A stretch of 64,000 nt of DNA from an uncultured Candidatus Entotheonella sp. (lineage in GTDB: Bacteria; Tectomicrobia; Entotheonellia; Entotheonellales; Entotheonellaceae). Location: assembly GCA_958295825.1 (NCBI GenBank), contig OY282375.1, positions 1,535,489 to 1,599,488 on the forward strand. Direction: 5' to 3'. How positions within the stretch are numbered: position 1 is the stretch's first letter; every line of letters begins with the position of its first letter. This document shows, in pieces, positions 1-64,000 of this stretch. The notes under the pieces are model-generated. The model made no database searches. It saw only the letters and a program-made list of their open reading frames with translations, and was not told where the DNA came from. Position numbers and translations under genes: made by a program.

Positions 1-406
1 AACCACCTTTGCGGTTGAATCGAATCATTCCATTAAAGCACGCTCTGTTAAGGAATAGAAAATCAATGGAGTTGTGATGTTTGTTGAATCGCTCACGAAT
101 TTTGTAATAGTGCTCTCCCTTTGATCTCAAGAGTTCGTTGCCCTCTTTTTCCAAATACCGACGAACAGAAGTGGATGTGATCCGACCTTCGCTGACCGCC
201 CTGTAAAAAGCAATCAGGTGGGGGTTTGTGTCTGCAAGAATCGCACGTTTCGGGCGGATATTGAAGGCCACGACGCCAGACCCCATAAAAGGCTCAATCC
301 ACGCCCCGTCGAGATAGGAAGGGATGACGGCCCGAATCCAAGGCACAAGCTTCGTCTTGATGCCTTGGCACTTGATCGGAGGGACGATGGTTCGATAAAT
401 GCTCAT
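1..406 (-). CDS. DNA adenine methyltransferase, M.EcoRV/Dam-like (partial, 3' end outside window)
   Basis: The leftward reading frame from the ATG at 404-406 runs off the window edge after about 135 codons. From my memory of M.EcoRV, the translation matches it closely. It has an N-terminal PPIK[10 protein letters not shown] stretch, a motif I of the form [12 protein letters not shown], a [10 protein letters not shown] stretch, then [16 protein letters not shown]. The catalytic DPPY motif would lie beyond the edge. The start sits 60 bp behind the stop of the EcoRV-like nuclease gene on the same strand, so the two form a tandem restriction-modification pair with R upstream of M. The expected role is N6-adenine methylation protecting GATATC or a related site. 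The recognition site is inferred by homology only. Confidence 0.85.
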
Positions 407-466
407 TCCAGGTTGTTCCGTTTCACTATGAGGGAGGTGTCGCCTCCACGATACCTTACAAAATCC

Positions 467-1231
467 TCAAGGGAAGTGATCTTCTTCGTTTCTCCCGAAG
501 CCGCCTTGGCTGTGATCTTGCCGAAATTCATCCCAGTAGTCATCAAACCAAGCCTCGCCTAGATTGGCAAACATGCCGTTTCCGGCGAGGATGTCATCAA
601 TTCTCTGGATGCTTCCAATGTTCGCCGTGTTCCCTGAACCTCCTTTGTCTCCGGCGATCCGCCACTTCTCGGCGACGAAGAACTGAATGTTCGAGATCAC
701 GGAGGTGATTGAGTGAAGTTCATTGAGCTGGCATGGCCGCGTCTCATCAATCGTCGCGCCATCGGCGCGATCGTAGATGATCCCAAGACAGAAGTGCCCA
801 GAATACTCGCTATAGGGAAACTGAATGTTCTTTGTGCTCGTCCGATTCTCGAAATATTTTCCGTGTGAACCGAGGGTGAATCCGTTGCACAACCAAGGTT
901 TGTCGGAGTTGCGATACGTCGTCTTGAAATCTACCGCAAACTTCACTGATTCGTCATGCTTGGAGACAAACGAAATGTCGGGATAATAGTTCTGATGCTC
1001 CGCGAGGACGACCGCAAGATCATGCCCCTCCGCAAATGTCAGAATCTTGGGGAAAAGGTGAATCTCCAGAATCTTCGAAACGATCTTCGTATCCGAGGAA
1101 ATTGTGTAGACATTCTTGAAGGTGTCGATAAAGCCCTTGACCGTCCACTGGCCATCATCGGTGCTCACATGATGGGAAAGGGTCTCTGTAAGCTCGTTCA
1201 GTGCGATTTCGAATTCGGATTTTGATGGCAT
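467..1231 (-). CDS. EcoRV-family type II restriction endonuclease
   Basis: This 254-residue protein aligns along its length with R.EcoRV (245 residues). The catalytic cluster is present with exact EcoRV spacing: Asp85 in YPD, then Asp101 and Lys103 in VDFK, matching EcoRV Asp74, Asp90 and Lys92. The DNA-recognition loop GSGNTA is at residues 198-203, followed by NIGSI as in EcoRV. The predicted activity is Mg-dependent blunt cleavage, probably of GATATC since the recognition loop is retained. It is followed on the same strand by its cognate methyltransferase. In the original EcoRV system the two genes are, as far as I recall, arranged differently. The base composition is lower in G+C than the genes to the right, which fits horizontal acquisition. 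Confidence 0.9.
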   Translation of the reverse strand: MPSKSEFEIALNELTETLSHHVSTDDGQWTVKGFIDTFKNVYTISSDTKIVSKILEIHLFPKILTFAEGHDLAVVLAEHQNYYPDISFVSKHDESVKFAVDFKTTYRNSDKPWLCNGFTLGSHGKYFENRTSTKNIQFPYSEYSGHFCLGIIYDRADGATIDETRPCQLNELHSITSVISNIQFFVAEKWRIAGDKGGSGNTANIGSIQRIDDILAGNGMFANLGEAWFDDYWDEFRQDHSQGGFGRNEEDHFP

Positions 1232-1370
1232 TTGCTACTTCTGTTTTTGATCACCTTTGGATAACGAGCCAAGTACCCGGCCGCCGGACCGCGAAGCGCG
1301 AAGGGGACTGAAAAGCTACGCTTTTCAATCGTTCGTTTACATCGTATTGTCGGCTGATGCCGACTTCGAG

Positions 1371-1590
1371 TAGGTGCTCCTTGACAGTACTATCGTGCGG
1401 CTTCACCAACACGGCGCCGGGGCAACAGGGGGAGCCAAAGCCAAGCCATCGGTCGCTCGCGAGGTGGTCCGAACACGAAGCTCAGCGTGAAGGTCGACGC
1501 GCTTGGCAATCTGGTGGATTTTGTGCTGTTGCCGGGTCAGCGCCATGATTTGATCGGCTGGCACTTGCTTAATGTCAACAGGCCATTAGG
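1371..1590 (+). mobile_element. IS5-family (IS427-like) transposase relic with IS terminus
   Basis: Translated fragments match the middle of an IS5-family DDE transposase. One frame from about 1380 gives LDSTIVRLHQHGAGA. After a frameshift near 1420, a second frame gives QAIGRSRGGPNTKL then VDALGNLVDFVLLPGQRHDL. The reading then jumps at about 1561 to a short tract, cacttgcttaatgtcaacag, which recurs almost exactly at 24571-24594 at the end of another IS5 relic. That tract is therefore read as the element's terminus, and the C-terminal half of the gene has been deleted. Upstream (1232-1370) only a small inverted repeat (gaaaagc-tac-gcttttc, about 1309-1325) is visible. Confidence 0.75.
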
Positions 1591-1602
1591 AAATGCCGTT
1601 TT

Positions 1603-3234
1603 TTATGCCCGTTCGGCGAGCTTGTGGGGGCGCAGAATGATCTCGTCGTACTCCGACGGGTCGACCGACGCCTCGACGATCACGGGCCCGGAAGCGGCAA
1701 GCCCTTGGGCAATCGCCTCGTGCACCTCGGCTACCGTGGTTGCCGGCAGCACGGGAACGCCGAAATAATGCGACGGCGACGGATAGGCGGCAGGAAAAAG
1801 CGGCGTGCCGTAGCAGGGATAGCCTTGGCGCTCCTGCTTGACGGTGATGAGCTGCAGGTGCCGGTCCACCAGCACGACAACCACCACCGCTAACCCCAGA
1901 CGCATGGCGGTGGCCATCTCACCCACCATCATCAGAAATCCCCCATCCCCGGTAATGCACACCACCTTTTGCTGCGGCTGGCAGAGCTTGGCCGCCAGGG
2001 CCGCCGGGATGCCAAAACCCATGGACGACCAGCCATTCGTCATGATCAACTGGCCCGGTCTTGAGGCGTGCCACAACTGGCCGATCAAATGGGTGTGCGC
2101 TCCGACGTCACAGGCCAGCCAGCCGTCTTCGGGCAACAGTTCCTGAACAGCGGACACAACCTGCGACGGTGCCAAGGAAGAACGCGGCACCGTCAGGGTG
2201 TCGAACATGCGGTGACGCCGGTCCTCCAACGCCGACAGATCCCAGGCATTGGGCAGGGGCGGCAGTTGCGCCAGAAAATGAAGCGCCGCCCCGATGTCGC
2301 CGACGACCTCGGCCGCTAGGTGACACGATGCGTCCACGTCGGCAGGAACCGTGTCGACGTGGACGAGCGGCACAGCGGTCAGCCAATCCTCGTAGTTGAA
2401 CTCGATGGGGTCGTACCCTACAGCCAGCACCAAGTCCGCATCTTGAATGGTTTCAGCAACGACGTCGCTCAGGGCATGAAACAGCACGCCGGCGTATGAG
2501 GGATGCTGCTCGCTGATAAACCCCTTGGCCATAGGGGAGAACACAACGGGCAGGCGCTGACGCTCGACGAACTGCACCAGCGCGTCGCGCCCCGTCGCCC
2601 GCAGGCAGGAGAGCCCGATCACCAGCAGTGGGCGTTTCGCCCGCCGCAGCAAATCCGCCACGTGCTCCAGTTGCACCGCGTCAGGGGCTGCCAATGCCGC
2701 GCCATGCTGAACGGAGGCGTTGCCCATTTCCGGTGCCGCGGCCTGTTTGCCGATATCCGCCGGCAGGCCGATGTGCACAGGACCGGGCACCTCGGACGTC
2801 GCCACCTGCACGGCACGTCGCAGCGTCTGGCGTACGGTCGTGGGCGACAAGCGCGTCGTCCATTTGGTCAAGGGTGCGAACAGGGCTTGGTGATCGATGT
2901 GCATCTGAAGTGTCCGGTGCCGCATGCTTTCCGGCGCTTCGGTGGTGAACGCCAACACCGGCGAGCGGTCCAGATAAGCAGCGCCGACGCCCGTGCACAG
3001 GTTCGTGGCGCCCGGCCCGAAGGTGCCGTAACAGGCGCCGGGCTGACCGGTGATGCGGCTACACACGTCGGCCATGAACCCGGCGGCGGCCTCCGTGCTG
3101 GTCAGCACATACTCCACCGGCCCGGTCCGCATGGCGTCCATAAACGGCGCCCAAGGGCCGCTCGGCACCCCAAAGACGTGCCGCACTCCGGCCTCGGCCA
3201 ACACATCGATCATCGCGTTTGCAACGTTGCTCAA
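1603..3234 (-). CDS. thiamine diphosphate-dependent enzyme, acetolactate synthase-like
   Basis: The 543-residue protein has the three-domain architecture of the ThDP decarboxylase/synthase family. The N-terminal pyrimidine-binding domain carries the catalytic glutamate in TSTEAAAG (Glu48), followed by YGTFGPGATNL. The C-terminal domain carries the ThDP/Mg motif beginning GDGGF at about residue 428. The usual Asn-Asn at the end of that motif reads Val-Asp-Arg, a substitution of a Mg ligand position worth noting. The family covers acetolactate synthase, benzoylformate decarboxylase and sulfoacetaldehyde acetyltransferase, and the substrate cannot be named from sequence. No regulatory small subunit lies nearby, which argues against a primary biosynthetic IlvB. 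It follows the NAD kinase gene by 40 bp on the same strand. Confidence 0.8.
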   Translation of the reverse strand: MSNVANAMIDVLAEAGVRHVFGVPSGPWAPFMDAMRTGPVEYVLTSTEAAAGFMADVCSRITGQPGACYGTFGPGATNLCTGVGAAYLDRSPVLAFTTEAPESMRHRTLQMHIDHQALFAPLTKWTTRLSPTTVRQTLRRAVQVATSEVPGPVHIGLPADIGKQAAAPEMGNASVQHGAALAAPDAVQLEHVADLLRRAKRPLLVIGLSCLRATGRDALVQFVERQRLPVVFSPMAKGFISEQHPSYAGVLFHALSDVVAETIQDADLVLAVGYDPIEFNYEDWLTAVPLVHVDTVPADVDASCHLAAEVVGDIGAALHFLAQLPPLPNAWDLSALEDRRHRMFDTLTVPRSSLAPSQVVSAVQELLPEDGWLACDVGAHTHLIGQLWHASRPGQLIMTNGWSSMGFGIPAALAAKLCQPQQKVVCITGDGGFLMMVGEMATAMRLGLAVVVVVLVDRHLQLITVKQERQGYPCYGTPLFPAAYPSPSHYFGVPVLPATTVAEVHEAIAQGLAASGPVIVEASVDPSEYDEIILRPHKLAERA

Positions 3235-3274
3235 GGGGACATCCTTTTTTCAATAGAGCGGTGGAGCGAACTGA

Positions 3275-4177
3275 TCAGAACCGCTGACGCCGCTGGTCGT
3301 CGATGCCGAGCACGCGGAGGGGCGGGGCGTCGGTACTCACCTGCAACGCGTCGCCCAGCCCGCAAGGCACGTGCCGGTGCGAACCATCGATGTAGAGCCG
3401 CCCTTGGCGCGTCTTAGAAGTCAGTTCCACCTGCTCGTCCGGCGCCACCGCGCCCTTGACCAAGCGATAGGGCGGGCCATCGGCAATGTACGGCTCGCGA
3501 ACCAGATACTGCAGGCGGCGCGAACGCAGCGGCAGGCGGCACCCGCCCGCCGACCGAATGGCCGCGGTGGACCCCGCAGCAGTGGCGAACCACACGCCGG
3601 AACTCTTTTGCGTTTCATGCACGGCGCCCAGCCGCAAAGTATAGGACGTCATGGCGGCGGGATTGGCGTGACAGAACAACAGATCATTCAGAGCGTAGAA
3701 GCCGAGCAGGGTATCGTTAAGGGTCACCTGCATACGCGCCAGTCGTACTTCGTGCAGTTCACCCAACAAGACGGCTTCCAGACGCTTCCGGACCGTATCC
3801 TGATCGGCGGCGCAAAATAAGGCGATGCTGCGCTGCGGGTCGGAATTGATCCCCAACACCGGCGTCGTCACGCTGTGGCGCGCCACCTCCAGGAAGGTCC
3901 CGTCGCCGCCGACGCTGCATAACAGGTCGTAGCCCTCCGTGCTGCGCAACTCCCCGCGGTAGATACAGTCGTAGGTCATCCCCACGGCGTCGAAAGCCCG
4001 ATGCACGGCTGCGAGCGCGCGCTGGTTCGCATCATGACTCAACATCATGGACCGAACGAACGGATGCGCCTGCTCTCGCAGAGTCCGGATGCCCGTCCGC
4101 GATGCATAGAGTTCGTAATGACTCCTCTTGTAAACAACTAGCGCACGCACACGGTTCTCCCAACCCCCCATCGTCAT
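3275..4177 (-). CDS. NAD kinase family protein
   Basis: The protein of up to 300 residues contains the diagnostic GGDGTF motif at residues 90-95 and a later TAAGSTAAIRSAGG stretch like the conserved glycine-rich second motif of ATP-NAD kinases. It would phosphorylate NAD to NADP in the cytoplasm. The usual ALNE motif reads ALND. The first 10 or so residues may not be translated, since homologues commonly begin near the VVYKRS strand. Its neighbour 130 bp upstream on the same strand is a nicotinate phosphoribosyltransferase, so two steps of NAD(P) supply are adjacent. The ALND substitution resembles divergent NAD kinase clades, so annotation as the sole housekeeping enzyme is uncertain. Confidence 0.8.
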   Translation of the reverse strand: MTMGGWENRVRALVVYKRSHYELYASRTGIRTLREQAHPFVRSMMLSHDANQRALAAVHRAFDAVGMTYDCIYRGELRSTEGYDLLCSVGGDGTFLEVARHSVTTPVLGINSDPQRSIALFCAADQDTVRKRLEAVLLGELHEVRLARMQVTLNDTLLGFYALNDLLFCHANPAAMTSYTLRLGAVHETQKSSGVWFATAAGSTAAIRSAGGCRLPLRSRRLQYLVREPYIADGPPYRLVKGAVAPDEQVELTSKTRQGRLYIDGSHRHVPCGLGDALQVSTDAPPLRVLGIDDQRRQRF

Positions 4178-4235
4178 TACTGTGAAAACAGTGGTTAGTA
4201 AAAACCAGTGTTAGAGGGTGTTTGTGAATAGCGCC

Positions 4236-4303
4236 GCCTCCCTGGGAACGCGGGCTTCCAGCCCGCAAAGCGGAACCTGCGGGCAAGATGCCCGCGCTCC
4301 GAG
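4236..4303. repeat. intergenic dispersed repeat with two G+C-rich hairpins
   Basis: Two inverted repeats lie back to back: gcgggcttccagcccgc, then gcgggcaagatgcccgc. The block is flanked by gggaacgc and gcgctccgag. Elements of this pattern (hairpin of the word GCGGGC around a short loop) are dispersed through many bacterial genomes. It lies between the nicotinate phosphoribosyltransferase and NAD kinase genes and could attenuate read-through between them. Confidence 0.6.
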
Positions 4304-4310
4304 GGGCTCC

Positions 4311-5636
4311 TCAATAAACGACAGACTGTAACTGGGCGCTCTGGCGCGCCTCCCGGCCCGTTTTCGCCATATCATGCCAACTGCCGTCGATCTTCACCCG
4401 CACGACGTCGGCCGTGAAGTCGTTGTTCTCGCCCTCAAAGAAAAACGAGCCCACCCCGTAAATGTCCACCGGCACCCGCAGCGTCTCGAACTGCTGGATG
4501 CGCTGCGGGGTAAAGCCGCCCGTGGCTACGATCTTGATGTTGCGGAAATAACGCCGGGCGTGCTCCAACCAGCGGTATGGCAGGTCGATGTGGTCGGCCA
4601 GGGTGTCCAGAGCCTCGCGGATGTTGCGCACCAGGCGAGGATTCACGCCGCAGTCCAGCGTGGGGTCTCCCAGCGGGGCCACGCTAACGTCAATCATGTC
4701 GCCCGAGGTGTCGGGCCGAACGCCGAACAGGACGTAGCGCTCGGCGTCCTCGGACCGCCCGGCCTCCACGTGCTCCCGGTAGCGCCGGAACATCGCGACC
4801 GCGGTTTGGACGCTGGCGCCCACGCAGTCGTTGTTGACGTCAACCAGGGCCACGCGCTTGATCTCCGCGGGAAGCATCGACGCAAACTGTAGCGTAGCCT
4901 CCACGGTGTCGCGGAGAAAGCAGAGCAGGTAGGCATGAGCCATGGTGCCGCTGCCTTTACCGCCCCACCAATCGCCTTGCGCCTCGGTGGAGGTGTACGC
5001 ATCGAGGGTGTCATGCCGCTCGAGATTCCAGACATCGACGGCGATTCGGTAGGCGTAGCCATCCCCGGCTTGGGCTTCGTAGATGTCGAAGCGGGCGGGG
5101 AAAAACAACAGCGGCTTGCCGCCGGACGCCTGCAGGGTCTGGTAAACGTTGGTTGCAATGCGGGTGCGTCTTGACAGGGCGCCGAGGGTGGGCGTTTCCA
5201 AAATGGCGAAGTCGCGGTAACGGCCCCGAACCCGTATGACGGGCTCCCAAGGCGCTACCTTGGCGCCGTCGTGTACGGCGTCGATTTCCAGGTTGTCAGC
5301 GGTGTTGATGAAGCGGCCTTGCTCGTCATGGAATCCGGTGCAGAGCTTGAACATGGCCAGCGCCTCATCCACACCGGCGACAAGGGAAAACGGCGCCCGG
5401 CGGGTGAAGTACTGCATGTCGACTTTGATATTGCCGACGTCGACTTGTGACACGTCAACGCCCTGCGCAGCGAGCGTAGAACAAACGCCTCGAAATCGGT
5501 AGCCTTGTTCGGCCAGTGAACCGAGAATGAAGGTGCTGTTGTTGAAGTAGTGATCGCTGTACCAGCCATGCTGTAGGCGCACGGCGTCGAGCTTGAAAAT
5601 GTCCACCGGCAACCGCTTCTGATCGACAACGGACAC
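4311..5636 (-). CDS. nicotinate phosphoribosyltransferase
   Basis: The protein catalyses formation of nicotinate mononucleotide from nicotinate and PRPP in the NAD salvage pathway. It carries the family's KLDAVRLQHGWYSDHYF-like N-terminus, a phosphate-binding HDGAKVAPWEPVIRV-like region, ETPTLGALSRR, and a later VDVNNDC stretch. The frame is open to 5765, but the first ~43 codons look unlike coding sequence. A GTG at 5636 is preceded by a good ribosome site (gaggaggg) and places the conserved RLPVDIFKLD near the N-terminus, giving 441 residues. Homologues of this length are the long bacterial type. The NAD kinase gene lies downstream on the same strand, separated only by a hairpin repeat. Confidence 0.85.
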   Translation of the reverse strand: MSVVDQKRLPVDIFKLDAVRLQHGWYSDHYFNNSTFILGSLAEQGYRFRGVCSTLAAQGVDVSQVDVGNIKVDMQYFTRRAPFSLVAGVDEALAMFKLCTGFHDEQGRFINTADNLEIDAVHDGAKVAPWEPVIRVRGRYRDFAILETPTLGALSRRTRIATNVYQTLQASGGKPLLFFPARFDIYEAQAGDGYAYRIAVDVWNLERHDTLDAYTSTEAQGDWWGGKGSGTMAHAYLLCFLRDTVEATLQFASMLPAEIKRVALVDVNNDCVGASVQTAVAMFRRYREHVEAGRSEDAERYVLFGVRPDTSGDMIDVSVAPLGDPTLDCGVNPRLVRNIREALDTLADHIDLPYRWLEHARRYFRNIKIVATGGFTPQRIQQFETLRVPVDIYGVGSFFFEGENNDFTADVVRVKIDGSWHDMAKTGREARQSAQLQSVVY

Positions 5637-5789
5637 GCCCCTGCCCTCCTCGGATACCCGCAGCCAAACGAGGCGTTGAGCATGACACGCTTGCCAAGCC
5701 TTGTAAAGCTGCGGCGCGGTGGCAGGGCATGCACTGATTGGACAACATGACGCAGCGATGCACAATCACACATGGTGGGACAGAGTAAC

Positions 5790-6216
5790 GCGCGGTTAAA
5801 CGCTTCCACATCGCCTGAAGACATGAATCTGCCCGGTTTGCAGATCCACCCTCTGAGGGGAAACTACCAGGGTTTCCGGTCGGTGATGGTACAGGCAAAT
5901 TGGCGAGTCATTTTTCGCGGTAAGATCATGCTGATGCACGATCCACCCTACCTCGGTCAAGTCATCAAGCGGCAGTGTCTGGTCCCCTTGCGGTTGACGG
6001 TGACCGCGGCCGCAAAAGGACTTGGCGTATCGCGCAATACACTGCCCATGCTGCTCAATGGCCGCCTCGGGATAACGCCGGAGGATGGCGATTCGCCTGT
6101 CACAGGGCTTCGGCGGCAGCCCGGAGAGCTGGTTGCAGCAGCAGATGCAGTACGACCTGTGGCGGGCGCAGCAACGCCAGGACAAGAGCAAGGTGAGGAA
6201 ATTCGACACAGCGTAG
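5790..6216 (+). pseudogene. degraded higBA-type toxin-antitoxin locus
   Basis: The frame opens with ARLNASTSPEDMNLPG and runs to NWRVIFR, which is the C-terminal part of a HigB/RelE-like toxin. Its N-terminus and last residues are missing. The same frame then continues directly into an antitoxin-like HigA helix-turn-helix: MHDPPYLGQVIK, TVTAAAKGLGVSRNTL, LLNGRLGI. A frameshift at about 6085 moves the rest of HigA (MAIRLSQGFGGSPESW, then QQMQYDLWRAQQ) into another frame, ending at a TAG at 6213-6215. Truncation, fusion and frameshift together indicate a dead locus. Confidence 0.75.
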
Positions 6217-6230
6217 CTACGCTGTGTCGA
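6203..6230. terminator. 28-bp perfect palindrome at end of higA relic
   Basis: A perfect inverted repeat is centred on gcgtag/ctacgc. The TAG stop of the antitoxin frame lies next to its axis, so one arm is the gene's own 3' end. It could serve as a bidirectional terminator before the leftward FetB-like gene. There is no strong T-run, so function is uncertain. Confidence 0.5.
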
Positions 6231-6278
6231 TGAACTGTTTAGAGCACCGCGGGCCTCGGCTGGACTTGTTCCAAGTGA

Positions 6279-7001
6279 TCAAGGCAAGTTTGCGGGGTCT
6301 CGAACTGGCTTCACCAGCATCAGGTAACACACCGCCGCAATGCCTGCCGAGCCGAACGTCATGCACATCACCATGATCTGGTAGCGCACCGCGATCAGCG
6401 GCGACACGCCCGACAGGATCTGGCCGGTCATCATGCCCGGCAAGGCCACTAGGCCGACGGCGAACAGGGAGTTAATCAGCGGGATGAGCGCCGTCTGCAG
6501 GGCGGTGCGGCGCGCCTGCTCGTACGGCGCTTGATTGGCCTTTTCCGCCTCGAAGCGTTCCGCCGCCAAGCTCACAGTGTTCATGGCGTTGGAGAAAATC
6601 ATGCCGCCCAGGGGCACCATGTAGCGCGGCTCGAACCAGGGATCGAGGGCCAGCACGCCTTGGCTGACCAGAGCCAGCGTCACCCCCCCACCGAGTGCCA
6701 TCGAGCCCAGCGCCTTGAGATAGCGCTGCCGCCGGTTGCCCGGCAGGGGGCGCAGGGCGATCCAACTCGCGGCAATCAGCATGACGGCCAGCACCAGGAT
6801 GACGAGCCCGGCGTGCCGGGTCTCGAAGATGTACGTCAGGACGTAGCCGACCAGCAGCAACTGCACCAGCATGCGCACCATGGCGTACAAGGTGGTGCCG
6901 ACGCCTAGCGACCAGCGATATAGCAGTACCACCACGACTGCCACCGGCAGCAAGACGAGCGCTAGTTGGGCGATTGAAATCAGTTGCACGGAGTTGTTCA
7001 T
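6279..7001 (-). CDS. UPF0014/FetB-family membrane permease
   Basis: The 240-residue protein is largely hydrophobic, with about seven membrane segments spread over its length. It has the UPF0014 signature regions LVQLLLVGYVLTYIFE, VPLGGMIFSNAMNTVSLA, and QTALIPLINSLFAVGLVALPGMMTGQIL. In E. coli the FetA-FetB pair is linked to iron efflux and peroxide resistance. Here no FetA-type ATPase lies beside it, so the energising subunit must be elsewhere or absent. It follows the amidohydrolase gene by 6 bp on the same strand, implying co-transcription. Confidence 0.85.
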   Translation of the reverse strand: MNNSVQLISIAQLALVLLPVAVVVVLLYRWSLGVGTTLYAMVRMLVQLLLVGYVLTYIFETRHAGLVILVLAVMLIAASWIALRPLPGNRRQRYLKALGSMALGGGVTLALVSQGVLALDPWFEPRYMVPLGGMIFSNAMNTVSLAAERFEAEKANQAPYEQARRTALQTALIPLINSLFAVGLVALPGMMTGQILSGVSPLIAVRYQIMVMCMTFGSAGIAAVCYLMLVKPVRDPANLP

Positions 7002-7007
7002 AAATGC

Positions 7008-8216
7008 TCAGCAGCAGCCGTTGAAGGTGGCGCCCGCCAGCGGCGCCCGGTCCGGTTCCCAGCCCCAGGGCCGCGGCCCCCAGTCCGGCTCAAAGACCTG
7101 CCCCCGCTTGACCGTCAGCACCGGCACGAAGGCCCGTTGCACCGGCAGGCTGGTGCCCAGCACGTCGTACACCACCCACTCGCCCTCGCAGATATCCAGC
7201 ACGGAAATATCGGCTTGGCGCCCCACGCCCAAGCTGCCCAGACGGTGCTCGGCGCCGATGGCCTTGGCCGGGTTTTCGGTGCACATGGTCACCACCTGCT
7301 CCAGGGTGAAGCCGAGGGCGAGGAAGCGACTCATCATCTCCGTCATGCTGTGCACGGTGATGCGGCGCCCCGGCACCGTGAGGTCGGTGCTGATGCAGTG
7401 CGGCAGCAGGCCCTGGTCGATAATGCGGCGGCCCACGTCGAAGCTGAAGTTCATGCGCCCGTGGGCGGTGTCGAGCCAGACGCCGCGATTGGCCGCCTCG
7501 CGTGCCTCGGGCACCAGCTTGCCGTTGGCGTCGAGCACGCCGCCGGGGTTGGCGGTGAAGTAATGGGTGAGGATGTCGCCGTCGTCCAGCAGGGGCAGCA
7601 GCTCGCGGATGACGTTGGGGTCGTAGCGCTTCTCAGTGTCGCCGATATGGACCATCAGCCGGGTGCCGCTTTCGCGCGCCGCGCGGCGTGCCAAGCGGGG
7701 CATCTCCATGCCGAAGAGCTCCAGCGCCGGCGATACCATGCGGGCCTTGATACCGTGGATCAGCCCGCGGTTTTGGTCCACCGTCTCCAGTGTGCTTTCG
7801 AGGTCAATGCTGCTTTCCGCCACAATGTCGGGCATGGTGGCCAAGCCGGTCTGGCAGATGTGCAGGAAGGGAATGATCTCGGTATGGCACTGCGGCATGA
7901 TGTAGCGGGGAAAGGCGCTGAAGGTAGCGCATCCCGAGCTGCCGGCATCGACCACCGTGGTGACGCCCGAATGCACCCCGCCGAGATCGGGATGCACGCC
8001 GTTGCTGATGACGCCGTCGAATACGTGGGCGTGCAGGTCGATGAGTCCCGGCGTGACCGTGCGGCCGGTTACGTCGATCACCCGCGCCGCTTCGTCGCCC
8101 GCGATGAGGGGTGCAATGTGGGCAATCTTGCCGTCCTGAACGGCGATGTCGTGCCGCCCGCTCAACCCGACGGACGGGTCGACAACCGTGCCTCCTGTCA
8201 GCAACAGATCGTACAT
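7008..8216 (-). CDS. amidohydrolase family protein (dihydroorotase/deacetylase-like)
   Basis: The 402-residue metal-dependent hydrolase begins with the composite beta domain (YDLLLTGGTVVDPS) and carries the HxH metal motif at His62-Ala-His64 in GLIDLHAHVFDG. A later STDLT region probably supplies the catalytic aspartate. It ends with a second beta-domain segment. The layout resembles the EF_0837/AHA_3915 amidohydrolase group that hydrolyses acetylated hydroxy or amino acids, but the substrate is unknown. The ATG at 8216 follows an aaggaggc ribosome site. It is the first gene of a two-gene leftward unit with the FetB-like permease. Confidence 0.8.
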   Translation of the reverse strand: MYDLLLTGGTVVDPSVGLSGRHDIAVQDGKIAHIAPLIAGDEAARVIDVTGRTVTPGLIDLHAHVFDGVISNGVHPDLGGVHSGVTTVVDAGSSGCATFSAFPRYIMPQCHTEIIPFLHICQTGLATMPDIVAESSIDLESTLETVDQNRGLIHGIKARMVSPALELFGMEMPRLARRAARESGTRLMVHIGDTEKRYDPNVIRELLPLLDDGDILTHYFTANPGGVLDANGKLVPEAREAANRGVWLDTAHGRMNFSFDVGRRIIDQGLLPHCISTDLTVPGRRITVHSMTEMMSRFLALGFTLEQVVTMCTENPAKAIGAEHRLGSLGVGRQADISVLDICEGEWVVYDVLGTSLPVQRAFVPVLTVKRGQVFEPDWGPRPWGWEPDRAPLAGATFNGCC

Positions 8217-8344
8217 GTCGTGCCTCCTTGTTTCGGCGCCGGGCGCCGGGATTCGTAAGGTGGCGTATTATGATGGGATTCACGGCAAAGGGGCAAGGTT
8301 GTTGTCTGGTGGCGGGCGCTGCGGCGCCGCAGGGGAGAGACTTA

Positions 8345-9319
8345 ATGGAACTCGGGGACATCACGGACGTGGGCGTGGTGGGAGCCGGCACGATGGGCGC
8401 GGGAATGGTCCAGATATTCGCGCAGGCCGGATACGCAGTGCGGTGGTACAACCGCTCGGCGGCGGGGCTGCAGCGCGGCTTGTCCCGCATCCGGAACAAC
8501 CAGAGCCTGCTGATCCGTCACGGGGTGCTGACGCCAAGCCAAGCGGAAGCGGCGCTGGCCCTGCTGCATCCGACCGAGACGTTGTCTGACTTGGCCGGTG
8601 TGCAACTGGTGTCGGAGTCCATTGTCGAGAATCTGGTGGCCAAGCAGGCGTTGTTCCAGACGCTCGACGGGCTGTGCGGCAGCGCGACGATTTTCACCAC
8701 CAACACATCGGGTCTGTCCATCTCGCGCATCGCCGAAGCGGTGTCGCAGCCGGAACGTTTCGCGGGGTTGCACTGCGCTAACCCGGCCCATATCATTCCG
8801 GTCGCAGAAATCATTAAAGGAGAAGATACGTCGGATGCCACCTGCGAGATGCTGACGGCACTGTCGCGGCGCCTGGGCAAGCGCCCGGTGCTCGTGCAGC
8901 GCGAGGTGCCGGGGTTCATATCCAACCGGCTGCAATTTGCGCTCCTGCGCGAAGCGCTGCACCTCATCGAATCGGGAGTGGCGTCGGCTGCCGACGTGGA
9001 CGCGGCGATCAAGCACGGCATCGGCCTGCGCTGGGCGCTCTTCGGACCGCTCGAGATCGCCGACCTCGGCGGCTTGGACGTATTCGACGCTATCGCCGGC
9101 TATCTGTTCCAGGACCTGAATAACGCTGCCGAGGTGCCATCGACTCTGCATCGGCGGGTCGCCGAAGGGCGGCTCGGGGTCAAGAGCGGCAGCGGCTTCT
9201 ATGCGTACACGCCGGAACAAGGGCAGGCGCTCGCCGAGTGGCGCGATGAGGTGCTGCTGTCGCTGTTGCGTGTGAAGCAGCAAACGGGAGACGGTTCCCA
9301 TGATCGGCATTCGACCTGA
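8345..9319 (+). CDS. 3-hydroxyacyl-CoA dehydrogenase family protein
   Basis: The product is an NAD-dependent 3-hydroxyacyl-CoA dehydrogenase of 324 residues. The Rossmann motif GAGTMG is at residues 13-18. The catalytic histidine region reads LHCANPAHIIPVAEII, where the more common reading is HFFNP, and the family's VPGFISNRLQFALLREA helix follows. The frame is open further upstream, but the ATG at 8345 gives the conserved N-terminus and follows a gagagac site. The altered HFFNP-like motif suggests a hydroxy-acid substrate outside beta-oxidation, such as the L-gulonate/hydroxybutyrate branch. Its last 20 bases overlap the GNAT gene. Confidence 0.85.
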   Translation: MELGDITDVGVVGAGTMGAGMVQIFAQAGYAVRWYNRSAAGLQRGLSRIRNNQSLLIRHGVLTPSQAEAALALLHPTETLSDLAGVQLVSESIVENLVAKQALFQTLDGLCGSATIFTTNTSGLSISRIAEAVSQPERFAGLHCANPAHIIPVAEIIKGEDTSDATCEMLTALSRRLGKRPVLVQREVPGFISNRLQFALLREALHLIESGVASAADVDAAIKHGIGLRWALFGPLEIADLGGLDVFDAIAGYLFQDLNNAAEVPSTLHRRVAEGRLGVKSGSGFYAYTPEQGQALAEWRDEVLLSLLRVKQQTGDGSHDRHST

Positions 9320-9809
9320 GACCACCAGCGATATCGCCGCCATCCGCCAGGTGCACGCCGAGGCGTTTGGGCGGTCGGGTGAGGCCGACCTGGTCGATGC
9401 CCTGCGGGCCGCCGGTGCGCTGCGCGTTGCGTTGGTGGCCGTCGAGGGCGGCAGGGTCGTTGGGCATATCGCTTTCAGCCCGGTGGTCATTCAGGACGAT
9501 ACAAGCACCCACAACGCCCTGGGATTGGCGCCGCTGGCGGTGTTGCCAGGGTGCCAGCGCCGCGGCATCGGCTCGCGGCTTGCGCGGGCGGGGTTGGCGG
9601 CCTGTGGCAAAACGCCGTACGGCCTCGTCTTCGTGCTCGGCGCGCCGCCGTTTTACGGACGTTTCGGCTTCAAATCGGCCAAGCCCCTGGGCATCACCTG
9701 GGAACACGGCGGGCCACCGGACGCCTTCATGGTTCAGGCGCTGCAAACGGGCGCCCTGCGCGGCATCCGCGGCGCCGTGGCGTACCGGCCGGAATTCGAT
9801 GGTTTGTAA
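9300..9809 (+). CDS. GNAT-family N-acetyltransferase
   Basis: The 169-residue protein resembles the YhbS-type GNAT group. It carries the acetyl-CoA pyrophosphate-binding motif QRRGIGS at about residues 86-92 and the C-terminal PPFYGRFGF motif common to that group. The start codon lies within the 3' end of the dehydrogenase gene, implying translational coupling. The acceptor substrate is unknown. Confidence 0.85.
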   Translation: MIGIRPETTSDIAAIRQVHAEAFGRSGEADLVDALRAAGALRVALVAVEGGRVVGHIAFSPVVIQDDTSTHNALGLAPLAVLPGCQRRGIGSRLARAGLAACGKTPYGLVFVLGAPPFYGRFGFKSAKPLGITWEHGGPPDAFMVQALQTGALRGIRGAVAYRPEFDGL

Positions 9810-9842
9810 AGGGGATGAGCAGTATCCAAAGAGGAGCAAGGC

Positions 9843-10967
9843 ATGCGAATCGGCATGATGTGTCACGCCAGTTTCGGCGGCAGCGCCCGTATTGGCATCG
9901 AATTGGCCATTGCTTTGGCTGGGCGCGGACATCGAGTGCATTTGTTTACCCGCACGACGCCGCTGGGCGGCTGGGACCGGTCGAACGGCGTGATCTTGCA
10001 CACCCTGTTGCCGGACGCTGTCGACACCCTGCACCCGGCAACCCTGCATACCAGTTGGTCGGCGGACGACCTGCAGCGCTACACTGAGGACATTTTGCAG
10101 GTTATTGCCGACGAACGTCTGGACGTGCTGCATTTCCATTATGCCGTGCCGTTTGCCTATGTGGCCCAGAACGTGCGCCGTTGCCTGGGCGGCGCCGCGC
10201 CCCGGCTGGTCGGCACGCTGCATGGCACCGACGTGACGCATTGTGGCAAGGACCCCGCGGTGGCGCCGAAACTGGCTGCTGCGCTGCGCTGTCTCGATGT
10301 GCTGACCACCGTTTCATGCAGCCATGCGAAATTGGCTGCCTCGACGTTCAACCTGCCTTTCCGCCCGCGCGTGATTAGCAATTTCATCGACTTGGCGCGC
10401 TTCAAGCCATGCCCGGAGGCATCCCCGTTGTCCAACCCGGAGCGCCCGCGCCGCATCGTGCATGTCTCCAATTTCAGGCCGATCAAGGACACCCCAAGCG
10501 TGGCGCGCATTTTCCTGGGCATTCGCGAGCGTCTGGAGGCCGAATTGTGGCTTGTGGGTAGCGGCGAGGACCTGCCTGCCGTGCGGGAGTTGCTGGAGCG
10601 CAGCGACTACGCGGGCGACGTGTGCTATGCGGGCCTGCAGCGTGACGTGGCGCCCTTCCTGTGCGGCGCCGACCTGCTGCTCGTGACCAGCCTGTACGAG
10701 AGTTTCTGCTTGGTAGCCTTGGAGGCCATGGCGTGCGGCGTGCCGGTGCTTGCGACGCGCGTGGGCGGGCTGCCGGAGGTGGTGATGCAGGGCGGCACCG
10801 GGCTGCTCTTCCCGCTCGGCGACAATGCCGGGGCCGTCGATCAGGCCGTGGCCCTGTTGACTGACTCAGCGCGCCACGAAGCCATGCGGCAGGCGGACAT
10901 CCGGCACGCCAGCGGCTTCGGGGTGGAGCAGGGCGTGCGGGCCTACGAGGTGCTTTACCAGCCGTAA
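9843..10967 (+). CDS. GT4-family glycosyltransferase, BshA-like
   Basis: The 374-residue GT-B glycosyltransferase starts with MRIGMMCHASFGGSA, with the glycine-rich acceptor loop. Its donor-binding half carries NFIDLARFKP and the EX7E-type region ESFCLVALEAMACGVPVLA followed by GGLPEVV. The overall similarity is to BshA, which transfers GlcNAc to malate in bacillithiol synthesis, although no bshB or bshC gene is nearby. It could equally act on another small acceptor or glycolipid. A gaggagcaagg ribosome site lies 5 bp before the ATG. Confidence 0.8.
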   Translation: MRIGMMCHASFGGSARIGIELAIALAGRGHRVHLFTRTTPLGGWDRSNGVILHTLLPDAVDTLHPATLHTSWSADDLQRYTEDILQVIADERLDVLHFHYAVPFAYVAQNVRRCLGGAAPRLVGTLHGTDVTHCGKDPAVAPKLAAALRCLDVLTTVSCSHAKLAASTFNLPFRPRVISNFIDLARFKPCPEASPLSNPERPRRIVHVSNFRPIKDTPSVARIFLGIRERLEAELWLVGSGEDLPAVRELLERSDYAGDVCYAGLQRDVAPFLCGADLLLVTSLYESFCLVALEAMACGVPVLATRVGGLPEVVMQGGTGLLFPLGDNAGAVDQAVALLTDSARHEAMRQADIRHASGFGVEQGVRAYEVLYQP

Positions 10968-10986
10968 AAGTGATTCTGAATGGGAA

Positions 10987-11874
10987 TTACGCAGCGACTA
11001 ACATGCCTAGGCGACAGCTTGCCACAAACCCTCCACCGTGCGCGCTGCTACCTGACGAAACAATCCTTTGAGCTTCTGCAAACGTCTGCTCAGTTGGATT
11101 GAAATCAGAGCTGTATGGCGGCAAAAACAAGCACTCGGCGCCAGCCCCTTCTATCGCTTCGCGCGCCCCCCTGACTCGGTATGACGACAGGTTGTCCATC
11201 ACCCCACGGCACCCGCTCTGAGCTCCGGCACGACAGCCTGTTCAACATAAGCCTGGAAGCGGTACCGTTCATGGCGCCGTCGAGCGCCATTGGCGCCCGC
11301 AGGCCATCCACGCCAAGGGCAGCGCTCAACGTCGTGGTTTCCCACCCACCCGGCGCCGCCACGCATGGCAGCGGTCGCCACGCTTGGCACGACCGTAACG
11401 ACGGGCCATGTTCGTGCTCACGCCCGTCTCGTCGCTGAACAAGAGGCGTGCCGGGTTCGAGGGCTGCCTGGGTCTTGCGCCAAGTCTCACGACGACGGGC
11501 CACGTCAGGCCGCTGGGGTTCGTCGGCGCGCGCCGTTTTTCTTGAAGCTGATGCCGTGGCGCTGGAAGAATCGCCACCCGGCGCCGATGCCGACCGACAG
11601 ACCGCGCCTGCGCAGTCGGGCTTGAAGTTCCGCCAGGGTCACGGCGGGCGTCTGTTCGATCTGCTGGAGGAGGAAATCGGCCTGTGCCTTGATGCGGCGC
11701 GAGCGTCGGTTGCCGCCTTGCGCCGCCTTGGCTGCGACGTGGCCGTGTTGTCGCCCTTGTCGCCACCAGAGCTTGGCCCTGGAGAGACTGACGCCGAAGC
11801 GCTTGTCACAAGGCGCCAGTCTCAATGGCTGCCACAACACGCTTGCGGAGGTCTTCGGACAGTATAGCTCCCAT
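10987..11874 (-). pseudogene. IS630-family transposase, frameshifted
   Basis: Leftward fragments in different frames reconstruct an IS630/Tc1-like transposase. The N-terminus is SEDLRKRVVAAIETGAL after an ATG at 11874. It then shifts frame to DKRFGVSLSRAKLWWRQ and TLAELQARLRRRGLSVG, then shifts again to ARLLFSDETGVSTNMARRYG with the first catalytic Asp. A last frame gives MDNLSSYRVRGAREAI and LFLPPYSSDFNPTEQ with the second Asp and the Glu. At least three frame breaks make it inactive. Clear terminal inverted repeats were not identified at about 10970 or 11900. Confidence 0.85.
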
Positions 11875-11944
11875 GCCTATCGTTCCTCTTTGTCTCCTGT
11901 TAGATAGGACGGAAAAAGCTCTAAACCAAGGTGAGCGCGCATTC

Positions 11945-12030
11945 ATGTGGGCCGGATTAGCCGTAGGCGCAATCCGACAGCGTAAACATGCAGGCGCAGT
12001 GGAACGTCGGATTACGCTTCACTAATCCGA
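11945..12030. repeat. REP-like palindromic repeat
   Basis: An intergenic block contains the words ccggattagccgtaggcgc, then gtcggattacgcttcacta followed by atccgacctac. These are partly inverse copies of one another, matching the widespread intergenic REP-type motif built from GTCGGATTACGC. It lies in the 290-bp gap between the IS630 relic and the CoA-transferase operon. No gene is seen in the rest of that gap. Confidence 0.65.
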
Positions 12031-12161
12031 CCTACAGTTCGGTCAGAAGATGTTCCATCTGCGGTTGTTAACGGGATGTTGCCGTATGCGTTCGGTCTGG
12101 AAAGCACCCCGCATGCTATACTGCCCGACCCTAATCCACATCCCGCCAGTAAGGAGGCCGC

Positions 12162-13046
12162 ATGGAGCCAACAGAACGGCAGCAGCGCATTTTCGATGAG
12201 ACCGACGCCGCGGCTTGGGTGGAAAGCGGCATGACGATTGCTATAGGTTCACCACCCCCGATGGCGCTTGTGCGACAACTCATCCGGCGCGGTTTCAGCG
12301 ATCTTACGGTCATCGACAGCGGCCTATCGCTCGACCTGCTCATTGCGGCCGGCTGCGTCCGCAAGGTGGTGAGCTACTACGCTGGCGGGGGGTTCGGCGT
12401 GGCGGTGGCGCCGTCGTTTCGGCGCGCCGTGGAGCAGGGCGAGATCGAGGTGTGGGAATGCGAAGAGGGCATTCTGGCGACGGGCCTGCAGGCCGCCGCG
12501 CAGTCGCTGCCGTTTTTGCCCTGGCGCGGCGGCGTGGGCACGTCGCTGCCGCAGATCAATCCCGACCTGAAGATTATGGCTGACCCCATCAGCGGCGAAA
12601 CCCTGATCGCCGTGCCGCCGGTCAAGCCCGATGTCACCTTGCTGCACGCTGCTGCCGCCGACCCATACGGCAACGTGCAGCACCTCGGCGGGCCGGGCTG
12701 GCTCGACTTGTTTCTGCACCGCGCCGCCGACCGCACGATTGTACAGGTGGAGCGCATCATCGCCAACGAGGACACCCGCGCTAACCCGTGGGCGACCACT
12801 ATTCCGAGTGCCGATGCCGTCGTCCGGTCGCCCTACGGCGCGCATCCCTATTACAGCCGCGGCTTTTACGTGCAGGACCAGGAGCATCTGCAAGCCTACG
12901 TGAAGGCTGCCAACGCGGCGGCGCGCGACAATCGTTCCGACGACTTGGCGCGTTATCTGGCTACCTATTGCCGCGAGCCGGCCACCCACGCCGACTACCT
13001 GGAGCGCGTCGGCATCAAGCGCCTGCTTTCCCTGTACGAGTACTGA
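12162..13046 (+). CDS. CoA-transferase subunit A (IpdA-like)
   Basis: The 294-residue protein belongs to the class I CoA-transferase alpha family. It has the N-terminal GMTIAIGSPPPMALVRQLI and the internal SYYAGGGFGVAVAPSFRRAVEQGEI region. It is paired with a beta subunit 14 bp downstream. The IpdAB group, which this pair resembles most, does ring opening by hydrolysis of a cyclic beta-diketone CoA in steroid degradation instead of true CoA transfer. Classical glutaconate CoA-transferase is the alternative. An aaggagg ribosome site precedes the ATG. Confidence 0.8.
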   Translation: MEPTERQQRIFDETDAAAWVESGMTIAIGSPPPMALVRQLIRRGFSDLTVIDSGLSLDLLIAAGCVRKVVSYYAGGGFGVAVAPSFRRAVEQGEIEVWECEEGILATGLQAAAQSLPFLPWRGGVGTSLPQINPDLKIMADPISGETLIAVPPVKPDVTLLHAAAADPYGNVQHLGGPGWLDLFLHRAADRTIVQVERIIANEDTRANPWATTIPSADAVVRSPYGAHPYYSRGFYVQDQEHLQAYVKAANAAARDNRSDDLARYLATYCREPATHADYLERVGIKRLLSLYEY

Positions 13047-13060
13047 AACGCGAGGAAGCC

Positions 13061-13864
13061 ATGTCACAAGACTATACGCCGCAAGAACTGATGGCCGTGT
13101 TTATCGCGCGCGACCTGCGTGACGGCGAGGTGCTGCGCGTCGGGGTGGCAATGCCAGTGGTGGAGGCCGCAGTGCGTCTGGCGCACGTGATGCACGGTCC
13201 GAACATGGAACTGATCTTTCTCGGTACGCGCATGAACGTGGCGCATTTGCACAGCCTGCCGATGCCGGCTTTTGGCTGGGACCGCCGCGTGGTGCGCTGG
13301 GCGGAATCCTACAGCGATACGGGGCACCGCTTCGACCGGGTGAAGGACTGGCACAGGCACGTGTTCTTCATCGGCGGGGTGCAGGTGGACCGCTTCGGCA
13401 ACAGCAATCTAATCGGCATTGGCCCGGATTATCGACGGCTGCGCTTTCGCGGGCCGGGACCGGTGGGCACGGCGACGTTGACGACCCACGTCGGGCGGTA
13501 CTACATCGTGCTCAATTCCCATACGCCGCGCACGCTGGTCGAGTGCTGCGACTACGTCAGCGCCTTCGGATGGGGGACGGGCGGCGCGGATGCGCGCCAG
13601 CAACTCGGCCTGCCGGGCGGCGGTCCGAAGTACTGCGTGACGCCGTTGTGCGTGATGGATTTCGCCGAGGACGACAAGCACATGCGCTTGCACGCTTTGC
13701 ATCCAGGTGTTTCGCAGGCCGACGTGCAGGACCGGACCGGCTTCGACCTCACGACGCCGGAGCCCGTGTCCACCACTCCGCCGCCCACGGCGGAGGAACT
13801 GCACGTGCTGCGCACGCGGGTTGACCTTGCCGGCCTGCTGAGTCGCTCAACCAAGGGAGAATGA
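13061..13864 (+). CDS. CoA-transferase subunit B (IpdB-like)
   Basis: The 267-residue partner of the preceding alpha subunit begins at ATG 13061 behind a gaggaag site. The sequence has the beta-subunit features FFIGGVQVDRFGNSNLIGIG and a later GPKYCVTPLCVMDF stretch. The usual catalytic glutamate context of true transferases (a short E-N/S-G motif near the N-terminus) is not evident, which fits an IpdB-type hydrolase role. Neighbouring catabolic genes for a dioxygenase, hydrolase and thiolase support a degradation pathway. Confidence 0.8.
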   Translation: MSQDYTPQELMAVFIARDLRDGEVLRVGVAMPVVEAAVRLAHVMHGPNMELIFLGTRMNVAHLHSLPMPAFGWDRRVVRWAESYSDTGHRFDRVKDWHRHVFFIGGVQVDRFGNSNLIGIGPDYRRLRFRGPGPVGTATLTTHVGRYYIVLNSHTPRTLVECCDYVSAFGWGTGGADARQQLGLPGGGPKYCVTPLCVMDFAEDDKHMRLHALHPGVSQADVQDRTGFDLTTPEPVSTTPPPTAEELHVLRTRVDLAGLLSRSTKGE

Positions 13865-13865
13865 C

Positions 13866-14315
13866 ATGGCGGAAGAATTTGTCCGTAGGGAGCATTTCGA
13901 GGAATACACCGTCCGCATGGACGAGCGCTTTCTGAGCGTCGAGAAGCGTATGGAACAGGGCTTTTCACACGCTGAAAAAGCGCGGGAACAGAACGTTGTT
14001 CATCTCAATCAGCGTTTCGACGGTCTGCAAGAGCACTTCAACCAACGCTTCGACGATTTGAAGGAAAGCTTCAACCAACGCTTCGACGATCTGAAGGAAA
14101 GCTTCAACCAGCGCTTCGATGGTCTGAAGGAGAGCATTGATCAGCGCTTCGATGGTCTGAAGGAGAACATTGACCAGCGCTTTGACAACGTTAACCAGCG
14201 TATTGATGATCTGCGGGCTGACATTCGCGGTCTGCGAACGTTGATTTTGGGACTGCACACCCCTGTTGTCCTTGCCATTTTGGGGGCGGCGGTGAAGTAC
14301 CTGTTTTTCCAATAG
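13866..14315 (+). CDS. hendecad-repeat coiled-coil protein with C-terminal membrane anchor
   Basis: The 149-residue protein carries six consecutive 11-residue units of the form NQRFDxLKESF at about residues 48-113, encoded by 33-bp tandem repeats at about 14007-14204. Eleven-residue periodicity predicts a right-handed coiled coil. A C-terminal hydrophobic stretch (LGLHTPVVLAILGAAVKYLFF) would anchor it in the membrane. It resembles DUF1640/Bdr-type coiled-coil proteins of unknown function. The ATG follows the CoA-transferase B stop by only 1 bp, so the genes are co-transcribed, although a functional link is not obvious. Confidence 0.75.
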   Translation: MAEEFVRREHFEEYTVRMDERFLSVEKRMEQGFSHAEKAREQNVVHLNQRFDGLQEHFNQRFDDLKESFNQRFDDLKESFNQRFDGLKESIDQRFDGLKENIDQRFDNVNQRIDDLRADIRGLRTLILGLHTPVVLAILGAAVKYLFFQ

Positions 14316-14372
14316 CCACCGTAGACCATCCGCCGCTGACGTTCTCCTCAGTTTACATGGTCCGACGTGCCT

Positions 14373-15242
14373 TCAAGCCACCGGCTGCAAGCCAAAATCG
14401 TAGGTCACCAGCGCATACCCCTCCGTCACCCCGTACGCCGCCGCCTCTTGCGGGGATTCGATACGCCGAAAATCGACGAGCAGCGGTTCCCTGACGCCAA
14501 ACACCGCGTCGGCGTCAATGTAGGCGTCGTCCGCTACGAACAACTCGGTAACCAATGGCCGATATCCTACCGCAGTGATCCTGAAATGGATGTGTGCCGG
14601 GCGCCAAGCATGCCGCCCGAGCGCTTGCAGCATGGTGCCAACGGGTCCGTCGTACGGCACCGTATAGGCCACCGGCTTGATGGTCGTGAAGCGGTAACGC
14701 CCCTGGTCGTCGGTGAACATCTTGCAGCGCAGGTTGCCGGGCGCGTGCTCCGGGGCCTCACTTTCGTACTGCCCATTGGCGGCATTCTGCCAGATTTCCA
14801 GGCAGGCACCGGCAATGGGCGCGCCCTGCGGCGTGGTCACGCGCCCTGCCACCACAACCGGCTCCCCCTCGTTGTCCCCAATGAGATCGCCCCCGACTTC
14901 GAGGGATCGCATCCGCTCGCCATTGATGTAGAACGGCCCCAGCAGGCTTGACGTTGCGGCGCCGTCGCTGGCGCGATTGTGCAACAGATCGACCAGCGCC
15001 GAGACTCCCAGCGTGTCCGAAGCGAGGATGAACTCGTTGCGGTCGGTCTGGGTGGTTTCGCCCACGCGCGCCAGGAATTCCATGGCCGCCATCCACTCGT
15101 CCGACGTCAGTTCCACCTCGCGTGCGAAGGCGTGCAGGTGGCTGATCAGGCTCGTCATGATCTGCCTGAGGCGCGGCTCGGTGGTGTCGGCGATCGTCCG
15201 CAGCACCGCCTCGGTGATCGTATCCGCAGTGACGTTGCGCAT
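14373..15242 (-). CDS. intradiol ring-cleavage dioxygenase (hydroxyquinol/catechol 1,2-dioxygenase-like)
   Basis: The 289-residue non-heme Fe(III) enzyme opens catecholic rings between the two hydroxyls. All four iron ligands are visible: Tyr159 in NGQYE, Tyr193 in VAYTVP, and His217 and His219 in RPAHIHF. The spacing from the second Tyr to the first His (24) matches hydroxyquinol 1,2-dioxygenase. An N-terminal helical dimerisation domain of about 100 residues precedes LLGPFYINGER, as in that group. Downstream on the same strand's transcription unit are a small conserved protein gene and a dienelactone hydrolase-like gene, which lie upstream in coordinate order of transcription. Hydroxyquinol is the most likely substrate type, but not proven. 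Confidence 0.85.
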   Translation of the reverse strand: MRNVTADTITEAVLRTIADTTEPRLRQIMTSLISHLHAFAREVELTSDEWMAAMEFLARVGETTQTDRNEFILASDTLGVSALVDLLHNRASDGAATSSLLGPFYINGERMRSLEVGGDLIGDNEGEPVVVAGRVTTPQGAPIAGACLEIWQNAANGQYESEAPEHAPGNLRCKMFTDDQGRYRFTTIKPVAYTVPYDGPVGTMLQALGRHAWRPAHIHFRITAVGYRPLVTELFVADDAYIDADAVFGVREPLLVDFRRIESPQEAAAYGVTEGYALVTYDFGLQPVA

Positions 15243-15254
15243 GCCCCGGTCCTC

Positions 15255-15542
15255 CTATTCCTGGGCTTCGTGGTGCTCGTGCAGCCAACCGTCGCCCTCG
15301 GCTTGATCCAGCGTGGCGAGGATTTTGTGGGCCAGTTCGCGCGCCGATTCTGGCGTCAGCTCGACCGCCACGCGGGCGCCCGGCCCTGCCGCCTCATTGA
15401 CGAAGTCGATATTGAGCGCATGTTCCAAGCGGATATGAAACGGGTGATCATAGGTGACGTTGGCGGCGTTCAATTCAAACCAGCCTGCGGTGCCTTTGCC
15501 GCTGCCGAAAATCTTCGCCTGATGGGAAATCATCGTACACAT
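15255..15542 (-). CDS. small conserved protein (DUF6295-like)
   Basis: The 95-residue protein begins MCTMISHQAKIFGSGKG and contains VTYDHPFHIRLEHALNIDF, then a VELTPESARELAHKILATL helix. It matches what I recall as the DUF6295 family of unknown function. It sits 12 bp before the dioxygenase gene and 26 bp after the dienelactone hydrolase gene on the same strand, so it is likely an accessory of that degradation unit. The His-containing DHPFH and C-terminal HEHHE could bind metal, but this is speculation. Confidence 0.7.
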   Translation of the reverse strand: MCTMISHQAKIFGSGKGTAGWFELNAANVTYDHPFHIRLEHALNIDFVNEAAGPGARVAVELTPESARELAHKILATLDQAEGDGWLHEHHEAQE

Positions 15543-15568
15543 TGTTGCGCTCCTTGCCCGGCTTATGC

Positions 15569-16327
15569 CTACGTGCTGAGGTGGGTTGCGAGAAACGTAA
15601 AAACCTTCTGCCAGCCGTCAACCGCCTGTTCTTGTCGGTAAGCGGGCCGGTCGTAGTAGAAGAAGCCGTGGCCGGCGTCGGCGTAGCGGTGAAACTCGTA
15701 CGTCTTGCCGTGCGCCTTCAGTGCCGCCTCGTGCTCGTCCACCTGCGCCAATGTTGGCGCCTGATCCTCCTCGCCGAACAGGCCGAGAAGCGGGCACGTC
15801 AAGTCATTCGTATAGTCGATCGGCGCCACTGGCTGCTTTTCCGTCAGATCCTCCTGGCTCATGACCACGCGGCCGCCCCAGCAATCGACGGCGGCGTCGA
15901 AGCCCGGCACCCGGCTGGCTACCAGCACCGTCTGGCGCCCGCCCGAACAGGTGCCGAACACGCCGACCTTACCGTTGCACGTCGGCAGCGAACGCAGGTG
16001 TCGCATGGCGCCCTCGACGTCGCCCATGGCTTGCGCGTCGGCCACGCCGCCGGCGGCGCGCACCTGGGCCGCGACGTCTTCCGGGGTGCCGTGCCCCTCG
16101 CGGAAGTAGAGGTTGGGGGACAGCGCCAGATAGCCGTGGTGGGCGAATTTGCGGGTTGCCTCCCGGTACCACTCGTCCCAGCCGGGCAGATGATGGATCA
16201 GCACCATGCCGGGGAACGGCCCGGCGCCCAGCGGGCGGGCGAAATAGGCGTTGATGACGTCCCCGTTGGCCCCGTGCATGGTGATAGTCTCCGCCACCAT
16301 GCCCTCGTACATGTCGGTCTGATACAT
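15569..16327 (-). CDS. dienelactone hydrolase family protein
   Basis: The 252-residue alpha/beta hydrolase carries the nucleophile motif GTCSGG (Cys in place of Ser, as in dienelactone hydrolase), a following D-containing LLGLFGEEDQAP strand, and the catalytic histidine in DAGHGFF. The frame is open to 16387. The ATG at 16327 has a strong aggaggtg site and gives MYQTDMYEGMV, as in homologues. Dienelactone hydrolase acts after intradiol cleavage in chloro- and hydroxyaromatic degradation, and the dioxygenase gene lies two genes downstream. Confidence 0.85.
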   Translation of the reverse strand: MYQTDMYEGMVAETITMHGANGDVINAYFARPLGAGPFPGMVLIHHLPGWDEWYREATRKFAHHGYLALSPNLYFREGHGTPEDVAAQVRAAGGVADAQAMGDVEGAMRHLRSLPTCNGKVGVFGTCSGGRQTVLVASRVPGFDAAVDCWGGRVVMSQEDLTEKQPVAPIDYTNDLTCPLLGLFGEEDQAPTLAQVDEHEAALKAHGKTYEFHRYADAGHGFFYYDRPAYRQEQAVDGWQKVFTFLATHLST

Positions 16328-16548
16328 AAAGGCACCTCCTGCGTGAGCGCCGCTTTGGATGGGGTTCAGAGGCGGATACCTTGTCACAAATCGTCCCCGG
16401 ACGCAAAGCCGGAATTGCCCTCGGGCGACCCCTTCGGCGGCATGACTTTCAGGGGCTTATCCAGTATAGTCAGCCTCGCGCTGGCGAGCCGCCGGCGTAT
16501 CCATCGTTCAATAAAGACGCCCATACTTGTGAACTGGGAGAGCCGCTT

Positions 16549-17730
<1,182 letters not shown>

Positions 17731-17838
17731 GAGACGCCGCAACCAAGGCGAACGTCACGAACGGCCTCGCCCCGCAACCCGATTGCAGCCGACATTGCCG
17801 CCTGTATGCGCTCGCAAGCTGTGGCGAAGGAGAAAAAC

Positions 17839-18279
17839 ATGCTCAAGAAATGGGGCTTCGTCTTACTGCCGTTGTTGGTGCTTGGATGTGCTGGCTCCCC
17901 AGGCCGGGTGTTGCTTACGAAGTCCGCTAAGCTGCAAGCCGTCTCTTCATTCGATCTCTGTAAATCCTACTTCCTGCGACCGACCGCAAAGTTGAAGCTC
18001 GAGTTGCAGGAGCGTAACGAGTTCACGCCCGAGGAGTGGTCTTTCATCAACCAGCGGAAGATTTACATCGGCATGACCGAGTTAGCGTTGGTCTGCGCGT
18101 GGGGGTATCCGGGGGCGTTCGGCTGGGTGACCGAGTCGGTAACCGACCGGGGCACTCACTGGCAATGGGTATACCGCCCCTGCCCGGTATGCAAGGCGCG
18201 GTACGTGTATATAAAAGAGGGCAAAGTAACGAACTGGCAGAACGTCAAGGCGTCGAGGACGGAGCAGGGCAGGAACTGA
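17839..18279 (+). CDS. predicted lipoprotein of unknown function
   Basis: From the ATG at 17839 (after aaggagaaaaac) the 146-residue product has a short lipoprotein signal peptide ending LLVLGC, so Cys17 would be lipidated. The mature part has YIGMTELALVCAWGYPG, reminiscent of SmpA/OmlA-like small lipoproteins in which a similar G-M-x-x-x-x-V segment is conserved, and a CPVC pair. The closest guess is a BamE/OmlA-like envelope lipoprotein, at low confidence. No operon partner is evident. Confidence 0.65.
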   Translation: MLKKWGFVLLPLLVLGCAGSPGRVLLTKSAKLQAVSSFDLCKSYFLRPTAKLKLELQERNEFTPEEWSFINQRKIYIGMTELALVCAWGYPGAFGWVTESVTDRGTHWQWVYRPCPVCKARYVYIKEGKVTNWQNVKASRTEQGRN

Positions 18280-18290
18280 CCAAGGTGGTC

Positions 18291-18533
18291 TCATGGGTCG
18301 CGCTTTGCGGCAGTGGTGTAATTCGTCAGAGCTTCCATGGCCAGTTCGGCGGGATGTTTGATGACCTCGATCTCCGTATCGGGCGGTACTGAGACGCCGC
18401 TTCGGGTGACAAAGGTTACACGGCAACCGCCGCCTTGCTTGGTGAGCACTCCGACTTGGCCGTCAGGCAAGCGCACGAGGGTCCAATCGCTTAGGTATTT
18501 GGCGGTTACCAGCCGGTCTATGCGTAGCGTCAT
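18291..18533 (-). CDS. hypothetical protein, 80 residues
   Basis: This short frame is convergent with the lipoprotein gene and shows codon usage like its neighbours. The sequence has a beta-rich pattern (WTLVRLPDGQVGVLTKQGGG) and no recognised family. No signal peptide or membrane segment is visible. Confidence 0.45.
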   Translation of the reverse strand: MTLRIDRLVTAKYLSDWTLVRLPDGQVGVLTKQGGGCRVTFVTRSGVSVPPDTEIEVIKHPAELAMEALTNYTTAAKRDP

Positions 18534-18578
18534 GATTTGAATCCCACCTGTTTGGAAGAATCCCAGGTCGCCGTCCCG

Positions 18579-19034
18579 TTACGACGGCGGTGCCATGTGC
18601 GGCCAGGCGATCCGGTCTGTTAGCGGCGGCGCCCCGACTTGTCGCTGCGCCTGCGCAATGGCCGTCAGCCAAGCAGTCAGGCGTTGGCAGCGGTTGCGTA
18701 GATCGTTGGGTGTATCGGTGTAGAGCCGGGTCGCCGCCCGCAGGCGGCCGGCAATGTCCAGGTCGGGGTTGGCGACGATCTCCGGGTCCGCGGCCTGCAG
18801 CAGCACCAGGCCCAGGGCCTCCCGCCCGCTGTTCAGCACGTTGCGGGCGTCTTCGATGGTGCGCTCAATCGCCAGCCGGGGTGTACCGGCGAGATGTCCT
18901 TCGCGCCCCAAGGCCTGCCAATCGACAGCGGCCAGTTCCGCCAGCGCCGGCCCGTACGTTTCGTGCAGTGCGTCGAGTTGACGCAAGAGCGCTTCCACGT
19001 TGTCCACTAAGTCGCTGAGTTCATCTGAAGGCAT
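18579..19034 (-). CDS. hypothetical helical protein, 151 residues
   Basis: The predicted all-helical soluble protein begins with an acidic segment, MPSDELSDLVDNVEALLRQL, and has further amphipathic helices. No catalytic motif or known family was recognised. It lies 25 bp downstream of uppP on the same strand and probably shares its transcript. Confidence 0.55.
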   Translation of the reverse strand: MPSDELSDLVDNVEALLRQLDALHETYGPALAELAAVDWQALGREGHLAGTPRLAIERTIEDARNVLNSGREALGLVLLQAADPEIVANPDLDIAGRLRAATRLYTDTPNDLRNRCQRLTAWLTAIAQAQRQVGAPPLTDRIAWPHMAPPS

Positions 19035-19059
19035 GCGTTCGCTCTCCGGTGGCGACTAC

Positions 19060-19860
19060 TCAGCGCCACAGCAACAGGACCGCACCCGCTACGACGAGGC
19101 GATACCAGCCGAACGGCGCCAGGGTGTAGCTGCCGAGCAGGCGAAGGAAGAATTTGACCGCCAACCGCGCCGACAACCAAGCGACGACAAAGCCGACGGC
19201 GAAGACCGGCAGACTTGCGAATTCCAGGTGCCGCCAGCTTTTCAGCAGGTCGTAGCCGATGGCGGCAAACATCACCGGCACGGCGGCAAGGAAGGAGTAT
19301 TCGGCTGCCGTGCGGCGTTCGAGGCCGGCGATGCGCCCGCCAATGATGGTAGCCGCAGCGCGCGATACGCCAGGCCACAGGGATAGGCATTGGAACAGCC
19401 CGATCAGCAACGCATCGCGCCATTGCAAGGCCCCCAGACCTTCGCGGCCAAGCTGCACCCACAGCCGCTCGATTAGCAGAATGGCTGCCCCGCCGACGCC
19501 GAGCCCCAAGGCAACGGTGACGGGATTGAACAGGTGTTGTTTGATGAAACCATGTGCTACGGCGCCGCATATCAGGGCGGGCAGGGTGGTCAGGCCGAGC
19601 AGCAGGAGCCCGCGACGGCCCCCGAATTCGCTTTCCTGGCGGCCTGACAGCAGGCTTCGGAAGCGGTTCCTGTACAGTCCCACCACCGCCAGAATAGCGC
19701 CCGACTGGATAAAAATCTGGAACGTCGCCGCCTGCGGTCCGCGCCAGTCGATCAGGTGTCCGACCACGATCATGTGCCCGGTAGACGAGACCGGAAGAAA
19801 CTCCGTCAGCCCCTCAACGACGCCCAGGAGGACGGCCGACAGCACCATGAACATGGACAT
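19060..19860 (-). CDS. uppP: undecaprenyl-diphosphate phosphatase UppP
   Basis: The 266-residue multi-pass membrane protein recycles undecaprenyl pyrophosphate for peptidoglycan synthesis. The catalytic region GVVEGLTEFLPVSSTGH lies at the N-terminus (Glu16, Glu20). The second motif, PGVSRAAATI, with the essential Arg, follows. About eight hydrophobic segments agree with the family length. The gap from 19861 to 20164 upstream holds no gene that I can support. Confidence 0.92.
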   Translation of the reverse strand: MSMFMVLSAVLLGVVEGLTEFLPVSSTGHMIVVGHLIDWRGPQAATFQIFIQSGAILAVVGLYRNRFRSLLSGRQESEFGGRRGLLLLGLTTLPALICGAVAHGFIKQHLFNPVTVALGLGVGGAAILLIERLWVQLGREGLGALQWRDALLIGLFQCLSLWPGVSRAAATIIGGRIAGLERRTAAEYSFLAAVPVMFAAIGYDLLKSWRHLEFASLPVFAVGFVVAWLSARLAVKFFLRLLGSYTLAPFGWYRLVVAGAVLLLWR

Positions 19861-20164
19861 TTCCCCAACCCATTTCCGTGACCTGTGCAGGTGCGCGGCA
19901 TCCTAATGTGTGTTCCGGTTGAGATCGCGGGTTTTTTGGAGTTGGAGTTCCTGCGAGGGTGTTTTGCCACGACCGGACGAGTTTCTACCAAAACTCTTGG
20001 TATCAAACAGGATTCACTTTAGCACAGCCCGCGGTATAAGCAAAAGCCGGTCAGTCGCTGCCATGACGCACTTGGGATTGCCCCCTCATGTGCAAGCGGA
20101 ACATGGTTTACACGGTTGACTCACGTTGATGCCACTGTCAGGCATGGGTAATCGTATTGGGTAC

Positions 20165-20512
20165 GATCATTCAGGATGCCTGAAAAAGATGGAAGCTGTA
20201 GCGAATCTCCCGGCAGTCGTTGTCACAAGCAACCAGACCGATGGGTTCCTTGGCCAGCACCGCCGAGAGTTAGCTCAGCCGACCTCGCCATGTGAACTCA
20301 CCGTTGTGGCGTACCCGCCGCACGGTGACGTTGCTGTCATATTCAATGTCCGGCAGCTTGGCGGGATAGGGACGCGGCGAGACCTCATGCACACTGCCTG
20401 GCGTGCGACGCCCAAGCGCTTCGTGACAACGCTGCCAGTTGAACTCCTCCGTGCACACACCAAGCTCCTGCTCTGCCCAGCGCTCGGAAGGAAATGTGCT
20501 ACTATGAGCGCC
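20165..20512 (-). mobile_element. IS481/IS3-like transposase C-terminal relic
   Basis: Leftward fragments read FNWQRCHEALGRRTPGS, then SPRPYPAKLPDIEYDSNVTV and VRHNGEFTWRG, which is the C-terminus of an rve-type integrase/transposase (IS481 group: RPHEALGxxTP...YRPSPRPYP). After a frameshift near 20280 the expected ending LSAVLAKEPIGLV follows. Only the last ~110 codons remain, and the catalytic core is absent. Confidence 0.75.
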
Positions 20513-20577
20513 GGGTTTTCACCATCTGAACCCAGGCCCGCATGCGGGGCGAAATCCCGCGTCATCGGAGTATCGGC

Positions 20578-21132
20578 ATGACTCGAAATCTCATCCTGCT
20601 GCTCAGCGTTGTGTGTCTGGTCGCGGTGGCTGTCCTGTCTGGCGAGCGTGTGTTGTCAGGCACCTCCGAGGAGGACGCATTGGCCGCCGACGCGCGGGCT
20701 ATCATGCAGACCCTGCCGCATCTCAACGGCCCGCGGGTGACGGATACCACGTTCGACGGCAAGGTGCTCATCGTCACCTTCTTCGCCAGTTGGTGCCCGC
20801 CCTGTCGCCAGGAGTTTGCGGACCTGAGTGACATCTACCTGCAACACCGCGAAGCTGGACTTGAGGTCGTGGCCATCAACTTGTTTGAGGACTTCGACAA
20901 CTTCTCCGACGATGAACGGCTGGCGGCCTTTCTCAAGCTGACTCAGCCGCCGTTCACGGTGGTCAAGGGCAACGACGCCATCTCGCAACAGTTCGGCACC
21001 ATCCGGCGCATCCCCAGCCTATTCGTTTTCGACCGTCAGGGCCGCCGGGTTCTGACTTTTGCCCACGAGCGCGGCGCGCAAGCCACCCTCGACGCCGCGA
21101 CCCTGCGGCAGGTTATTTCGCCGCTGCTGTAA
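20578..21132 (+). CDS. TlpA/ResA-like exported thioredoxin-fold protein
   Basis: The 184-residue protein has an N-terminal signal anchor (LILLLSVVCLVAVAVLSG) and a redoxin domain with an intact CxxC, Cys73-Pro-Pro-Cys76 in FFASWCPPCRQEF. The cis-proline region reads IRRIPSLFVFD. It would reduce or oxidise thiols outside the cytoplasmic membrane, for example in cytochrome c assembly. It serves as an in-window cysteine counterpart to the selenocysteine-type UGTC protein at 57.7-58.3 kb. Confidence 0.85.
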   Translation: MTRNLILLLSVVCLVAVAVLSGERVLSGTSEEDALAADARAIMQTLPHLNGPRVTDTTFDGKVLIVTFFASWCPPCRQEFADLSDIYLQHREAGLEVVAINLFEDFDNFSDDERLAAFLKLTQPPFTVVKGNDAISQQFGTIRRIPSLFVFDRQGRRVLTFAHERGAQATLDAATLRQVISPLL

Positions 21133-21172
21133 TGCGACTTCCCCACAAGCATACAATAATGAAAGGTGAGCC

Positions 21173-21874
21173 ATGAGTCTTGCAGGCGTGCAGGCGCTGA
21201 CGTTTGACGTATTCGGCACGGTGGTCGATTGGCGCGGCAGCATCATCCGCGAAGGCGAGGCGCTGGGCCTCGAGGTTGACTGGGCGGCGTTTGCCGACGC
21301 CTGGCGCGGCGGCTACCGGCCGTCCATGGCGCGGGTGCGCAGCGGCGAGTTGCCGTGGACGAAACTCGACGCCCTGCACCGGATGATCCTGGACGATCTA
21401 CTCGAGAAACACGGCATCAGCACCCTGAGCGAGGCCGACAAGCAGCACTGGAACCGAGTCTGGCATCGTCTGACGCCATGGCCCGATGCGGTGCCGGGGC
21501 TGACCCGCCTGCGGCAGCATTACGTGCTGGCGACACTGTCGAACGGCAACGTGGCGCTATTGACCAACATGGCCAAGCACGGCGGCCTGCCGTGGGATTG
21601 CATCCTGTCGGCGGAGATCGTGCGGCACTACAAACCGGACCCCGAGACCTATCTGGGCGCCGCCGAGTTGTTGGGCCTGCAACCCTCGGAGGTGATGATG
21701 GTGGCGGCTCACAAGGCGGACTTGAAGGCGGCCCAAGCCGTTGGTTTGCGGGCCGCCTTCGTGCCGCGTCCGCTCGAATACGGCCCTGACATCGAGGTGG
21801 ACGCTGAGCCCGATCCGAGTTTCGACATCCATGCCCGGGATTTCAACGATCTCGCGGACCAGTTGGCACGCTGA
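21173..21874 (+). CDS. haloacid dehalogenase type II-like HAD hydrolase
   Basis: The 233-residue HAD protein has the nucleophile Asp12 in TFDVFGTVVDW, which is the type II haloacid dehalogenase signature, plus TLSNGNVALL (motif II) and the Lys motif YKPDPETYLGAAELL. The C-terminal VAAHKADLKAAQAVGLRAAFV fits the same group. It could dehalogenate 2-haloacids by hydrolysis. A gtgagcc site precedes the ATG, and the DUF2797 gene follows by 22 bp. Confidence 0.85.
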   Translation: MSLAGVQALTFDVFGTVVDWRGSIIREGEALGLEVDWAAFADAWRGGYRPSMARVRSGELPWTKLDALHRMILDDLLEKHGISTLSEADKQHWNRVWHRLTPWPDAVPGLTRLRQHYVLATLSNGNVALLTNMAKHGGLPWDCILSAEIVRHYKPDPETYLGAAELLGLQPSEVMMVAAHKADLKAAQAVGLRAAFVPRPLEYGPDIEVDAEPDPSFDIHARDFNDLADQLAR

Positions 21875-21896
21875 AAGCGGTGGGAGGTGAGCATTG

Positions 21897-22715
21897 ATGC
21901 TGAGCGGGCAAATCGAAAAGATGGGGTCGCGGCTGGCGGATCCGGTGGCATACCATCTGCCCATCGGCGACGAAGAGGTGGCGCTCAATCCTTTCCTGGG
22001 CCGCCGGTTGACCCTGAGCTACGCGGGCGTCATCACCTGCATTGCGTGCGGCGCCAAGACCAAGCGCAGCTTCTCGCAGGGTTATTGCTATCCGTGCTGC
22101 ATGCGCCTGGCGCAGTGCGACCTGTGCATCGTCAAGCCCGAGACGTGCCACTACCACCTGGGGACGTGCCGCGAGCCGGAGTGGGGCGAGCAGCACTGCA
22201 TGATTCCCCATTTCGTCTATCTGGCCAACGCTTCGGGGCTCAAGGCGGGCATTACCCGCACGTCGCAGGTGCCGACGCGCTGGATCGATCAGGGGGCGAC
22301 GCAGGCGCTGGCGATTCTCAAGGTGCGGACGCGCCGCCAGTCCGGCCTCATGGAAGCGGCGTTGAAACAATATGTTGCCGACAAGACCAATTGGCAGGCG
22401 ATGCTCAAGGGCCAGGCGCCCGGTGTTGACCTCGCGCAGCAGCGGGACGTGCTGCTGGAGCAGGTTGGCGGCGCGATTCAGGTTGTCAACGAGCAGTTCG
22501 GCGGCCCCGTCGTCGAGGTGCTGGAGCGGCAGCCCGTGGACATCGCCTACCCGGTGCTCGAATACCCCGCCAAGGTGCGCTCGTTCAACCTCGACAAGAA
22601 CCCGCAGGCCGAGGGGGTTCTGCAGGGCATCAAGGGCCAGTACCTCATTTTCGATACGGGCGTCATCAACGTGCGCAAGTACACCGGTTATCATCTCACG
22701 CTTGAAGTCGATTGA
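21897..22715 (+). CDS. DUF2797 family protein
   Basis: The 272-residue protein has a Cys-rich N-terminal zinc-binding-like region (CIACG, then CYPCCMRLAQCDLC and a later CHYH...C). The middle, HFVYLANASGLKAGITR, resembles a GIY-YIG nuclease core. These are the hallmarks of DUF2797. Function is unknown. A TTG one codon upstream (21894) could also start translation. It is followed by the LLM oxidoreductase gene after 24 bp. Confidence 0.85.
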   Translation: MLSGQIEKMGSRLADPVAYHLPIGDEEVALNPFLGRRLTLSYAGVITCIACGAKTKRSFSQGYCYPCCMRLAQCDLCIVKPETCHYHLGTCREPEWGEQHCMIPHFVYLANASGLKAGITRTSQVPTRWIDQGATQALAILKVRTRRQSGLMEAALKQYVADKTNWQAMLKGQAPGVDLAQQRDVLLEQVGGAIQVVNEQFGGPVVEVLERQPVDIAYPVLEYPAKVRSFNLDKNPQAEGVLQGIKGQYLIFDTGVINVRKYTGYHLTLEVD

Positions 22716-22739
22716 TACGCAGCGCAACTGGGAGGATTC

Positions 22740-23666
22740 ATGTCGGACATTACGTTTGGAACGGCCTTGCAGACGGTGACGGACGTGGCGGCGTTTGCCC
22801 GCCGTGTCGAGGACCTCGGGTTTGATCTTCTGGGGTGTGGTGAGCACGTGATGTTTCACGGCCCGGTGGGCAATACGTTCATTTCGTTGTCGGTGGCGGC
22901 GGGCGCGACGCAGCGCATCCGGCTGCTGAGCTCGATTGTCCTGCTGCCGTTGTATCCCGCTGCTCTGGCCGCCAAGCTGGGCGCCGCGTTGGACGTGGCG
23001 TCGAACGGCAGATACAACTTCGGAGTGGGGGTCGGCGGCGAGTTTCCCAAGGAGTTCGAGGCGTGCGGCGTGCCGGTCAACCAGCGCGGCGCCCGTACCA
23101 ACGAGGCGCTGGAGGTGATCACCCGGCTGTGGACCGAACAGAACGTCACCTTTCATGGCCGCTTCACCATCACCAACGAGGTGACGATTTCCCCCGCGCC
23201 GGTGCAGAAGCCGCACCCGCCCATTTGGGTGGCGGGCCGCCGCGACGCCGCCATGAAACGCGCCGCGCGCTACGCCAACGGCTGGCTGCCGTATATGTAC
23301 ACACCGGAACAACTGCACGACAGCATCGAGACGATCTCCCGCTACCGCGGCGAATTCGGCCGCGACATGGCGGACTTCAACCCCGGCGTGTTCATCTTCA
23401 CCACGGTGCACCGCGACGGCGCTAAGGCTCGCCAGATGTGCAACGACAAGCTGAGCACCCAGTACGCGCAGGACTTCACCAAGCTGGTGCCGCGCTACGC
23501 CTTGGCCGGTACCCCGGAGGAATGTCGCCAGCGCCTGCGGGAATACGTCGACGCCGGCGCGCGCACCATCATCCTGCCTGCAGCCGGCCCGGCCGATTAC
23601 AACGACGAGAACCTCGCCATGATCGCCCAGGAAGTCATTCCGGCGTTTCGTAGCGGGCGTCAATAA
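22740..23666 (+). CDS. LLM-class flavin-dependent oxidoreductase
   Basis: The 308-residue TIM-barrel protein is of the luciferase-like/F420-dependent group. Typical features are FDLLGCGEHVMFHGP near the N-terminus, NGRYNFGVGVGGEFPKEFEA, and the PHPPIWVAGRRDAAMKRAARYANGW region at a flavin-contacting strand. The cofactor may be FMN or F420. No reductase partner is adjacent, so the substrate is unknown. A gggaggattc site precedes the start. Confidence 0.85.
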   Translation: MSDITFGTALQTVTDVAAFARRVEDLGFDLLGCGEHVMFHGPVGNTFISLSVAAGATQRIRLLSSIVLLPLYPAALAAKLGAALDVASNGRYNFGVGVGGEFPKEFEACGVPVNQRGARTNEALEVITRLWTEQNVTFHGRFTITNEVTISPAPVQKPHPPIWVAGRRDAAMKRAARYANGWLPYMYTPEQLHDSIETISRYRGEFGRDMADFNPGVFIFTTVHRDGAKARQMCNDKLSTQYAQDFTKLVPRYALAGTPEECRQRLREYVDAGARTIILPAAGPADYNDENLAMIAQEVIPAFRSGRQ

Positions 23667-23707
23667 ATTGGCGCGTCTTCAAGGCAGGGGGCGGGGAGGC
23701 CATTGCC

Positions 23708-24180
23708 ATGTCGGATTTCTCCGAAGAAACCTTGCTGCAGATCATCGCAACTGGCCGATATGAAAACCGATGGCACATTTACCTCTGCCCTCGCTGACCG
23801 TGGAGAAGCGTGCGCTGCAGGACAAAGAGATTGCAGTGGTCATCGTGCAACCATCCAACTCGTCGCCGGTTCTTTACAAGAGTGCTATCCATATTCGCAT
23901 TGGTCCGCGCCACGGTATTGCGACCGCGCAAGATGAATGGCTCCTCAACGAGAAGCGGCGATACGGCGACCGCCCTTTTTCGACCTCCAGCCAATCCCTA
24001 CAGCTGGGTTATCTGACCTGAATCTGGTTCAGTTTGAGTACGAATACTTAACCGCCGCCTTTGCCGACGAGATACGGGCCGCCAACGATCGTTCTCCCCA
24101 TGAACGGCTTGCCGAGACAAAAATGATCGCTGCCGCTGACCAGCCAACGGCGACTGTGCTGGGCATTCTCACCATTGGAA
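23708..24180 (+). pseudogene. Schlafen/AlbA_2-type ATP-binding regulator, degraded
   Basis: Three frames in succession carry recognisable pieces: MSDFSEETLLQIIATGRYE; then HLPLPSLTVEKRALQDKEIA, IHIRIGPRHGIATAQDEWLL and NEKRRYGDRPF; then DLQPIPTAGLSDL with YLTAAFADEIRAANDRS and PTATVLGILTIGKNPRPG. This is the order found in AlbA_2-domain (Schlafen-like DNA-binding) proteins, with an internal deletion and at least two frameshifts. Confidence 0.65.
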
Positions 24181-24289
24181 AGAATCCGCGCCCTGGCCTC
24201 CGAAAGCACCGCCAACGGGACGCTCAGGATCAAGGCCACGCATCTCAAGGCACGTCGCACCGCAGCCTGCCGGCTCAACAAGGGGCTTT

Positions 24290-24597
24290 TCCACTCTGTA
24301 TCGGACGTACCCGAGGCGGCTTCAATGCCAAGCTACAGGCAGTCTGCAACGGCGTCGGCAAGCCCCTGATCCTGCGATTGAGCGAGGGCTAGGTCAGCGA
24401 CGACCTTGGAGCTGAAACAGGACTCCATTGCGACTCGGAGATGTATAAGTGGCGTCATTTGGTGGAGAATTTTTCTACAAACTCAAGCACTTTCGTCGCC
24501 TTGCGATGCGTTTCGAGAAGACGGATGTCAGCTGCGCCGTGATGATTCGTGGGGTGAGTTTTCGCTTGGCGCTTGCTTAAATGTCAACAGGCCCTTA
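24290..24597 (+). mobile_element. IS5-family transposase 3' relic and terminus
   Basis: A frame reads GRTRGGFNAKLQAVCNGVGK, then PLILRLSEG, a stop, then SDDLGAETGL and MYKWRHLVE. A frameshift then leads to FFYKLKHFRRLAMRFEK and a C-terminus RLALA followed by a stop. This is the C-terminal part of an IS5-group transposase with a large internal deletion. The final tract (24571-24594) nearly repeats 1561-1584, and is taken as the IS end. The interval 24181-24290 has no recognisable gene. Confidence 0.75.
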
Positions 24598-24674
24598 TAT
24601 CTCCCCAAACTCATTGAGATCATTCCTTGACCAACATTTCAATTGGAACGGCCCTAGGACCGGAGTCGCAGGTG

Positions 24675-25580
24675 ATGATCCGAGGGCGCGACATTGTGAA
24701 GCGTTTTGGCCCCACGACCGCCGTGGACGGCGTGACGTTCGACGTCATGAAGGGTGAGACCTACGGCCTGCTGGGACCGAACGGCGCCGGCAAGACCACC
24801 CTGATGCGCCTGCTGAGCGCCTTGTCGCCGCTGAGCAGCGGCGGGCTTGTAGTGGCGGGGCTTGACGTCACGCGCCAGGGCCGGGCGGTGCGCGAGCGGC
24901 TCGGCGTGGTGACGCAGCAGGACGGCCTCGATACCGATCTGACGGTACGGCAGAACCTGGAAACGCACGGTTACTTCTCGGGCCTGTCGCGTCGCGAGTC
25001 GAGGCGGCGGGCTGCCGAGGTGCTGGCGTTCTTCGGATTGAGCGACCGGGCCCATGACGACATCGATCACTTGTCCGGCGGCATGAAGCGCCGCTTGGCC
25101 ATCGCGCGTGCCTTCATGATGGCACCCGACGTCATCATCCTCGACGAGCCTACCACCGGATTGGACCCGCAGGGTCGCAACCTCGTTTGGGACAAGCTGG
25201 CCGCACTGAAAGCGTCGGGCGTCACGATTCTGATGTCCACGCACTACATGGAGGAAGCAGCGGCCTTGTGCGATCGCATCGCCATCATGCACCAGGGCCG
25301 AATCCTGGATGAGGGTACGCCGGACGAGTTGATTGAGCGGCACGCCAGCGTCGAAGTGGCGCAACTTCGCATGGTGACGGATGTAAAGGCTGAGGTTCAA
25401 GCCGCGCTGGTCGCGGCCGGCTATGCTTGGCGCGAAGTCGGCACGATGATCCACGTTGCGGCCCGCGATGGCCAACGCCCCCAGGTACCGCCGTTAGAAG
25501 GCGTGCGTGTCACCTATCGCCCCGGCAATCTGGAGGACGTATTTCTGGCAGTAGCTGGCAAAGGGCTGGGGGAAGAATGA
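24675..25580 (+). CDS. ABC-2 exporter ATP-binding protein (DrrA-like)
   Basis: The ATPase has Walker A GPNGAGKTT, signature LSGGMKRRL and Walker B VIILDEPTTGLDP. The C-terminal extension is typical of DrrA/NodI-type exporters. The frame is open from a TTG at 24627, but the ATG at 24675 gives the usual family start MIRGRDIVKRFG. A 301-residue product results. The permease gene overlaps its stop codon by an ATGA. The cargo is unknown; antibiotics, lipids or glycans are typical for the family. Confidence 0.88.
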   Translation: MIRGRDIVKRFGPTTAVDGVTFDVMKGETYGLLGPNGAGKTTLMRLLSALSPLSSGGLVVAGLDVTRQGRAVRERLGVVTQQDGLDTDLTVRQNLETHGYFSGLSRRESRRRAAEVLAFFGLSDRAHDDIDHLSGGMKRRLAIARAFMMAPDVIILDEPTTGLDPQGRNLVWDKLAALKASGVTILMSTHYMEEAAALCDRIAIMHQGRILDEGTPDELIERHASVEVAQLRMVTDVKAEVQAALVAAGYAWREVGTMIHVAARDGQRPQVPPLEGVRVTYRPGNLEDVFLAVAGKGLGEE

Positions 25581-26368
25581 GGACGCAGGGCACATGGATC
25601 GTTGCCGGTGTGCGGTGGCGCAGCGTACAGGCGCTGTGGCTGCGGCACGCCGTGGCGCTCAAGCGTATCTGGAAGGTGGCGACGACCTGGTACCTGGTTG
25701 AACCGGCCTTCGCACTGGTGGCGGTGGGGTTCGGCATTGGCCGCCTGGTAGACGAAGTCGAGGGCGGCGTGCGGTATTCTGTTTTCGTAGCTCCCGGCAT
25801 CATCATGGCGTCGGCCATGATTCATGCCATTTTCGAGTGCTCGTGGGGCGTCTTCTACCGCATCACCGGCGGGTTTTACGAAACCGTCCTGACCGCGCCC
25901 GTCACCGTCACCGAGTTAGCCTTGGGCGACCTGACCTGGGCGGCAACCCGCGCGGTGCTGACGACGATTTCGGTGGGTTCGGTGGCTATTGCGTTCGGCT
26001 GGGTCACGTCGCCATGGGCAGTCGGCATTCTGCTGGCAGCCCTGCTGGTTGGCATGGAGATCGGTGCAATAGGGCTGATCTTCGCGGCGCTGTCACCGAA
26101 CACGCACACGCTTTCCCTGGTATTCACTGTGGTAGCAACGCCGCTCTATTTTTTCAGCGGCTCGTTCTTCCCGATCGCCGTGCTGCCCGACGTTCTGGAA
26201 CCCCTGGCCTGGGCATTGCCGTTGACGCCGGGCGTGCACATCGCGCAGGGGTTTGCAAGGGGCGAACTGAGGCTGACGCACCTGTGGTCGGCGCTGTACA
26301 TGATAGGCCTCACGGCTGTCATTTTGCCGATTGCGATTCGCCTGCTGAAACGGCGGCTGGTGACGTGA
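25577..26368 (+). CDS. ABC-2 type permease (NodJ/DrrB-like)
   Basis: The 263-residue integral membrane partner of the preceding ATPase has about six hydrophobic segments. Features include FVAPGIIMASAMIHAIFECSW, the amphipathic GGFYETVLTAPVTVTELALGD loop, and VVATPLYFFSGSFFPIAVLP, the conserved late segment of ABC-2 permeases. The ATG overlaps the ATPase stop, so translation is coupled. Confidence 0.88.
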   Translation: MRTQGTWIVAGVRWRSVQALWLRHAVALKRIWKVATTWYLVEPAFALVAVGFGIGRLVDEVEGGVRYSVFVAPGIIMASAMIHAIFECSWGVFYRITGGFYETVLTAPVTVTELALGDLTWAATRAVLTTISVGSVAIAFGWVTSPWAVGILLAALLVGMEIGAIGLIFAALSPNTHTLSLVFTVVATPLYFFSGSFFPIAVLPDVLEPLAWALPLTPGVHIAQGFARGELRLTHLWSALYMIGLTAVILPIAIRLLKRRLVT

Positions 26369-26387
26369 GGGGACATCGCCCGAAGCA

Positions 26388-27491
26388 TCACGCATCCATG
26401 GCGATAATAGCGCGCCCGACAATGTCGCCACGGTTGAGGGTGGCGTAGGCTTCGTCCACTTGGTCGAGGGCGTAGCGGCGCGTGATGGGCTGCGAGACGC
26501 TCAACTGGCCGCGCGCCGCCATGGCAATAACTTCCGGCAAGTCGGTGCGCACGCGGCTGCCATACGAGCCCAGGACCTGAATGCCGCGCCGCACCAGCCG
26601 GGTAATCTCGATGGCCGCGGTGGCGGTGCCCGGCGCGACGCCGATAATCACGGTGCGCCCGCCGTCGCGGGTCATCATGAAGGCGTTCTGCACGGTTTCC
26701 GGACGCCCGAGGACTTCGATGGCGATATCGACCCCCTGGCCATCGGTGAGCGCCGCCACCCCGGCAACCGGGTCGTCCTGCGCGGCGTTTACCGTGTGCG
26801 TGGCGCCGAGACCGCGGGCCGCTTCCAGCTTGTCGTCCCGGATGTCCACGGCGATGATCTGCCCGGCGCCGAACGCGCGGACGGTCTGGATGACGTTGGA
26901 ACCCACGCCGCCCGCGCCCACCACCGCCACGGTGTCGCGCGGCTGCACTTGCGCCTGATTCTTGACGGCGCCGTAGGCCGTCATCATGGCGCAGCCGATA
27001 ATGCAGGCGTCGGACAACGCCACGCCAGCGGGCGCTGCAAACACGCCGGTTGCGGGTAGCACTGCATATTCGGCCAAGCCGCCCATGCTGTACATCGCCA
27101 GCTTCGAGCCGTCCGCGCGTTGCAGGCGGCTCTCGCCGTCGTACAACGTGCCTTGCAAGCGATTCATGGCGAAGAAGGTGGCGCACAGTTCGTCGCGTCC
27201 GCGCGCGCAGTAATCGCAGAAGCCGCACGGCATGATGAAGCCGCACACCACAGGGTCACCCGGGCGCACGGTGGATACGTCGGGCGCCACTTCTTCCACG
27301 GTGCCGGAAACCTCGTGACCCAACACGCACGGCATCGGAAAGTTGACCTCGCCCTTGACGACGTGCAGGTCCGTATGACAGACGCCGCAGGCCGCAACGC
27401 GCACCAGCACCTCGCCGGCCTTGGGCTGCGGGCGGGGAATGTCCTCGATTTGCAGGTGTCCGCCCACTTCCGAAAGGACGGCAGCTTTCAT
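26388..27491 (-). CDS. zinc-dependent alcohol dehydrogenase
   Basis: The 367-residue medium-chain dehydrogenase/reductase carries catalytic-zinc ligands in ACGVCHTDLH and LGHEVSG, and the structural-zinc cluster CGFCDYCARGRDELC. The coenzyme fold motif is VVGAGGVGSNVIQTV with an acidic DIRDDK end, pointing to NAD. It would oxidise an alcohol or reduce an aldehyde. Convergent with the ABC-2 permease and 57 bp downstream of the amidase gene on the same strand, it may belong to a small catabolic unit. Confidence 0.9.
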   Translation of the reverse strand: MKAAVLSEVGGHLQIEDIPRPQPKAGEVLVRVAACGVCHTDLHVVKGEVNFPMPCVLGHEVSGTVEEVAPDVSTVRPGDPVVCGFIMPCGFCDYCARGRDELCATFFAMNRLQGTLYDGESRLQRADGSKLAMYSMGGLAEYAVLPATGVFAAPAGVALSDACIIGCAMMTAYGAVKNQAQVQPRDTVAVVGAGGVGSNVIQTVRAFGAGQIIAVDIRDDKLEAARGLGATHTVNAAQDDPVAGVAALTDGQGVDIAIEVLGRPETVQNAFMMTRDGGRTVIIGVAPGTATAAIEITRLVRRGIQVLGSYGSRVRTDLPEVIAMAARGQLSVSQPITRRYALDQVDEAYATLNRGDIVGRAIIAMDA

Positions 27492-27548
27492 GTGTGATGT
27501 TCCTTCCTGGTTGATGATGGATCGTTTGTCTGCTCGTTACTGCCCGGT

Positions 27549-28970
27549 CTACTGCAGGTCAGGGGTTCGCTGATGCCAGTCGGTAGCCTGCTCAAAGGCT
27601 TGGCCGACGCGCAGCACCATGGCCTCGTCGCGCGGCTTGCCGTGGATCATGAGGCCGATGGGCAGCCCCTCGCTGGTGAAGCCACAGGGCACGGTAAGGG
27701 CGCACAGGCCGAGCACGTTGGCCACGCGGGTATTACGCGAGTAGCGCAGATTGAAGGGCGTGTAGGCGTCCGGCGAGGCGTCCACCTCGCTGAGCGGCTT
27801 GGCAGGCAGCATGGTGGCCGGGGCGAGGAATACGTCAACGTCCTGAAGGGCGCGGGCGATATTCCCCTGCAGGGTGGTGCAGGCGTGCATGGCGCGCAGG
27901 TAATCCGCGGCGGAGAAGTCCTTGGCCGGCAGGATGCGGTAGGCGACGACCGGATCATATTCTTCGAAGCGTTCGCCCATGCGTTGCAAATGGGCGAAGT
28001 AGGCTTCGGTGGCGCTGATGATGCCACTCTGGTTGGCTTCCTGGGCGGCGTCGGCTTCGGGCAGGGACCGGCTTTCCACGTGCGCTCCCTGATTGGCAAA
28101 CACGTCGCCGCAAGCCCGCACGGCGCTGATGATCTCGGGGTCGGTATCCTCCCAGAAGACGTTTTCGACAAAAGCGATGCGCAGGCCGCGCACCCCGTCG
28201 TGCAGGCCGGTAAGCACGTCCTGGGGCGGGGCGTCGTGGGTGGTGGAATCGAATGGGTCCGGGCCGCGCATGGCCTGATAGAGAAACGCGGCGTCTTCCA
28301 CCGAGCGCACCAGCGGACCAACGGAATCGAGCGTCCAACTCAGGGGAAACACGCCGTGCCGGCTGACCTGGCCGACCGTTGTCTTGAGGCCAACGGTACC
28401 GCACAGGGCCGCCGGAATGCGCACGGAGCCGCCCGTGTCGGTGCCGAGTGCGGCGGGCACGAGACCAGCCCCCACGGCAACTCCCGAGCCGCTGCTGGAG
28501 CCGCCGGGAACATGGTGGCTGGCGTGCCAGGGGTTGTGCGGCGTACCGTGGTCGTGGTTGACGCCCGGCGCACCGAGCGCAAACTGCACCGTGTGGGTTT
28601 TGCCGAGCAGCACCATGCCGGCCTGGTTGAGGCGGCGCACCACGGTGGCGTCGGTGTCGGCCACGGCATCTTCCAGCAGGGGCGATCCGGCAGTAGTGGG
28701 CAGGCCCTGCACGTCGATGATGTCCTTGGCGGCGTATGGGATCCCATGCAGCGGCCCGGTGTTCCGCCCGGCCCGCAGCGCGAGCTCGGCGGCCCTGGCG
28801 CCCGCCACGGCGCGTTCACGCGAAACCAACCGGAAAGCGTGCAGGTGGCCATCGAGCGCCTCGACACGGTCGAGAAGATGTTCCATTAACTCGACGGGCG
28901 ACAATTGACTGCTGTGAATTTGTTCCGACAACTGACGGATCGTTTGCCAATGCAAGGGTGCGGCTGCCAT
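27549..28970 (-). CDS. amidase signature family hydrolase
   Basis: The 473-residue protein has the Ser-cisSer-Lys triad of the amidase signature family: Lys in YAAKDIIDV, Ser in GGSSSGSGVAV and Ser in TDTGGSVRIPAALCG. It hydrolyses a C-N amide bond, with the substrate unknown. The open frame starts at 28985, but the ATG at 28970 follows a ggaaagg site and is the likelier start. GatA is an alternative family member, but no gatB or gatC lies here. The 215 bp before the next gene hold nothing recognised. Confidence 0.88.
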   Translation of the reverse strand: MAAAPLHWQTIRQLSEQIHSSQLSPVELMEHLLDRVEALDGHLHAFRLVSRERAVAGARAAELALRAGRNTGPLHGIPYAAKDIIDVQGLPTTAGSPLLEDAVADTDATVVRRLNQAGMVLLGKTHTVQFALGAPGVNHDHGTPHNPWHASHHVPGGSSSGSGVAVGAGLVPAALGTDTGGSVRIPAALCGTVGLKTTVGQVSRHGVFPLSWTLDSVGPLVRSVEDAAFLYQAMRGPDPFDSTTHDAPPQDVLTGLHDGVRGLRIAFVENVFWEDTDPEIISAVRACGDVFANQGAHVESRSLPEADAAQEANQSGIISATEAYFAHLQRMGERFEEYDPVVAYRILPAKDFSAADYLRAMHACTTLQGNIARALQDVDVFLAPATMLPAKPLSEVDASPDAYTPFNLRYSRNTRVANVLGLCALTVPCGFTSEGLPIGLMIHGKPRDEAMVLRVGQAFEQATDWHQRTPDLQ

Positions 28971-29185
28971 TTGGGACCTTTCCATTGGGTTGTCCGGGGG
29001 AGATTTGGGGTGCAGGGATCAGGACGGCGCATTCTATGGAAGCGGACGGGGTGGGTCAAGGCATGGTGCGGGCGAGCGGGCGTTCAACGGTTTAGGATTG
29101 ATGGCAGCGAGAAATGGGCGCCGCCGCGGTTATCTTCCGGTTATGAGTCCTGAGCCTGACGACGGCATGCAGACAAGATTTCGGT

Positions 29186-32100
29186 TCATTCGCCAGCCGC
29201 TATCGTTGCAACGCAAAAATGATCCAATTCAGCAAGTTCCTGATCCGTAGGGTTGCCCCCGCGATCTGTGATGACAGCGGCTAGCTGTATGATTCGCCTG
29301 TGGTCGCGGTTGCCAAGGTCCAGGGATGGGATTTTCAGGTAGTCGATCACGCTGATTCCCAGGCTCAATTGTGCGGCGTAGGCAACAATGGCCTTCGAGA
29401 TGGTCGGCGCGTTGAGTATGCCGGTGAGGAATTGAGCTTCCTCAACGGTATCGACGGGCGCCATGTAGAGTTTGTGGTCCGGGATAACGGCCTTGGGGCC
29501 AAGGATGGGGTCGTCAACGGTCCCAACGTAGGCGGCGCAGAAGCGGCGACCCGACATTTCCTTCCAGAGAACCTTGTAGGGGCTGAACGTGTAGGGTCCG
29601 GTGTTCCATGTCGACCAGAACGGCTGGTTTCGTTGATACCTGCGAAAACTCCCCCGTTTCTCCAATTCAGCCTTGAAGCGGGTGAGGAAACGGAGCGTTC
29701 TTGGACAATCGGATAGCAGGGCCGGGTCCCCGTGCATGCCACGCTGCGGAAGAAGGATTTTGTAGTCCGGGTCCGGTTCGGCGTGGAAGGGGGAAAGCCC
29801 GCGACCCCGCATCAGCGGAAATATATGAGTGGCTTCGAGCGCCATCGAAATGGCGGGGATTCCAGATGTCCTACCGGCGCCAGGGTCGTTCGTCACGGAG
29901 ACGAGATTTTCATGTCCGGTTGGTGATTTGTCGACCTTCAGGAAATAGATGCCGTTGCGGTCTGTGGTCACGCCCTTGCGAGCCGTATACGGCGAGGGGA
30001 TGGAAGCATTGAAAAGCGTACGCCAAATGACATGCTCGTCATACGTCCCCTTGAGCCAGGGGCCGGCGTTGGTGCCGGGAACGGGTTCAGCCAACAGGTC
30101 GACGTGCTGCGCCTGCGCCCGGAAAGCCTCGCCGCTGGCAAACGCGGCTTGGGTTGATGGCGCGGACCAGATGCGGTAGCGGACAGGGAAGGTGGTGGTG
30201 GTGCCGCCCTTGACGATGAGCAAGGCAGGGTGGTTGGTTACCCCGCTGAACGCCTGCACATCCTTGAAGTCCTCCACTGCCAGAACCTGGCACATCGGAC
30301 TGCCGTCTGGAAAAGCGAAACGTCGGAATCCCTGGCTGGATTCGTTCGAGAAAACGGTTGCCGTGATGAAGAAGGCCAAGCGCCCATTGGGAGCCAGCCA
30401 TTTGCGAATGGCCTGGAAGGTAATGACCGTGGAGATATCGGACTCGATACCGCCAACGTATCGATCTTCACTGAACACGTTGATTTCCAGACACTGTGGC
30501 TTGATGAACTCGGCATAAGGCGTGGGCAGGTGAGACCATTTTACCCAGGGGGGGTTCCCGGCAATGTGCGACATCCGGGGGATGGAGCCTGCGGCAAACC
30601 GATCAGCGATGATCGAACACCAGATGCCATCCCATTTTTCCTCATGCAGGTCAACGAGTACCCGGATGGTTTCAGCGACGGCGGCCTTGTCATTTTCGTC
30701 AAGATTGACCAGAAAGCCGCGCACCGCAGATAGAATCGTCTCCGTTGTTGCGTTTGAGAGCACGTTCGCTCGCACGCTATCAAAGAATTTATGAAGCGAA
30801 GCCGAGTGCACGATGGCGGCTGGAACGCTGAATTCGCGGGCGCCCTTTTCGGTCTGAAGGCGATGCGTAAAGCAACCTTCATTCGTTGGGACTGCGGTGT
30901 TGATGGTGTCAGCAAGGAAGACCGGAAGGCGCACCGGCGCCCTGGCGTTGAGACGACCGGCGAGGACGACGATAAGGGATGCCTTGGCAGCAAGCACGGC
31001 GAGCGGATTCAAATCTATTCCGTAAAGGCCGCGTAAGAGGTCTTGAGCCGCGTATTGTCCACCGTTGTCTCGTTCATCCATTAAGCGGCGCCGTATGGCT
31101 TCGAGAATGAAGGTGCCCGTTCCGCAGGTGGGATCCAAAAGGTCATTTTCGGGAAGCCAGCCCATCTCGTCCAACGCGTGGCTGGCGAGCCAATCCGGCG
31201 TATAGACCTCACCTAAAGCGTGTCGCAACTCCCGCGGGATGAATTCTTCATAGATGCCCTTGAACAGGTCACGGACCGATTCGGGATTTTTTCGGGTCAT
31301 GTCAAAAGACAGTTGCCCCAACTGCGCCAATAAGTCGCCCAAGGGGCCTTCCAGGTTCGCCCACGAAGCATCATCCACAGGCCAAGAGAAGAAATCTCCT
31401 ACCAGCATGTTCAGGATACCCGCGTCCGTGAAAAGGGTGCCGGTTTCAAGTGTGCGCATGCGATCCCTGAGTTCGACGCTGGCGTCTTTCATGTCCTCGC
31501 TGGCGCGAGGCAATGCCAGAGCAGATACCAGCTTGGCAACAAGCGCGATGAAGGTATGAAGGGAAAAAAGATAACAAGGGATGTGCTCCCCATAGGGCTT
31601 TTGGTGGGCTTGGGATTGGCGCATCAAGAAATCTTTGAGTCTGTCCGTGGGGATACTACCCACAGCCTGCCCGAACAGGCGACTCCATTCTTTGAACAAG
31701 AGGGTGGTTTTGCTCTGCCCCGTCATACCGCCGGCTGCCGCTGCAACGACTGCTTCAAACAATGGCGGGATAAGGGCGGCGCCAATCCGGGACTCCGGTC
31801 CGACCATCGTACGCAGCAGCCCAGAATGGACTAATGGGTATCCTTGGGTATGCAGCAACGTCAGCAGACGTGTTGCCTGCTTATCGTCGAAAGCGACCAG
31901 GGACTCCCATCTCTCTGTTACGCCATCGGCCGTACCGAAGGCGATATGCGTCCCATCCCAGACGATGAGGACGTACTCCTCGATTGAACGCCCTTCATCG
32001 CACGCCATACGCGCAGCGTAATCCGCCGCCTGGTTTTTGGCGTGCTGAAGGCCAGCCCGGGAACGACCGCTAGAGAATGATTTCGGTGGTTCGTATTCGA

Positions 32101-32347
32101 TGATGACGCCGCCATGCACAACGTCGGCGAAAGCCACGTGTCGATGGTCACCCCGAAGGGCGCGCTCGAATTGATAAGGGACGTAGGAAATACCGAGGGC
32201 TTGACACGCTTGCCTCAACAACAGCTCTACCTCGTGCCTCAGATTGGCTTCGTTTCCCGCCGCATCAGCGGCAGCGAGAGCGCCGGCTGCCAGCCGTTGG
32301 GCGCTTTCCGTTGTCTCTCGCAAGGATAATTCTCGGTTCTCAGGCAT
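29186..32347 (-). CDS. stand-alone N6-adenine DNA methyltransferase, type IIG-like, with N-terminal nuclease-like region
   Basis: The 1,053-residue protein combines several modules. The N-terminal ~250 residues contain an HGGVIIEYEPPKSF and GLQHAKNQAADYAARMA region compatible with a PD-(D/E)XK-like fold. The methyltransferase core has motif I DPTCGTGTFILEAI near residue 403 and the catalytic GNPPWVKW near residue 600. Preceding motif I is YTPDWLASHALDEM, typical of the class. The C-terminal ~300 residues resemble TaqI-type target recognition. Single-polypeptide restriction-modification (type IIG/L) is the best reading, with PglX-like BREX methylase as an alternative. No BREX partner genes are visible. 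Confidence 0.75.
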   Translation of the reverse strand: MPENRELSLRETTESAQRLAAGALAAADAAGNEANLRHEVELLLRQACQALGISYVPYQFERALRGDHRHVAFADVVHGGVIIEYEPPKSFSSGRSRAGLQHAKNQAADYAARMACDEGRSIEEYVLIVWDGTHIAFGTADGVTERWESLVAFDDKQATRLLTLLHTQGYPLVHSGLLRTMVGPESRIGAALIPPLFEAVVAAAAGGMTGQSKTTLLFKEWSRLFGQAVGSIPTDRLKDFLMRQSQAHQKPYGEHIPCYLFSLHTFIALVAKLVSALALPRASEDMKDASVELRDRMRTLETGTLFTDAGILNMLVGDFFSWPVDDASWANLEGPLGDLLAQLGQLSFDMTRKNPESVRDLFKGIYEEFIPRELRHALGEVYTPDWLASHALDEMGWLPENDLLDPTCGTGTFILEAIRRRLMDERDNGGQYAAQDLLRGLYGIDLNPLAVLAAKASLIVVLAGRLNARAPVRLPVFLADTINTAVPTNEGCFTHRLQTEKGAREFSVPAAIVHSASLHKFFDSVRANVLSNATTETILSAVRGFLVNLDENDKAAVAETIRVLVDLHEEKWDGIWCSIIADRFAAGSIPRMSHIAGNPPWVKWSHLPTPYAEFIKPQCLEINVFSEDRYVGGIESDISTVITFQAIRKWLAPNGRLAFFITATVFSNESSQGFRRFAFPDGSPMCQVLAVEDFKDVQAFSGVTNHPALLIVKGGTTTTFPVRYRIWSAPSTQAAFASGEAFRAQAQHVDLLAEPVPGTNAGPWLKGTYDEHVIWRTLFNASIPSPYTARKGVTTDRNGIYFLKVDKSPTGHENLVSVTNDPGAGRTSGIPAISMALEATHIFPLMRGRGLSPFHAEPDPDYKILLPQRGMHGDPALLSDCPRTLRFLTRFKAELEKRGSFRRYQRNQPFWSTWNTGPYTFSPYKVLWKEMSGRRFCAAYVGTVDDPILGPKAVIPDHKLYMAPVDTVEEAQFLTGILNAPTISKAIVAYAAQLSLGISVIDYLKIPSLDLGNRDHRRIIQLAAVITDRGGNPTDQELAELDHFCVATIAAGE

Positions 32348-32869
32348 TGTTTACCCTCCTCTTTTCGACTCACGAAATGTTGCAGCCTCCGGGTCTTGGT
32401 GTCGAGCGTAACGGGCGCGCTCACACGCCCGACGTTCAGGACATTCGTCGGTCTGCGAGGGTCACAGCATACGTCATGCGGCTAACATGGCTCCGCAAAG
32501 ACCTGCCCGACACTTTCTTTGAAATGACCGAATTCTCCTTTGCTGCCAGTAAGTGACGTTACGCAGTTCCCAACTCGGGAACTTATCCCCCGATTCGGAG
32601 TCGAGAGCAGGCTTTTCGCGGGAATGACGCTTTGGACATACGTCGCAACGCCAATTCCTCAAGGCTGCGTGACAGCACTCAATAATTTATACCGCCTATG
32701 GTGCTCACACGTGCAACATTTGGTCAAAAGAGGTTTGATGCTTGGATATGTAATTCACTTTTTCGCTGTGTTACAACGGCATGCAGAAGCGGACGTATAA
32801 ACCTGCGGCAGATCTCCCGCTAATCCACGCTCTATAATCCACAACAACAAAGACCAATGGAGGTTCAGG
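32348..32869. other. 522-bp intergenic region, no supported gene
   Basis: No convincing coding frame was seen. The region separates the divergent methyltransferase gene and the ZnuA-like operon, so promoters for both should lie here. A tract around 32570-32635 (gggaacttatcccccgattcgg and gcgggaatgacg) resembles a decayed dispersed repeat. The stretch at 32680-32770 is AT-richer than its surroundings. Confidence 0.4.
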
Positions 32870-33766
32870 ATGTCGCTGAGGCGTTCAGGGATGCTTGCAT
32901 GGTTGGGAATCAGCCTCACCTTGATGGCGTGGACGGAGAGCCAAGCCCGGCCGACGGTGTACGTCGTGAACTATCCGCTGCAGTATTTTGCCGAGCGGAT
33001 CGGGGCCGGACAGGTGCACGTGGTGTTCCCGGCTCCGGCTGACGAGGATCCGGCTTTCTGGAAACCGGATGTGGAAACGATTGCGGCGTTTCAAGCGGCG
33101 GATTTGATCCTCATCAACGGCGCCGCCTATGCCAGGTGGTTGAAAACCGCCTCGTTGCCGAAGTCGAAAATGATCGATACGTCCAGGCGTTTCAAAGTGG
33201 ACTATATCGAAATTCAAGGCACGGGTACGCACAGCCACGGCCCGACCGGGGAGCACTCGCACGCCGGTACGGCCTTCACCACCTGGCTCGACTTTCGCCA
33301 AGCCGCGCAGCAGGCCCAAGCGGTCATGGAGGGGTTGAGCCGCTTACTCCCGGAGCACAAAGACGCCTTTGAGAGGCGCTACGCCGAGCTGGAACAGGAC
33401 CTGCTGGCTCTGGATGAGCGCCTCGGCACGATTGTGGCCGGGCAGCGTGAACAGCCCCTGCTTGCCTCCCACCCGGTGTACCAGTATCTGGCCAAGCGCC
33501 ACGGCTTGAACCTGCAAAGCGTTTTGTGGGAGCCCGAGGTGATGCCGGATGACGCGCAGTGGGATGGCTTGCGGTCCATTCTGCAAGCACACGATGCCGC
33601 CTGGATGTTGTGGGAGGGCGACCCCTTGCCGGCCTCCGCGGATAAACTGCAGGCGCTCGGAATCAAGAGCCTGGTCTTCGATCCCTGTGGGAATACGCCG
33701 GAGCAAGGCGATTTTTTTAGCGTCATGCAACAGAATGTGACACGCCTGCTGCAAGCGTTCCAATAG
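32870..33766 (+). CDS. ZnuA/TroA-like metal-binding solute protein, divergent ligands
   Basis: The 298-residue exported protein has the two-domain TroA layout with a signal peptide ending near ESQARP. A His-rich loop (GTHSHGPTGEHSHAG) lies mid-protein. The usual first-ligand motif PGxDPHxYEP here reads DEDPAFWKP, lacking the His. The second, normally H-x-WLDP, reads TTWLDF, also without it. The third, ASHPVYQYLAKRHGL, keeps His. Zinc binding of the classical kind is therefore doubtful. It leads an operon with a DUF4198 protein, a large membrane protein and a LolD/FtsX pair instead of ZnuB/ZnuC. A tggagg site precedes the ATG. Confidence 0.75.
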   Translation: MSLRRSGMLAWLGISLTLMAWTESQARPTVYVVNYPLQYFAERIGAGQVHVVFPAPADEDPAFWKPDVETIAAFQAADLILINGAAYARWLKTASLPKSKMIDTSRRFKVDYIEIQGTGTHSHGPTGEHSHAGTAFTTWLDFRQAAQQAQAVMEGLSRLLPEHKDAFERRYAELEQDLLALDERLGTIVAGQREQPLLASHPVYQYLAKRHGLNLQSVLWEPEVMPDDAQWDGLRSILQAHDAAWMLWEGDPLPASADKLQALGIKSLVFDPCGNTPEQGDFFSVMQQNVTRLLQAFQ

Positions 33767-33901
33767 CGTACGGCGGCGGTTCGCCGCCGGGTCTCTCATT
33801 GACGAAGGGCAGTTGTCGCAAGTACCTTAACGCTGCGACTGTTGCCATCGTACGCTCAGGGGTTTCGTCCGCTCCCGAACAACAAGGAAGGCGGGATAAA
33901 A

Positions 33902-34729
33902 ATGTTCACCGAGAAGCCAAGGACGCCCTACGTTTGGCTGTGTCTGGTCCTGATGCTGTTCTCCGTGCCGTTCGCGGTGGCGCACGACTATTGGATTGAG
34001 CCCTCGAATTTTCAGCTCGAGCCAGCGGGCAGGGTATTGTTCTATCTTCGGGTCGGCGAGAATTTTAACGGTGCGCCGGCGACGTTTTCCATCGCGCGGG
34101 TGAAACGCTTTCACGTTGATAGCGCCACCCGTCAGTTCGAGGTGCTGCCGTTGCAGCGCGACCCGGCCGGCATGGCCCGGCTGATGGAGAGCGGTTTGCA
34201 GGTGGTGAGCTTTGAGAACATGCCCACCTATCTCGAACTCCCAGCCGACCGCTTCAACAGCTACCTGCGGGCCGAGGGGCTTGAGTCGATATTAGAAGCC
34301 CGCCATGAAGCCGAGGCGAGTGACCAACCCGGCAAGGAGGCGTACTCGCGCTGCGCCAAGTCTCTCTTATGGGTTGACGGCGACAATGCAGCCGAGGACT
34401 CGCACCACAACAAGCCGGTCGGCCTGACCCTGGAACTCCTTCCCGAATCGAATCCGTATCGCATGACAGCCCCGACACCGTTGACGGTGCAACTGCTGTA
34501 TGAGGGCCAGCCGGTGACCGGCGCGCTGGTGATGGCGCTGAACAAGAGCGCGCCGAACGAGGTGCAGCGCGTCCAAAGCGGCCTAGATGGGCGCACCGAG
34601 TTCAACTTGCGCCGCGGCGGCCTGTGGCTGGTCAAGGCGGTGCACATGGTTCCCGCTGCAGCGGCTGTCCCGGAGGATTGGCGCAGCTATTGGGCGTCGC
34701 TGACCTTCGAGCTGCCGGCAGGGCCATGA
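33902..34729 (+). CDS. DUF4198-family exported protein
   Basis: The 275-residue secreted protein has a signal peptide (VWLCLVLMLFSVPFAVA) and, right after cleavage, HDYWIEPSNFQL, the metal-binding-type N-terminus typical of DUF4198. In family members linked to nickel or cobalt uptake this H-D/E-x-W start carries a His. The C-terminal half has an Ig-like TPLTVQLLYEGQPVTGALV. The ATG at 33902 follows ggaaggcgg. Together with the upstream ZnuA-like gene it points to a periplasmic metal-handling role. Confidence 0.75.
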   Translation: MFTEKPRTPYVWLCLVLMLFSVPFAVAHDYWIEPSNFQLEPAGRVLFYLRVGENFNGAPATFSIARVKRFHVDSATRQFEVLPLQRDPAGMARLMESGLQVVSFENMPTYLELPADRFNSYLRAEGLESILEARHEAEASDQPGKEAYSRCAKSLLWVDGDNAAEDSHHNKPVGLTLELLPESNPYRMTAPTPLTVQLLYEGQPVTGALVMALNKSAPNEVQRVQSGLDGRTEFNLRRGGLWLVKAVHMVPAAAAVPEDWRSYWASLTFELPAGP

Positions 34730-34793
34730 GCGAGAATCGGTCGGGACAAGCCCAGCATTCCAGCGCCCCCCCCTTCCCATTGGTATTGCCACT

Positions 34794-36665
34794 GTGATGA
34801 CCAAGCTAAAACACTTGCGGATCAAGACGACCTGCATCCGGGTTGTGTCTCAGTTCGGCTTTCCCCCTTACCCCAGCCCCCGGGTCAAGTCCGGGGCAGG
34901 CTCTCTCCCTCCGGTGCGGCCATTCCCCATTGCTCTGGGGTTTTTAACCTGCTCGTTGTGTTTGATGCTGAGTCTGCTGGCGCTAGTACGGACCGCGCAG
35001 GCCCACCTGACGAAGTACACCGGCGCCGAGCACAGTTCCACGGTGGCCGAGATATGGATTGATGAGGAACGCATCACGCTGCGGCTGGAGATCGGCGACC
35101 TGGATCAAGATGCATTTGTTGACCTGCTCAACGACGCTGCCCCCGGACAAGACGAGGTTTCCCGGGAACTCTTGCTGATCGGCGATAACGGCGCCCCGCT
35201 GGCGGGGGCGGTAAAGGTCATCGAGCGACGGCCGCGTACGGATCGCTCCACGGTCTCTCAATCGACAGCAGCCCAGGTGCCGGGCAGCGCCGAGGTGACC
35301 TATGCCGAGGTGGTTTATGAACTGGGAATGCACCCTGCGACGCTGACGCTGATGCCACCGCCGCGAATGGGGAGCGATGAGGCGGCGGCCCAGATCGGTT
35401 TCATCGTGTATCACGAAACCATTCCGGTCATCGACTTCCAGTACTTGGTACGCCCGGAGACCCTGCGGCTGGACTGGCGCGACCCCTGGTACTCCGCCTT
35501 CGAAAATGCCGACCTGAAACGTCATCACAGCGCGCCGCTGATGACGTTTCTCTACGTCGAGCCGTACGAGGTGCGTTTTGAAATTCTCATCCGGCTGAAG
35601 GCGCTGGCGTCGTGGATGTCGCTGGATGTTTCGACTCAGGAACCGATCGACATAGACAGACAGGCGCGATTGCGCGAGCAGGTCGGCCAGTTTCTCTTAC
35701 AGCAAAGCCGGGTGCAGATCGACGGCGTCAGGTCCCGCCCGCTGCTCGACCGCGTCGAGTTTGTCAGGGTGACCCCGCAGGGCATTCAGTCGCTGGACGC
35801 GGCTGAGCGGCTGACGTTCCAAACCGCCTTGGTGGGCGTGATTCTTGCCTACGCTACCCCCGGGCCGCCGCAAGATGTGACGGTGGATTGGACGCATTTT
35901 GACGACCAGATCACCTCGATCCCGGCCACGATCATCGACCCTGTCAGTCAATTGCCCTACGACGTGACGCCGGCGCAGCCGACGTTGCGCTGGACCAATA
36001 TGCTCGACGACTACAACTACCAGGTTGCAACCATCGATGCGATCGCCGCACAGGCCGCCAATCAATTCGATATCCCCTTGTTGAGTGTCCTGCTTTGCCT
36101 CGCGGCGGCGCTAATCGCTGGTTTTGGCGGTTTTCTGGCGCTCAACGGTGTCTATCGGATCACCGCGGTTGCCTTGATTTTCGTCGTGGCCGTAGGGGTA
36201 GGACCATTTGGACGGATTGCGGTTCGCAACCCATTTGCGGCGCCTTACCAACTGCCCGAGGTCGAGTCGTTGTTGATTCTCCAAGGGCTCTTGCAAAACA
36301 CCTATCGCGCCTTTGATTTTCGCGCCGAAAACGACGTCTACGACAAACTGGCGGTCAGCACCGCGGATGATTTGATCACGGACATCTATTTGCAGAGCCG
36401 CAAACGCCTGGTGATGGAAGCGCAGGGCGGGGCGCGGGCCAAGGTGCAGGACGTACAACTGCTGGACGCCGTCCAGGTCGGCCCCCCAGGCAAGCGTCAG
36501 CGCCTGACGTTCCAATGCGCTTGGCGCATCACGGGCACGGTGAACCACTGGGGGCATACCCACCAGCGCCGCAATCAATACGAGGCCAGGGTCACCATTC
36601 AGCCAATCGAGCAGACCTGGAAAATTGTCGCCCTGGACGTCATCGAAGAGCGCCGCCTGCCATGA
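34794..36665 (+). CDS. unknown exported/membrane protein of the metal operon
   Basis: The 623-residue frame starts with about 50 residues, part of which (residues ~26-42) is encoded by a dispersed repeat, so translation may begin later. A hydrophobic segment (LGFLTCSLCLMLSLLALVRTAQA) then resembles a signal peptide, with mature protein from AHLTKYTGAEHS. The large extracytoplasmic part is followed by two membrane segments near residues 425-470, then a soluble tail of about 150 residues. I recognise no family. It is co-transcribed with the LolD-like ATPase: the stop and next start overlap as ATGA. Confidence 0.6.
   Translation: MMTKLKHLRIKTTCIRVVSQFGFPPYPSPRVKSGAGSLPPVRPFPIALGFLTCSLCLMLSLLALVRTAQAHLTKYTGAEHSSTVAEIWIDEERITLRLEIGDLDQDAFVDLLNDAAPGQDEVSRELLLIGDNGAPLAGAVKVIERRPRTDRSTVSQSTAAQVPGSAEVTYAEVVYELGMHPATLTLMPPPRMGSDEAAAQIGFIVYHETIPVIDFQYLVRPETLRLDWRDPWYSAFENADLKRHHSAPLMTFLYVEPYEVRFEILIRLKALASWMSLDVSTQEPIDIDRQARLREQVGQFLLQQSRVQIDGVRSRPLLDRVEFVRVTPQGIQSLDAAERLTFQTALVGVILAYATPGPPQDVTVDWTHFDDQITSIPATIIDPVSQLPYDVTPAQPTLRWTNMLDDYNYQVATIDAIAAQAANQFDIPLLSVLLCLAAALIAGFGGFLALNGVYRITAVALIFVVAVGVGPFGRIAVRNPFAAPYQLPEVESLLILQGLLQNTYRAFDFRAENDVYDKLAVSTADDLITDIYLQSRKRLVMEAQGGARAKVQDVQLLDAVQVGPPGKRQRLTFQCAWRITGTVNHWGHTHQRRNQYEARVTIQPIEQTWKIVALDVIEERRLP
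34868..34925. repeat. dispersed repeat copy in 5' end of the unknown membrane protein gene
   Basis: The tract cgggtcaagtccggggcagg matches, with about three mismatches, the reverse complement of a tract inside the 47.8-kb intergenic repeat (cctgtcccggacttgggccg). It falls in the reading frame before the signal peptide, which suggests that the annotated start is too early or that the repeat has become translated. Confidence 0.5.
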
Positions 36666-37351
36666 CTGACGCGCAGCTTCCCTTCATCGCCATTGAGCGG
36701 TTGACCTTTCAGTACCCAGAGGGCGATTTTTACCTCCACATTCCTGAGCTCGGCATCGACGCCGGGACGAAAGCGGCCGTCATCGGCCCCAGCGGATCGG
36801 GCAAGACGACCCTCATCAATTTGCTGGCCGGCATTGTCTCGGCCGTCAGCGGCCAGATCAGGGTGCATGGCGCGTCGCTGGATCAGCTCGGCGATGCCGA
36901 GCGGCGGCGGTTTCGCATCGCCAACGTCGGCTTTGTGTTCCAGGACTTTGCGCTGCTGGACTACCTGACGATTCTCGACAACATCCTGCATCCCTACCGG
37001 ATCAATCGCGCCCTGAACCTGACACCGCAGGTGCGCGAGCATGTCGTCCACCTGGCGGACATCATGGGCATCGCGGACAAGCTCAAGCGTCACGTCCATC
37101 ACCTGTCTCAGGGAGAGAAGCAGCGCGCCGCCATCTGCCGCGCCTTGGCGACGCGCCCGCCTCTGCTCCTCGCCGACGAGCCCACCGGCAATCTGGACCC
37201 GGCCAATAAGTCGCACATCCTGCAGCACCTCTTTCAATACGTCGATGAGGCCGGCGCGACGCTGGTCGCGGTCACGCACGACCACGGCCTGCTCAGCGGA
37301 TTCGACCGGGTTGTCGATTTTCAAGCCTTTGATCGCCCCCAACGAGCGTAA
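36662..37351 (+). CDS. LolD/MacB-type ABC transporter ATP-binding protein
   Basis: The 229-residue ATPase carries Walker A IGPSGSGKTTLINLLAG, a Q-loop VFQDFALLDYLTILDNI as in the LolD/MacB/FtsE group, signature HLSQGEKQRAAI (Q in place of the second G, common here), and Walker B LLADEPTGNLDP. It energises the FtsX-like permease encoded 2 bp downstream. The group moves lipoproteins, peptides or works mechanically on the envelope, instead of importing metal. The start overlaps the preceding stop. Confidence 0.88.
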   Translation: MTDAQLPFIAIERLTFQYPEGDFYLHIPELGIDAGTKAAVIGPSGSGKTTLINLLAGIVSAVSGQIRVHGASLDQLGDAERRRFRIANVGFVFQDFALLDYLTILDNILHPYRINRALNLTPQVREHVVHLADIMGIADKLKRHVHHLSQGEKQRAAICRALATRPPLLLADEPTGNLDPANKSHILQHLFQYVDEAGATLVAVTHDHGLLSGFDRVVDFQAFDRPQRA

Positions 37352-37353
37352 TC

Positions 37354-38529
37354 ATGCACAGTCTGTACGTGGCGTGGCAGTACCTGCGGTTTCACAAAGT
37401 CAAAGCCGTCGTGCTCATCGCCGCGCTCACCTTGATTACCTGTCTGCCGCTCGCCGTTCACATTCTGGTGCGCGCCAGCGAGGTCCAGATGCTCGCCCGC
37501 TCCCAGGCCACGCCGCTGATCCTGGGGCAGAAGGGCAGCGCCCTCGACTTGGTGATGAACACGCTTTACTTCGCCTCAAAGCCGCCCGAGACCATCACCA
37601 TGCGCGAAGCCGACCGCATTGATGAGACCGGCTTTGCCTTCGCCATTCCCCTTTACAACCGGTACACGGCCCGAGGCTTTCCGATTGTCGGCACCACGCT
37701 GGACTACGTGAGCTTCCGCCGCCTTGAGATCGCCTCCGGGCGCATGCTGGCCGTCCTGGGCGAGTGCGTCTTGGGCGCCGCGGTGGCGGACCAACTCGGC
37801 CTTGGCCCTGGGGATACGCTCATATCCACGCCGGAGAACCCATTTGACCTGGCCGGCGTGTACCCGCTCAAGATGCAGGTGGTGGGGGTGCTCAAAACCC
37901 GCCATACGCCGGACGACCGGGCGGTGTTCGTCGATGTCAGAACCGCCTGGGTCATCGAAGGACTCGGGCACGGGCATGAGGACGTTGCGGCCGCTCGTGA
38001 TCCCCAGGTCGTGCTGACGGAGCAGGATGGTAAGCTCGTCGCCAGCGCCAAGATCGTGCAGTACACCGAAATCACCCCGGAGAATATCGATTCGTTTCAC
38101 TTTCACGGCGACACGGGCCAGTTCCCGCTCACTTCGGTCATTGCGGTACCGCACGACGACAAAGCGGCCACCCTGCTCATGGGCCGCTATCTTCCCGAGA
38201 CCAGTGCTTTTCTGTTGATCAAGCCCCTCGGCGTAGTGAAGGCGCTGCTGCAGAACATCTTCAAGATTCAACGGGTGCTCAACATCATTTTCGCCGTCGT
38301 CAGCGTTGCCATGCTCCTGACGATTGTCCTGATCATCACGCTTTCCCTGCGCTTGCGTCAGACTGAGATCGAGACCATGTACAAACTCGGCTGCAGCCGC
38401 CTCAAAATGGCTGAACTGGTGGCCGCGGAACTCGGCGTGATTGTGGTCGTGAGCCTGATGTTGACGGCGGGATTAACCGGCTTGGCGCTGCACTGGCAAA
38501 CCGCGCTGATGCAGCAATTTTTGTCGTAA
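37354..38529 (+). CDS. FtsX/LolC-like ABC transporter permease, short
   Basis: The 391-residue protein has an N-terminal membrane segment (VVLIAALTLITCLPLAVHIL), a long extracytoplasmic domain with a MacB_PCD-like pattern, then a segment LNIIFAVVSVAMLLTIVLI and the cytoplasmic coupling loop ETMYKLGCSRLKMAELVAAE. It ends after one more segment (LGVIVVVSLMLTAGLTGLAL). The fourth segment usual in FtsX-type permeases is missing. It partners the preceding ATPase. Confidence 0.8.
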   Translation: MHSLYVAWQYLRFHKVKAVVLIAALTLITCLPLAVHILVRASEVQMLARSQATPLILGQKGSALDLVMNTLYFASKPPETITMREADRIDETGFAFAIPLYNRYTARGFPIVGTTLDYVSFRRLEIASGRMLAVLGECVLGAAVADQLGLGPGDTLISTPENPFDLAGVYPLKMQVVGVLKTRHTPDDRAVFVDVRTAWVIEGLGHGHEDVAAARDPQVVLTEQDGKLVASAKIVQYTEITPENIDSFHFHGDTGQFPLTSVIAVPHDDKAATLLMGRYLPETSAFLLIKPLGVVKALLQNIFKIQRVLNIIFAVVSVAMLLTIVLIITLSLRLRQTEIETMYKLGCSRLKMAELVAAELGVIVVVSLMLTAGLTGLALHWQTALMQQFLS

Positions 38530-38919
38530 CCGTTCTGGTACAGGCCTTCCGAGGTGGTTGGCGGGGGGCCGCAATCTAAGGCTCTGCATTTCGTATCTCG
38601 TCTTTGCGCGGACTGCAACGGAGCCCGCACTCTAAGGTGCAGACAAAGAATTTGACCGCCTGCACTCGGTGACCCGCGACACGATCGAAAATAGAATTGA
38701 TCCATCCCTAATAACAAGTGCTCCAGAATCCGATGTAAAGGTTTCGGTTAGGGGTGTCGAATCCCAAGCCTGGGTCAAATGAGCAAGCGCAGGCGAATTA
38801 TCACGGCGGCGCGGAGCAGCGCCGTATGACTGACTCCTGCAGAAGACAAATTAGGTAATTCAGAGGCATTCTCGGGCAGCCTTCAGTCGGCGCGATTCGC
38901 TTCCGGTATAACCTTGTCA
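38530..38919. other. 390-bp intergenic region, no supported gene
   Basis: The region lies between the convergent FtsX-like and methyltransferase genes. No protein family was recognised in any frame. It contains a G+C-rich tract (ggtggttggcggggggccgc near 38553-38572). No clear terminator hairpin was identified. Confidence 0.35.
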
Positions 38920-41900
38920 TCAACCGCTCAAGTTGAACAAACCATCTCCAGAGGCTCGCGCTCGCGGCGGCTTGCGGCGGTCGGCCGGGACGGGCGGCAG
39001 ATCATCAGCCTGGAAGCAAGCCTCCTCGACAACGCCCTCGAGCAGGCGCTCCTGCTCAGGGCAGGCCGCCACGGTTGCCTCCAGTACCCACAGCAATTCC
39101 AGCAATTCGGTGGTGAACGCGCTGCTCCAGCGCGCCGGACGGATGTCGTCCAGGGGCGACGACTTGCGCCCGGCTCCATTTTTCATGCGGTACTTGAGCC
39201 ACGATTGGACGACCTTGAGGCCGGACACCTCGAACTCGTAGACGTCGGGCGCAACGGGCGCAAACGCCCCGTCGCCGACGTGGAGGGTGCGGGTCGCAGC
39301 GGCGTAGGCGAACGTGCTGGGGTAGCCGCCGGCGTCGAGGGGAACCTTCTGGGTACATCGCGCCGCACCGGGCGGCACGCGGCCGCGTTGCTGCCCCTCG
39401 GGTACGAATCGTTCCCCATAGGTATGCAGCCAGAGCAGCCGGGCGCCGATGGCGCGCACCTGCTCGAACAGCGCGGCGTCCCTGGTGATGGGGACGCGCA
39501 GCTCTCGCGTTTCCAATTCTGTGGCGAAACGCGCCGTGAAGGCTGGATGGGCCAGCGCGCCGTAAACGTAGGCCAGAAAATCCTCGGGGGTGACGATGCG
39601 TTGGTATGCCTCGCCAAGGATGTCGAGCAGGCCGGGCAGGATATTCGCCTGGGATGCGTCAGCGGCGCGGTAGAGGGGAATTGTGTCCTTTGCACCGCGG
39701 CCAGAAAAATGGTCTAAGTCGGGGATGACTGCGCAAGCTGTAAGCGCCGGCCCGGTTCCGAGAAATTTGGTCAACAAACTTGTCACATACACCTGCCGCT
39801 CGCCGTGGGCGCGCCAGAGGTCGGGACGCGGGCGGGACATCAAGCGACCGTCCGCGATGATGCAGTGCCGGTCAAACGAGCGATAAGCGTATCGTTGCGC
39901 CTCCGGCATGGGCGCGTCACTCGGCAGATTGGAAATCGGAGTCGAGTCATTCGCCTCCGTCAAGGCGACGTCATAAGTGCCATGAACCTCGCGGTCGCCC
40001 GTTCCACGAAATGCCTTGGACCTATCCCCAGCACTCAGCAGGCCACGCCAACGGCGCTCCAGGGTTTCTGCATCCGGCGCAATCGGCCACGTCCGCTTCA
40101 ATTGGACGCCCGACTGTTGCCACGGCATCAGGTCCGTCAGCAACGGCCAATCAAAATAAACGCCCCGACCCGCCGGGCGGAACGGCGCCTGCCAGTCAGC
40201 CGGGCAGTCCTGCCAGGCGACTGCCGAAAACCGGGTGATGGCGTCGAGGGCGGCGAGCTTTTCATCGCGCGTCCCTTCGACACGGGCATAACGAACCGCG
40301 GCGGGTGTGTCCCGCTTCGCGGCCCCGGTGCGCACGGCCACGGCGATGGTGACGGGCGTCTGGATGGCAAACACGTTGTCGCTCCTGCGGGCGCCGCGTC
40401 CCTCGCCGCCGAGGTCGAGGATCCAGACGTCGTCGCACTGCCGCCGCAGGTGCTCGCGCATGCCGCCGAAGGCGTCGCCGTTGAGGTAACTCGAGGCGCT
40501 GATGAAACTGATCACGCCCGGCCCGTGCGCCGTTGGATGCTCAAAGACCTTCCACAACGCCCAGCGCCAGAAGTAGACGTACAGGTTGTAAAGATTCTTG
40601 AGGTGGCCGCCGTGCCCGGCCGCGACGACCGGGGCGAGGAAATCGTGAAAAATGGCCCGCTCTGCGTCGTCGCCCCAGCGCACCCAGCCGCCCGTGCGCC
40701 CTTTGTTGTCATGGGTAGCGGCTTCGTGCCGGTCGTAGGGCGGATTGCCCAGGCAGACGATGACCGGCACGGCGCTCTTCACCTGCAGCGCCCGGGCGTG
40801 CTGCGCCGCGATGGGACGCAGGAACAGCGGCAGTTGCGGGGTTTCGGCGTGCGGGCTTTCGAGGGTGTCGGTCAGGTAAACGTGCGTGCCGTCCGCGGGC
40901 AGTTGCGCGCCGCGGTCGCGCAGGGCGCGGCTGACGCGCAGTTCCGCCACCGAGTAAGCGCCGACCATCAGCTCGAAGCCATACACGTTGTCGGCCAGCG
41001 CGGTGGCTTGGCCCGCCACGGCGCCCGCGCCTTGCTCGGCTTCAACGCGGCCCAGCGCGTGCTCGATGACGCCGAGCAGATAGGTCCCGGTGCCGACCGC
41101 CGGATCAAGGGTGACGACGCCGGGCGCCGCGAAGCCCAGCGGTTTCCCCAAACGATGAACGAGCAGGTCATCGATCAGGCGCACTTGGGCGCGTACCACC
41201 TCGACCGGGGTGTAGTAGACACCGGCGTCCTTGCGCAGCTTGGGGTCGTAAGCGGCCAGGAAGTCTTCGTAGAAATAGAGCCAGGGGTCATCGCCGGGAG
41301 CCGTCAGCGCGGCGGGCGGCACCACCGCGATGACGCGCAGCAGCAGGTCGAGGGACGCGGCGATGTCGGCGCGGGCGGTGGGGTCCGTGAGAACTTGCAG
41401 CGCCCGCGCCAACAGGTTGTGCTGGACGGCGAGCGCGGCCTCGGCGCTTTCGAGCGTAAACACGTCAGTAGCGCCCTCGCTGCGGCCCAGCAATAGCGCA
41501 AAGGTCACGGTCTGCGCGTAGGCATCGGCAAACTGATCGTCCGCGGCGTCGGGGAAGAGGAGTTGCCGCCAGTCCTGCGCCAGTTGCACCAGGGGCGAAG
41601 CCGGGCGCTTGAGGGCATCGGCCACGTCGTCACGCAATAGGCGGCACAGCGGGGCGAGTAGCGCGGCAAAACCCTTGAGATCAATTTTGCCCGTTCGGTC
41701 AGTGGGAATGAACGGCTGCCACGAGAGGAAATCGCGCAACAGGCGTTCGACGGCGTGGGCGTCCTGAAGCGTGGGGGCCTGGCTGCCGTCGGTGGCAACG
41801 TCGCCCGACAGACGCACGACCCGGTCCACTGGCTTGCCGTCTCGGTAGAGCACCCATTCATTGCCGTCGGCGTAGAGAAGGTTCGGGATGGACGAGAAGC

Positions 41901-42225
41901 GCTTGAACTGGTCGCGGTTATGGCCCTTGAACCGGCTGGCGGTGGCGCCAATGCCGGGCGCCTTGAGCTCGACGTACCCAGTCAACTGTTGGTTGAGATG
42001 AACGGCGTAATCCGGGCGCCCGAGGCGGTCGGGCAGGGGTGTTTCACCCGTGCAGACGACGTTCCAGCCCAATGTCCGGGCGGCAGCGGCCATGAAGGTC
42101 TCGAACGGGGCGCGTAACTGGTCTTCCGGTGAGCCGGCGGCCAACTGCGCCATTTTGGCCGTCACCGTGTTGGCAAACGTTTGCAGGGCTTGGTGAAGTG
42201 AGTGCTCCGCTTGGGTTTGTGGCAT
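38920..42225 (-). CDS. type ISP/IIG-like DNA methyltransferase-nuclease
   Basis: The 1,101-residue protein has an N-terminal nuclease-like region with PDYAVHLNQQLTGYVELKAPG (a PD...ExK pattern, about residues 70-90). A helical linker follows, then the methyltransferase core: motif I DPAVGTGTYLLGVIEHAL near residue 372 and GNPPYDRHEA near residue 492. YTPVEVVRAQVRLID precedes motif I. The ~500-residue C-terminal half resembles the LlaBIII-type ISP specificity domain. Unlike true type ISP enzymes it lacks a helicase, so it is nearer to type IIG. No separate S or R subunit lies beside it. Confidence 0.75.
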   Translation of the reverse strand: MPQTQAEHSLHQALQTFANTVTAKMAQLAAGSPEDQLRAPFETFMAAAARTLGWNVVCTGETPLPDRLGRPDYAVHLNQQLTGYVELKAPGIGATASRFKGHNRDQFKRFSSIPNLLYADGNEWVLYRDGKPVDRVVRLSGDVATDGSQAPTLQDAHAVERLLRDFLSWQPFIPTDRTGKIDLKGFAALLAPLCRLLRDDVADALKRPASPLVQLAQDWRQLLFPDAADDQFADAYAQTVTFALLLGRSEGATDVFTLESAEAALAVQHNLLARALQVLTDPTARADIAASLDLLLRVIAVVPPAALTAPGDDPWLYFYEDFLAAYDPKLRKDAGVYYTPVEVVRAQVRLIDDLLVHRLGKPLGFAAPGVVTLDPAVGTGTYLLGVIEHALGRVEAEQGAGAVAGQATALADNVYGFELMVGAYSVAELRVSRALRDRGAQLPADGTHVYLTDTLESPHAETPQLPLFLRPIAAQHARALQVKSAVPVIVCLGNPPYDRHEAATHDNKGRTGGWVRWGDDAERAIFHDFLAPVVAAGHGGHLKNLYNLYVYFWRWALWKVFEHPTAHGPGVISFISASSYLNGDAFGGMREHLRRQCDDVWILDLGGEGRGARRSDNVFAIQTPVTIAVAVRTGAAKRDTPAAVRYARVEGTRDEKLAALDAITRFSAVAWQDCPADWQAPFRPAGRGVYFDWPLLTDLMPWQQSGVQLKRTWPIAPDAETLERRWRGLLSAGDRSKAFRGTGDREVHGTYDVALTEANDSTPISNLPSDAPMPEAQRYAYRSFDRHCIIADGRLMSRPRPDLWRAHGERQVYVTSLLTKFLGTGPALTACAVIPDLDHFSGRGAKDTIPLYRAADASQANILPGLLDILGEAYQRIVTPEDFLAYVYGALAHPAFTARFATELETRELRVPITRDAALFEQVRAIGARLLWLHTYGERFVPEGQQRGRVPPGAARCTQKVPLDAGGYPSTFAYAAATRTLHVGDGAFAPVAPDVYEFEVSGLKVVQSWLKYRMKNGAGRKSSPLDDIRPARWSSAFTTELLELLWVLEATVAACPEQERLLEGVVEEACFQADDLPPVPADRRKPPRARASGDGLFNLSG

Positions 42226-42526
42226 GGTTGAATCTGACCTTTCTTGCTATGGAACGGACACTCGTTAAGCCATCGGCTACGCATGCGGACTCTCGAAAGT
42301 CTCGACTTCATGTATCATAATCTCGCACGGGGATGCACACGTTATACCCTATGCTTGGTTCCCGGTCGCGGTGGTTCCAAAGATGACGAGGACGCTTGGC
42401 CCTCGCGGTGGATTGGGATGACGGTGCACGAACGCGGGTGAGCTGGGAAAAATGGACACCATCGCCCACATCTCAAGCCGCGATCGGTTGTGTGAAGACG
42501 GATGACCCGAACAGGGAGATCACGAC
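42226..42526. other. 301-bp intergenic region, no supported gene
   Basis: No coding frame was recognised. It should contain the leftward promoter of the methyltransferase gene. Confidence 0.3.
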
Positions 42527-43225
42527 ATGAAGCTCCTGATTTGTCTTGGTTGTGGACAGCATTTGTTCGACGAAGAACCCGATAGATGCCCGCTGTGTGG
42601 TACAGCCAGTAACAGATTCAGGGCGGAGAAAGAAATCGAACAGCGTTATCGAGTGGTCACGTCGAAGGTGACGGATCAGGTTCGGCGACTGGTCGTCGAG
42701 CCGGAACTGGGGATCGCCAGTTATAGAGTCGAGTCCGGCCAGGACAGCGTGTGGATCGACTGCCCAGCCGTCTTCGACCGAGACCTCGAAAGGGTTGAGG
42801 CGATCCTGTTCACGCACGGGGATTTCATGGGTGCGTGCAATCGCTATCGCGAATTGTGGGGGACGGAAGTTTATCTGAACGAGCTCGACACCGGGCACCG
42901 ATTCGCCCGAGGGCATCGTGGACCACAAGGTCCGCGGGGATTTCAAGCGGGGTTCGCTTGAGGGCTATCACCTCGGTGGGCATTCCGATGGTTTCACGAT
43001 GCACATCTGCCATGACGTCCTGTTCGTCTGTGACTTCGTGCTGACGGAAGGCGCGGACATGAAGCTGACACCCTTTGGTGACAAAGAGCGATCCGAGAGG
43101 GGGCTTATCGGATTCTGGAATTGACCGCGGGCCGTGATCTGCAGACGGTCTGCGGATACAACTTCGTGACGGAATTTCTGCCTTGGCGGGGAGCGTTGTC
43201 GTGCCTCCTCAAGGCGGATGCCTGA
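42527..43225 (+). pseudogene. rubredoxin-like/metallo-beta-lactamase fold protein, two frameshifts
   Basis: The first frame begins CLGCGQHLFDEEPDRCPLCG, a rubredoxin-like CxxC...CxxC knuckle, and continues to VEAILFTHGDFMGACN, an MBL-fold motif like HxD. Around 42890 the frame shifts. The next frame reads EGIVDHKVRGDF then LGGHSDGFTMHICHDVLFV, the later MBL histidine region. Near 43090 it shifts again, ending AYRILELTAGRDLQTVCGYN and FVTEFLPWRG. A sequencing error at both sites is possible, but two in one gene makes decay likelier. Confidence 0.7.
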
Positions 43226-43634
43226 TAGTGATCTGCCGTTCCAGTGGCCGTCACTGTGGAGACCGATATTACCAGGCGTTGATCGCAACGTTCGGTTTGT
43301 CCCGACCTATTAGAGTGGTTTTCGCGCGACTGTATGGGATATTCGCAGCAGGCAGAACAACCTGAGCACCCGATGCCATAATAGACCAGACATACGAACG
43401 CAAACCGCTCTAAGTCCTCCACCGACATCCGAAGCTACCTGGCTTTGTAATCCCAAGCAAAACCTTCTGGGAACAAAAAACCGTGTCTGTATACGCCTTA
43501 CCGGGACTGAAGGGCTGGCGATATGACAACAGAATCAAGTTATTCGCCACTATCCCGCGCCGGGCCTACTTTGCAGGATTCGGGTTATCATGTATTCTAG
43601 GCACCGCTTGAACGACAGGAAACGTGAGGGACCA
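43226..43634. other. 409-bp intergenic region, no supported gene
   Basis: No conserved coding frame was seen. The promoter of the corrinoid methyltransferase operon that starts at 43635 is expected here. No cobalamin riboswitch could be recognised by eye. Confidence 0.35.
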
Positions 43635-43973
43635 GTGGCAACCGTGCGCGTGATGTATTGGAAAGAAGTACCGGTGCAGGTCCAGGCCGAAGACGACAAT
43701 GGCCAAGTCTCCAAACCGCTGCACGAGCGCTTTCAGCAGGGTGTCGACGCCATCGCGATGTTCGACGGCAGCGGCGGCACCGACGACTACCTGATGGCTT
43801 GGGAGTGGGGTGGCGAGACAGAAGTTGAAGGCACCGCGGAAGAAGCTGCCACCGTAATGTCAGAGCGATACAACAACGGTTTCCCACACGATTTCGCGGC
43901 CCGTATACGCGGCCTGCACGCAGCCGGCCAGCGCGACCCGCGTCCGGGCGCCGTTGACCACTGGATTGAATAG
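43635..43973 (+). CDS. virulence-factor (PF13769-like) small protein
   Basis: From a GTG at 43635 the 112-residue product reads ATVRVMYWKEVPVQVQAED, then PLHERFQQGVDAIAM and TDDYLMAWEW, the pattern of the family labelled virulence factor in Pfam. Despite the name, its role is unknown, and such genes recur beside methyltetrahydrofolate and corrinoid methyltransferase genes. It starts the methyl-transfer operon, 6-21 bp before the homocysteine methyltransferase. An ATG at 43590 is an alternative start. Confidence 0.7.
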   Translation: MATVRVMYWKEVPVQVQAEDDNGQVSKPLHERFQQGVDAIAMFDGSGGTDDYLMAWEWGGETEVEGTAEEAATVMSERYNNGFPHDFAARIRGLHAAGQRDPRPGAVDHWIE

Positions 43974-43994
43974 GAGCTTGTGGAGAGTTTGGAT

Positions 43995-44903
43995 ATGCCT
44001 GAAACCGACACCGCACCGCTGACTATCCCGGAACGCTTGGCGCAGGGCGGCTTCCTCATCTCCGATGGCGCCACCGGGACCTACCTGCAGCAGCACGGGC
44101 TGGAGCCGGGTGGCTGCCCGGAGGCGTTCAACGCCACCCATCCGGACGTCGTCAAGGGCATGGCGAAAGCGTACTTCGATGCCGGCTCCGACATGGTGCT
44201 GACCAACTCGTTCGGCGGCAGCAAGTTCATGCAGAAGAAATACGGCTTCGGGGAGCGCGTCCACGAGTTCGACCGCTTGGCGGCAGAACACGCCCGCAGC
44301 CAAACCCCGGCGGGGTGCTACGTGATCGGCTCCGTGGGGCCGACCGGCGAGTTCCTGGAGCCGTTGGGCGAGGTCAGCGAGGCAGAAATGTACGACGCCT
44401 TCGTCGAACAGATCACCGCCTTGGAAGAGGGTGGGGCCGACGGCGTCGTCATCGAGACCATGACTGCTGTGGAGGAATCCGCGTTGGCCATCAGGGCCGC
44501 GCGTGAGCACACCAACCTCACGGTGATCGCCACCATGACGTTCGACAAAGGGCCGCGCGGCTTTTTCACCATGATGGGGGTGTCGCCGGAACGGGGGGTC
44601 AAGGCATTGGAAGACGCTGGCGCCGACATCGTCGGGGCCAATTGCGGCAACGGCATCGACGTGATGGTCGAGTTGGCGCGTGAGTTGCGGACAGCCACCG
44701 ACGGCTATCTGGTCATCCATTCCAACGCCGGCATCCCGGCGATCAAGAGCGGCCAGATCGTCTATCCCGAAACCCCGGAATACATGGCCGAGCGCTTCGA
44801 AACGCTGGTGCACGACGTGGGCGTCAACATCGTGGGCGGCTGCTGCGGCACGGCGCCTGATCATATCCGCGCGCTCGTTGACACGCTTAGAAGGAAGACA
44901 TGA
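43995..44903 (+). CDS. homocysteine S-methyltransferase family protein
   Basis: The 302-residue TIM barrel resembles the homocysteine-binding module of MetH and betaine-homocysteine methyltransferase. The zinc cysteines are present: Cys217 in GANCGNG and Cys283-Cys284 in GGCCGTAPDH. The N-terminal substrate motif reads DGATGTYLQQ with TNSFGGSKF. It moves a methyl group to homocysteine or a related thiol. A GTG at 43980 is an alternative start. Its place ahead of UroD-fold and corrinoid genes suggests that it passes methyl groups to or from the corrinoid protein. Confidence 0.88.
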   Translation: MPETDTAPLTIPERLAQGGFLISDGATGTYLQQHGLEPGGCPEAFNATHPDVVKGMAKAYFDAGSDMVLTNSFGGSKFMQKKYGFGERVHEFDRLAAEHARSQTPAGCYVIGSVGPTGEFLEPLGEVSEAEMYDAFVEQITALEEGGADGVVIETMTAVEESALAIRAAREHTNLTVIATMTFDKGPRGFFTMMGVSPERGVKALEDAGADIVGANCGNGIDVMVELARELRTATDGYLVIHSNAGIPAIKSGQIVYPETPEYMAERFETLVHDVGVNIVGGCCGTAPDHIRALVDTLRRKT

Positions 44904-45580
44904 TGACTGATGTCAAGGCTGCGTCGAAACCGCGCGTCGCCGACGTTCTGGAACAATACGGCAAATGCCTGGAGCTCGTCCCGATAGACCCGAATTTTGG
45001 CAACATCAGCGTCGGGCTGTACGTCAAGGACGGCGTCTTCACCATCTGGACCTTCAGCCACAAACCCGGCGTGGAGGCGCGCATCGAGAAAATCCGCGAT
45101 CAATTCGTCGCCCTCGGCGGCATGAAGCCGATGGACGGCACGTACAATCAGGCCATACCGTCGTGCGGCCAATTGCACGTCAGGCCGGTCAAGTTCCTGC
45201 TCAACCAGGCGGTCGGCAAGGCGCCGGATTTCGCGCCGCCACAGGGCGAGATGTCGATTAAGGACTCGAAATCGCCGCTGCTGCTCAAGGTCGCCGGCGA
45301 AGAACAGGACGGCAAGTGGCTGTACCGGGTTTCCAGTGAGGGCGAGGCGCCGAACCCGATGGTGCGGCTACGGATGGTGGTCGCCGGTTTCATGCGCTAC
45401 GGCGAGATGAACAAGGTCAGCGACACACAGGTCATGTTCCCCTGCGGCGCCCGCCACGACGGGCTGGTCCGCCTACTGTTGCCGTATTCCCGTAACATAT
45501 CCAGCGTTGAGGGCATGATGGCCGCCGAGGCCCTGCGCGGCCAGATGACCACCGGAACCCTTGGCTTTTCGGCCACGTAG
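44900..45580 (+). CDS. unknown protein of the corrinoid methyltransferase operon
   Basis: The 226-residue soluble protein begins at an ATG overlapping the preceding stop, after an agaaggaag site. No family was recognised. It has beta-rich N-terminal VPIDPNFGNISVGLYVKDGV, a helix with FLLNQAVGKAPDF, and a C-terminal PCGARHDGLVRLLLPY. The coupling to both flanking methyltransferase genes implies a role in the same pathway. Confidence 0.6.
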   Translation: MMTDVKAASKPRVADVLEQYGKCLELVPIDPNFGNISVGLYVKDGVFTIWTFSHKPGVEARIEKIRDQFVALGGMKPMDGTYNQAIPSCGQLHVRPVKFLLNQAVGKAPDFAPPQGEMSIKDSKSPLLLKVAGEEQDGKWLYRVSSEGEAPNPMVRLRMVVAGFMRYGEMNKVSDTQVMFPCGARHDGLVRLLLPYSRNISSVEGMMAAEALRGQMTTGTLGFSAT

Positions 45581-45626
45581 TTACTTTTTCCAGCACTCGA
45601 TTCTTTGCCCCAGAGGAGGCGCCGAC

Positions 45627-46664
45627 ATGCCATTCCAAGAAACCATGACCCCCCGTGAACGGGTGATGAACGCTTTGAACGGTAAACCCGTTGACCGCAC
45701 GCCGGTTTCCAATCCTACCAACGTGGCGACGGTGGAGCTGATGGACATGATGGACGCGCCGTTTCCCGAGGCGTGCCGCGACCCGGAACTGGCGGCTCGC
45801 CTGGCGGCGACCGGCTACACGGAATTGGGCTTCGACTCCATCATGCCTTACTTCACCATCATCCAGGAGTCGTCGGCGCTTGGTTGCGAGATGCAGTGGG
45901 AGGAGAAGGACAATTGGCCCACCGTGCGCATGAGCAACCCCGTCTGGAAGGGTCTGGACGATATTCGCGTGCCCGCTGGATTTCTGAACCACCGCGACAA
46001 CGTCGCCATCACCGGGTCGCTTCGCCTGCTCAAGCAGGAATTCGGCGACGAGGTGGCCATCATCGGCAAGACCATGGGGCCGTGGACGCTGGCCTATCAC
46101 GTGTTTGGGGTCGAGCGTTTCCTGCTGATGAGCGTTGACGATCCCGACACCACCATGCTTTGTCTGCACAAGTTGAAGGAAATATCGGTGCTGTTCGGTG
46201 AGGCGCAAATCGAAGCCGGCGCCGACGCGCTGACCTTTCCCGATCACGCTACCGGCGACTTGGTAAGCGGCGAGTATTACGAACGCTTCCTGCTGGAGCT
46301 TCACCAGGAAATGGTCGAGCGCCTGAAAGTGCCGCTGATCCTGCACATCTGCGGCAATACGCTGGATCGCATGGACTATATTGCCCGCACCGGCATGGCG
46401 GCCTTCCACTTCGATTCCAAGAACGACCCGCAGCAGGCGATGGACATCGTCGATGGCCGCATCGCCTTGGTGGGCAACCTCAACAACCCCGAAACGCTTT
46501 ACGCCCGCGGACCCGAGGAGGTGCGCCAGGAGGTCTACCGCTGCCTGGACGCCGGGGTGAACCTGATTGCCCCCGAATGCGCCATCCCTCTGGCCACCAA
46601 GCTGGAAAACCTGCTGGAAATTCCGAAGGCCGTGCGGGATTGGACGCATGAGCACGCTGCCTGA
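45627..46664 (+). CDS. uroporphyrinogen decarboxylase-fold corrinoid methyltransferase (MtaA/CmuA-like)
   Basis: The 345-residue protein has a UroD barrel with the HxC...C zinc site of MtaA/MtbA: His240-x-Cys242 in LHICGN and Cys318 in APECAI. True heme-pathway UroD lacks these. It therefore moves methyl groups between a substrate and the corrinoid protein encoded just downstream. Known members act on methanol, methylamine-derived corrinoid, chloromethane or methoxylated aromatics. Which applies here is unknown. A gaggaggcg site precedes the ATG. Confidence 0.85.
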   Translation: MPFQETMTPRERVMNALNGKPVDRTPVSNPTNVATVELMDMMDAPFPEACRDPELAARLAATGYTELGFDSIMPYFTIIQESSALGCEMQWEEKDNWPTVRMSNPVWKGLDDIRVPAGFLNHRDNVAITGSLRLLKQEFGDEVAIIGKTMGPWTLAYHVFGVERFLLMSVDDPDTTMLCLHKLKEISVLFGEAQIEAGADALTFPDHATGDLVSGEYYERFLLELHQEMVERLKVPLILHICGNTLDRMDYIARTGMAAFHFDSKNDPQQAMDIVDGRIALVGNLNNPETLYARGPEEVRQEVYRCLDAGVNLIAPECAIPLATKLENLLEIPKAVRDWTHEHAA

Positions 46665-46760
46665 GGACGCCGGGCAGAACGCCAATGTTTCCCCCTGATA
46701 CAATCGCCGCGTCGGTTCCTATACACCCCAAGGTGGGATTTGCGCCAAGGAGCATGAGGC

Positions 46761-47510
46761 ATGCAGATACATAACCAAGGCTTGGAGAAGGAATTCGCCT
46801 ACGTCACCAAGCCGGCAGAAGTGAACCACATCCAGAGCCTGTTCGAGAAATCCGTCCCCATCATGCACGACATCGCCTACAACCTGATTGTCGGCAAGCA
46901 CAACGAGGTGGACCGGTTGACCAGGCAGGCGCTGGACGATGGGTTCCACGCCAACACCATTCTGGACGATGGCCTCATTGCCGGGATGGCCATCGTGGGC
47001 ATCAAATTCCGCGACAACATCATCTTTGTGCCCGAGGTGCTGGTGGCGGCGCGTGCCATGAAGGCCGGCATGACTCATCTCGAGCCAATCCTGTCGGCGT
47101 CGGGCATCGAGCCGATGGGCACGATCATCATGGGCACGGTGAAGGGTGACCTGCATGACATCGGCAAGAATCTCTGCATCATGATGCTGCGCGGCGCCGG
47201 ATTTGTGGTTCACGACCTGGGGGTGGACACCAAGCCCGATGAGTTCATCGATGCCGTCATGGAGCACGGCGCCGAAATTCTCGGCATGTCGGCGCTGCTG
47301 ACCACCACCATGCCGAACATGGGCAAGACGATCGAGGCTTTCGAGGAAGCAGGGCTCCGGGACGCGGTGAAGATCATGTTGGGCGGCGCGCCGCTGACGC
47401 AGGAGTTCGCGGACGACATGGGAGCCGACGCCTACGGCGGCAACGCCATTGCGTGTGTCGATCTCGCCAAGGGATTCGTCGGCGAGGAAGCAGTGCCAGA
47501 GGCCTCATAG
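46761..47510 (+). CDS. corrinoid (B12-binding) methyl carrier protein
   Basis: The 249-residue protein has an N-terminal helical cap, then a Rossmann-like cobalamin domain with the base-off ligand motif DLHDIG (residues 130-135, His132), MSALLTTTM (SxL) and IMLGGAP (GG). It is the MtaC/MtbC/MttC type and shuttles the methyl group between methyltransferases. A caaggagcatgagg site precedes the start. The UroD-fold methyltransferase lies 96 bp upstream. Confidence 0.9.
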   Translation: MQIHNQGLEKEFAYVTKPAEVNHIQSLFEKSVPIMHDIAYNLIVGKHNEVDRLTRQALDDGFHANTILDDGLIAGMAIVGIKFRDNIIFVPEVLVAARAMKAGMTHLEPILSASGIEPMGTIIMGTVKGDLHDIGKNLCIMMLRGAGFVVHDLGVDTKPDEFIDAVMEHGAEILGMSALLTTTMPNMGKTIEAFEEAGLRDAVKIMLGGAPLTQEFADDMGADAYGGNAIACVDLAKGFVGEEAVPEAS

Positions 47511-47531
47511 ACCGCTGGCCGGAGGACGCGA

Positions 47532-47774
47532 ATGGAGCACCGGGTGGACAAAACGCGGTACCAGGCGAGTTTGGCCCGGCTGGAGGCGATCTTCCGGGAC
47601 ATGTCGAACACCGCCACCGAGGTGTCAACCTGGCGCTGCCCATACAAAAATGCCGTGGACCGCTGCACCGCCGGCTTCGGCTGCCGCAACCAGGACCGCA
47701 GCGTCGCAAAAGGTGAACTGTTCATCTGCCTGAGCGATGACAAACTCGACTACCGGGGTGCCTGGGAAACGTAG
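47532..47774 (+). CDS. small cysteine-containing protein of the methyltransferase operon
   Basis: The 80-residue protein has a cluster WRCPYKNAVDRCTAGFGCRN with three cysteines, and a fourth, CLSDDKL, later. This could bind zinc or iron-sulfur. It starts 21 bp after the corrinoid gene, behind a ggaggacgcg site. No family was recognised. An accessory role in corrinoid activation is a guess from context. Confidence 0.6.
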   Translation: MEHRVDKTRYQASLARLEAIFRDMSNTATEVSTWRCPYKNAVDRCTAGFGCRNQDRSVAKGELFICLSDDKLDYRGAWET

Positions 47775-47809
47775 GCAAAGTCCGGGCCATTCGTCACGAT
47801 GAGAATTCT

Positions 47810-47935
47810 CTCCAACCTCCCCAAACCGCCATCCCGGCGCAAGCCGGAATCCAGTGATGCCGCTCAGGGCTGGGCGCCGGCGCCTGTCCCGGACTTGGGC
47901 CGGGATCAAACCTGGCTTGGCGTGCAGGCGGACTT
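47810..47935. repeat. dispersed intergenic repeat, partly palindromic
   Basis: The stretch carries the widespread pattern ccatcccggcgcaagccgg followed by aatccagtg, then tcccggacttgggccgggat. A similar word occurs in inverse orientation at 34880-34902. It separates the small Cys protein gene and the activase gene, within one apparent operon. Confidence 0.6.
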
Positions 47936-47956
47936 ATTCCATAGGTAGACGCCTGC

Positions 47957-49582
47957 ATGGCACCCATGTACCACGACTCCCACCGGCTCGACGCCATTGC
48001 CGGCAAGTCCGTTTTCGACTACGCCGACACCTTGAAAGTCCGCGTGCCCACCTCGTGCGGCAGAACCGGCCAGTGTCACGAGTGCATTGTCGAAATCAAA
48101 CGCGGCATGCCGGCACTCAATCCCCCGACCCAGGCGGAAAACTTTCTGCGCGAGCCGTATCGCCTTGCCTGTCAGGCCACGATTACCGACCCCGACGCCG
48201 CCATCGAATTTGCCGTGTTACGGCGCCAGCCGAAGATTCTGACGCATGGCATCCGCCGCCAAGTGCCGCTGGCGCCACTGACCTTTCGCAGGGATGACGG
48301 CGTGTATTTCGGTGCCGAGCGCCTCGACGACTACCGGGGCCAAGTCTGCGGGTTGGCGGTGGACCTCGGCACCACGACGGTGGCGCTGAATCTGGTCGAC
48401 CTGGAAAGCGGCGACATTCTGTACACGGGCTCGTTCGAAAACCCGCAACGCTTTGGCGGCAGCGATGTCATGCACCGCATTTCATACGACGGCGGGCCGT
48501 TCCAGGGCGAGCTGCAACAGGCCATCTTGTCCGGTATCAACTTTGAGATACGGGATATGTGCCGGCGCCTCAAGGTGCGAGCGCGGCGAATTTACGAGGT
48601 GGTCATCGTTGGCAACGCGACCATGCGCGACCTGTTCTTCGGGTTCGACGTCCAGCCGATTGGCGAAAAGCCCTACAAGTCCGTCACCGAGCTGGAGATG
48701 CTGGCGGGGCAGCGAGCGACCACGGCGCTGAACGTCAAGGCAAAGGATCTGGGGCTGCGGATTTTTCCACGCGCCAACGTCTACGGCGGTCCGCTCATTA
48801 GTTCACACGTCGGCGCGGACGTAGCGGCCGACCTGCTGGCTGTGGGTCTGGACCAGGAAGACGACGTTGTTCTGCTGGTGGACGTCGGGACCAATACGGA
48901 GGTCGTCGTCGGCAACCGCCATCGCATGATCGCCGCCTCGTGCCCGGCGGGTCCCGCCTTTGAAGGCGGACAAGTGACCTACGGCATGCCCGGCTATAAC
49001 GGCGCCGTCGAATCGGTAACCATTGGCGACGATGGCGTCACCTGTAAAACGATCGGCGGTTCACTGGCGCAGGGCATCTGTGGCTCTGGTCTCGTCGACC
49101 TGCTGGCGGAACTGCGGCGTTGCGGCAAAATGAACGAGCTCGGTGCGTTTGAGAACGGCGATGACGCCTTCATCTTCGCGCCAGAGAGCGGCATGTCGCT
49201 GTCACGCGCCGATATCAGCGCCTTGGCACAGGCCAAGTCGGCCAATTTCTCGGGCCAATACATCGCGCTGCGGCGCTATGGGGTGCCACTGGCCGACATC
49301 AGAAAGCTGTACCTGGCCGGTGGATTCGCCAACTACGTCAACGTCGAAAACGCCATCGACATCGGCTTCATCGCCAACATGCCCACCGAACGCATCGCCA
49401 AAGTCGGCAACGCGTCACTGGAAGGCGCCACCCTCATGCTGCTTAACGGAGACCTGCGGCAACGTATGGAAGCACTGGCGCCTGAGATCGAGCACGTCGA
49501 ACTGGAAACCACCCCGGATTTCTTCGACATCTTTGTCGAGGGCTGTATGTTTAATCCCATGGGCGAACCGCTTGAACCGTGA
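47957..49582 (+). CDS. RamA-like corrinoid reductive activase (2Fe-2S + ASKHA)
   Basis: The 541-residue protein begins with a ferredoxin-like 2Fe-2S domain, whose cysteines Cys34, Cys40, Cys43 and Cys72 lie in SCGRTGQCHEC and LACQ. Then comes an ASKHA ATPase domain with AVDLGTTTVALNLVDLESG and a later VLLVDVGTNTEVV phosphate-binding loop (DUF4445/RACo type). Such proteins use ATP to reduce Co(II) to Co(I) and so reactivate the corrinoid protein. It closes the methyltransferase operon. The 288 bp that follow have no recognised gene. Confidence 0.88.
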   Translation: MAPMYHDSHRLDAIAGKSVFDYADTLKVRVPTSCGRTGQCHECIVEIKRGMPALNPPTQAENFLREPYRLACQATITDPDAAIEFAVLRRQPKILTHGIRRQVPLAPLTFRRDDGVYFGAERLDDYRGQVCGLAVDLGTTTVALNLVDLESGDILYTGSFENPQRFGGSDVMHRISYDGGPFQGELQQAILSGINFEIRDMCRRLKVRARRIYEVVIVGNATMRDLFFGFDVQPIGEKPYKSVTELEMLAGQRATTALNVKAKDLGLRIFPRANVYGGPLISSHVGADVAADLLAVGLDQEDDVVLLVDVGTNTEVVVGNRHRMIAASCPAGPAFEGGQVTYGMPGYNGAVESVTIGDDGVTCKTIGGSLAQGICGSGLVDLLAELRRCGKMNELGAFENGDDAFIFAPESGMSLSRADISALAQAKSANFSGQYIALRRYGVPLADIRKLYLAGGFANYVNVENAIDIGFIANMPTERIAKVGNASLEGATLMLLNGDLRQRMEALAPEIEHVELETTPDFFDIFVEGCMFNPMGEPLEP

Positions 49583-49870
49583 TGCTCATTCCAACCCGAA
49601 CACGTTGATAGCTTGCATGGGACATAGAGTCACCGCGGTAGGAAGAGTCTGCTTAGATCTTGTGACATACTTCAGTCCCTTGACGCTTCCTTTGTTTTCG
49701 TGTAGCCACCGTGAAACAACTTTGCAAGCGCCGATTCTGGCCGAAAGTAGAAGCTTCGACTCGACTTTCTGATACTAGCCTATGCTGTCTACGCCAACGA
49801 AGCAGCGAGGAGAAGCATTTTTCGGTGTCATGGTGCTTGCGGTTCTCAGGTGAGGAAGGGAGACTCGGTC

Positions 49871-51244
49871 ATGGACCAAATTACGCTGAAAAACTTCCGC
49901 TGCTTCCGAGAAGAACAGACTGCCCGCCTCGCCCCTTTGACGTTGCTGGTAGGCGAGAACAGCACTGGGAAGACTTCCTTCATGGCGATGCTTAGGGCGC
50001 TATGGGATGTCGGGTATAGACATCGCGTTCCTGATTTCAAGGAGGAGCCTTACGACCTCGGCAGCTTCGACGAAATCGCTCATTATCGGAGAGGCAAAGG
50101 AGGTCGTGCGGGCGCATTTCAGGCAGGATTTAATTTCACTCGTAAAGAAGGAAAAGGCAAAAAAGATGAGGCGTTTCAGTTCGAAGCTGTTTTTGAGAAA
50201 AGGGGAACCATACCGGTTCCGGTAAAGAGACTCCTTTCGGATAGAGACAAAAAGGTGTGGGTAGAGCTCGGCCTAAGACACGATGGGTCTGGGGAGCTTA
50301 GATTTGGTACACAGAAAGGAAGTTGGGAAGCGGGAGGATTTGTTGATTTTGGTTTTCTTTTTCGTGGAACCGCCGATGGTCAAATGGCGCCGCTTTTCCT
50401 CTTCACTAATGTGTTTATGCGCAGTGTACAGAGCGCAAGGAATCAGTTCACCCCATTGGAAGGTTCTGGACAACCCGATACCGACGATTTGGAACTTATT
50501 GAAAAGATGTGTAGTTCCGAAATGAGATATTTTCGTGAACCTTTATACGCCAGTGCGCCAGTCCGTTCCAAGCCGCGTCGAACATACGACCCCTCCCGGG
50601 CTTCACGAGACCCCGAAGGCGACTACATCCCAATGTACCTAGCTAACATATATGCCCAAGACAAGGAACAGTGGGAATCTCTCAAAAATGCCCTGGAAAA
50701 GTTCGGTGATGCAGCTGGTCTTTTCAACGAAATTTCGGTCACATCCCTTGGAAAGACTGCTAGTGGACCTTTTCAGCTTCAGGTCAGGAGGTACGATCAG
50801 AAGGCAAAAGGACCGCGCCGTAACCTGATCGATGTCGGTTATGGGGTGAGCCAAGTACTCCCGATAATTACGGAGTTGCTCCGTAACGATGTGCCGCCAC
50901 TGGTTTTGTTACAGCAGCCAGAGGTGCATCTGCATCCGAGCGCTCAGGCGGCCCTTGGGACCCTATTCTGCGACATTGCCAGCCGGAATCATCAGTTGAT
51001 CGTCGAGACCCATAGCGACCACCTGCTCGACCGGGTGCGTATGGAAGTTCGAGACGGCGATGTGCCGCTCAAGCCTGAAGACGTATCTATCCTTTATTTC
51101 GAACGCTGTGATTTGGATGTTCGTATTCATTCGCTCCGAATTGACAATGAGGGAAACGTTCTGGGTGCCCCGGAGGGCTATCGAAAATTTTTCCTGGAAG
51201 AGACAGCGAGATCACTGTGGAAAAGACGGTCTGTAGGAAACTGA
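49871..51244 (+). CDS. AAA ATPase (AAA_15/DUF3696-like, OLD-related)
   Basis: From ATG 49871 the 457-residue protein starts MDQITLKNFRCFRE. Walker A is VGENSTGKTS (residues 27-36). The Walker B-like region is LLQQPEVHLHPSAQAALG, with the preferred E-P-E replaced by Q-P-E, and a sensor region VETHSDHLLDRV follows. This is the SMC-like ATPase layout found in phage-defence and DNA-repair modules. The coding is clearly AT-richer than its neighbours. The PIN-type gene starts 3 bp after the stop. Confidence 0.85.
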   Translation: MDQITLKNFRCFREEQTARLAPLTLLVGENSTGKTSFMAMLRALWDVGYRHRVPDFKEEPYDLGSFDEIAHYRRGKGGRAGAFQAGFNFTRKEGKGKKDEAFQFEAVFEKRGTIPVPVKRLLSDRDKKVWVELGLRHDGSGELRFGTQKGSWEAGGFVDFGFLFRGTADGQMAPLFLFTNVFMRSVQSARNQFTPLEGSGQPDTDDLELIEKMCSSEMRYFREPLYASAPVRSKPRRTYDPSRASRDPEGDYIPMYLANIYAQDKEQWESLKNALEKFGDAAGLFNEISVTSLGKTASGPFQLQVRRYDQKAKGPRRNLIDVGYGVSQVLPIITELLRNDVPPLVLLQQPEVHLHPSAQAALGTLFCDIASRNHQLIVETHSDHLLDRVRMEVRDGDVPLKPEDVSILYFERCDLDVRIHSLRIDNEGNVLGAPEGYRKFFLEETARSLWKRRSVGN

Positions 51245-51247
51245 AGA

Positions 51248-51727
51248 ATGTGCGCAATTATTGACGCGAACGTCGTCCATGAAGTATTTGGTCCCAATTT
51301 ACCGCCAGCAGGAAAGCGGTTTTTTGCTTGGCTCAACAAAGGAAGTGGGCGGCTAGTGGTTGGTGGCAAGTTGTTGGAGGAACTCGAAAGGCATTCCGAT
51401 TTCAGACAGTGGGCGATGCAGGTCCAGCAGGCCGGGAAAATGAGAACAATAAGCAAAAACGAAGTTGACAAAAAAACAGAGCAAATCAAGATCGAGTCGA
51501 CAGCCAAGTCAGACGATCCTCATGTTATCGCCTTGGCCTTCGTTAGTGGAGCGCGGCTATTATACTCCAACGATAGGAATCTGATGGATGATTTCCGAAA
51601 TCAGAAATTCATCGATGATCCGCCGGGTAGGGTTTATTCAACCGACGTGAAAAGCAACCCTGACAAAAATTTCACCGCTGCACACAGGAAGCTGCTCCGG
51701 AACAAAGACCTTTGTGGTACCGAATAG
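51248..51727 (+). CDS. PIN-like nuclease domain protein
   Basis: The 159-residue protein has the acidic residues of a PIN nuclease in order: Asp6 in IIDANVV, Glu44/Glu45 in KLLEELERH, Asp90 in SDDPHVIALA and Asp109 in LLYSNDRNLMDDF. It would cut RNA or single-stranded nucleic acid. It is tightly coupled with the ATPase upstream, and probably works as its effector. No separate antitoxin gene is seen. Confidence 0.75.
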   Translation: MCAIIDANVVHEVFGPNLPPAGKRFFAWLNKGSGRLVVGGKLLEELERHSDFRQWAMQVQQAGKMRTISKNEVDKKTEQIKIESTAKSDDPHVIALAFVSGARLLYSNDRNLMDDFRNQKFIDDPPGRVYSTDVKSNPDKNFTAAHRKLLRNKDLCGTE

Positions 51728-51768
51728 CAGCAACAATTCCAAGGAGTATTTGAACTGAGGGAAAAGCC

Positions 51769-52773
51769 ATGGCTTATAAAGTGCTGGTGACGGACTACGT
51801 GTGGCCCTCCGTGGAGCCTGAGCAAGCGGTGTTGGCGCAGATCGGCGCCGAACTCGTGGTGGCGCCGGACGGCAGCGAGGGCACCCTTGCGGAGTTGGCG
51901 AGGGACGTCGATGGCATCCTCACGTGCTTTGCGCAGGTCACGGAAACCGTCCTGCGGGCGGCGGAGAAATGCGTCGTGGTTGGGCGCTACGGCGTTGGGG
52001 TGGACAACATCGCCGTGGACACGGCGACGGAACTCGGCATGGCGGTTACCTATGTGCCGGACTACTGCGTCGAGGAGGTTTCCGATCACGTCATGGGGCT
52101 GCTGATGACCTGGAACCGGCGCATTGCGTATTTCGACCGGCTGGTCAAAACCTCCGGCTGGGGCAGCCTGTCCCTGACGATGCCCATCATGAGGCTGCGC
52201 GGCAAGAAGCTGGGCATCGTCGGTTTTGGCCGAATCGGTCAGGCAGTGTGCCGGAAGGCACTGGCATTTGGCTTCGAGGTCCTGGCCTGCGACCCGTTCG
52301 TGCCCGCCGAAACAGCGGCGAAACTAGGCGGCAAAATGGCGGATATGCCGACCCTGCTGAAGGAATCGGATTTCGTGACCCTGCATTCGCCGCTGATCCC
52401 CGAGACGAGAAATATGATCGGCCCGGCCGAACTCGACCTCATGAAGCCGACGGCGTTCATCATTAACTGCGCACGCGGCCCATTGATCGACGAGGACGCA
52501 CTGTACGACGCCCTGAAAAACAACCGCATCGGTGGGGTAGGGCTGGACGTGTTGGTCGATGCGCACCCGGCGCCGGACCACCCGTTGCTGCGACTCGAGA
52601 ATGCCATCATCACGCCGCACGTGGCGTTTTTCTCGGAAGAAGCGGTGCTGGAACTAGAGGAACGCGCGGCAGGGGAGGTCGCCGCGGTCTTGCAAGGCAA
52701 GATGCCCGAGAATCTGGTGAACAAGGACGTGCTGGCCCACCCCAACCCAAGGCACCAACTGCCCAGAGGCTAG
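51769..52773 (+). CDS. D-2-hydroxyacid dehydrogenase (phosphoglycerate dehydrogenase-like)
   Basis: The 334-residue protein has the NAD fold GIVGFGRIGQAVCRKA, the catalytic Arg region NCARGPLIDEDAL and the catalytic His in ITPHVAFFS. No C-terminal ACT domain is present, so serine synthesis is not certain. Phosphoglycerate dehydrogenase-like or CtBP-like enzymes are the closest. It ends in a perfect palindrome that includes the stop codon. Confidence 0.85.
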   Translation: MAYKVLVTDYVWPSVEPEQAVLAQIGAELVVAPDGSEGTLAELARDVDGILTCFAQVTETVLRAAEKCVVVGRYGVGVDNIAVDTATELGMAVTYVPDYCVEEVSDHVMGLLMTWNRRIAYFDRLVKTSGWGSLSLTMPIMRLRGKKLGIVGFGRIGQAVCRKALAFGFEVLACDPFVPAETAAKLGGKMADMPTLLKESDFVTLHSPLIPETRNMIGPAELDLMKPTAFIINCARGPLIDEDALYDALKNNRIGGVGLDVLVDAHPAPDHPLLRLENAIITPHVAFFSEEAVLELEERAAGEVAAVLQGKMPENLVNKDVLAHPNPRHQLPRG

Positions 52774-52787
52774 CCTCTGGGCAGTTG
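52756..52787. terminator. 32-bp perfect palindrome, bidirectional terminator candidate
   Basis: The arms are caactgcccagaggct and its exact complement, with the TAG stop of the dehydrogenase at the axis (52771-52773). A short T-rich run (gattttcttg) follows. It lies between the convergent dehydrogenase and amidohydrolase genes, where a bidirectional terminator is expected. Confidence 0.7.
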
Positions 52788-52825
52788 ATTTTCTTGATGC
52801 GGACGCTCGGAACCCGGCAGCGTCC

Positions 52826-53974
52826 TTAGGCAAGATCGTACAACTTGACCACGTTTTCGCAGGTGATCTTGCGCTGCACGCTGGCCGACACGTCACTGAG
52901 ATTGACTTCGAGGTGATGCCGTGATTCAGGCCAAATGCAGTCCGGATGCGGGTAGTCCGCGCCCCAGATGATGTTGTCTTCGCCCACTAGCGGGATGATC
53001 GTCGAGATGAATTCATCCTGCTGGTACGTGGTGAAGCCATTGCGCCGGAAGTAATCGCTCGGTTTCATCGAGAAGCCCAGTTCGCGGGCGCGATCTTCAT
53101 ACTCGGTATCCAGGCGATCGAGGACATAGGGGATCCAGGTGACGCCGGATTCGCCGAGGATGAACTTGAGATTGGGGTACTTCTCGCAAGCCCCGGAAAT
53201 GATCAGCGACACGAGGACTTCCATCCCGTCCAATTGGAAAAGCGCCGAGCGCAGCAGGCGCCATTCCACCGCGTATTCCTCCTCCATCCCCGGCGTGTCA
53301 GGGGCTCGCAGACCCTTGAAGCCAGTGGAGTGGAAGGAGATGGGAAAATTGCACTCGGCGGCGGCTTCCCATACGTGGTACCAATCGTGATGCCACAGGG
53401 GCACGCTCATCCGTTTGACGGGCAGGTCGCCGCCCTTCAGACCCATTTTGGCGCAGCGGCGGATTTCTGCCGCACCTTCCTGCGGATCGTTGTTCGGGAT
53501 GACGGCCAATGGAAAGACACGATTCGGGTCGGAGCGCTTGGCGAAATCGGCTACCCAGTCGTTATAGCGCCGGTACGCCCAAGCACGGCGGTCACCGTCG
53601 GGAATGAGATCATTGACCAACAGGCAGCCATAGACGATTTCCGCATCGACGCCGTCCCGGTCCAGGTCTTCGAGCCGCAATTCCGGCGTGGTCGGGCGCG
53701 GGTTGGCGCTCCAATCATTGCCCCACTCAAAACCGAGGTCCTTCATGGTATCGATGCGTGCGAACATACCCTTCTGGTACTTTAGAAAACCGGGTCCGAC
53801 ACCGTTCCACATGCCCTTGTCCTGGCCTTCCACAAACCAGTGCAGGCCGTCGTCTAATTCCTCCACCCGCGGAACGAGTAGTCTCCACTTGGCCGGCGCG
53901 TCGGCCGACCACAGATCGGGCGGACAGTATGTCAAGTCAATATGGTTGTCGCCGGAAATCAGGTTGTACTGCAA
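52826..53974 (-). CDS. amidohydrolase 2-family protein
   Basis: The 382-residue TIM-barrel protein starts MQYNLISGDNHIDLTYCP, where the usual HxH reads N-H-I-D. It has SFHSTGFKGL with a conserved His, LKFILGESGVTWIPYVLDRL and the C-terminal WGADYPHPDCIWPES typical of the family (ACMSD/decarboxylase-hydrolase type). Substrate is unknown. An aaggagaaag site precedes the ATG. Confidence 0.8.
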   Translation of the reverse strand: MQYNLISGDNHIDLTYCPPDLWSADAPAKWRLLVPRVEELDDGLHWFVEGQDKGMWNGVGPGFLKYQKGMFARIDTMKDLGFEWGNDWSANPRPTTPELRLEDLDRDGVDAEIVYGCLLVNDLIPDGDRRAWAYRRYNDWVADFAKRSDPNRVFPLAVIPNNDPQEGAAEIRRCAKMGLKGGDLPVKRMSVPLWHHDWYHVWEAAAECNFPISFHSTGFKGLRAPDTPGMEEEYAVEWRLLRSALFQLDGMEVLVSLIISGACEKYPNLKFILGESGVTWIPYVLDRLDTEYEDRARELGFSMKPSDYFRRNGFTTYQQDEFISTIIPLVGEDNIIWGADYPHPDCIWPESRHHLEVNLSDVSASVQRKITCENVVKLYDLA

Positions 53975-54241
53975 AACTCTTTCTCCTTGTGTGCGAGGGG
54001 TTCATCTGCCCGGTCAGGTCGTCAAGACCGGATTCCTGGTCCGCACCCCTAAAGTCCTCAGGGACAAGCCTGAGCGAAAAGTTATTCTACACACATTGTG
54101 CTCCGCAGGTCTAGCGACGCTGCGGGCCGCCATGTATAGTTCGACTGCGTAGCGGCAGGCTGAAAACCTTCCGGCTCCCATCAGCAAATCCTTCCCCAGC
54201 CGTAAAGCCGTAAAACAGTCAACAGATAGTGAGCATCCGAT

Positions 54242-54880
54242 ATGCGTTTGATCCTGATCGGTCCGCCAGGGGCGGGCAAGGGAACCCAGGCCGAATACTT
54301 GGTGGAACGATTTCAGATTCCGCACATTTCGAGTGGCGACATGCTGCGAGCCGCGGTGGCCTCCGGCACGGATTTGGGCAAGCAGGCAGACGGTTTCATG
54401 AAGGCCGGCCAACTGGTGCCCGACGAATTGGTCATTGCGATGATCATTGAGCGCACGGCACAGCCGGACTGCGCCAAGGGATTCATCCTCGACGGCTTTC
54501 CACGCACCCGGCCGCAGGCCGAGGCACTGGCCGTTGACCTGGAAAAAGCCGGCGTAACCCTCGACGCCGTGGTGCTGATCGAGGTGCCGGACAGCCGCAT
54601 CGTAGAGCGCGTCACCGGCCGGCGTATGGATCCCGAGGCCGGTGACATCTACCACGTCCAGTTCAGACCGCCTCCGGCCGACATCGCCGGTCGCGTCGTG
54701 CAACGCAAGGACGATACCGAGGCAGCCTGTACAGCCCGTCTGGAGAAGTACCACGCCGAAACGGCACCCATCATTCCGTTCTACAGCGAGCAGGGGCTGC
54801 TGAAACGCATCGACGGTGACACCGCGCCGGAGGTCGTAACGGCCCGCATCGCTACAACGCTGGCTGAAACAGCGTCATAG
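54242..54880 (+). CDS. adk: adenylate kinase
   Basis: The 212-residue enzyme interconverts ATP, ADP and AMP. P-loop GPPGAGKGTQ lies at residues 7-16, followed by ISSGDMLRAAV (AMP binding) and LDGFPRTRPQAEAL. The long LID (GRRMDPEAGDIYHVQFRPP) has no zinc cysteines. It is a stand-alone gene, followed by a stop-overlapping hairpin. Confidence 0.95.
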   Translation: MRLILIGPPGAGKGTQAEYLVERFQIPHISSGDMLRAAVASGTDLGKQADGFMKAGQLVPDELVIAMIIERTAQPDCAKGFILDGFPRTRPQAEALAVDLEKAGVTLDAVVLIEVPDSRIVERVTGRRMDPEAGDIYHVQFRPPPADIAGRVVQRKDDTEAACTARLEKYHAETAPIIPFYSEQGLLKRIDGDTAPEVVTARIATTLAETAS

Positions 54881-54895
54881 GGCTTACGCCCCTAT
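54877..54895. terminator. hairpin terminator between convergent genes
   Basis: The inverted repeat atagggc-ttac-gcccctat has one bulged C. The adk stop TAG lies in its left arm. The oppositely directed dehydrogenase gene ends at its right edge, so it probably works for both. Confidence 0.55.
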
Positions 54896-55893
54896 TTCAG
54901 CACCTGCGGATTGACCGGGGAGAGGGCACGGCGCCCCTGCAGCACGGCGGCGATCTCACGCCCGGCACGCCGACGCGCCTCGGGCATCATGCGTGAGGAG
55001 GCTGAAGCCACGTGCGCCGACAGGATGACGTTGTCCATTTTGAGCAGAGGGTTGTCGGTGGCCACCGGTTCTTGCTCGAACACGTCGAGCCCGGCCCCGG
55101 CGATCCAGCCTTCCTGAAGCGCCTTGATGAGCGCCCTTTCGTCTACCGTCGGACCCCGACCGGTATTGAGGAAGATCGCCGTCGGCTTCATGGCGCGGAA
55201 ATGCGCCTCCGTAAACATGCTCTGCGTGGCGGGGGACAGCGGCACGTGCATGGAAACAAAGTCGGAGACCTGCAACAACTCTTGCAGGCTACCCGTCACG
55301 CCGACCTCATATTGCTGCATGACGTGTTCGTGGATGAAGGGATCGAAGGCGATGACGTGCAGGCCGAAAGCCTTGGCGCGCTTGGTAATCAGGCGCGGAA
55401 TGTTTCCGAAGGAAACGAAGCCCAGGGTCTGTCCCTGCAGGCGGGCGTGTTTGGAGAGTTCCTGGCGCCCCTCGCCCCAACGACCCTCACGCACGATACG
55501 GTCCTGCGTGATGAGGCGCCGCCAGCAGCCGAGCAGCAGGGTCATGGCATGGTCGGCCACTTCTTCGATGAACACGTCCGGCACGTTGGTGACGACAATG
55601 CCCGCCCGTGTGGCGGCGGGAACGTCCACGTAGTCGAAGCCGACGCCTGAACCCGCGATGACCTTGCATTTTTCCAGCGCCACCAGGACCTTCGGCGTCA
55701 GGCGCACGCCGCGACCAATGATGGCGTCCGCGTCTCTGGCTTGCGCGATGAAGGCGTCCTCGTCCGAGGCGTCCAGTACGACGATCTCGGCGCCGATGGG
55801 TTCAAGAGCCTCGCGTTCCATCTCGTAATTGCTCCCGCCGAGATCCGCCAAGGGTCCCGACATCTTCCCGGTAACGACTTTGAACGTTGCCAC
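54892..55893 (-). CDS. D-2-hydroxyacid dehydrogenase family protein
   Basis: The 333-residue protein resembles phosphoglycerate dehydrogenase. It has VIAGSGVGFDYVDVPAATR, a nucleotide motif QTLGFVSFGNIPRLITKRA that deviates from GxGxxG in its last Gly (Pro instead), NTGRGPTVDERALIKAL with the catalytic Arg, and LSAHVASAS with the catalytic His. It may act on a different hydroxyacid from its paralogue at 51.8 kb. No ACT domain is present. Confidence 0.82.
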   Translation of the reverse strand: MATFKVVTGKMSGPLADLGGSNYEMEREALEPIGAEIVVLDASDEDAFIAQARDADAIIGRGVRLTPKVLVALEKCKVIAGSGVGFDYVDVPAATRAGIVVTNVPDVFIEEVADHAMTLLLGCWRRLITQDRIVREGRWGEGRQELSKHARLQGQTLGFVSFGNIPRLITKRAKAFGLHVIAFDPFIHEHVMQQYEVGVTGSLQELLQVSDFVSMHVPLSPATQSMFTEAHFRAMKPTAIFLNTGRGPTVDERALIKALQEGWIAGAGLDVFEQEPVATDNPLLKMDNVILSAHVASASSRMMPEARRRAGREIAAVLQGRRALSPVNPQVLK

Positions 55894-56125
55894 CCATACC
55901 TCCCCGATTCAGGATTCATTGCCTGATTGTGAAATGCCTAAAGCCGATTGCGTTGCCCGCGCCACGTGGCGACCAATGGGCGTTCAGAATAGGAAGTACG
56001 CAGGCATTTTGCAAACGGGCCGGGACGCGAAAGATCGCATGCTATACTGCCGCGTCTCATCCTTCGCGACTTTATCCAAGTCAAGCCACCACCTCGCTGG
56101 GCCAAATCGAGAGGAGCAACAATCC

Positions 56126-57058
56126 ATGAGCATCAAGTTGGGCGTGCACGCAGGACCGCAGGATTTGCCGATGGACGACCTGAAGCGACTGTGGATGCAG
56201 GCCGACGAGGCCGGATTTCATTGGATTTCCGTGTGGGATCATTTTTATGCCAACCCGCTCGAGAGCCGTGAAAACGTATGCTTCGAAGCCGTCGCCGCGA
56301 TGGCGACGTTGGCGGCCGTGACGTCCCGGGCGCGGGTCGGCTGCCTGGTGTTCTGCACGTTGTTTCGCAATCCGGGCCTGCTGGCGAAGGCGGCCATCAC
56401 GGTCGATCACATCAGCAACGGGCGCTGCGAGCTGGGCCTGGGCGGGGGTTGGTTCGAGGAGGAGTTTCGCGAGTTCGGCTACGGCTTCCCTCCGATCAAA
56501 GAGCGGCTGGACCAGATGGAAGAGGCGGTCCAGATTATCAAATCGCTGTTCGAGGAGCCGGTGACCCATTTCACGGGGAAATACTACGACCTGCAGGGCG
56601 CCGTCTGTGCGCCCAAGCCTGTCAATGGCAAGCTGCCTATCTGGATCGGCGGGCGCGGTCCCAAACGCACGCCGCGCATGGCCGCGCAATACGCCGACGG
56701 GTTCAACCTGCCTTACGTGTCACCGGCAGAGTTCCGCCAACGAATGGAACAGTTGGAGATCGCCTGTGACAAACTGGGCCGGGACCCTGCCGGCATCACG
56801 CGCAGCGTCAATCTGCATTTTCTCATGGCTGCCGACGCGGCCGGTGCCGAAAAGGCGAGGGAAAGACTGGAAAAAATGGCCGCTGACCGCCGTCAGGGGG
56901 CGCTTACCGGCACGGCACAGGAAGTCATTGATCGCATCGGGGAATACGTGGAGGCGGGCGCTGAGGGATTGAACATCGCCTTTCGCGCGCCCATTGATTG
57001 GGAGGCGTTTGGGGCTTACATCGAGAACGTCTTACCGGTCTTCCATCGTCCGGCGTAA
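56126..57058 (+). CDS. LLM-class F420-dependent oxidoreductase
   Basis: From the ATG at 56126 behind gaggagcaac, the 310-residue TIM-barrel protein reads GFHWISVWDHFYANP, GRCELGLGGGWFEEEFREFG and PIWIGGRGPKRTPRMAAQYADGF. These match the F420-dependent LLM group. The frame is open for 99 codons upstream, but those residues do not resemble the family. Substrate is unknown. Confidence 0.85.
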   Translation: MSIKLGVHAGPQDLPMDDLKRLWMQADEAGFHWISVWDHFYANPLESRENVCFEAVAAMATLAAVTSRARVGCLVFCTLFRNPGLLAKAAITVDHISNGRCELGLGGGWFEEEFREFGYGFPPIKERLDQMEEAVQIIKSLFEEPVTHFTGKYYDLQGAVCAPKPVNGKLPIWIGGRGPKRTPRMAAQYADGFNLPYVSPAEFRQRMEQLEIACDKLGRDPAGITRSVNLHFLMAADAAGAEKARERLEKMAADRRQGALTGTAQEVIDRIGEYVEAGAEGLNIAFRAPIDWEAFGAYIENVLPVFHRPA

Positions 57059-57129
57059 AGGAACCGCCGGGGCCGGCGCGGAACGTTGCAGCCAACCCCG
57101 GACGGGAAATAAGGGCATGCCCGCGGCCG

Positions 57130-57705
57130 CTACAGGCCCTTGAGCACGTTCAAGAGCTCATCGTTGGGAACGAGTTCCAGAGGCGGCGTGGTCTTGTTGT
57201 AGCGCACCACGCCTTCCTTGTCGATGATCATGAAAGCCCGCTGGTTGCGACGGTAAATGACTGGCCCGAAGCCCTCTTGTTCAAGAAGGGCAGGGTCATC
57301 GAAAAGGGTGCCATAGGCCTTCGACATGCTGCGGAACATGTCGCTCAACAGGGGATAGGTGAGACCGAGCTTTTCGGCCCATGCCTTGTTGGCATCGTTG
57401 AAATCGACGCTGATACCCAGTACCTGGGCATTGGCGGCCTCGAACTTGGGCAAGTCAAGTTGGAAGGCCAGCGCTTCCTGCGTTCAAACGCCGGTAAAGG
57501 CGCCAACGTAGAAGAAAATGACCAAGTGCTTCTGGCCGATAAAATCGGACAGCTTCACCTCATCGGCAGTGGTCGACGGCAGGGCGAAGTCGGGCGCCTT
57601 TTCCCCGACCCGGAGGGCCGAGGCAGAGCTAAGAGCGCCGCAGACAAGCACTGCGGCAAACAGCAGGACAGCTGCGAACCGCCCTTGCCGTTGAATTACC
57701 TGCAT
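57130..57705 (-). CDS. exported peroxiredoxin with in-frame TGA (probable selenoprotein)
   Basis: Reading through one TGA at 57484-57486 gives a 191-residue AhpC/TSA-type peroxiredoxin with a signal peptide (FAAVLLFAAVLVCGALSSASA), then VGEKAPDFALPS. The TGA is codon 74 in FFYVGAFTGV-U-TQEALAFQ, exactly where the peroxidatic cysteine stands in FT-x-x-C. The usual Pro before this motif is Val. Downstream, VLGISVDFNDANKAW and YRRNQRAFMIIDKEG keep the fold, including the Arg. No other Cys lies in the mature part, so it would be a 1-Sec enzyme that depends on an external reductant. The RBS is aaggag. It starts 21 bp after the UGTC thioredoxin gene on the same strand. Confidence 0.82.
57462..57478 (-). 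promoter_or_regulatory. candidate bacterial SECIS hairpin
   Basis: In the mRNA, six bases after the UGA, GGAAG pairs with CUUCC around the seven-base loop CGCUGGC. The position and size are compatible with a bacterial SECIS element read by SelB. Pairing was done by eye and the sequence consensus is loose. Confidence 0.35.
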
Positions 57706-57726
57706 AAAAAGTCTCCTTGTGTAACG

Positions 57727-58296
57727 TCAGCTACGCGGCTGAGCCGCTAAATCGGCAAGATAGCGCCGGAACGGACCGCTGTCGAGGTCGAAAGGTCCGG
57801 AGGCGCGGGCAACGACCGTGCCCGCGCGGTTGATCACGAGCGTATACGGAACGCCCCGCGCACCAAGCGCACGGGCCACCGTCATTTTCTGATCGACTAG
57901 CGTGGGAAACGTGTACGCATGCCTGGCAAGGTAGGACTGCACCGTCGGCACACCGCCGCCATCAAGCGATATGGCAACCACGGCGACATCTTCATTCGGG
58001 AAGGCTTCGTGTACCCTCTGCACGGAGGGCATCTCGCTGCGGCAGGTCCCTCACCAAGTGGCCCAGAACCGTGCGACCACCACCTTGCCTTGCAGGTCGG
58101 CGGCGCGGACGAGATTGCCATCGGGATCGGGAAGTTCGAAGGCGGGGAGGGTTACAGATTCACTCGGAGCCTGCATGCCCTGAGGCAGGGCGAGGCCGTC
58201 TGCCGCATCCGCGTGCGTGGGATGCAGCGCCAAAACGGTTGCCGCGATCAGGCCGAGCCAAACCCAAGCGCGTCCTGCTCGTCTAAGTCCGGACAT
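57727..58296 (-). CDS. exported TlpA/ResA-like thioredoxin with UGTC active site (probable selenoprotein)
   Basis: From the ATG at 58296 (site aaggaggtag), reading through one TGA at 58051-58053 gives 189 residues. A signal anchor (WVWLGLIAATVLALHPTHA) leads to a redoxin domain with LPAFELPDPDGNLVRAADLQ. The TGA is codon 82 in RFWATW-U-GTCRSEMPS, which is the first position of the normal WCxxC. The second Cys85 is intact. GVPYTLVINRAG supplies the cis-Pro loop. Both halves match ResA/TlpA proteins. Its only redox residues are Sec82 and Cys85, which suggests a strong exported reductant for the adjacent peroxiredoxin. A short hairpin (GCA-loop-UGC) at 58029-58040 might act as SECIS. Confidence 0.82.
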
Positions 58297-58412
58297 GGGT
58301 CTACCTCCTTTGCGGAGTATCGTGTTGGAATCATACAGCCTGCAAGCCGGTAAACGCTTGCGGCCGCGGCATTGCAGCAAACAAAACGGCAAAGCAGCGG
58401 CACAAATTACCC

Positions 58413-59207
58413 TTAGCCGCGCAGAAAGTCCAGCAGGCCGGCGGCGGATTCGTGCGAAAAGCGCAGGCAGGCCACAAAGACGGCGAGAACGGCAAAACCC
58501 AGCAGAACCGTAATGTCTATGGCTATCGTGAAATCGGGGCCAAGGGGCGGAGCAAGGCCGCTGACGAGGGCGTGCTTGAGCAGATCAACCCCGTAGGTGA
58601 ATGGATTGATGGCGGCAACGATTTTCAAAATGTCCGGCAACTGCTGCACCGGATACAGGGCACCACTCAGGAAGAACACGGGGAAAATGACGAAGTTCAT
58701 GACGACGGCGAAGTTGTCCAGGGTCGAGCTCCACACCGCGATCAGCATGCCGAGGCTGGCACAGGCCAAGGCCGTGGCGACCAGGCCGAGCACCAGCAAC
58801 GGTAGCGACACGGCGCCCCCTATGTACCCCATCAGGGCCAACAAAACGGCGAAGGCAGCGGCCTGAACAACCGCTACAACCATGCCGCTGACCGTTTTGG
58901 CGATGACCACCCAGTAGTGGGGCAGGGGAGAAATAATCAGCAGGCGCATGATGCCGAATTCTTTGTCGTACACCACCGACAGCGAAACCAGCATGGCGGC
59001 GAACAGCATCACCATGCCGAGCAGTCCGGGCGACAGGAAGCGCTGGTAACCGCCAGACGCCGCATCGCCCAGCAAGGTGCCGAACCCCGCGCCGATGACC
59101 AGCAGCCAGATGAGCGGCCGGACCAAGGCGCTCACCAAACGGCCACGCTGGCGCACCATGCGCATCAACTCGCGCTCGATCAAGGCCCACACCGGTCGCC
59201 ACGTCAT
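58413..59207 (-). CDS. ABC-2 type permease of the pqq cluster
   Basis: The 264-residue protein has about six hydrophobic segments, including GFGTLLGD, LGMVMLFAAMLVSLSVVYD and VVMNFVIFPVFFLSGALYPVQ, with the ABC-2 loop EFGIMRLLIISPLPHYWVVIAK. It pairs with the ATPase whose stop overlaps its start. A similar ABC pair occurs in PQQ-dependent alcohol oxidation clusters elsewhere, with no established cargo. Confidence 0.85.
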   Translation of the reverse strand: MTWRPVWALIERELMRMVRQRGRLVSALVRPLIWLLVIGAGFGTLLGDAASGGYQRFLSPGLLGMVMLFAAMLVSLSVVYDKEFGIMRLLIISPLPHYWVVIAKTVSGMVVAVVQAAAFAVLLALMGYIGGAVSLPLLVLGLVATALACASLGMLIAVWSSTLDNFAVVMNFVIFPVFFLSGALYPVQQLPDILKIVAAINPFTYGVDLLKHALVSGLAPPLGPDFTIAIDITVLLGFAVLAVFVACLRFSHESAAGLLDFLRG

Positions 59208-60163
59208 ATCTCGAATCCCGCGCTCAGGGTCGGGTCATTTATCCACAGGAACACGTCGTTGAGGTTGGGCCGCCGCCAACGCACGGCCTGCACGCTGTCG
59301 TTGAGTTCCGCCTGCAACTCGGCGAACGAAAACTGTTCGTCAGGTACGCGAAAACTCGCTGTCGCACCTTCCTTGAGGCAGGGACCCAAGCGGGGCGACA
59401 GCAGCCCGGAAACCGCATCCATGTCGGTGCCGTCAATTTCCAGAACGTAGGGGCCAAATCGTCGGACCAGGGATTCGGGCGTCCCGGCGCCAATAATCCG
59501 GCCCGAGGTCAGAAAGGCAACCTGGTCGCATGCTTCGGCCTCCTCCAGATAGTGCGTGGTGAGGAAAACGGTCATAACTTCCTCACGGCGCAGCCGTTCA
59601 ATGAAGCGCCAAATACCGCGCCGGCTGGGAACGTCCAGCCCCAGGGTGGGCTCGTCTAGAAACAGAACGCGTGGCCGGTGCAGCACGCCGCGGGCAATAT
59701 CGAGCGCCCGCCGCATACCCCCGGACAGCGTGGCAACCTTCGCGTGGCGTCGCTCGCGCAGGTTGAACAATTCCAGCAGTTCGTCGCTGCGCTGGCGAAT
59801 GGTGGCGCGGGACAGATTGCGCAGCATGCCGGCAAAACGCAGGTTTTCGTCCACCGTCAGCGTGCGATCCAGCGCCGACTCCTGGAAAACCAAGCCAACC
59901 TCCCGGCGCACCGCGACGCTCTCTCTGAGGACGTCGTGCCCGGCAACGCTCGCCTGTCCTGCCGTAGGGCGCGCCAAGGTGGTCAACATGTGGATGGTGG
60001 TGGTTTTGCCGGACCCATTGGGGCCGAGCAGGCCGAAAAACTGGCCTGCCGGAATGGCTAACTGCAGCCGGTCAACGGCTTGCAGCCCGCCGTAGGCCTT
60101 GCTCAGGTCGATTGTCTGGATAGCGAGGGAAACATCTGATTGCGGCAAGGGGGCGACCTGCAT
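59204..60163 (-). CDS. ABC transporter ATP-binding protein of the pqq cluster
   Basis: The 319-residue ATPase shows Walker A GPNGSGKTTTI, a Q-loop VGLVFQESALDRTLTV, signature TLSGGMRRALDIA, and Walker B VLFLDEPTLGLDV. The C-terminal extension resembles exporters of the DrrA type and the PQQ_ABC_ATP family. It lies 33 bp downstream of pqqE on the same strand, so it is likely in the same transcript. Confidence 0.88.
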   Translation of the reverse strand: MQVAPLPQSDVSLAIQTIDLSKAYGGLQAVDRLQLAIPAGQFFGLLGPNGSGKTTTIHMLTTLARPTAGQASVAGHDVLRESVAVRREVGLVFQESALDRTLTVDENLRFAGMLRNLSRATIRQRSDELLELFNLRERRHAKVATLSGGMRRALDIARGVLHRPRVLFLDEPTLGLDVPSRRGIWRFIERLRREEVMTVFLTTHYLEEAEACDQVAFLTSGRIIGAGTPESLVRRFGPYVLEIDGTDMDAVSGLLSPRLGPCLKEGATASFRVPDEQFSFAELQAELNDSVQAVRWRRPNLNDVFLWINDPTLSAGFEI

Positions 60164-60196
60164 GTGAGTTAGGCCAAGTGCGATATCCGGCGGCCG

Positions 60197-61336
60197 CTAG
60201 ACGCCAGCCTCGACAAACTGACGAGAGTTCTTGTTGCTGCGAAATATCGGAAGTTGATCGGCAGGCGGAACGACCTGATCCTCGTCGATGGCCTCGAGCA
60301 CGATGGCGTGCTGCGGCGACAGGCTGCAAACGGGGTCCGCGTTGGCCGCGTCGCCCGTCAGCATGTAGGCTTGGCAACGGCAGCCGCCAAAGTCCTTGGC
60401 GCGCTCCGGGCAGGTGCGACAGGGCTCCTTCATCCAGGCCTCGCCCCGAAAGGCATTGAAGGCCGGGGATTCGTGCCATATCCAATGCAGGCTCGCATCA
60501 CGCACGTTGGGGAAGTCCAGGCCCGGCAGTTGATGGGCCGCGTGGCAGGGCAGGGCAGTGCCGTCCGGCGCTACGTTCAAGAACACGGACCCCCAACCGG
60601 CCATGCACGGTTTGGGACGATCCTCGAAGTAATCGGGCACGACATAGTAGACCTTCATGCGGCCCTTGAAGCGTTCCTGGTAGTCGTGCGCAATGGCTTC
60701 GGCGCGCTCCACCTGCTCGCGGGTCGGCAAGAGTTGAGAACGGTTGACCTTCGCCCAGCCGTAGTACTGGGTGTTGGCCAACTCGATGTAATCGGCCTCC
60801 AACTCCTCGGCCATTTGCAGGATTTGCTCGGTCTGATCGATGTTCTGCCGATGCAGCACGACGTTCATCACCATCGGGTAATCGTAGTGTTTGATCAGCC
60901 GGGCCATGGCAAGCTTGCGTTCAAAGGTCTTGGCACCGCCAATATAGTCGTTCAGTTCCGGGGTATTGGCCTGAAAGCTCAACTGGATATGGTCCAGTCC
61001 GGCTTCCTTCAGGGCCGCGATACGGGCCTCGTCCATGCCGATGCCGGAAGTGATCAGGTTGGAATAATAGCCTAGCCGTCTGGCTTCGCGCGCCAAGTCG
61101 ACGAGGTCCTTGCGAACCAGGGGCTCGCCGCCCGAGAAGCCGAGCTGCGTGGCGCCCATGGCGCGGCCTTCCTGAAGTACCCGTATCCATGCCTCGGTGG
61201 TTAGCTCGTTCTGATACTTAGTGTAGTCTATGGGGTTGGAGCAATAAAGGCATTGCAGCGGGCAGCGGTAGGTCAATTCCGCCAGCAGCCACAGGGGGTT
61301 AGTCTGCCCGTTCGATGCAGAGCCAGCCGTTTGCAT
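60197..61336 (-). CDS. pqqE: PqqA peptide cyclase PqqE (radical SAM)
   Basis: The 379-residue radical SAM enzyme forms the Glu-Tyr cross-link in PqqA. The 4Fe-4S/SAM site is CPLQCLYC near residues 30-37. The SPASM region has [23 protein letters not shown] and, later, [33 protein letters not shown] is typical. Its start overlaps the 3' end of pqqD by 38 bp, which couples the two genes. Confidence 0.95.
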
Positions 61337-61592
61337 AAGCGTCCTCCAGAAACTCGCGCACGTCCGCGGCGATGTCGTCCTGCGGAAATGCCTGTTGCAG
61401 TTCCTCGACCACTTGAGTGACGGATTTGGCCTCTTGGCAGCGGGTCAGGATTTCTGCGGCCGGGCCGTTGAGGGTCACCATGCCCTCGGGATACAACAAC
61501 ACGTGAGCCTGCTGCACCTCTTCCCACTGCAAGCGAAAGTGGCGCGTGATGCTGATGATGTCATCCGGTTGCAGGGCCGCGGACTCTGCCAT
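61299..61592 (-). CDS. pqqD: PQQ biosynthesis chaperone PqqD
   Basis: The 97-residue protein binds PqqA and presents it to PqqE. The family pattern is [21 protein letters not shown] followed by [13 protein letters not shown]. It is preceded by a gaaggagagcc site. The C-terminus overlaps pqqE. Confidence 0.92.
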
Positions 61593-61620
61593 AGTGGCTC
61601 TCCTTCGCCATGCCGTGCTG

Positions 61621-62367
61621 TCAGCGCTCGATCAGAGCGTATTTCTTGTGCGGTGGCAGGGTTTCTTGGGAAATGTAAGCCATGTACATGGCGTCCAGCA
61701 TCGTCCACAACACGTCGAGCTTGAATTCCAGAATATCCAGGGCGCGCTCCTGCTGCGCCCGGGTCTTGAAATAATCCAGGGTGACGCGGAGGCCGTGCTG
61801 CACGTCGCGGCGTGCCTCGCTCAGGCGCATGCGGAAATAGTCCAGACCCTCCGGGCCAATCCACGGGTAATGCTTGGGAAATGACTCAATGCGCGAGGCA
61901 TGTGCGTCCGGCGCGAAAAGCTCCGTGAGCGACGAGCACACCGCCTCCTGCCAAGGACGCGAACGGGCAAAGTTGCGATAGGCGTCAACCGCAAAACGCA
62001 CGCCCGGCAGGACGTGCTCCTCACTGAGGACTGCCTCGCGCGTCAAACCACAGGCGACGCCCAGCCGCAGCCAAGCTTCGATGCCGCCTTCGTCGCCGTC
62101 CGTGCCGTCCTGATCAAGCATACGCAGAATCCACTCGCGCCGCACTTCCCGGTCCGGACAGTTGGCCATGACCGCGGCGTCTTTCAACGGGATATTTTTT
62201 TGATAATAAAACCGATTGGCCACCCAGCCCTGCATTTGCGAACGAGTCAGCTTACCCTCGGTCATCATGATCTGGAAGGGATGATAGATATGATATGAGG
62301 TGCCCTTCTCCTTCAACTTCTCGTGAAATTCCTCACGACTCCAGGGGGCCGTTTCGGAAGCAGACAT
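61621..62367 (-). CDS. pqqC: pyrroloquinoline-quinone synthase PqqC
   Basis: The 248-residue heme oxygenase-like fold enzyme does the final eight-electron oxidation to PQQ. It has the family's [57 protein letters not shown] and a tail with [17 protein letters not shown]. The length is the family norm. pqqD follows after 28 bp. Confidence 0.94.
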
Positions 62368-62396
62368 ACCGGCAACTCCTTAAGCTGCATGGCGCG

Positions 62397-63311
62397 TTAT
62401 AAGATAATGTCCATCCCGTCGTAGGCAACTTCAACACCCGCCTCCTCGACAATGGCGCGTTCCGGGGAGTCCTCATCAAGTATCGGATTAGTGTTGTTGA
62501 CGTGAATCAGAATCTTCCGCGGGCGCTGCAACGAGGCGAGGACACTCAATATGCCATCGTCGCCCGATTGCGGCAGGTGCCCCATGTCACTGGCGAGTTT
62601 TTTGCCCAGGCCAGCAATCACCATCTCATCGTCCCGCCAGAACGTCCCATCGACCAACAGGCAATCCGCTTCCGCCATGTAAGGCAATAGATGCGGCTCG
62701 ATTTTGCCCAAGCCAGGCGCGTAGAACAGGTTCTTGCCGCTGCGCAGGTCTTCCACGTGCACGCTGATATTGTCGCCAAGGTGCGGGTCGTGGCGGTGCG
62801 GAGAATAGGGCGGCGCCTTGCTGCTCAGCGGCACCGCGGTGAAACGCAGGTCAGCGACGCCGTCGATGGTGAAGTGGGAACCGGCTTCCAGCGGCACCGG
62901 ATGCCAATTGACGCCGCAGTAATGGCTTAGCACGTTAAACAGTGGGTGTCCGGTGGTGAGGTCCTGGCGCACCATGTCGGTGCAGTAAATGTCGAGCGGC
63001 TGCCCTTCGCGCAACACCAGCAGGCCGGTCGTATGGTCGATTTGACTGTCGATGAGGACGATGCCGACGATGCCCGTGTCGCGCAGGGTTCGGGCCGGCT
63101 GCATGGCCGGGAAGGCTTCCAGTTGGGTACGAATGTCGGGGGAGGCGTTGAAGAGCACCCAGTTGACGTTGTCACTGCTGACAGCTATGGAAGATTGGGT
63201 GCGGGCCGTGGCGGTGATCTGCCCCTGGCGCAGCCTGCTACAGTTCGAGCAGTTGCAATTCCACTGCGGGAAGCCGCCGCCGGCAGCCGACCCGAGAACA
63301 TGTATGCGCAT
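62397..63311 (-). CDS. pqqB: PQQ biosynthesis hydroxylase PqqB
   Basis: The 304-residue metallo-beta-lactamase-fold protein begins [19 protein letters not shown] with NCSNCSRLR, the typical Cys region. Later features are [19 protein letters not shown] (metal-binding loop) and [16 protein letters not shown]. It hydroxylates the cross-linked tyrosine. It starts the visible pqq operon. No clear pqqA was found in the ~220 bp upstream. Confidence 0.94.
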
Positions 63312-63536
63312 TGTCCCTCCACAGGCCAGGAAGTCGTGGATATGGCGTATGCCGTAACAGGAAACCTGCCGCTGAAACGGGCGTCATACTAACTGCGGCT
63401 CAAAACCGTGTCAACAGCTTGCAAGCCTCACACAAGAAAGCACAAACTCAGACTCCTTTTTTCGCGAGCTTGGACATCCGCTTTTGATACGATGCGATTT
63501 GACGAAACCCGCATGAACAAAGGAGAGCCAAGCTCA

Positions 63537-63750
63537 TGGCGCACCGTCGCACAGTTTTGGGCCAGTTGCTCAAGTTGGTTCCAAGATATGAGTTCGAGAC
63601 GCAGGTCAACACGGAGCAGCCGCATGAGTTGTACGAGGCGCTGTTCGGCCGGCTGCTGCGGCGCTGCCAAGGCAAGGCCCGGACACGGCTTCCGGTTCAA
63701 GCACAGGTTGCTCTCCCTGGACGCCACCCCCCTTGACCTGTGCCTTTAGA
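63537..63750 (+). mobile_element. IS4-family (DUF4372) transposase relic
   Basis: The frame reads MAHRRTVLGQLLKLVPRYEF, then skips to QPHELYEALFGRLLRRCQGK (an internal deletion of the usual DUF4372 N-terminal domain), and after a frameshift continues as RPGHGFRFKHRLLSLDATPL. The catalytic core is absent. It lies 226 bp upstream of pqqB and divergent from it. Confidence 0.75.
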
Positions 63751-63844
63751 TGTCCACCTGGGAGACCATCGGGCAAGGGCGTGCCACTGTGAGGCACTAC
63801 TACCCCGTTTTTGGTAATTCGCAGGTTGGTAATTCGAGGAATGA

Positions 63845-64000
63845 TCAGGCTTTCAGAACCCGTTTGGCTCCCATACGGCCTCCTCTCCAAACGGTTTCAA
63901 CAGCCTTGGTGGGCCGACGCGTGCGCGTCCGGCCGCGGGATCGCGCCGGCTCCGAATCCTGCGCCCGCCGGTGCTCATCCAGACCCAGCAGCTTGGTGCT
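63845..64000 (-). CDS. C-terminal fragment of a basic protein (runs off window)
   Basis: The leftward frame ending at 63845 reads TKLLGLDEHRRAQDSEPARS and, later, AVETVWRGGRMGAKRVLKA. It is Arg-rich, with no recognised family. It may belong to another mobile element at the window's right edge, and could also be chance. Confidence 0.25.
   Translation of the reverse strand, partial: STKLLGLDEHRRAQDSEPARSRGRTRTRRPTKAVETVWRGGRMGAKRVLKA

Follow-up and report, generated by a model that had tools for sequence, protein, structure and literature searches.

A two-gene operon of Candidatus Entotheonella with in-frame UGA codons, predicted to encode two exported selenoproteins of a probable periplasmic peroxide-reducing relay

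The window (the whole stretch of DNA that was analysed, 64,000 nucleotides from an uncultured Candidatus Entotheonella sp.) carries two adjoining genes on the same strand, each with an in-frame TGA at its redox site and with sequence of the same protein family on both flanks of this codon (Table 1). The genes include: (i) prx, which is preceded by the ribosome-binding site AAGGAG seven bases 5' of its ATG, and (ii) a tlpA-like gene, which is located 21 bases upstream of prx and has the ribosome-binding site AAAGGAGG. The second gene is absent from the original prediction, which described prx by itself; the unit is a two-gene operon rather than a lone peroxiredoxin. The tlpA-like gene also ends at a TGA, so that the codon is used both ways within this gene. 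Upstream of the operon, the window encodes (58413-63311, minus strand) an ABC-2 permease and ATPase, PedC-like and PQQ_ABC_ATP-like with scores below the cutoffs, followed by pqqE, pqqD, pqqC and pqqB. These PQQ and ABC transporter genes were rejected as operon partners, since the wider gene neighbourhood of the pair is not conserved in 12 relatives.

Table 1. Features of the selenoprotein operon, in positions of the window.
Feature	Position	Strand	Detail
prx, exported 1-Sec peroxiredoxin (export predicted)	57130..57705	-	191 aa + TAG stop, ATG start
Predicted Sec74 codon, in-frame TGA at the peroxidatic position of Prx (FTGV-U-TQEA)	57484..57486	-	TGA in 21/21 orthologues
Predicted signal peptide of Prx, cleavage about SSASA/LRVG	57616..57705	-	hydrophobic segment and AxA-type site
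SECIS-like hairpin of prx, GGCCUU-CC-AACUUG-[ACUUGCC]-CAAGUU-C-GAGGCC	57436..57469	-	
tlpA-like, exported TlpA/ResA-type thioredoxin-fold selenoprotein (predicted)	57727..58296	-	189 aa + TGA stop, ATG start
Predicted Sec codon of tlpA-like gene, in-frame TGA in FWATW-U-GTC (UxxC)	58051..58053	-	TGA in 20/20 readable orthologues
TGA as real stop of tlpA-like gene	57727..57729	-	
SECIS-like hairpin of tlpA-like gene, UGCCCUC-[CGUGCA]-GAGGGUA	58012..58031	-	7 bp; compensatory changes in relatives

The prx gene is open from ATG to TAG apart from a single TGA. As originally predicted, the two half-frames join through this codon alone, and the residue it replaces, placed at its exact coordinates by that prediction, is the peroxidatic cysteine. 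The claim of family matches on both sides also holds, as each half matches Pfam AhpC-TSA on its own: residues 33-72 align with positions 1-39 of the profile (31.8 bits) and the downstream half with positions 53-123 (56.8 bits), and the joined protein reaches 113.8 bits, where the cutoff of PF00578 is 26. The mature protein was said to lack cysteine and to be exported; its sole cysteine (C22) indeed resides in the signal peptide, and an N-terminal segment resembling a signal peptide is noted in 21 of 21 proteins, from which export is predicted. Since Cys is absent after residue 40 in all 21 orthologues, Prx is assigned to the 1-Sec type, which depends on reduction by another molecule; the product of the neighbouring tlpA-like gene is a candidate reductant.

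The peroxidatic position of Prx and the threonine three residues before it are invariant among the orthologues, whereas the proline of the PxxxTxxC/U motif, seven residues before the Sec, is replaced by V, I or T in every one (21/21). The arginine of the KRxWF stretch is missing from 3 of 21. None of the NCBIfam peroxiredoxin models is matched above its cutoff, the PrxU model (NF040737) scoring 55.6 bits against a cutoff of 270, and the closest solved relatives are the archaeal 2ywn and the mycobacterial AhpE. The AlphaFold model is of low confidence (pLDDT 52). Judged by its sequence, Prx would be at most a divergent member of the peroxiredoxins, and its activity could be altered through loss of the motif proline.

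In the TlpA-like protein, the TGA takes the place of the leading cysteine of CxxC. Every TlpA orthologue has one cysteine, the resolving Cys of UxxC, and both UxxC and P117 are invariant. AlphaFold models the protein with high confidence (pLDDT 94.4), and the best PDB matches of this model are the Geobacter thioredoxin-family protein 3kcm (TM 0.84/0.92), TlpA 1jfu and ResA 1st9. With a modelled thioredoxin fold, a UxxC motif, a cis-Pro and an N-terminus that resembles a signal peptide, the protein is predicted to be a TlpA/ResA-type reductase. It exceeds the cutoff of no NCBIfam model, and scores 80.2 bits against a cutoff of 300 with NF041054 (ResA-like WAxxUGC).

A genome devoid of Sec machinery would be at odds with the original prediction; selA, selB, selC and selD are all found in the genome of this bacterium (4.29 Mb, one contig). 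The selB gene (366 bits, cutoff 242) is located directly after selA (L001), selD scores 318.8 bits (cutoff 125), and tRNA-Sec scores 73.9 bits (gathering 47) and has the anticodon UCA by ARAGORN, which finds no tRNA within the 64-kb window. Genomes with the operon encode selB above the family cutoff in 20 of 20 cases compared to 6 of 21 non-carriers (Fisher exact p about 1.1e-6), where the non-carriers are the first ones listed and unmatched, and related genomes are not independent. Directly 3' of selA-selB is an AhpD-like gene in the Cys form (CPYC motif, L001:3427-4038). The selD gene (L016:1390-3870) is fused behind an NADH-dehydrogenase-like domain, a fusion already known (PMC2398784), and has Cys rather than Sec in its CGGCGAK loop.

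Hairpins follow both in-frame UGAs. The five-base-pair hairpin noted earlier after the prx UGA is recovered as an AACUUG/CAAGUU stem of 5-6 bp, to which an outer GGCCUU/GAGGCC stem is added. Its apical loop begins 28-29 nt past the UGA, and both stems are present in nearly all sequences, the outer one in two registers; compensatory pairing was looked for and is weak. The hairpin of the tlpA-like gene is paired in 112 of 112 cells, across all 16 distinct sequences. Two of its pairs show double changes from C-G to U-A, five in total, and only 1 of 500 shuffles is as good in pairing, cells and score. The encoded residue is altered by some of these changes, with K in place of R and, in one sequence, S and T in place of P and a further residue. 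Bacterial SECIS rules call for a loop of 3-9 nt with a G in its first two positions, a stem of 4-16 bp, a distance of 16-37 nt from the UGA and a minimum free energy of at most -7.5 (PMC13188914 Fig. 2). The tlpA hairpin falls within these limits (7 bp, loop CGUGCA, 26 nt, -10.3 kcal/mol), as does the prx hairpin if the closing G-C is counted as loop (5 bp, loop GACUUGCCC, 27 nt); formation of this pair leaves the prx loop without an early G. The prx 42-mer with the outer stem folds at -16.5 kcal/mol. Single-sequence folding z-scores of the hairpins are modest, and an Rfam search, at gathering or at E up to 5, yields neither a SECIS nor any other RNA from a collection that covers bacterial SECIS poorly.

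Synonymous codon identity over codons 1-17 past the UGA is 0.70 in prx and 0.72 in the tlpA-like gene, compared to 0.45 and 0.44 expected from codon use, and is mostly 0.34-0.56 elsewhere in the two genes. The excess in prx extends to codon 30, past the hairpin. Three genomes (L033:3591-3665, L055 and L062) share one and the same sequence over the first 75 nt behind the prx UGA, and their proteins differ elsewhere; this identity could reflect RNA constraint, gene conversion or transfer.

The operon is carried by 4 Entotheonellaceae and by 16 genomes that are, or were sampled near, Betaproteobacteria-labelled MAGs; palsa_1004 and RYN_557 are two MAGs so labelled that have the pair. The prx TGA is found in 4 of 4 Entotheonellaceae genomes examined, one of which is recorded as Candidatus Entotheonella, and this family forms one supported group in a concatenated-protein tree. 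In a 399-genome sample of the order of RYN_557, Prx is matched at E at most 1e-35 in 15 genomes (16 genes, one TGA each), and at this threshold no Cys form is found. An independent TlpA search in a sample of the same order identifies 14 genomes, again with one TGA each; these same 14 are shared with the Prx search, and RYN_557 is not in the TlpA list. The two genes are never apart among about 398 genomes; in one genome (G061), they lie on either side of a contig break. RYN_557 (G006) has two copies of the whole Sec operon (L047 and L062). Overall, the TGA is present in 21 of 21 Prx genes (20 genomes), with frames intact on both sides, and in 20 of 20 readable TlpA genes, and none of these has a Cys version. 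No orthologue, Sec or Cys, is detected when sampling is extended to 368 other genomes from the class and 398 from the phylum; the pair thus clusters in the Entotheonellaceae and in part of a single order. No relatives are detected on the viral contigs searched, and a plasmid search yields Prx matches of under 60 percent identity only.

The operon is proposed to encode a periplasmic peroxide-reducing relay, a reading that is probable on balance. With a hairpin 25-30 nt further downstream as the guide, SelB and Sec-tRNA would insert selenocysteine at the internal UGA of each gene, and such decoding at both UGAs is almost certain from the active-site position and conservation of the codons, the Sec genes and the hairpins. 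Export of both proteins is very likely, as predicted from their N-termini. Prx would then act as a 1-Sec peroxidase, the lone selenol of which attacks H2O2 or an organic peroxide to form a selenenic acid; a peroxide-type reaction is likely. Lacking a resolving Cys, Prx would be reduced by the TlpA-like partner, in which Sec attacks and the UxxC cysteine resolves. Provided that Sec decoding, export and the peroxide reaction hold, this partnership is fairly likely, with linkage and co-occurrence as its basis. The TlpA-like protein would be re-reduced from the membrane, probably by DsbD; a DsbD-family membrane protein (690-residue open frame) is encoded in the genome and is a plausible electron source. 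A bolder version, to which we give slightly less than even weight, is that peroxide detoxification in the periplasm is wholly selenium-based, with a Sec-only peroxidase regenerated by a Sec thioredoxin via a diselenide, and with the two-gene cassette inherited across Entotheonella and Betaproteobacteria-labelled lineages without a cysteine counterpart.

Other readings of the UGA codons carry very little weight. TGA also ends genes in the normal way in this genome, the tlpA-like gene among them, and the in-frame TGAs might accordingly be ordinary stops that yield short proteins through pseudogenes, sequencing errors or programmed truncation. This is highly improbable: the TGA is common to 41 of 41 readable genes from 20 genomes of two groups, the downstream frames are intact and under purifying selection (dN/dS well under 1), and Sec machinery and SECIS-like structures are present. 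Conservation of the TGA in all orthologues identified makes sequencing error and pseudogene formation very unlikely explanations. An open frame would equally be expected if UGA were recoded to Cys or Trp via a suppressor or an altered code, which is no less improbable, since a tRNA-Sec with the UCA anticodon, SelA, SelB and SelD are all found, TGA still serves as a stop and hairpins lie behind both codons.

With Sec decoding preferred for both genes, the function of each product has its own alternatives. TlpA proteins elsewhere serve clients in copper-site or cytochrome maturation. Both proteins may likewise be selenoproteins that share an operon because each responds to oxidative stress, the TlpA-like protein serving another periplasmic client and Prx using a different donor. 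The TlpA structures nearest to the model, among them complexes with ScoI and cytochrome oxidase subunit II, and the lack of a conserved wider neighbourhood are consistent with this reading; it is nonetheless unlikely, as the two genes are never found apart and Prx, without a resolving Cys, needs an external reductant. Less likely still, the Prx-fold protein may be a redox sensor, a selenenylating relay or a thiol oxidase, loss of the proline and fixation of Sec marking another chemistry. Replacement of this proline in all orthologues, the sub-cutoff NCBIfam scores and the three proteins without the KRxWF arginine point in this direction, while the invariant threonine and peroxidatic position, the strong AhpC-TSA match and the kinship to 2ywn and AhpE argue for a peroxidase.

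Sec-Prx (TxxU) and Sec TlpA-like (UxxC) proteins are listed selenoprotein families (PMC13188914 Table 1). Like the Sec-Prx family, which includes PrxU of Eubacterium acidaminophilum and metagenomic Prx proteins (PMC13188914, PMC1088965), the Prx described here has an AhpC-TSA fold, a peroxidatic Sec and a Thr three residues before it. It differs from this family and PrxU in its predicted signal peptide, its lack of any mature Cys, its obligate tlpA neighbour and its lack of the PxxxTxxU proline, the V, I or T at this position departing from the published description of Sec-Prx (PMC13188914). A single cytosolic PrxU was considered as an identity for the locus and rejected. The TlpA-like protein shares UxxC, a TlpA/ResA-type fold and predicted export with the Sec TlpA/Prx-like thiol:disulfide oxidoreductases (PF00578/cd02966; PMC13188914 Table 1), but is below the cutoffs of NF041054 and other NCBIfam models and is, in the genomes described here, always paired with the Sec-Prx.

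Adjacent selenoprotein genes are known from ocean reads as Prx/SelW, Prx/Prx-like 2 and Prx-like/AhpD-like pairs (PMC2398784). These resemble the operon in that two selenoprotein genes adjoin and one encodes a Prx; by contrast, the partner here is of the TlpA/ResA type with UxxC, the pair is found in whole genomes of two groups and both proteins are predicted to be exported. The single Prx/Prx-like 2 read may or may not be the pair reported here. The Grd, Prd, SAO and Tso operons also encode several selenoproteins each, presumed to act in one pathway, but are anaerobic amino-acid or organometallic systems and not systems of extracytoplasmic peroxide reduction (PMC13188914). No description of an exported Prx-U/TlpA-U pair was found in a search of the open-access literature, and earlier annotation elsewhere is possible. 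Such genes are easily annotated as fragments, because gene callers stop at both TGAs.

In a 2006 survey, Sec-decoding Alpha- and Betaproteobacteria had no selenoprotein other than fdhA (PMC1794560). The pair would represent a second, exported and paired use of Sec, in 3-4 percent of the sampled order, including Betaproteobacteria-labelled MAGs, and in all Entotheonellaceae examined. If the relay is true, it would be a natural case in which a peroxidase and its reductant have both moved to selenium, possibly with diselenide electron exchange, and would account for the expense of Sec to a cell in proteins outside the cytoplasm. With its small size and no further cysteines, the pair lends itself to tests in E. 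coli via the Sec machinery of this host.

A second peroxiredoxin gene with an in-frame TGA (FTGG-U-TEQA; L030:1498-1959) lies roughly 26 kb ahead of the window, near genome position 1509687, and is also noted in two relatives (L028 and L029). Its product lacks both a signal peptide and the motif proline and is probably an ordinary cytosolic Sec-Prx.
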